IMG/VR virus record: IMGVR_UViG_3300030061_002128
Coordinates: 1-24,567 of that record
Origin: a virus
Length of the DNA stretch: 24,567 nt
Direction: 5' to 3' (one strand)
Positions 1 through 24,567 of this stretch are shown piece after piece. Position 1 is the stretch's first letter, and the number at the start of each line of letters is the position of its first letter. Below the pieces are notes generated by a model. The model ran no database searches and was not told the origin of the DNA. It worked only from the letters and a program-made list of their open reading frames with translations. A program made the translations under genes and the position numbers.

Positions 1-1578
1 CGTTTAGATCGTCCTGAATTAGCTAATAAGTTTTTTGAATATATATGGAATGGTTGGTTGTGTTTAGCCTCTCCTGTGTTGTCTAATACAGGTACAGACA
101 GAGGTTTACCGATCAGTTGTTTTGGTATTGATGTTGCAGATAGTATTTGGGATATTGGACAAAAAAATTTAGAGATGATGCTACTCGCTAAGCACGGCGG
201 TGGAGTTGGTATCGGTATAAATCAAATAAGACCCGCTGGCGCTAATATTAAAGGTAATGGAACAAGTGACGGCGTTGTGCCTTTTTGTAAAATATACGAT
301 TCAACAATACTCGCAACTAATCAAGGATCTGTCAGACGAGGAGCTGCTTCAGTTAACATTAATATTGAACATCCCGACTTTGAAGAGTGGCTTGAAATTA
401 GAGAACCTAAAGGAGACATTAATCGTCAATCGCTCAACTTACACCAGTGTGCTGTGGTCGGCGATAAGTTTATGCGAAGAGTTGAAACAGGTGATGTTGA
501 AGCTAGAAAGAAATGGGGAAAACTATTACAAAAGCGTAAAGCAACTGGAGAACCTTATATTTTATTTAAAGGAAATACAAACAAAAATAATCCAACAGCT
601 TACAAAAAAAATGGTTTAAAAGTACATATGACAAATATATGTAGTGAGATTACATTACACACTGATGAATCGCATTCTTTTGTTTGTTGTTTATCTAGTT
701 TAAATCTAGCTAAATATGACGAATGGAAACATACAAACTTAATATATGATGCTATCTGGTTTTTAGATGGTGTTTTAGAGGAGTTTATACAGAAGTCTAA
801 AGGTAAAGTTGGATTTCACAATTCAGTGCGATCTGCTGAAAAAGGTAGAGCATTAGGATTAGGCGTTTTAGGTTGGCACACGTATCTACAAGAAAAGGGC
901 CTACCATTTGAAGGTTTATTATCACAATATGAAACAAGAAAAATTTTCTCACAAATTAAAATCGAGTCTGAAAGAGCTTCAATGTCTTTGGCTGAATCTT
1001 TTGGAGAGCCTCTTTGGTGTGTCGGTACTGGTTTTCGCAATACCCATCTTCGTGCTATCGCTCCCACTGTATCTAATAGCAAGCTTAGTGGAAACGTTTC
1101 GCCAGGAATAGAACCATGGGCGGCTAATGTATTTACAGAGCAATCAGCTAAAGGTACGTTTATACGTAAAAATCCTACGTTAAAAAAGTTATTAAGAAAA
1201 CTTAAAATAGATAATGAAAAAACATGGGGTAAAATACTAAAAGATGGAGGATCTGTTCAAGGTTTAAAAGAGCTTGACAAAGTAATGTTAGGAACTTATA
1301 ATGATATACCGGCTAAAGATGTATTTAAAACGTTTAAAGAAATTAATCAATTAGAATTAATCAATCAAGCAGGTATTAGACAGCAGTATATAGATCAAAG
1401 TGTAAGTTTAAACTTAGCTTTTCCTAGTATTGCTACACCTAAATGGATAAATAAAGTACATTTTGAAGCTTGGAAAAAAGGTATTAAAACCTTATACTAT
1501 ACTCGGACTGAGTCAGTGTTACGTGGAGATATTGCTGAACAAGCGATGGATGACGGTTGTCTTAGTTGCGACGGATAA
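1..1578 (+). CDS. nrdA: Class I ribonucleotide reductase large subunit, 5'-truncated by window edge
   Basis: Makes deoxyribonucleoside diphosphates from ribonucleoside diphosphates in the cytoplasm, together with a radical-generating small subunit (NrdB) that is not in this window. The reading frame is open from base 1, so the true start lies upstream; 525 codons are visible. Compared with E. coli NrdA, the first redox cysteine is C40 (LPISCFG), the thiyl-radical site is N212-x-C214-x-E216 (NICSE), its redox partner is C229 (FVCCLSSLNL), and the radical-transfer tyrosine pair is Y499-Y500 (TLYYTR). The YY pair argues for class I rather than B12-dependent class II. The protein ends in DDGCLSCDG, a C-terminal CxxC that would be recharged by thioredoxin or glutaredoxin. 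About 185 N-terminal residues of an E. coli-length protein, including any ATP-cone, lie outside. It converges on the minus-strand unit and is followed at once by a hairpin terminator. The role is near certain; the cofactor subclass is inferred. Confidence 0.96.
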   Translation, partial: RLDRPELANKFFEYIWNGWLCLASPVLSNTGTDRGLPISCFGIDVADSIWDIGQKNLEMMLLAKHGGGVGIGINQIRPAGANIKGNGTSDGVVPFCKIYDSTILATNQGSVRRGAASVNINIEHPDFEEWLEIREPKGDINRQSLNLHQCAVVGDKFMRRVETGDVEARKKWGKLLQKRKATGEPYILFKGNTNKNNPTAYKKNGLKVHMTNICSEITLHTDESHSFVCCLSSLNLAKYDEWKHTNLIYDAIWFLDGVLEEFIQKSKGKVGFHNSVRSAEKGRALGLGVLGWHTYLQEKGLPFEGLLSQYETRKIFSQIKIESERASMSLAESFGEPLWCVGTGFRNTHLRAIAPTVSNSKLSGNVSPGIEPWAANVFTEQSAKGTFIRKNPTLKKLLRKLKIDNEKTWGKILKDGGSVQGLKELDKVMLGTYNDIPAKDVFKTFKEINQLELINQAGIRQQYIDQSVSLNLAFPSIATPKWINKVHFEAWKKGIKTLYYTRTESVLRGDIAEQAMDDGCLSCDG

Positions 1579-1583
1579 TAAAA

Positions 1584-1614
1584 AAAGGGGGCTATTTTCA
1601 TAGCTCCCTTTCTT
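1584..1614. terminator. Bidirectional Rho-independent terminator between nrdA and the minus-strand operon
   Basis: A 12-bp stem (AAAGGGGGCTAT at 1584-1595 against ATAGCTCCCTTT at 1600-1611, one G-T wobble) closes a 4-nt TTTC loop, 5 nt after the nrdA stop codon. On the + strand it is followed by a short T-rich stretch. On the - strand the stem is followed by an uninterrupted T run (the complement of the A tract at 1580-1586). It can therefore stop transcripts from both converging units. Confidence 0.9.
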
Positions 1615-1655
1615 GTTACAGGAATGTTTGGGTATGGTGCCCATTTTGTTATTCC

Positions 1656-1985
1656 TTACTGTGCGGCTATCATTATTAACTCGGCTCGCGCGTAATAACT
1701 ACCGCTTTTTTTAGCCCAATCCATAGCGTTGTAACCTTCGTCACAGTAATCTCTATAAAGCTGTGCACCTCTTAAAGAAAGTAAATACACAATATTAGCT
1801 TTATCAGCTATTACAGCGTGAATTAATAAAGGTTTACCATCTATTTTTTCGCTGGCATGAATTCGGTTTACTGTTAGTATTGAGTTAACTTTGTTATAGT
1901 TACCCTCGTTAATAGCGCTTAACAGTTCTGTTTCAATATCTGTTGAGATATTAAAAAATAACAAGAAAGATAAAATTAAGTTCAT
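1656..1985 (-). CDS. Small exported or membrane-anchored ankyrin-repeat protein
   Basis: A 109-aa protein. Residues 1-14 (MNLILSFLLFFNIS) form a short hydrophobic N-terminus that could be a signal peptide or membrane anchor; there is no clear Ala-x-Ala cleavage site. The rest reads as two to three degenerate ankyrin repeats: about residues 18-48 (ELLSAINEGNYNKVNSIL), 49-80 (DGKPLLIHAVIADKANIVYLL) and 81-109 (the YNAMDWAKKSG helix pair). Ankyrin repeats bind proteins, so the target would be a host envelope or periplasmic protein; the partner is unknown. It is the last gene of the minus-strand unit, 81 nt after the thioredoxin-like gene and just before the shared terminator. The ankyrin call is fairly secure; export and function are inferred. 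Confidence 0.75.
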   Translation of the reverse strand: MNLILSFLLFFNISTDIETELLSAINEGNYNKVNSILTVNRIHASEKIDGKPLLIHAVIADKANIVYLLSLRGAQLYRDYCDEGYNAMDWAKKSGSYYARAELIMIAAQ

Positions 1986-2066
1986 TTATAATAATTAAAG
2001 TGTTACATTATTATAATCACCTGGTTTCCTGTTATTTACACCCTTAAAATCACTTTTGCAAATATC

Positions 2067-2420
2067 TTAATTTGTTGATCTTCTTCTTGCGGGTATAGCA
2101 GAATCACGTACTATAAGTTGATCAAGTACAGACTGAACATCATCTTTTGTTATGTTTAATTTTAACGCAATTCCTCCGCTCCAAATCATTTTTGTTTTTT
2201 TATCCTCACCTATTATCAACACTGTTGGTACGGACTTTATTTGTTGCTTTAAAGATGGTGTTAAATCATCTAATAAAGCATACTGAACTTTAGCGTTTTT
2301 TATACCTTGTAAATCTACATTATGTTTTGTGTTCCATGAAGAATTTATGTGTAATACAGTGTATTGAGCGCTTGAAAAGTATCCACATGTTAAAGTAAAT
2401 ATAATTAAAAGCTTTTTCAT
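2067..2420 (-). CDS. Exported thioredoxin-fold protein lacking the CxxC active site
   Basis: A 117-aa protein. Residues 1-19 (MKKLLIIFTLTCGYFSSAQ) form a typical flavobacterial signal peptide cut after SAQ. The mature part looks like a thioredoxin fold: beta strand YTVLHINSSW, then W29-N30-T31-K32-H33 where thioredoxins have WCxxC, then a strand around 45-50, helix 54-62 and the cis-proline loop SVPTVLI with P65. Both catalytic cysteines are absent, so disulfide chemistry is not expected. A binding or scaffold role in the periplasm is more likely. C12 inside the signal peptide is preceded by Thr and is a poor lipobox. The protein ends in a basic ARRRSTN tail. It starts 1 nt after the stop of the holin-like gene. 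Similar CxxC-less proteins occur in marine phages as I recall; the function is not known to me. Confidence 0.72.
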   Translation of the reverse strand: MKKLLIIFTLTCGYFSSAQYTVLHINSSWNTKHNVDLQGIKNAKVQYALLDDLTPSLKQQIKSVPTVLIIGEDKKTKMIWSGGIALKLNITKDDVQSVLDQLIVRDSAIPARRRSTN

Positions 2421-2421
2421 T

Positions 2422-2706
2422 TTATTTTTTATTTATAATTTCGAATAGTTTATCATCTATTTTATCTAGTTTCTCGCTATTATCTTGCACTTTTTCATCA
2501 ATGTCCATAATAGTCGATCTTACTAACTCATCTTTTAGATCATACTCTGTTCTACTTACCTCTGGTTTAGGTAGTTCTTTTGCAAGATCTATATCTTTTT
2601 GCAAAGTAAAATACATAGCAGCTAAACTAACTGCACCTGCAACTAGCATACCGATTGTTTTTAAATCTAGCTGTACCTCTGTGTTCTCTGAAATTTTTTG
2701 AGCCAT
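2422..2706 (-). CDS. Single-span membrane protein with coiled-coil tail, holin-like
   Basis: A 94-aa protein with a short polar N-terminus, one hydrophobic helix at about residues 17-35 (TIGMLVAGAVSLAAMYFTL) and a long charged C-terminal helix of coiled-coil character (residues 50-94, rich in Lys, Asp and Glu). Small proteins of this layout are widespread in marine phages and are often annotated as putative holins, which form the inner-membrane lesion that starts lysis. The size and the neighbouring lipoprotein gene fit a lysis cassette, but no endolysin is visible beside it. The gene abuts the lipoprotein stop codon, so the two are probably translated together. A membrane anchor for another phage protein is the main alternative. 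Confidence 0.65.
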   Translation of the reverse strand: MAQKISENTEVQLDLKTIGMLVAGAVSLAAMYFTLQKDIDLAKELPKPEVSRTEYDLKDELVRSTIMDIDEKVQDNSEKLDKIDDKLFEIINKK

Positions 2707-3084
2707 TTAGTTTTTCATTTTTAGTTTAGAATTATTAACATCTAATCTTGATATATCTTTAGATTCGTTTTTTCCTAAACTTCCGTTGTTATTATTGTTA
2801 TTATTATTAGAACTTTTGTTTTTAGGTACATAAATAGGTTCACTCCTATGTCTGTAATAACCCTCATTGTACCAGTTACCATAATATCTAGGATAACTGG
2901 GATATGATACAATATTATAATAAACATTTGGTTTAATCATGTTTATAGGTAATCTCAAGGTGTCACCTTGTTCTGTTACAGCTAACACATGGGTTATCTG
3001 TATTTTAGGTTTTGTATTGTAGGTACCACAACTAGCAACAGCCAGCATGCCCACTGCATAAAGGACAATTTTCCATAATTTCAT
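2707..3084 (-). CDS. Small putative outer-membrane lipoprotein with poly-Asn tract
   Basis: A 125-aa protein from the ATG at 3084. An in-frame start at 3123 would add 13 residues ahead of the signal peptide and overlap the upstream gene by 35 nt, so 3084 is preferred; it leaves a 4-nt gap. The N-terminus MKLWKIVLYAVGMLAVASCGT is a lipoprotein signal peptide with lipobox VASC-G (C20 on this start). The mature part is rich in Tyr, Pro and Asn (YYNIVSYPSYPRYYGNWY) and contains eight consecutive Asn near the C-terminus. It is followed directly by the holin-like gene, so an outer-membrane spanin-like subunit is possible. A surface lipoprotein that blocks superinfection is equally possible. I recognise no catalytic domain. 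Confidence 0.75.
   Translation of the reverse strand: MKLWKIVLYAVGMLAVASCGTYNTKPKIQITHVLAVTEQGDTLRLPINMIKPNVYYNIVSYPSYPRYYGNWYNEGYYRHRSEPIYVPKNKSSNNNNNNNNGSLGKNESKDISRLDVNNSKLKMKN
2785..2808 (-). repeat. Trinucleotide AAT/AAC repeat encoding eight asparagines
   Basis: Eight consecutive Asn codons (AAT and AAC mixed) inside the lipoprotein gene. A tract like this can change length by replication slippage in steps of one residue without breaking the frame. It probably forms a flexible linker between the Tyr/Pro-rich part and the charged C-terminus. Confidence 0.85.
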
Positions 3085-3088
3085 AATT

Positions 3089-3433
3089 TTATTTTTCTCC
3101 ACATTTTTTACTAGGATCACCAACTTGTCTCCAATCTTGTTTAACCCAGTCTTTTAAATTTTTACTAGCTGTACCACTAACATTGCTTTTACTTGATCTT
3201 TTATATTTACCTTTACTAGCAGCAGATTGTTTAGCGCTTATAACAGCTTGTCTTTCAGATTTACTCATACTAGCTATTTTAGCTTTAGGTAAACATACTT
3301 TTCTAGTACCTCCACCTTTAGTTCCTTTTTTAGCTGGTCCACTGCTTTTTACACAACTACCTTTTGAAAACCTACTAGTTCCTGGTTTTCTTTTGTAACC
3401 TTTCCAACAGTTTAATGGTGATTCGTAATTCAT
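3089..3433 (-). CDS. Small basic Cys-containing protein, function unknown
   Basis: A 114-aa protein from the ATG at 3433, which overlaps the stop of the upstream 45-aa gene as TAATG. A GTG two codons further up is possible but less likely. It is very rich in Lys, Ser and Gly and has four Cys: C8 (NCWKGYKRKPG), C27 (KGSCVKSS), C46 (RKVCLPKAK) and C110 near the end (SKKCGEK). The C-terminal part (KNLKDWVKQDWRQVGDPSKKCGEK region) and the CWKGYKRKPGT segment recall small basic proteins seen in marine phages and giant algal viruses; I cannot name the family securely. No signal peptide or membrane segment is visible. Its charge and its place after the ejection-protein genes suggest nucleic-acid binding or a minor virion component. 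This is inference. Confidence 0.72.
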   Translation of the reverse strand: MNYESPLNCWKGYKRKPGTSRFSKGSCVKSSGPAKKGTKGGGTRKVCLPKAKIASMSKSERQAVISAKQSAASKGKYKRSSKSNVSGTASKNLKDWVKQDWRQVGDPSKKCGEK

Positions 3434-3570
3434 TAGCACTTACCTTTACCTTGTTGTTTTGATGCCCACATATTAGCATAAGCTGATGGGTATACTTTAA
3501 ATTTTCTTTTAGCAGCTGCTTTACAACTTGCACTTAGTTTTCTAGCTAGTGGTGATTTAATGTTTTCCAT
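3433..3570 (-). CDS. 45-aa basic protein with YPSAYAN motif, function unknown
   Basis: A short gene that is easy to miss: ATG at 3570, TAA at 3433-3435. It starts 2 nt after the stop of the 2209-aa gene and its stop overlaps the next start (TAATG), which supports real translation coupling. The product is very basic (Lys and Arg at about a third of residues near the middle) with two Cys (C16 and the C-terminal C45). The FKVYPSAYANMWAS segment at residues 24-37 resembles a motif I recall in small proteins of marine phages and algal viruses, but no function is established to my knowledge. Like its neighbour it may bind nucleic acid or travel in the virion. Confidence 0.75.
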   Translation of the reverse strand: MENIKSPLARKLSASCKAAAKRKFKVYPSAYANMWASKQQGKGKC

Positions 3571-3572
3571 AG

Positions 3573-6500
3573 TTATCTTCTTTTTTTTGATCTTGATCTT
3601 GATCTTGATTTACTTTTCTTTTTTGGTTTGTCTTTTTGCCACTCTAACTCCCATTTAGCCCAACCTAAAGCGTTTGCAATTCTCATCCACTCTTCATTTT
3701 CAGCATCAGAAGCATCTTTTAAGTTTGTTAATTTTCTTATACCTCTATCAAGTGGTACATTTGTAGCAGCACTAATAACTTGGCCAGCAGCTAAATAAGC
3801 GGGGTTATCTAATGACCAACCTTTTTCCATTATTTCTTTTTTATTCCAATCCCATGTTCTACCAGCAGATTTTAGTTTACCTATTTTAGAAGATATAGGA
3901 GGTGAAATATCTAATAATTCTATTGCAGCATCTTGAGCTTCTTTACCTTCAGCTAATTTCATTATAGCGTTTTTAAGTGTAGACACAGCTGCACCGTGAA
4001 AACCAATACCTCTTAATAGTGAATCAGCCATACCGTTTGCTATACCCGTATATTTTTTATTTAGTTTTTCCTCATCAGGTTCTTCATCTCCAAATGCCAT
4101 AGCAAATAAAGCTTGTTGTAACGCGTTAAATATAACATTTTGTATAGCTCCGTAATATAATATCTTAGATATATTAGTTTTGTCGTCCCCTCGGCGATTC
4201 TTAAGATCACTAGCGGCTTTTTGCATCAATCTAGCATATTGGGCTGGGGTATTTGCAAAAGCTAATATAATACGTCCCATTGGACCCGCTTGCTGTTGGC
4301 TAATTCTATCAGGTCTACTTGACTGTTGTGACTCTTCAGCTATTTCTCTAAAATCTTGAAATGCTTGTGCTTCAGCTTCTTTATCAGATAAACCTTCTTT
4401 CTTTAAACTTTTATATCTATTTCTATAAAACGTAGCGCCACCTGAAGCAATAGCAAAACTATCTGCTATTTGTGTAGGTAAAAAACCTAGTTTTAATATT
4501 TTACTTATAAAAGCTTTAGCTTTGTTTTTAGACTCAGCAGCAATTTCAGCAATATCAGCCTCACTCACGTTTATTTTTAAACCATTACGTCTTTCAACTA
4601 AGTAATCAGAGTTCATAAGTTTCATTACATCTTTCCAATACTGAGGTTGGTTTGCAAACGCAGCTGATGCTTTTAATGGGTTGTTATCAGACCAGTTCAC
4701 AAAGTTAACAGCTGATATAGTTTGTAAGACAGCAGATCTCATGTTAAAGAACATAATTGCTCCGACTGAATTATTTATCCAATCAATAAATCTACCAGTT
4801 AATGTGTCACCTTTAAAACCTCTATTGGTACCAGTTTTCATACGACCAAGCATGTTTTCTAAAGCCTCTCTGTAACCTTTACCATAAGCTGCTTCAAGCT
4901 TATTCATATTAGTTTCACTAAACACTTCATTTACATTATTTTGCCATTGTTTTAAATACTTAGCTCTAACAACAGTATTTAAACCTGATAATAAATCAGT
5001 TGTAATAGTACCAGCTAACCAACCTTCAGTAGGCTTAGGGTAACCATTATCTTTATTTATAGCTATAAGCTCATTAGCAAATGTAATTAAATTTTCATCT
5101 GCAGTTACGTAATCTTCTAATATTTTTTGATCAGCTTTAGATAAACCTGGAATAGTCATACCTTGTTGTGACCATGTGTAAACTCTAACAGCATTACCTA
5201 CAGTGTAAGGTTCACCAGTTATTTTTTTATTTAAGTCCTTAGGACTAACGCCTAACAAATTTTTTAAAGCTTTAAAATCATTAGCTAAAGCAACTCTTGC
5301 ATTTGATATATCTATATTAGCTCTAGCAAATGGATCTAAAAAGTTTTCTTTTACCCAAGCTATAGTTTCATCACCTTTTTTACCTTTACCAGCAAAGTAT
5401 CTAGTTAAACCTACAAAGTCTTGAGCTGATGGTGGTATACCTAATAAATCAAACCTACCTTTGTCTGCACCTACAGCTCTAGCTTTAGTTCTACCATATC
5501 TTTTTTCTGTACCAATACCTGTTGCTCTTTCTAATATATCATTAAAATCTTTGTTAAGATTTTTTGATTTACTAAACTTAATTCTAGCTTCTTGAGCTTC
5601 AGTATCTAAACGCTCCATATCATTAAGAACATTTTGATTTGTTTCTGGTTTAGAGTATTTTATGTTTTTAGGTAAAATATTTTTATTAAAAGTATTTATA
5701 TCTTTTTGATTTTTTTCAAATTCTTTTACAGATTTTTTTCCAATTTTAGAAACTATATCTTCATACAGTGTTTTAGTAAAATCACTTTTTATACTATAAA
5801 TATTTTTTGCTAATTCTAAATTTTCAGCAAATCTAAATATATTAGAATCGTTTACCTTACCTGTAGCATCGTCTATAATATTAAAATCATTTAAAAATCC
5901 CCAAATACCATTATAAGCTTTTAAATTTTGTTTACCTTGTTTTTTCCAATTACCTTGTAAAACTAAAACAGCTGATTCAAAAGATTGTTGACTACTTGAT
6001 TTTAAGTGTTCAAACTTAATTGTTCCTTCTTTAATAATACCCGGTAAAAAAACATAACCCGCTGGAGCTAATATTCTTTCACCACTAGTACCTATAGCTG
6101 CATTAGCTTTTTTAAGCTTAAGAATATAATCTGCTTTTTTATTAAAATCTTTACTACCTTGTTCGCTAGAATACAACCATTCTTGCATTGTAGTGTTCCA
6201 CAAATCGTATAACTCTAAAGAAGCTTTACCTTGTTTATTGTTAAATGTTTCTCTAGCTATTTTTATTTGTTCTTTTAAATTATTAGCTTTGTATATTTTA
6301 TTTAATGCTGTTTTAAATTTTGAAGCATAAGAAGTTTCTAAATTTTCCCATTTAAAGTTTTTCCATCTATCTAAAGTTTCTTTTGATAAAACACTTTTGG
6401 TTTTAGTATTTAAATTATTAATAATTCCTTGTTTAAAAGAGCTTCCAACTTTTGCCATTTCAGAACCTACAATATTATAATGCCCTGCAAATAAACCTAA

Positions 6501-9500
6501 TATTACTTTTTGATATTTATCTTTTACGTTATTAAGTATAGGTACTTGAGAAGATAAATCTTGTGCTTGATCATTAAATTCTTTGATTGCTTTTTTATCT
6601 TCTTTAAATTTAGCATCAGATAAAGTCCAATTACCTTGTTTTAAATCTTCATTTAATTCAGAATTTTTTATAGCTTTAGTATATTGTTGAGCTCCTTTTC
6701 CTTTATCTGCTTCAGCTATAGCTGCTTTAGCAACAAAGTCTTCTACTAAATCAAGCTCTTCTTTATTCATAGAAGCTTTATTTCTTTCGTATTTTTCTAA
6801 AGCCTGAAGCAACTTCATAGGTTCTTCATTAATTTCAACTTGTTTTTGTGATTTACTAAACTTTAAACCAACAGGTCTTTTAATTGCTTTAGAAACTTTT
6901 TCAGTGGTTTGTGTTTTGTCTACAAACTCTCTTTTTTCTATAACCTCTGGTTTTTGTATAGTTTCCATCGTAGCATCAAAAGCAAACTCTTCTGCTAATG
7001 CTTCGGCTAATGCATCTTTTCTAGTACCTTTAGTAGATGTGCCAACATCTCTACCTAAAAAGTATTTTATAAATTCTGCTTTAGTAATATCTTTTTTCTT
7101 AAATATTTTCTTACCTTCTTTAGTCTGTTCTCTTTTACCAGTATCCTCTGCAAACGGTCTAAATCTTTTATTTATAATATCTTGAGGTATAGCTTCGTAA
7201 ATATTTTCAAAGTTATCTCTTAAAAAAGTTTCATAAGCTGCTCTTGATCCTAAAACATCTTTAGCAATAGTTGTTTTAAGTTCTGTTCTAAATGCTTTTT
7301 GTAAAGCTTTTTTAAACTTAGGTGAGTCTACAGGTGGTAGTTTTGTACCAAATGTTTTTACCACAGCATCAATTACTTTTTGTGTAGTAGCTTTATCTAG
7401 TTTTATTTTTTTTCTTAAACTTTCTTTTGCTTTAGTTGGTTTTTCCGCAACCCTTTCTGTAACTTCTTCAGTTGTTATATCTAATGTTTCTGGAGTTGTT
7501 CTATCATCTATTTCTTTAGTAAACAAATCTCCTTCTTGACCTAACCTTCTTAATATATTACCTAATCTACCACCACCAAATTTACCTCCACCAAATAAAC
7601 CTTCTCTAATGTAAGCCCCATACTCTCCTTTACTAGGATCATAAGTTTTGTTTAAGTAAACTAAAACCTCTTCTTGAACACCAGATTTAAATTCATCTTT
7701 AGTTATACCTAATCCACTTTTAAATTTAGAATTAACAAAGTCGTTTACAATACCTTCATTATTTAAAGCTAAATCATTTTTAATATCTACAGCTTCTTGT
7801 GCTGTAGCGGTTTTTAATTGTTCAGATAATCGTTTGTTTTCAGCTACAATAGTTTTAGATAACTTAGTTTTTACCTCACCAGCTTGTTTTACTTCAGTTA
7901 ATCTTTCAGCTCTTTCTGTTAATTTACCTTTAGCTAGTTCTCTTTGATATTCTTTCAAAAAATTATAAACATCTTTACCATCTTTAAAACTTGCTTTAGT
8001 AAATCCTTTTGGTCTAAATATTTTTAAAATAGGTTCTGCTAATTTTTCAAATAATGTTTTTTCATAACTTATTTCACCAGATCTTAATGCATCTGAGAAA
8101 GCGGTTAAATACTCTTCATTATATTCACTTTCACTTTTTTCAGTACCGTCCTCGTTAAATCTATAATTATCATCTATTCTTTTTTGAACAATATTTAGTT
8201 CTTTTTGAGACAGTTGATCTTTAAAATTATCTACTATTTCTTTTCTTCTAACAGGATCAGATAAATCATTTCTAATTATACGATGTAATAGTTCATGAGA
8301 TCCAACTCCTATAGCTCCAACTTCAACAGCTCTATCTTTGTTTATAAGTACTTGTCCATCAGGTGTGATAAAACCTTCAGATAATAACGCTTCGTTTTTT
8401 TCTTGTTCTGAAAATTCTAATTCTTCTATTCTAGTTTTAAACTGTTCACTGTTTAATACCTCAGGTGTATAACCAAGTTTTTCACCTACTTTTTTAGCTG
8501 TCTCAATATCTTTTGTTACTTGCTCTACGTTAATATTTTTCTTTATTAATTGTATGTCTGTATCTATTTTTTTAGCCTGATTATTTATACTTCTTATAGC
8601 ATAACCATATTCTTTATTACTTAAATCACCATTTTGATTACTTTTTCTAAGATCTATAGCATCATTATAAAGTTTATCTTTTTTATCAATTAAACCTATT
8701 AATTCAGATCTTTGTTCTTCGGTTAAAAAAGTAGATAATTTTTGGTTAGTTTCTAAATATGTTTTTAATTTTGATTGAGTATTCTGTATTTCTTCTTCAA
8801 TTAAAGCTTTTACTCTTTTATCTTTAGTTCCATTTTTCTGTAAAGTTAAAGCATGCATCCTGTTTATAGAACTATTAACTATGTTGACACCATTAGAGTC
8901 ATTTCGTAAAGCTCTTAAAGCTTTATTACCTCCTCCACCAACAACCGCACTACCAACTACACCAGATAAAAACGCGTCAATACCTTCATCTGAAGCCATA
9001 GAATTAATACCTGTAGTTATCGCATCCTCTACGTTAAATCCTTCAGCTAAACTTTTGTTAACTGTTTCTAAACCAAATTGAACTTGTTCTTGCCAACCAT
9101 TTACACTAACGTTTACAGCTGTATTAGCTAAACCTCTATAGTTCCAAGCTTGTCTAGAAATTATTTTACCTATATTTTTTAAACCAAAATATTCAGCGGC
9201 TACAGCAAATGAAGATAATATTGCCGGTGTTATTAAGTCTATCTGTTCATTATTTTGAAGCTGATCTAAAGCATCGTCAACATCACCATATAAAGCTTTA
9301 GCTTTTTCAACATTATAATCAGTAATCATTGGCGCTGATATTTGTGGAGCTAAACTTATACCTCTTGTTAAAACGGCTGGTACCATAGTACTAATTACAC
9401 CTCCCACAGCGTTAAAAGAAGCACCAATTAAATCAGAAACATCACCTTCTTTAAAACCTTTTACAAAACCACCTCCTATATCTTTTTGTTCTTTTGCTAA

Positions 9501-10202
9501 TTGTTGTGATTTTTTTACCATGTTTATCCAAGCTTCATCTGCATAGCTACCAACTTCTTTTTTAGTATTAGAATAAATAGCTTTAGCTTTATCATCGCTT
9601 AGTTGTTTCCATTTTTCAGGATTATTTTTAAACAAAACTTCTTCGTTTGTTTCTGGGTCTATATAAGCTATTGCACCTGCACCAATAGATTCTCCTGTTA
9701 TAAAATCTGCAGCATCATCACCTGCAACCTCTTGAATAAATTTTAAACCCTGCGCTTTAATATCTTCCCAAGTACCTTTTAATTGTCCAGGTAAATTTTC
9801 TTTAACATTACTTATATTTTCTATTGATTGAATTATCTCGCTTTCACTTTTATCAGATTTAACTTCTTTTTCTAATTCATCTATGTAAGAAGTTAGATCA
9901 ACAACTTGAGTTTCTGTTAAAGGAGTTTGATCAGTTGTTACACCATCTTTATCTTTACTAAACCTTTTATTTATATTGTTTATCTTGCTTAAATCCAAAG
10001 AAATATCTCCCGATCCTAAGTCCGTACTCTGACCCGTTGCTATCTGTTCGTTTACTGCTGTTACGTCCGCAACATCCTCCGCAACAGCTTGTTTCTTTAC
10101 TATTCCAGTTTGTTGGATATATTCTTCTACAGTTAAATTAGATTCTTCTGCAGCTTTTTGTATTTCCTCTAAACTATATTCTTGACCATCAAGTTCGTAC
10201 AT
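3573..10202 (-). CDS. Giant multidomain internal virion/ejection protein with zincin-like motif
   Basis: A 2209-aa protein, the last of three internal-protein genes, placed where T7-like phages encode the large ejection protein gp16. Residues 1-35 (MYELDGQEYSLEEIQ...) form a compact helical head seen in other marine phage giants. A Gly/Ala-rich hydrophobic region covers about 240-430. HELLH at 636-640 (HExxH) with a downstream acidic pair E696-E697 (NEEYLTAF) suggests a zinc metalloprotease that could cut the cell wall or process virion proteins. About 810-920 resembles sigma-factor region 2 (YDPSKGEYGAY at 854-864). KFSK-type linkers lie at 80, 1114, 1515 and 1542. The C-terminal third has amphipathic helices, with hydrophobic stretches near 1810-1838 and 2015-2040, suited to forming a membrane channel. 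It ends in a basic Ser/Arg tail. The start is 7 nt after the previous stop. The ejection role is inferred from position, size and composition. Confidence 0.82.
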   Translation of the reverse strand: MYELDGQEYSLEEIQKAAEESNLTVEEYIQQTGIVKKQAVAEDVADVTAVNEQIATGQSTDLGSGDISLDLSKINNINKRFSKDKDGVTTDQTPLTETQVVDLTSYIDELEKEVKSDKSESEIIQSIENISNVKENLPGQLKGTWEDIKAQGLKFIQEVAGDDAADFITGESIGAGAIAYIDPETNEEVLFKNNPEKWKQLSDDKAKAIYSNTKKEVGSYADEAWINMVKKSQQLAKEQKDIGGGFVKGFKEGDVSDLIGASFNAVGGVISTMVPAVLTRGISLAPQISAPMITDYNVEKAKALYGDVDDALDQLQNNEQIDLITPAILSSFAVAAEYFGLKNIGKIISRQAWNYRGLANTAVNVSVNGWQEQVQFGLETVNKSLAEGFNVEDAITTGINSMASDEGIDAFLSGVVGSAVVGGGGNKALRALRNDSNGVNIVNSSINRMHALTLQKNGTKDKRVKALIEEEIQNTQSKLKTYLETNQKLSTFLTEEQRSELIGLIDKKDKLYNDAIDLRKSNQNGDLSNKEYGYAIRSINNQAKKIDTDIQLIKKNINVEQVTKDIETAKKVGEKLGYTPEVLNSEQFKTRIEELEFSEQEKNEALLSEGFITPDGQVLINKDRAVEVGAIGVGSHELLHRIIRNDLSDPVRRKEIVDNFKDQLSQKELNIVQKRIDDNYRFNEDGTEKSESEYNEEYLTAFSDALRSGEISYEKTLFEKLAEPILKIFRPKGFTKASFKDGKDVYNFLKEYQRELAKGKLTERAERLTEVKQAGEVKTKLSKTIVAENKRLSEQLKTATAQEAVDIKNDLALNNEGIVNDFVNSKFKSGLGITKDEFKSGVQEEVLVYLNKTYDPSKGEYGAYIREGLFGGGKFGGGRLGNILRRLGQEGDLFTKEIDDRTTPETLDITTEEVTERVAEKPTKAKESLRKKIKLDKATTQKVIDAVVKTFGTKLPPVDSPKFKKALQKAFRTELKTTIAKDVLGSRAAYETFLRDNFENIYEAIPQDIINKRFRPFAEDTGKREQTKEGKKIFKKKDITKAEFIKYFLGRDVGTSTKGTRKDALAEALAEEFAFDATMETIQKPEVIEKREFVDKTQTTEKVSKAIKRPVGLKFSKSQKQVEINEEPMKLLQALEKYERNKASMNKEELDLVEDFVAKAAIAEADKGKGAQQYTKAIKNSELNEDLKQGNWTLSDAKFKEDKKAIKEFNDQAQDLSSQVPILNNVKDKYQKVILGLFAGHYNIVGSEMAKVGSSFKQGIINNLNTKTKSVLSKETLDRWKNFKWENLETSYASKFKTALNKIYKANNLKEQIKIARETFNNKQGKASLELYDLWNTTMQEWLYSSEQGSKDFNKKADYILKLKKANAAIGTSGERILAPAGYVFLPGIIKEGTIKFEHLKSSSQQSFESAVLVLQGNWKKQGKQNLKAYNGIWGFLNDFNIIDDATGKVNDSNIFRFAENLELAKNIYSIKSDFTKTLYEDIVSKIGKKSVKEFEKNQKDINTFNKNILPKNIKYSKPETNQNVLNDMERLDTEAQEARIKFSKSKNLNKDFNDILERATGIGTEKRYGRTKARAVGADKGRFDLLGIPPSAQDFVGLTRYFAGKGKKGDETIAWVKENFLDPFARANIDISNARVALANDFKALKNLLGVSPKDLNKKITGEPYTVGNAVRVYTWSQQGMTIPGLSKADQKILEDYVTADENLITFANELIAINKDNGYPKPTEGWLAGTITTDLLSGLNTVVRAKYLKQWQNNVNEVFSETNMNKLEAAYGKGYREALENMLGRMKTGTNRGFKGDTLTGRFIDWINNSVGAIMFFNMRSAVLQTISAVNFVNWSDNNPLKASAAFANQPQYWKDVMKLMNSDYLVERRNGLKINVSEADIAEIAAESKNKAKAFISKILKLGFLPTQIADSFAIASGGATFYRNRYKSLKKEGLSDKEAEAQAFQDFREIAEESQQSSRPDRISQQQAGPMGRIILAFANTPAQYARLMQKAASDLKNRRGDDKTNISKILYYGAIQNVIFNALQQALFAMAFGDEEPDEEKLNKKYTGIANGMADSLLRGIGFHGAAVSTLKNAIMKLAEGKEAQDAAIELLDISPPISSKIGKLKSAGRTWDWNKKEIMEKGWSLDNPAYLAAGQVISAATNVPLDRGIRKLTNLKDASDAENEEWMRIANALGWAKWELEWQKDKPKKKSKSRSRSRSKKRR
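3588..3608 (-). repeat. Hexamer repeat (AGATCA) encoding an SR-dipeptide tail
   Basis: A little more than three tandem copies of the hexamer AGATCA (read on the minus strand) code for alternating Ser and Arg just before the stop codon of the giant protein, between a lysine-rich stretch and KKRR. The in-frame 6-bp unit can expand or shrink without a frameshift. Confidence 0.85.
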
Positions 10203-10209
10203 AATTAGA

Positions 10210-11742
10210 TTATTTTTTAATTATAGGAAGTTTTTTCTTAGATTTTTTAGTTTTCTTTTCTATATATTTATCACTCATACTATCTACCAACGAAGGATAA
10301 ACTAATCTTATTGCTCTTCCTTTGTCATCTCCACCAGCAAGTTTGCTTACATTTAAAAGTTCTTGAAAAAATATACCTCTTTCCTGTTTATTATCCATGT
10401 TGTATCTTAAAGGTTCTTCTTCATTTCCTTCATTATCAAATTGAGGAATTGTAATTATAGAGCCTTCTACTAAAGTAGCTTTTTCTTCTGGTCCTTGTTT
10501 ATATCTATTGTAAGCACCTAATGGATCTCTCGCGAATTCGTTATATATTTTTACAGCGCTTTCTTCTGCTGATATGTCTTTATATTTACTAGAAGTACTA
10601 CCTGATGGTATAGTTGTTTTTCCAAACTTTTTTATTTCAAAAGCTCCAGGATTTTCTTGCACCCATTTTTTAGCTTTTGGATCATCAGAACTTATATAAT
10701 CAACATTAGGAATATAATTTCCAGCTCTTAGTTTAAGTCTTTCTGTAAATATTTTAGATTGTTCTGGGTCTATAGCACCACCTTTTACGATTTTTAAATC
10801 CTCTGCTTCACCTAAAACATTTCTCCAAACAGCATTAGCTGTTTTAGGATCTTTTAAATAACCTTGAGCTAATTTATCTACTCTATCATTTATAGCTAAA
10901 GCTGCCATTTCCCAATTAGGACCAACAATAACAGCTGTTATATCACCATTTTTACTTTTTTGTACTCTAGTTTGTTCAGAGTTTATGTCTTGATACTCTG
11001 AAGTTAATTTACCATTTTTATCTATAACACCACTTTCAACTAAAACATTTTCTAAAGTTTTATCTACAGTAGGAACTTTAGTAGTAGTATAGTTTGCAGC
11101 TTGAGTACCCCAAATAATAAATTCTTTATTATCAACACCTGTTTCTTTATCATCTAATTCTTTATATTTAGTTCCCCATCCTTTTTCTTTATCATAAATT
11201 ATTTCTTTAGATCCTTTTAAAAACCCAGTGTCTATCCATGTACCGATTTGAAACTCTTGGTTTTCTGTCATAGATGCATAACCTTGTTCACCTACGTTAA
11301 CAGGATTGTTACCTATTTCATTTAAATAATCTTGAGTTGACTCTCCTTTTGATTTTATATATGGTATTAAACCTTTTAAAGCTTTATTAGCTTCGTTGTA
11401 CTCTTTTTGAGCTTGAGCAAGTTCTTCTTGAGGTCTACCAGTTTGTAATAATTTAACAGAAGCGTTTGTTTTTAATGTTTGAAAAGTTTGAGCTTGATCA
11501 TATATTTGCTGATCATTAATATTAGCTTCACTTAAAGCACCAGAAAGAACATCATAATCTTTTACACCCTGTTCTTGTATTTTTTGAAGTCTAACAGCAA
11601 AGTTTTTATTTAACTCTAAAAGCCTATCTCTTTCGTCATCTAAAACTTTAGATGCTTGATTACCTAAGGTTTGTATTGCATTTGCCCAAATCTGACCGCT
11701 TTTAGTGTCGACTACTGTTACTGGATTTTCGTATGCTCCCAT
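10210..11742 (-). CDS. Internal virion protein, T7 gp15-like by position
   Basis: A 510-aa, mostly helical, soluble protein without signal peptide. The N-terminal third (residues 15-125) is charged and Gln-rich with heptad-like spacing (VLDDERDRLLELNKNFAVRLQKIQEQ). Residues 160-240 are mixed (GYASMTENQEFQIGTWIDTGF) and the C-terminus is basic (KKTKKSKKKLPIIKK). It sits between the 253-aa membrane-like protein and the giant protein, as gp15 sits between gp14 and gp16 in T7-like phages. It would form part of an ejected conduit for DNA. The ATG overlaps the stop of the upstream gene (TAATG at 11740-11744), so the two are translationally coupled. No motif proves the role; the assignment is by context and composition. 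Confidence 0.68.
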   Translation of the reverse strand: MGAYENPVTVVDTKSGQIWANAIQTLGNQASKVLDDERDRLLELNKNFAVRLQKIQEQGVKDYDVLSGALSEANINDQQIYDQAQTFQTLKTNASVKLLQTGRPQEELAQAQKEYNEANKALKGLIPYIKSKGESTQDYLNEIGNNPVNVGEQGYASMTENQEFQIGTWIDTGFLKGSKEIIYDKEKGWGTKYKELDDKETGVDNKEFIIWGTQAANYTTTKVPTVDKTLENVLVESGVIDKNGKLTSEYQDINSEQTRVQKSKNGDITAVIVGPNWEMAALAINDRVDKLAQGYLKDPKTANAVWRNVLGEAEDLKIVKGGAIDPEQSKIFTERLKLRAGNYIPNVDYISSDDPKAKKWVQENPGAFEIKKFGKTTIPSGSTSSKYKDISAEESAVKIYNEFARDPLGAYNRYKQGPEEKATLVEGSIITIPQFDNEGNEEEPLRYNMDNKQERGIFFQELLNVSKLAGGDDKGRAIRLVYPSLVDSMSDKYIEKKTKKSKKKLPIIKK

Positions 11743-12503
11743 TATCTTATATTATTTATTTTAGCTGCTTCAACTTGTCCTAAAGCTCCCATGTAGCTTC
11801 CTGCTATGTTTCCTAGAGCTCCAACTCCTCCTGCTATAATAGAAGCTTGGTTTTGTCTTGCAGCTACTTGAGCCTGTTGTTGACCTGTTATTTGTGCTTG
11901 AACTCTATTTAATTGCTCTGTCTCTCTTCTTTCTTTTTCACTATAAACAAAAGTTTTACCTTTAACATCTACATCTTGCATTCTTTGCGCTTCACCAAAT
12001 AAACCTGATTGTACTCTTTGTGCTTCAGCCATTTGTAATCTTTGTAAATTATCTTCACCTTGAGCTCTTAGTTTTTCATTTTGTGCTTCTTGCTGTTCTA
12101 TACTAGCACTTACACCTTTTTTACTTTGTAAAGCGGCTTGAGCTAAAGCGGTAGCTCCTCCAGCACTAGCACCTGTAGCTCTTAATGTGTCTAGTGTATT
12201 AGCTAAAGCAATATCAGCTTCTTCAATTTCTATTTCAGCGGCTTTAGTTGCAACACCTAAATTAGCATAAGGATTAGAAACCATACCGCTTAAATCCGTT
12301 ATCATACCTGATAAATCTGTTACACCAGCATATGGATTAATTATAGGTTGCCTTTTATTTTCTAAAGTTTTTAATTTGTCTTCTAAACGAGCTTTTTCTC
12401 TACCAGCTCTTTTAGCTTGCTTGCCTGCGCTTATAGCGCCTATAGCTGTAGCTCCAACTGTAGCCACACCACCAATAACTGCTGCTGTTACTATAAATGC
12501 CAT
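11742..12503 (-). CDS. Internal virion protein, T7 gp14-like (membrane-active ejection protein)
   Basis: A 253-aa protein with the layout typical of small podovirus ejection proteins. It has a Gly/Ala/Val-rich N-terminal helix (residues 3-26), a long Gln/Ala/Glu-rich helical middle (90-215) and a second Gly/Ala-rich segment (about 220-241, IIAGGVGALGNIAGSYMGALG). Such proteins leave the capsid first and insert into the host envelope as the outer part of the DNA channel. There is a short internal repeat at residues 61-74 (TDLSGM twice). It lies 3 nt after the cupin-like gene and shares one base with the following 510-aa gene. The family assignment is by composition and order, not by a diagnostic motif. 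Confidence 0.72.
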   Translation of the reverse strand: MAFIVTAAVIGGVATVGATAIGAISAGKQAKRAGREKARLEDKLKTLENKRQPIINPYAGVTDLSGMITDLSGMVSNPYANLGVATKAAEIEIEEADIALANTLDTLRATGASAGGATALAQAALQSKKGVSASIEQQEAQNEKLRAQGEDNLQRLQMAEAQRVQSGLFGEAQRMQDVDVKGKTFVYSEKERRETEQLNRVQAQITGQQQAQVAARQNQASIIAGGVGALGNIAGSYMGALGQVEAAKINNIR

Positions 12504-12506
12504 AGT

Positions 12507-12908
12507 TTATTTGTTTTTTTGTTCATATTGCTCTTGTGTTAAAGAAACAAGTTCTTGTTCTAACTTTTTAATATCTTTTGTATTGCTAGGATTTTTATGT
12601 ACATTTATAAATATAGAATCTTCATGTGCATAAATATATCTTTGAGATCCAGCTTTAGAAATAGTATAACAAGGCGCTTCATGTATAACTATTTCATTAT
12701 TATTTTTTATAGCAACTTTACCAGTCATTAAAAACCAGATATGACTATCGTTATGTATAGCACCTTTTACTAGTTGACCTTTAGACATAGTCATAGATCT
12801 AATATAAAGTTGATCTGCAAACTCGTGAGTTACAGGTATTTCATCTGTTATAACAATATCTCCATCGTTATGAACAATAGAAATATCATTTATTTTTTTT
12901 AATTTCAT
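12507..12908 (-). CDS. Cupin-like small protein in the tail gene cluster
   Basis: A 133-aa protein that reads as a single double-stranded beta-helix (cupin) domain. The stretch of residues 36-105 alternates short strands with turns (LYIRSMTMSKGQLVKGAIH, HIWFLMTGKVAIKNN, EIVIHEAPCYTISKAGSQRYIYA). H52 and H56 (IHNDSHIW) sit where cupins place metal ligands, and H76 or H104 could add another. The VHKNPSNT motif (103-110) followed by a C-terminal helix (LEQELVSLTQEQYE) recurs in marine phage proteins at this position. In a virion operon it may be a tail or capsid plug rather than an enzyme; bound sugar or metal cannot be decided. It lies 5 nt after the nozzle-like gene and 3 nt before the gp14-like gene. 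Confidence 0.68.
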   Translation of the reverse strand: MKLKKINDISIVHNDGDIVITDEIPVTHEFADQLYIRSMTMSKGQLVKGAIHNDSHIWFLMTGKVAIKNNNEIVIHEAPCYTISKAGSQRYIYAHEDSIFINVHKNPSNTKDIKKLEQELVSLTQEQYEQKNK

Positions 12909-12913
12909 TTAAT

Positions 12914-14254
12914 TTAATATGATGATTCTACAATATCAGATGATACTGCAAATAATTCTTTTTTAGTTGTTGGGTAGTCTTGATTAACAAGTTTTATTTT
13001 AGCTTCTGTAAAAAAACCTTTTAAACCTGTAGAAGATGGTCCCCATAGTATTTCACCTTCAGTAGCAGGTGAGTTATTTATTAAGTTTGCAAAAAACTTC
13101 TTTTCTTTTCTTTTAAAGTTGTTAGAAAATAAGTCTGATTCTAAGGCACTTAAATTTGTTTGTAATGTATACTTACCTATAGGCACTGAAACATCACCAG
13201 AACTAGCTACCATGCTTTCTAGTTGCCAACCATCGCTACCTTCATAGTTTATAGTTTTAAAGTTTTTAACAAGTGATGGCTCTTTGTTTAATATTACTGT
13301 AACATCTGAATCGTAAGCTATTTCATAAAACTTACCATAATTACCAGTATTGTGAAGCCAAACACCTTGACCATTGTTAGTTGTAACTTTTAAACTGTAA
13401 AAATTATTTTTTAGACTTGTAACAAAATCAGGTTTATAATCAAAAAAGCTTGTCCAACCTAAAACGCTTTCGTCAAACGTTAAAGTTTTATAAGTTCCAT
13501 TTGTTTTTTGTATTGATAAAACATAATTTTTATTATGAGCGTCCCAACCCGCTCTAATTTGTTGTACAGACTCAGCAAGCTCATCTCTAAAAAAGTCATG
13601 CATACCGTATGATGATATTTCTGTTATACCATCTGCTGATAATCTTAAAACACATCCTCTTGCTCTATCTGTAAAATATTTTCTATAACCATATACAGCA
13701 AAGCTAAATGGATCGTTTGATATACCATATTCACCTGCATAAGCTACTATTTGACCAATTACTAAATTAGTAGAGGTTACAGCAGCATTACCTTCAGCTG
13801 AATATATAGCATCTTTATCTATCAACGCTCTACTAACTTTATTTTGTTGGAATATAATTAAGTTAGTATCTTCAGCATAAAGTTTTTGTATTGAACCATT
13901 AGCTGGATCAGCTGATCTAGTAATATCTTGACCAACAGAAAATTGATTAGTGTCATTTACACCTGTTCTTGAATTAAATATACCAGAGTAAATCAATGTA
14001 TTAAACCTGTCTTGCTGTAAAGGTTCTAGTTCATCTAAATAAGCTTTTACACCTAAATCAACTATAGTATTATTATAACCACCTCTAATTCTAGCTTCTT
14101 CAATATACCAATCATATGTAGTGTTAGCCACGTAAACTGGATCAGACGGTACATTAGCAAACGGAGCTGTAGGCTTTGTAGTAGCTTCAACAACGCTTTT
14201 TAGCTTTTTAATTAAAAAAGTATTAAAATATTTAACTTCTATAGTAGCTGACAT
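12914..14254 (-). CDS. Tail stabilisation/nozzle protein, second part (beta-propeller-like)
   Basis: A 446-aa beta-rich protein. Segments such as YDWYIEEARIRGGYNNTIVD (47-66), GSIQKLYAEDTNLIIFQQNKV (about 120-140), FAVYGYRKYFTD, GITEISSYGM and VLGWTSFFDYKPDFVTSL match, as I recall, the second half of the large stabilisation/tubular proteins of crAss-like and marine podoviruses. Those form the tail nozzle (P22 gp10 or T7 gp12 analogues) and control DNA exit. Here this half is a separate gene starting 18 nt after the 1205-aa protein, which carries the first half. The start context GATAATAAATTATG is identical to that of the tail tubular-like gene. Assembly with the 1205-aa product into one ring is inferred. 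Confidence 0.78.
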   Translation of the reverse strand: MSATIEVKYFNTFLIKKLKSVVEATTKPTAPFANVPSDPVYVANTTYDWYIEEARIRGGYNNTIVDLGVKAYLDELEPLQQDRFNTLIYSGIFNSRTGVNDTNQFSVGQDITRSADPANGSIQKLYAEDTNLIIFQQNKVSRALIDKDAIYSAEGNAAVTSTNLVIGQIVAYAGEYGISNDPFSFAVYGYRKYFTDRARGCVLRLSADGITEISSYGMHDFFRDELAESVQQIRAGWDAHNKNYVLSIQKTNGTYKTLTFDESVLGWTSFFDYKPDFVTSLKNNFYSLKVTTNNGQGVWLHNTGNYGKFYEIAYDSDVTVILNKEPSLVKNFKTINYEGSDGWQLESMVASSGDVSVPIGKYTLQTNLSALESDLFSNNFKRKEKKFFANLINNSPATEGEILWGPSSTGLKGFFTEAKIKLVNQDYPTTKKELFAVSSDIVESSY

Positions 14255-14265
14255 AATTTATTATC
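14252..14265 (-). promoter_or_regulatory. Start context GATAATAAATTATG (copy 2, 446-aa nozzle-like gene)
   Basis: Identical to copy 1 at 19300-19313, including the start codon. The giant protein gene has a related context (ATAATCTAATTATG, ending at 10200). Conservation beyond what AT-richness alone predicts hints at selection for a translation-start signal, but chance cannot be excluded in so AT-rich a genome. Confidence 0.5.
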
Positions 14266-14272
14266 ACTTATT

Positions 14273-17200
14273 TTAACAAGTAGTTACACTAGTAACAACA
14301 CCTGTTGTATTTGATTGTATTTCAAATATTCTTCTATTACCTAAACCTGTTTGACCACAATTATAAGAATAATATCCTGCAGCAGCAACCGGTGAACTAC
14401 TTCCGTTTGGCCCTTGTCTTATAACATCACCAACTTGTGGTGTTGCACTATTTGTTGTATTGTTATAGTACAGGTTAGAACCACAGTCTGGGTTTTGTGA
14501 ACCATTGATATTACAACTATCATTAAATACACCAGGAGGCGATGCATAAAAAGGAAAACCAATAGCTGTAGAATTTACAACAACTTGTTGAGTTGCTGTA
14601 ACACTTAAAGAACCGTTTGCTGTATTACCATTTGCATCTTCTAATTTTATTGTTAAGTTAAAAGTACCAGAAGGGCTTGAAGCGCTAGGTCTAGACAATA
14701 CACCTGTTGTTTCATTTATTGAGAATGAATTTAAAGTATTACCAGCTGTAATGCTCCATTTTAATTGCTGCGTGTTTCTAGTAGTATCAGAAGAACCATT
14801 AGTACCTGTTATTGTGCCTATAGTTCCAGTATCTGCTGTAGTTATAGTTATAGTTGGTAAAGCAACACCACCATTTATTATAGGATTAGAATTAGATAAA
14901 TTACCTCCAAGAAATATTTGTGCTGACTCAACAGAACCAGGACCTACTATTATACAACCTATTGTAAATTCTCTAATATTTACAGTTTCGTTAAAAACAA
15001 AATCACCATTAGTAGCATTAGTTATAAAATTATAACCTGAACCAGAATCTGGTACAAAATCAAATAAACTAGTTACATTGTTACCAGCACCGTCAAAAAC
15101 ATTAAATGAACCAGCTTTAATACTAGTACCAGCCATTGTAGCGCCACTATTATTAAGTGGAAAAACACCTGATATAAAAGCAGAACCTTTAGCTAAAGAC
15201 TCAGGTTGATTCCAATTATATGAACCCCAACCTACAGCACCTGTAAAATTAGTTAATATAGATGCGTTTAAATCTGCTATTAAACCAGCAGTGGGTGTTT
15301 CCCAAAATATATCTAATAAAGACTCTACAGGATTTGTTTCATATATAGCTAAAACTGGAAAATCATCATCACCAGATTGAGTGTCTTGTCTACCAATGGT
15401 TTGATTTCTAGTGCTTATCCTCATTAAATAAGGATCAGTTTCATTTTGATATATAGACGGGTGTTGACTAAGCTGTGCACGTCCGGTTAAAGTTGATTCT
15501 ACACCTATCTGTTCTATGTCATGTTTTTTTATTCCAGGATAAAACTGTTTATTTAAATTAACCCAAGGTGTTTTATTTAGCAGTATATTTTCAACTCTTC
15601 CAGATAACTTAACACTACTTCTATATTGTTTTTGCTCTGGTCCAACTTCTGATAAATCTCTTGGTACTTTATTTATGTTATCACCTAACAATGTGGAAAA
15701 AGCAGTTTCCCCTAATTCTTCACCAAAATACTCTGTGTGACCAAAATATCCATTTACTATACCTGGTAAATAAACATTATAATAGTCTTGCTCTTGTTGT
15801 TTTACTACAATTTTATATGAATACCATCCTATAGGATTTATACTATAAGCAAATTTAATATCTGCTCCAGCGTTACCACTAGCATTATATATTTCTTGAT
15901 TTATCGCACCATCACAAGTAACTGTATAAGGTCCTGTACCGGTTATAGAACTAACTTTAACAAAATCTTTATATTCACCTCTAAGATAATCATTTACTTG
16001 AGGTATATTAGTCGCTGCAGTAGGATTAAAAACATACGTAGAACCTGTTACATTAGGACTTCCACCATTAACATCAAAACCACTTCCTCTTGGTATAGCA
16101 TATAAGCCAGGTTCACCTTTTTGAGGACCTGATTCTTTAGGTAAACTATTACTACCACCAGATTCTATTATATTATTTATTTGAACTTTTAACGAATCAC
16201 CAAACCAATCTCTAATAGGATAATTAGTTGCGTCTGTTGCTGTATAAAAAGGATTAAAAACTGTATCACCACCGTAAGTATTTGCGCCAATAGTAGTGTT
16301 GCTAGGTGAGACGCTTGAAAGTATTACATCTGATTGTCTACCATATTTATCTACTAAAACAAAACCAACTTGATAATTTCTATTTTGCTTAACAGAATGA
16401 TTAGGGTATTCAACCCATGAATCATAGTTTTTAACTGTACTTTTAGGGCCTGCAGCTACTCTATATGTTAAATGTAAAGGTGGTGTATATTTATCTTTAA
16501 AATTACCATATATAACTCTATTACCTGCTGTTTCTTGAGCAAAAGCTTTTACAGGAACTTTATCATAAACTCTTGTTGTTTGATCCTGTGGTAATGTTCT
16601 AAATGGTTTTCTTGATTGGTAATCATAGTAAAAAGTAGATGAAGTACCAGACCAACTCGAGTCTGTTTGATCTATAGTATCTAAAACTTTAACACTTAAT
16701 CCATCAGACTCTTTATATAAAATATCAATTTCTTTAATTTTATAATTAGCATCAACACTAGTGTTAACATTATCTATAGCATCTGGAAAAGGTATTAATA
16801 AACCTACGTCTTGAACACCGTTTTCCATAAATTGAAGTATAGTGCTTCTAAAAGCGTTGTCTTCATCTAAAGGTGTAGGGATTGCTCCCGTGCCAAGATC
16901 TCCGCTACCTAAAAAATAACCTTTTTGTTTAGGTATAAAAGCTGGCTGTGTAAATGGTGCCATTATAGAATACTCGCCATCGTCAAATTTAAATCTATAA
17001 CTAAATCTAACAAATTTATCTTCTAAATAATCTGGATCTCCAGGCCATGTACTAGCGCTACCGCTATTAAAATTATATGTAATATCAACACCTGTCATAG
17101 TTGTTGCTAAAAAAGTAATATCTCCCGCTAATATATTAACCGATTTATTAATAGTAATTGTAGTTCCAGCAACATTTGTTACATATATATAATCTTTAGC

Positions 17201-17890
17201 CTCTAAAGCAACGTTGTTATATTGAACCACAGTCATACCTTGATATATACCATTGGCGGACGCTACGGCAATAGTTGTAGAAGCGCCTGTGGTTGTAGTT
17301 GTAGTTGTAACCTTGTTTAAAAGATCTATAGGTTCATAAGGGTTGTATTTAGCAACAGAAATATTACTTTCTTCTTTATAGTAACCAGAATTATTTTTAG
17401 CTGTTTGTATGTTTATTTTTCTAGGTTGATTTCTATTATCAGTAAAAAATAACAAATCTTCTATTACACTAACACCTGTTATAAAGTCATTTGATGAAAA
17501 ATTTAAAAATGATCCAGAGATTAAAAGTGTCCATGTATTTTGAGCAGATGTAGGTCCTACGTATAATTCATAAACATAACATTTAGCCGTAGAAGATGCA
17601 TAAGTTGGATTACCATTAGTATAAGGATCTGTATAATCAGTTAAAAATACAATAATAGTATTGTTAAGTTCATTAGTATATTGACCTATAACCTTTAATG
17701 TATTATCACCAAGAGACGTTATATCTATTAAATCATTACCTAAAACAGTTTCTAAAGCACCTATATCATCAGCTTCAGATTTACCTACAGATATATTCTG
17801 CGCATCTCTATATTCACCGTTAGGTATTAATCTATCATCCAAGTCTTTATTCATCTTGGATCTTAGAAAACTATTTTTAATTTCAGCCAT
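14273..17890 (-). CDS. Tail stabilisation/nozzle protein with Ig-like and Cys-containing C-terminal domains
   Basis: A 1205-aa beta-rich structural protein. The N-terminal signature KMNKDLDDRLIPNGEYRDA (residues 13-31) is characteristic of the stabilisation/nozzle proteins of crAss-like and related podoviruses. Then come propeller-like strands (DLLFFTDNRNQPRKINI, about 147-163), a Thr-run and inserted beta module at 194-262, and propeller segments (FVRFSYRFKFDDGEYSIMAP; VGFVLVDKYGRQSDVILSS). The motif VLAIYETNPVESLLDIFWET, near residue 830, closes the conserved part. Residues about 1005-1107 look like a cadherin/Ig-type domain (INETTGVLSRP; FNLTIKLEDANGN). The last ~95 residues form a Cys-containing domain ending in TSVTTC. 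The C-terminal parts probably project outward and could touch the host. No separate tail fibre gene is in the window. The gene starts 2 nt after the previous stop. Confidence 0.82.
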   Translation of the reverse strand: MAEIKNSFLRSKMNKDLDDRLIPNGEYRDAQNISVGKSEADDIGALETVLGNDLIDITSLGDNTLKVIGQYTNELNNTIIVFLTDYTDPYTNGNPTYASSTAKCYVYELYVGPTSAQNTWTLLISGSFLNFSSNDFITGVSVIEDLLFFTDNRNQPRKINIQTAKNNSGYYKEESNISVAKYNPYEPIDLLNKVTTTTTTTGASTTIAVASANGIYQGMTVVQYNNVALEAKDYIYVTNVAGTTITINKSVNILAGDITFLATTMTGVDITYNFNSGSASTWPGDPDYLEDKFVRFSYRFKFDDGEYSIMAPFTQPAFIPKQKGYFLGSGDLGTGAIPTPLDEDNAFRSTILQFMENGVQDVGLLIPFPDAIDNVNTSVDANYKIKEIDILYKESDGLSVKVLDTIDQTDSSWSGTSSTFYYDYQSRKPFRTLPQDQTTRVYDKVPVKAFAQETAGNRVIYGNFKDKYTPPLHLTYRVAAGPKSTVKNYDSWVEYPNHSVKQNRNYQVGFVLVDKYGRQSDVILSSVSPSNTTIGANTYGGDTVFNPFYTATDATNYPIRDWFGDSLKVQINNIIESGGSNSLPKESGPQKGEPGLYAIPRGSGFDVNGGSPNVTGSTYVFNPTAATNIPQVNDYLRGEYKDFVKVSSITGTGPYTVTCDGAINQEIYNASGNAGADIKFAYSINPIGWYSYKIVVKQQEQDYYNVYLPGIVNGYFGHTEYFGEELGETAFSTLLGDNINKVPRDLSEVGPEQKQYRSSVKLSGRVENILLNKTPWVNLNKQFYPGIKKHDIEQIGVESTLTGRAQLSQHPSIYQNETDPYLMRISTRNQTIGRQDTQSGDDDFPVLAIYETNPVESLLDIFWETPTAGLIADLNASILTNFTGAVGWGSYNWNQPESLAKGSAFISGVFPLNNSGATMAGTSIKAGSFNVFDGAGNNVTSLFDFVPDSGSGYNFITNATNGDFVFNETVNIREFTIGCIIVGPGSVESAQIFLGGNLSNSNPIINGGVALPTITITTADTGTIGTITGTNGSSDTTRNTQQLKWSITAGNTLNSFSINETTGVLSRPSASSPSGTFNLTIKLEDANGNTANGSLSVTATQQVVVNSTAIGFPFYASPPGVFNDSCNINGSQNPDCGSNLYYNNTTNSATPQVGDVIRQGPNGSSSPVAAAGYYSYNCGQTGLGNRRIFEIQSNTTGVVTSVTTC

Positions 17891-17892
17891 GT

Positions 17893-19302
17893 TTAGTTTT
17901 TAATCCATTTAGATTGTCCTCTCATTACTTGAATTATTTGATCAAGCTTGATATTAGATAATCTTATTTTAGCATTTCTTAATTTAGCACTAGCTTCTTT
18001 TTTAAATCTACGAACAACATACTCTTGAACATTAGCTGATGTAGATAATATAGCATGCATTATATAAGCATATAAAGCTTCTTCAGATAATTTTGGTATC
18101 TTTACGTCCATGTTATAAGCGTTACCATCTGATATATATTCTAGTATTATTAGTTTACCTTTTAAATCGCTACTAAAAGATATTTTACCCTCTCTATCGT
18201 TTATTGTAAACCATCCGTTTTTTTGACTAGTAACAGGTTCTAAACCATATCTTTGACCTAAAGCACCGTTATAATAACCTTGCCAATATATATTTGCCTC
18301 ACTGTATTCTTCAGTATAAGCACCACTTATATTTCTTGGATCATTTTTTGCCCAAGCTTCTTCTGTTTGTGAAGTACTTTGAATATTAGAATCAAAGTTA
18401 TCTTGAGTAGGTGTACCATTATCGTCTTGAACAGGGTTAGCATAAGGGTTTGTAGTTAATTCATTTGCAGGGTATATAGTATGTTGCACACCATGTTTAT
18501 CTATCCAAGAAAATCTAACGTAATTGACATAATCTTGAGGCAATATTACACTTAAGGCATTATTTACGGTTAATTCCTGTGATTTAATACTTCTTAATGT
18601 ATCATAACTAAATTCTTGCAAACCACGTCTTGCGTGAAATATAACATCTGTTCTTTTTACACTAGGTATAAGTTTACCAGCCCCTACATATGCAATTAAA
18701 AAATTATCAATTACATCAGTTAATTTAGTGTAAGAATAATCACCATAATTATTTTCTATAGTTGATTCAGTTAATTGTATTTTTAAATAAGAACCTGCCG
18801 CTAAATAAGAATTTATTGTAATAACATTATTAACCTCTGTATAAGGTTCAGCAAATTTAAATACTAACGCTGCATTCGCAGGTATTTGAATAGCTACAGC
18901 ACATGTAAATGTTGTTGTAGACAAGGCTTGAGTTACAGTTCCATATGTCTGTGTTCCAGCTGAGTTTTGTATTAACATGCCAGCTACAATATTTATATTA
19001 GCAACTGTAATTGTCAATGTTTGAGTACCTGTAGCAACATTAGCGTTTACATTAACAGCTGTTGTTTTAGAATTATTAGGTGTTAACTCAGTCCAAGTTA
19101 AAGCATCAGGACTTGAATATACATGAAAATTATTTAAGCCATATTGTGCGCTAGCGTTATCTGAACTACCAAATATCAAATCAGTATTAAACGTGCTAGT
19201 AAAAGTTTTACCTGCACCTGCAGATGATATATAAAACTGCTGAGCTCCAGCGTAATATTGTCTATTAGTTTCGGTTATTAAACCACCATCAGGTCTTGGC
19301 AT
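17893..19302 (-). CDS. Tail tubular/adaptor protein (P22 gp4/T7 gp11-like) with N-terminal beta-rich extension
   Basis: A 469-aa protein in two parts. The C-terminal ~280 residues hold the conserved adaptor core: DVIDNFLIAYVGAGKLIPSVK (196-216), FHARRGLQEFSYDTLRSIKS and PQDYVNYVRFSWIDKHG, ending in a helical bundle (LYAYIMHAILSTSANVQEYV) and a basic tail. Adaptors of this type form a ring between the portal and the nozzle. The N-terminal ~180 residues are a beta-rich domain starting MPRPDGGLITETNRQYYAG. A second module sits inside it at about 80-151 (TLTITVANINIVAGMLIQ) and resembles one in the 1205-aa protein. The start is fixed by the leader GATAATAAATTATG, 6 nt after the previous stop. The core assignment is good; the extension's role is unknown, possibly virion surface decoration. 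Confidence 0.8.
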   Translation of the reverse strand: MPRPDGGLITETNRQYYAGAQQFYISSAGAGKTFTSTFNTDLIFGSSDNASAQYGLNNFHVYSSPDALTWTELTPNNSKTTAVNVNANVATGTQTLTITVANINIVAGMLIQNSAGTQTYGTVTQALSTTTFTCAVAIQIPANAALVFKFAEPYTEVNNVITINSYLAAGSYLKIQLTESTIENNYGDYSYTKLTDVIDNFLIAYVGAGKLIPSVKRTDVIFHARRGLQEFSYDTLRSIKSQELTVNNALSVILPQDYVNYVRFSWIDKHGVQHTIYPANELTTNPYANPVQDDNGTPTQDNFDSNIQSTSQTEEAWAKNDPRNISGAYTEEYSEANIYWQGYYNGALGQRYGLEPVTSQKNGWFTINDREGKISFSSDLKGKLIILEYISDGNAYNMDVKIPKLSEEALYAYIMHAILSTSANVQEYVVRRFKKEASAKLRNAKIRLSNIKLDQIIQVMRGQSKWIKN

Positions 19303-19313
19303 AATTTATTATC
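19300..19313 (-). promoter_or_regulatory. Start context GATAATAAATTATG (copy 1, tail tubular-like gene)
   Basis: The 14-base sequence ending in the ATG of the tubular-like gene is identical to that ending in the ATG of the 446-aa nozzle-like gene (14252-14265). It contains the stop codon of the upstream gene. There is no Shine-Dalgarno sequence; A/T-rich start regions are normal in Bacteroidota, where initiation depends on unstructured leaders. Confidence 0.5.
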
Positions 19314-20253
19314 TTTGTTGATTAATGTTTTCTTGTGCAACTTGTTGAGCAGCTACTTGTACTATTTCAGGACTTCTAATCACAACACCAGCATATAATA
19401 ATATTTTTAATATTAATTCTGTTTGCTCTGCAGGATGTAATTCAAAGTTAAAAGAAGTTGAAGCGTTAAAAACATATTGATTATTTAAACCAGTTGTAAA
19501 GTTCCATATAGGTGCAATTGGTTTTCTTATATATGATACTGTAATACCACTTGTTATAGAATTTGGATATACAGTAATTTTATTATTTTTGTATGTGTAT
19601 ATAGGATAGGTTGTAGTTGGAGATGTTAAATTAGATGATAATAAATGATATAAATCTTTAGTACCAACTCTTTCTAGTTCTTGAGTAGGTAAAGCACCTG
19701 CTGTATAAAACAAATCACCAAGTCTATAGAATTCTTTTGGATATACGTTTACAATTAAAGTTTCACCTATAGTAGGTTGTGAAAAGAAATTTATTGTTGT
19801 TCCAGATATTTCATATAAATCATCAGATATTAACACACCGTTAGCAAAAACCTCTACAACTCCATTAGCTATTTGACTAGCTGTTGCTGTTTGTATAACA
19901 TAAGCTGTTGTTGCTCCAGCTGTAGCTGCTGGTAAAGTTGTTGTTGCTATAGATCCTGAACCGGAAAATTGTTGTGGTAAATTAAAAACGTTACTTGAAG
20001 ATATTGATGTAGCGCTTCCAAACTCTTTAAATAAAGAAATTTTTTCATCAAGATTAAGTATTCTATCTGAAAAATCTGTGTCTGTTTGTGGAATACGTAT
20101 TTGCTGATTTAAACTATCGAAATACGTTTCAAATATTTCTAATTGAGCTTGAGCACCTGTTTTATTAAACTCAACAGGCGTCATATAACCTCTCTGTTCT
20201 TTATTTAGTATTAATAAAACGGTTTGATATACAGTATTTACGTTTATTGCCAT
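19309..20253 (-). CDS. Head-tail junction (ring/adaptor-like) structural protein
   Basis: A 314-aa protein. The N-terminal helical part (AINVNTVYQTVLLILNKEQRGYMTPVEF, residues 2-29) and the pattern around EIFETYFDSLNQ are shared with proteins found upstream of tubular proteins in marine Bacteroidota phages. The middle (residues 95-180) is a Thr/Ala-rich beta segment, followed by YPKEFYRLGDLFY. The C-terminus is helical (ELHPAEQTELILKILLYAGVVI) and ends in QQVAQENINQQR. Its position between the capsid genes and the tubular gene suggests a ring protein of the portal-tail connector. It is preceded by a long hairpin at 20270-20305 and begins in an A/T leader. There is no enzymatic motif. The connector role is inferred from order; general virion membership is fairly safe. 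Confidence 0.68.
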   Translation of the reverse strand: MAINVNTVYQTVLLILNKEQRGYMTPVEFNKTGAQAQLEIFETYFDSLNQQIRIPQTDTDFSDRILNLDEKISLFKEFGSATSISSSNVFNLPQQFSGSGSIATTTLPAATAGATTAYVIQTATASQIANGVVEVFANGVLISDDLYEISGTTINFFSQPTIGETLIVNVYPKEFYRLGDLFYTAGALPTQELERVGTKDLYHLLSSNLTSPTTTYPIYTYKNNKITVYPNSITSGITVSYIRKPIAPIWNFTTGLNNQYVFNASTSFNFELHPAEQTELILKILLYAGVVIRSPEIVQVAAQQVAQENINQQR

Positions 20254-20269
20254 TTTAATATTTTAGTTA

Positions 20270-20305
20270 ATAGTGATTAGGGCCACAAAAGTGACCCTTC
20301 ACTAT
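20270..20305. terminator. Long hairpin between the 254-aa and ring-like genes
   Basis: ATAGTGA (20270-20276) pairs with TCACTAT (20299-20305). Further in, AGGGCCAC (20279-20286) pairs with GTGACCCT (20291-20298) with one mismatch, around an AAAA loop; two unpaired T lie on one side. In the minus-strand transcript it follows the stop of the 254-aa gene by 15 nt. There is no good U tract after it, so it may act as a weak terminator, an RNA-processing site or a 3'-end protector. A second small stem (GTTACA at 20313-20318 with TGTAAC at 20325-20330) overlaps the stop codon. Confidence 0.6.
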
Positions 20306-20320
20306 AATTATAGTTACATA

Positions 20321-21085
20321 TTATTGTAACTTTTTCTCTATTGTTTTGAAGATTTCTACACCTTCATCAGTTTTAAAGAAAGCAGCCATAGCTGAATAAG
20401 GGTTTTCATCAAATGGAACTGTCATTAATTTTCTATCATTAGAGCCCCAGTGGAATGTTCGTTGGTCTTGTGATAGTTTAATTATACCTAGCTCCACAGC
20501 TTTAATAGCTGTATTTCTAAGCCCTACATTTTCATCATTTGCAATAGCTAAAAACGCTTGAGGGTTTTTCTTAGCCATTAGAAGTAAATCTCTTTTAATT
20601 TCTTTAGAACTCATTTCAGAAACTCTAGAGCCTTTTTCAACTCTTAATATAGCTTCTGCGTGATCAATCTCTATATTCTTAGCAAGATTTAATGCATCGA
20701 TTTCATAGTTAATTTGATCTAATTCATCCTCTGCTACTTTCATTGGTTCTAATTCTTTATATATAATATTCTTTTTAGGATGATATAATGAAAGTAATTT
20801 TTGTAAATTTTGTTTTGCTTTAGGTACAGTTAAAACTCCTTCTTCAAAAATAATATGACCTAATATAACCTCTCCTTTTTGTTCATCTACAAAACATGAG
20901 TTATGATTAGTTGCGTATCTTATTTCTCTTTGTGTTCCAGTTGATTCATCAAACCACATTAAAGGGTATCTACGTGAATTTCTAGCGCCTAAAGTATATG
21001 TTAAAGGACTTAAGTCCTGTAAAAGATAATATGTTCTATCTTTAATCTCCCATTGTGGGGATTTATTTTCTTTTGTTTTTGACAT
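20321..21085 (-). CDS. Conserved head-region protein of unknown function
   Basis: A 254-aa soluble protein directly downstream of the major capsid gene. Visible blocks are WEIKDRTYYLLQDLSPLTYTL (residues 12-32), ARNSRRYPLMWFDE, QREIRYATNHNSCFVDEQKGE and LQKLLSLYHPKKN. A helical, acidic middle follows (EDELDQINYEIDALNLAKN), and the C-terminal part contains SSKEIKRDLLLMAKKNP and TFHWGSNDRKLMTVPFDENP. I recall the same blocks in many marine phages at the same place, always without a known function. A head accessory or early assembly protein is plausible. The gene lies between a strong terminator on its 5' side and a hairpin on its 3' side, and has its own AT-rich leader, so it may be expressed at a level different from the capsid gene. 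There is no signal peptide. Confidence 0.7.
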   Translation of the reverse strand: MSKTKENKSPQWEIKDRTYYLLQDLSPLTYTLGARNSRRYPLMWFDESTGTQREIRYATNHNSCFVDEQKGEVILGHIIFEEGVLTVPKAKQNLQKLLSLYHPKKNIIYKELEPMKVAEDELDQINYEIDALNLAKNIEIDHAEAILRVEKGSRVSEMSSKEIKRDLLLMAKKNPQAFLAIANDENVGLRNTAIKAVELGIIKLSQDQRTFHWGSNDRKLMTVPFDENPYSAMAAFFKTDEGVEIFKTIEKKLQ

Positions 21086-21112
21086 GATATAATATAATAT
21101 AATTAATAAAAT
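21086..21112 (-). promoter_or_regulatory. AT-rich leader, near-duplicate of the scaffold gene leader
   Basis: Directly upstream of the 254-aa gene, read on the + strand after the start-codon complement: GATATAATATAATATAATT and then AATAAA. Almost the same sequence stands before the scaffold gene at 23810-23838. It lies just downstream of the capsid-gene terminator, so it could hold a start for new transcription or be a translation-initiation leader. I see no clear Bacteroidota promoter (TAnnTTTG) in it. Confidence 0.45.
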
Positions 21113-21118
21113 AAAGAG

Positions 21119-21142
21119 TATCTCCGCCCGAAGACGGAGATA
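21119..21142 (-). terminator. UUCG-capped Rho-independent terminator after the major capsid gene
   Basis: In the minus-strand transcript the stem TATCTCCGTC pairs with GGCGGAGATA (10 bp, one U-G wobble) around a TTCG tetraloop closed by C-G, the very stable cUUCGg type. It is followed by the T-rich CTCTTTATTTTATT. It begins 15 nt after the capsid stop codon. It probably reduces read-through so that the capsid protein outnumbers downstream products. Confidence 0.88.
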
Positions 21143-21157
21143 AACTTTAAAGCAATA

Positions 21158-22603
21158 TTAGCTTTGGAATAATACGAAGTTATTCGCAGCTTGAGTCACA
21201 AGACATCTTTCAGATAACCAGTTAACTTGCATTGCATCTAATTCAGAAGTGTAAACACCTCCAACAGATCCAGTGATCCAGTTTTTGTATCTTCTGTCAT
21301 CTCCTTGTGATGATCTATATCTTACGTGTAAGAATGGTCTTCTAATGTTTGTACCTAAAATTTGGTCATACACTGTAGAAGTTCCCGCAGGAATTAATAC
21401 ACCTTCGATATTGCTAACTGCAACTGCACCTCTTGTAGAAGCGTCATTTAAGTATTTCCAGCTAGTTTTGTAAAAGTCATAAGAACCTCTTCTAAATCCA
21501 GAGAATCCTAAGTTAAGAGCCATATCCTCAGAGTTTTCAAATAAACCATAAGCAACACCTCCAGCAAAACCACCAGAGATTTGTCCTAGCATATCATCAA
21601 AATCTAAATCCATAGATCTGTTTAAGAAAAGCATGTTTTCTTCAATAGCTCCTTGAGTATCAAGATTTTTAAGCACTTGATCAAAGTCAGAGATACCAGT
21701 ACCACCGTTAAATCCAGTCATAACGTTACCTCTTGCTGTGATAGCAGCAAATAAACCTTCAGAACCATGAGCAACAGCAGCACCACCAGCAGCGGTAAAT
21801 CCTGGTACGTTTGCTGAGCTTGCAGCAAAGTTAATACCAGCAGCACCTGCAGCTAATTCTGATTCAACCATCGCCATTTCTAAATAGTCATCAAATCTTA
21901 ATCTTGTTTCAGACTCAGATTTTAAGTACCATAGGTATCCTGATGTACCATCTTCTGTAGCAACTTCAACCCATCCAATTTGTGCAGTGTCAGAACCATT
22001 GATTTCATATCTATCTTTTATGATAATCGGTTGGTTAGAATACTGAGTAAATTGTGGTTCAATTGATTTGCTTCCTGAAGTTGTTCCTTTTGCAAAAATA
22101 GAACCGTAAACAAATACCTTAAGGTTTTGTACACCTGTTCCTAATGCATCCCAGTTATTAGCTTGGAAAGGATAAGCAGTAATATTACCAGCAGCAACTG
22201 CACCAACAATACCTTTAATAGTAACTCCAGTAACTGGGTTCATTACTACGATAGTATCGTTAGGGAAAATTGCATTTTGAATAGTACCAGCATTAGCAGG
22301 AATAGTAATAACTGGTGAAGCAGCTCCACCGTTAAGACCACAACCTGTGTATGCAATATGTAATCTATTTTGTTCAGACCAGATAACCTGATCAGATGTC
22401 ATTGGCATTTCAGCGCCAACCATTCTTAGGAAACCATTTAAAGTTCTGTTTCCGTATCTTTCTACTTCAGCTTCATATACTTCTGGTAAATATTGTTGAG
22501 CAAAGTCATTTGCACCACCGTTAAATGCCAAATAGTTATTAGCTAATGTTTGTGGCGCTTGAGAAGGTACTAAACTTCCGAACGCCGGATTTAATGTAGC
22601 CAT
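21158..22603 (-). CDS. Major capsid protein
   Basis: A 481-aa protein rich in Ala, Gly, Asn and Thr, with the composition and length of HK97-fold major capsid proteins of marine podoviruses. The N-terminus MATLNPAFGSLVPSQAPQTL leads into an arm with FAQQYLPEVYEAEVERYGNRT (about 34-54). The long acidic helix region EMAMVESELAAGAAGINFA (about 241-260) and the C-terminal RRPFLHVRYRSSQGDDRRYKNWITGS resemble known capsid blocks as I recall. It would form the icosahedral shell, assembled around the scaffold protein encoded just upstream and the portal before it. A strong terminator follows the gene, typical for the most abundant virion protein. The call rests on position between scaffold and tail genes and on composition; the fold itself is inferred. 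Confidence 0.83.
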   Translation of the reverse strand: MATLNPAFGSLVPSQAPQTLANNYLAFNGGANDFAQQYLPEVYEAEVERYGNRTLNGFLRMVGAEMPMTSDQVIWSEQNRLHIAYTGCGLNGGAASPVITIPANAGTIQNAIFPNDTIVVMNPVTGVTIKGIVGAVAAGNITAYPFQANNWDALGTGVQNLKVFVYGSIFAKGTTSGSKSIEPQFTQYSNQPIIIKDRYEINGSDTAQIGWVEVATEDGTSGYLWYLKSESETRLRFDDYLEMAMVESELAAGAAGINFAASSANVPGFTAAGGAAVAHGSEGLFAAITARGNVMTGFNGGTGISDFDQVLKNLDTQGAIEENMLFLNRSMDLDFDDMLGQISGGFAGGVAYGLFENSEDMALNLGFSGFRRGSYDFYKTSWKYLNDASTRGAVAVSNIEGVLIPAGTSTVYDQILGTNIRRPFLHVRYRSSQGDDRRYKNWITGSVGGVYTSELDAMQVNWLSERCLVTQAANNFVLFQS

Positions 22604-22618
22604 TTGTAATTGATTTTT

Positions 22619-23809
22619 TTAGTTAAATTTTCGTGTTTTAATTTTCAATTTTGAACTATCTAAACCACTGACTGCTTTTACTTTTAATCCATTAACAAAT
22701 ACATCTCCAGTAGGACTTTCTCTTACTTCAGTTTGTACGTTTTTAGATTTTGCAGCAACATCTCTTATAGCATCAGCTTTACCTTGCTCATAAAAATGTT
22801 GTGCAATAGTATCTACATTTTCAGCAGCATACATAGCCTTATGATAACCTTTAACATCTGTTACATCACCTTTATCATTTAAGAACTTCTTAATTACATT
22901 AGTAATATTAGATTGTTTTTCTGCAACTGCGTCTGGATTTTTAACACCATATCTAAATTTCTTTTCCCCTACGTTGAAATCAAAACCTTTGAATTCTTTA
23001 GAAAAATAATCTTTAGTATTAGATTTAAATCTTTCGTGTTGCTCTTGAGCAGTTTCCTGCTCTTGGTTATATCGATTAAAAAAGTCCATAGCTTTTTGTT
23101 GGTCTTGAGTAACGCCGGGTCTCAACTTGATCTCCTCGTAATATTTACTTTTTAAACCTTCTAAATGCTTGCGGGCTTTTGCAACCTCTTCTTTATATGC
23201 GAGTTTTTTCTTTCGGATCTCTCGCTCCTCGTCTACCTCTGCATCAAAAGAAAAATTATCTTCCATCATGAAATTAATTTCTTCTGAATTTAAGTGTGAT
23301 TTTTCTTGTTTATAATACTCTCTTAATAAAGTATCATTATCTACATTAGAATAGTCAGCATTTAATCTAACATAATCTTCTAATGTTCCACCAGTTTCTT
23401 TCATAAAGTCTATAACTTTTTCGATGTTTTCTGGTAGTTTAGCTATTTCTCTTGCCTCTTCAGGTGTTGGAGCAATAACTCTTTCTTCAATTTTTTCACC
23501 TATTTCCTGTATTTCTTCTTCAACCTTTTGTTCAATAGGTTTTTCTTCTTCTACAATTTCTTGTATTACTTGCTCTTCTTCTTTATTTTCAGGAATTTCT
23601 TTGGGCTCTGGTACTTGTTTGTCCACTCCAGAGCTAACTCCGGTTTGTTCGCCCACATCCACCTTCTTTGTTTCTCCGACTTGAATGGCATCTGTTTCTT
23701 CTGTTTTAGGTTTAGACAAATCTAATTTAATAGGTTCATCTTTTTTTGTTAATTTTTTAGGTTTACGTTTAATTTTAAACGAACCTTCTTCTTTTACTTT
23801 TTCAGACAT
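22619..23809 (-). CDS. Scaffold-like capsid assembly protein
   Basis: A 396-aa, extremely charged protein between the portal and capsid genes, the usual place of the scaffold. Residues 1-110 are low in complexity and rich in Lys, Glu, Pro and Val (KPKKLTKKDEPIKLDLSKPK; IVEEEKPIEQKVEEEIQEIG). Residues 110-320 are predicted helical and coiled-coil-like (EEVAKARKHLEGLKSKYYEE; YNQEQETAQEQHERFKSN). The C-terminus is a short basic segment (VNGLKVKAVSGLDSSKLKIK) that would grip the inner face of the capsid protein, as in other phage scaffolds. There is no protease motif I can see, so any scaffold cleavage would depend on another gene. It starts 30 nt after the portal stop, behind an AT-rich leader. 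Confidence 0.78.
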   Translation of the reverse strand: MSEKVKEEGSFKIKRKPKKLTKKDEPIKLDLSKPKTEETDAIQVGETKKVDVGEQTGVSSGVDKQVPEPKEIPENKEEEQVIQEIVEEEKPIEQKVEEEIQEIGEKIEERVIAPTPEEAREIAKLPENIEKVIDFMKETGGTLEDYVRLNADYSNVDNDTLLREYYKQEKSHLNSEEINFMMEDNFSFDAEVDEEREIRKKKLAYKEEVAKARKHLEGLKSKYYEEIKLRPGVTQDQQKAMDFFNRYNQEQETAQEQHERFKSNTKDYFSKEFKGFDFNVGEKKFRYGVKNPDAVAEKQSNITNVIKKFLNDKGDVTDVKGYHKAMYAAENVDTIAQHFYEQGKADAIRDVAAKSKNVQTEVRESPTGDVFVNGLKVKAVSGLDSSKLKIKTRKFN

Positions 23810-23838
23810 AATATAATATAATAAAAATTAATAAATAG
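23810..23838 (-). promoter_or_regulatory. AT-rich leader of the scaffold gene, duplicate of 21086-21112
   Basis: The gap between the portal stop and the scaffold start consists only of A and T and carries AATATAATATAATA followed by AAAATTAATAAA (+ strand). It differs from the leader of the 254-aa gene at only a few positions. There is no Shine-Dalgarno sequence. A shared role in transcription or translation start is inferred from the duplication. Confidence 0.45.
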
Positions 23839-23839
23839 T

Positions 23840-24567
23840 TTATTGCGGTTCAAACTGCTCTAAACCAAATCCGCCTAAATTATCCATACCTGCTGATTCA
23901 AAATCTGTAGGTAACAAGTCATTTTGGCGTTGCTCAATCATTTTTGATTGTTGCGTTGCTTGTATTTTAGTTCTTTTATCTTTACGATCTTCTATAAATT
24001 GTTCTTTTTCTCTATCAGTATTTACTTTAGCTTGTGCTAATTGTAATTGATAATTAAACTCTTCAGCCATTAATTGTTTTTTAATTAACGCCTCTTGCTC
24101 CATTCTTTGTATTTCAAATTGAGATTTAGCTTGTTCTATTTGTATTTCTGTTTTAGCTAATGCCTCTTGTTTTTGAACTTCATTTAAAGCAGCTTGCTCT
24201 GATTGTTGCATGTTTGCTTGAGCTTGCGCCTGTATTTGATCTTGTTGAGCTTGTTGATCTGCTTTTTGTTTTTGTATTCTTCTGTATTTTAATATTTGAT
24301 TAGCTAACTGTATATTTTTAACTTCTCTTACATCAATAGCGTCTTCTAAATATATTTGACCCGACTGTAAAGCTACTTGAATATTTTGTTCTAACATAGC
24401 TTTTTCTTCATCATCAGGTTCTAAATCTAAATAAATACCAAAATCATATAAATGAAGATTTTTTAATTCTTCTAAGTTTTGAGTATTGGTCAATGATATA
24501 CTTTGCATTAAAGCCTGTTTAGTTAAATCAAACTCTAAAGCATCAGCTAATCTTAATGATATATTTT
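23840..24567 (-). CDS. Portal protein, C-terminal part (5' end beyond the window)
   Basis: The frame is open to the right edge, so the protein continues upstream; about 242 C-terminal residues are visible. An ATG at 24508 is internal: in-frame codons before it read NISLRLADALEFDLTKQAL. The visible part has a helical stem-like segment (LEDAIDVREVKNIQLANQIL), then a long Gln/Ala/Glu-rich coiled coil (QQDQIQAQAQANMQQSEQ; KTEIQIEQAKSQFEIQRMEQ). A C-terminal motif block follows (EDRKDKRTKIQATQQSKMI and ESAGMDNLGGFGLEQFEPQ). I recall this tail from portal proteins of Cellulophaga-type, marine and crAss-like podoviruses, where the portal dodecamer is the DNA entry and exit channel. Its place just before scaffold and capsid genes supports this. 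Confidence 0.82.
   Translation of the reverse strand, partial: NISLRLADALEFDLTKQALMQSISLTNTQNLEELKNLHLYDFGIYLDLEPDDEEKAMLEQNIQVALQSGQIYLEDAIDVREVKNIQLANQILKYRRIQKQKADQQAQQDQIQAQAQANMQQSEQAALNEVQKQEALAKTEIQIEQAKSQFEIQRMEQEALIKKQLMAEEFNYQLQLAQAKVNTDREKEQFIEDRKDKRTKIQATQQSKMIEQRQNDLLPTDFESAGMDNLGGFGLEQFEPQ

Follow-up and report, generated by a model that had tools for sequence, protein, structure and literature searches.

Do the copies of a short motif that recurs in a giant phage protein mark the places at which this protein is divided, and if so, which enzyme reads them? The DNA examined (the window, i.e. the whole stretch of 24,567 bases from an IMG/VR virus record) encodes such a protein. 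PHROGs matches place genes for the portal, a scaffold-like protein, the major capsid protein and the tail to the right of its gene, and to the left lies ribonucleotide reductase; judged from its location past the tail genes alone, the giant protein would be transferred into the host at invasion. The whole protein, its cassettes, its C-terminal block (C-block) and its zincin-containing region gave no Pfam match above the cut-off, and PHROGs returned nothing convincing for the protein or its cassettes. The features referred to below are the following, with residue numbers of the giant protein.

3573-10202, minus strand: giant virion/ejection-type protein, an ORF of 2209 residues that closes the structural block
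9954-9965, minus strand: RFSK (copy 1), residues 80-83, kept only in the near-identical relative L001
7938-8507, minus strand: zincin-like metallopeptidase region with HExxH, residues ~566-755, AF2 pLDDT mostly 66-90
8283-8297, minus strand: HELLH, putative catalytic motif of the HExxH type seen family-wide, residues 636-640
7854-7865, minus strand: KLSK, degenerate seam motif at the boundary between the zincin and the sigma-2-like domain, residues 780-783
7521-7862, minus strand: sigma-70 region 2-like helical domain in an AF2 model, residues 781-894, contains YDPSKGEYGAYI
6864-7505, minus strand: conserved block A, residues 900-1113, ends at motif 2
6852-6863, minus strand: KFSK (copy 2), residues 1114-1117, left edge of the exchangeable cassette
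6849-6863, minus strand: KFSKS at copy 2, residues 1114-1118
5688-6851, minus strand: exchangeable cassette with EH motif, residues 1118-1505, low identity between conserved flanks
6078-6083, minus strand: EH residues of the cassette, residues 1374-1375, nearly invariant as E815/H816 of the relative A5
5649-5660, minus strand: KYSK (copy 3), residues 1515-1518, right edge of the cassette
5646-5660, minus strand: KYSKP at copy 3, residues 1515-1519
5568-5579, minus strand: KFSK (copy 4), residues 1542-1545, start of the C-block
5565-5579, minus strand: KFSKS at copy 4, residues 1542-1546
3573-5555, minus strand: conserved C-block with basic tail, residues 1550-2209, conserved in relatives

The initial annotation had listed four copies of [KR][FY]SK, and all four are present on the minus strand where it had placed them. 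Composition predicts 0.16 copies, and none of 5000 shuffles of the window protein contained four or more; for KFSKS, two copies were observed versus 0.004 expected. The near-identity of the DNA at two copies was also correct, as both KFSKS copies share the 15-mer AAGTTTAGTAAATCA. KLSK at residues 780-783 is a weaker copy that had been overlooked; it coincides with the start of the stretch modelled like sigma-70 region 2, and relatives have LSK or ESK-type residues at this position.

The copies had further been proposed to lie between unlike regions. Comparison with relatives supports this for copies 2, 3 and 4, but not for copy 1. Block A has 52-73% identity to relatives, followed by a sharp fall at motif 2, and among close relatives identity is 65-73% in the block ahead of motif 2, ~10% over the ~370 residues past it and ~90% beyond the fourth motif. 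The exchange of this cassette is most evident in the nearest relative, L001, which is 96-100% identical to the window protein as far as the second motif, falls to ~20% identity within the cassette and returns to 96-100% beyond the fourth motif; the DNA is very similar through the AGTAAA of the motif and diverges from the next codon. At the site of copy 2, F is invariant and S nearly invariant across 17 sequences, and relatives have KFSK at the site of copy 3. In many relatives, a HAD domain separates the third motif from the fourth, where the window protein has just 27 residues; this domain stops at the following FS[KR], ~165 residues downstream of its own DFD motif. The C-block has 75-92% identity to seven relatives and no match in Pfam or PDB. 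By contrast, copy 1 falls in an N-terminal zone without FS[KR] enrichment in the family and is common only to one near-identical relative. Judged from the sequences, it is probably incidental, lying outside the motif-rich zone, and we do not retain it as a seam.

The order of the modules is zincin, sigma-2-like domain, FSK, EHxxP cassette, FSK, optional HAD phosphatase, FSK and C-block. Assignment of the first as a zincin-like metallopeptidase domain is based on HELLH and on residue invariance, i.e. on sequence: E78, H81 and E138 in this region of the relative A5 are invariant in 17 relatives, and in three relatives the region has a weak SprT-like match. Because the AF2 model of window residues 560-1621 was poor (mean pLDDT 51), the relative L053, which has more homologues, was modelled (mean pLDDT 78.5). 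The initial annotation had suggested predicted structures as a check on the boundaries. In the L053 model, FSK1539 coincides with a low-confidence stretch between the HAD domain and the C-block (581-587, model numbering) and the first FSK is directly past another (25-36, model numbering), while the middle site, FSR1361, is at the end of a fair-confidence helix, seven residues ahead of the HAD core. Thus, two of the three modelled sites are likely in linkers and the third at a domain edge.

For the helical sigma-2-like domain, sigma factors accounted for 48 of the 50 matches listed, with a best Z of 8.3 to 6ca0_F, although these fold matches rest on a model of modest pLDDT. Pfam did not recognize the domain, and a sequence profile of the region reached a sigma-K chain only at an E of 0.47. 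Residues 397-579 of the L053 model matched the T4 Pnkp phosphatase (Z 10.0, rmsd 2.5, 112 aligned residues), and the HAD core fold with its DxD nucleophile motif was found in relatives only. The EHxxP signature is invariant in a 45-sequence alignment of relatives. For the EHxxP region, no PDB structure was matched with confidence; the HAD domain occupied the matches listed in the second fold comparison, so the EHxxP fold need not be a new one. The window protein, therefore, has at least two functionally distinct domains (zincin motif, sigma-2-like fold and exchangeable EH cassette), to which relatives add the HAD phosphatase.

Scans of viral contigs initially yielded 13 close relatives, to which scans with the C-block and the cassette added others; at least 578 encoding contigs were found in one profile scan, of which 80 were kept. 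The discovery set comprised 103 non-redundant giant proteins and the held-out set 118 further non-redundant giant proteins from three later scans, dissimilar to the discovery set. Family members are unannotated proteins of 2-3.6 thousand residues, and the family belongs to uncultured marine bacterial viruses with almost no cultured relative. Contigs from genome bins point tentatively to hosts among the Bacteroidota. Among annotated cultured phages, none matched the giant protein as a whole, and tblastn of cultured phages with the whole protein, an EHAMP cassette, a C-block and a HAD domain gave only a weak C-block match in Tenacibaculum phage Gundel_1.

Across the family, the motif is more frequent than composition predicts and is enriched at domain seams, as the initial annotation had anticipated. 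FSK was found 229 times versus 73 times in shuffled relatives, and 46 of 97 proteins have at least three copies versus 3.6 expected. In the discovery set, the density of FS[KR] per 1000 residues was 0.21 before the zincin, 0.11 in the zincin, 2.09 between the zincin and the C-block and 0.65 in the C-block. This pattern was replicated in the held-out set (0.36, 0.09, 1.86 and 0.37, respectively), and the density in 581 neighboring ORFs was 0.20. The motif-rich zone is the cargo region between the zincin and the C-block. Within this zone, the sites flank the HAD domain: FS[KR] lies at most 45 residues upstream of it in 20 of 49 proteins (versus 5% of random windows), in the 35-residue window past it in 23 of 49, and inside it in one of 49. 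Among 80 family members, the seam of the C-block has F in 55, S in 68 and K/R in 62, and the residues on either side vary.

The sites also covary within proteins. With domain-internal FSK omitted (FSKENLN in the C-block, FDFSEFSK in the HAD domain, and DPFSK), sites within one protein agree at positions -1 (z 5.2), +2 (z 2.6) and +3 (z 4.7), with weak excess agreement at +5 and +6; at positions -8 to -2, agreement is not significantly raised. In the held-out set, the z values at -1, +2 and +3 were 1.9, 2.3 and 4.2 (p 0.027, 0.022 and 0.0025). For instance, all six sites in L063 are FSE[TS], four sites in L260 are FSE, five of six in L279 are FSRS and four of five in L093 are MFSR. Such agreement is as expected from co-evolution with one reader per phage.

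The suggested link between the motif and the HELLH domain is supported by comparative tests, in which the core residues track similarity of the zincin. In partial Mantel tests (n=118), the correlation of core residues with the zincin was 0.193 given the C-block and 0.180 given the N-terminus (p 0.002 in both cases), while correlations with the C-block or the N-terminus given the zincin were not significant. Control flanks, by contrast, track the C-block and not the zincin. The effects are small (r ~0.12-0.25); they persist in the combined set when the zincins are dereplicated at 60, 45 and 35% (p 0.002-0.03), but the held-out set, taken by itself, gave no significant result after dereplication (0.068, p 0.2). 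Of the 217 family members, 212 have HExxH and five do not. At least L013, L136 and L304 lack HExxH and keep motif sites, while L080, L083, L094, L127 and L129 have HExxH but a cargo region devoid of FS[KR]. These mismatches may reflect processing in trans or loss.

Based on these data, we consider it probable that the window protein is an ejection polyprotein in which the zincin cuts x-F-S-[K/R]-[S/T] seams to release cargo. In this model, the N-terminal part and the C-block would form a scaffold carrying a string of cargo modules, i.e. the sigma-2-like domain and the hypervariable EHxxP domain, joined in many relatives by the HAD phosphatase. The modules would be separated by the short sites, the zincin, embedded in the same chain ahead of the cargo, would recognize and cut these sites, and the modules would be released either in the virion or following ejection.

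Alternatively, the motif could be cut by a different protease, either from the host or an unrecognized phage enzyme, with the zincin itself being a cargo effector. The three relatives that keep sites without HExxH fit this possibility, as does the suggestion of Iyer et al. 2017 (PMC5512222) that some zincins may be effectors acting on host proteins. A divergent prohead protease could also have evaded the three Pfam models, and the S77 search of large contigs, which was negative, was run without a positive control. Against this possibility, 16 contigs of 61-71 kb yielded neither an S78 nor a ClpP-type prohead protease (controls worked; completeness of the contigs is unproven). Moreover, a different protease would not account for the link of residues -1, +2 and +3 to zincin similarity, which persists once the C-block or the N-terminus is controlled for, and we consider this explanation unlikely. 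The motif could also be an uncut docking or anchoring signal between modules that is read by a partner during packaging or threading. Ejection proteins need to be packed and threaded, and the covariation within proteins requires no more than a common factor that reads the motif. But tracking of the zincin would be unexpected for such a signal, and sites are not enriched in the N- and C-terminal scaffold, a plausible place for packing contacts, making this a decidedly doubtful reading.

It is highly improbable that the motif is a mere domain linker or a hot spot of cassette exchange with no reader at the protein level. The coincidence of the cassette edges with the motif and the 15 nucleotides common to both KFSKS copies would fit a hot spot. 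However, the serine of the motif is encoded by AGY in ~60% and by TCN in ~40% of cases and, because both codon families are used, the constraint acts on the protein. Moreover, amino acids match within proteins, whereas the serine codon family does not (z 0.2), and a plain linker needs neither a fixed F-S-K nor covariation at -1 and +3. A DNA-level exchange signal was dropped as a candidate because of the mixed serine codons. Finally, chance or composition can be practically dismissed: the window protein is rich in lysine (11% of its residues), but neither its shuffles nor those of its relatives reproduce the motif counts, and the enrichment recurred in an independent set.

Release of domains from a large phage protein by an embedded zincin follows a known concept. 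That zincins process phage polyvalent proteins was put forward by Iyer et al. 2017 (PMC5512222), in explicit analogy to RNA-virus polyproteins and, as described in part of that paper, polyvalent proteins resemble the window family in being very large and multidomain, with an embedded HExxH domain and proposed autoproteolytic release of domains. Unlike the polyvalent proteins in that part, for which a cleavage motif is not described, the window family has a recurrent, co-evolving seam motif, no Pfam-recognized domain and almost no cultured relative; the word "sigma" is absent from the main text of that paper. DarA and DdrB of phage P1 are internal head proteins, as would be the case here, DdrB carries HELGH, and both are reported to be processed (PMC5512222, in part; P1 record). 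FS[KR], however, is absent from DarA, DdrB and DarB. The Gundel_1 homologue (QQV91510), a giant structural protein with a HEFGH motif and 28.9% identity to the C-block over 115 residues, has two scattered FSK (1071 and 1418) and no repetition at seams. Thus, the idea that FS-[RK] linkers are common to polyvalent phage proteins in general does not hold for these examples. In phage SPN3US, a short repeated motif, AXE, likewise marks processing of packaged head proteins (PMC10052503). There, a separate protease, gp245, cuts after AXE and mainly strips N-terminal propeptides, while in the window family the motif separates modules inside the chain, and a prohead protease of the gp245 kind was not found. 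In the literature searched, we found no report of KFSK cleavage in phages, of a cleavage site for zincin-processed phage polyproteins, of co-evolution of the motif, or of this family of giant proteins.

Whether the model extends to the family, such that marine phages represented by at least 578 contigs eject a true polyprotein from which a zincin and co-evolving, phage-specific cut sites release exchangeable effectors, is in our judgment evenly balanced. Zincin processing of polyvalent proteins was already hypothesized in 2017; the seam motif offers a concrete candidate site, and a motif that covaries within proteins and tracks the protease makes specific predictions for mass spectrometry and in vitro cleavage. 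The motif also provides a rule for dividing unannotated giant proteins into modules, and the modules delimited in this way include an EHxxP domain without a confident match and a possible virion-borne sigma-like domain. If the model is true, cargo would be swappable as cassettes between cut sites, and the effector toolbox of these phages would include a sigma-factor-like domain.

The modules seen in this family of giant ejection-type proteins include a hypervariable domain and a phosphatase-like domain:

window 5688-6851 and relatives' cassettes, e.g. L012:7029-8096, hypervariable EHxxP domain
L053:9042-9596, HAD phosphatase module structurally similar to the T4 Pnkp phosphatase domain

The E-H and P of the EHxxP domain are invariant across the cassettes of the window protein and its relatives, and HxHK is conserved in many members. 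These cassettes match nothing in Pfam, and nothing in the PDB with confidence, and the domain is possibly an unknown enzyme that is being swapped rapidly. The HAD module (Z 10.0 to the T4 Pnkp domain in the L053 protein) is present in about 100 of the 217 relatives and absent from the window protein.

The embedded zincin lacks HExxH in L013 (EELFH instead, at residue ~968), L136, L304 and L051, and the first three nevertheless retain the FS[KR]-type seam motifs proposed as cut sites. Such proteins are candidates for processing in trans or recent loss. Separately, the giant proteins contain a cysteine motif such as GICSAISKSGNRCK, e.g. at the L048 C-terminus; 39 of them carry between them 55 copies of the tripeptide RCK, versus 1 expected.

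Because contigs encoding related giant proteins (L139, L142, L143, L145, L146, L148 and L151) are binned with genomes of Bacteroidota, and also of a few other phyla, Bacteroidota hosts are suggested. Other features of the window are:

window 10210-11742 and 11742-12503, two more gene products from the stretch that separates the tail genes from the giant gene
window 7521-7862 (residues 781-894), possible sigma-70 region 2-like domain by predicted-structure comparison

Neither neighboring protein has a convincing family match; both are likely the phage's remaining ejection proteins. For the model of residues 781-894, 48 of the 50 structure matches listed point to a likeness to sigma-70 region 2 (best Z 8.3). 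If this likeness is real, a sigma-like domain would be carried in the phage virion.
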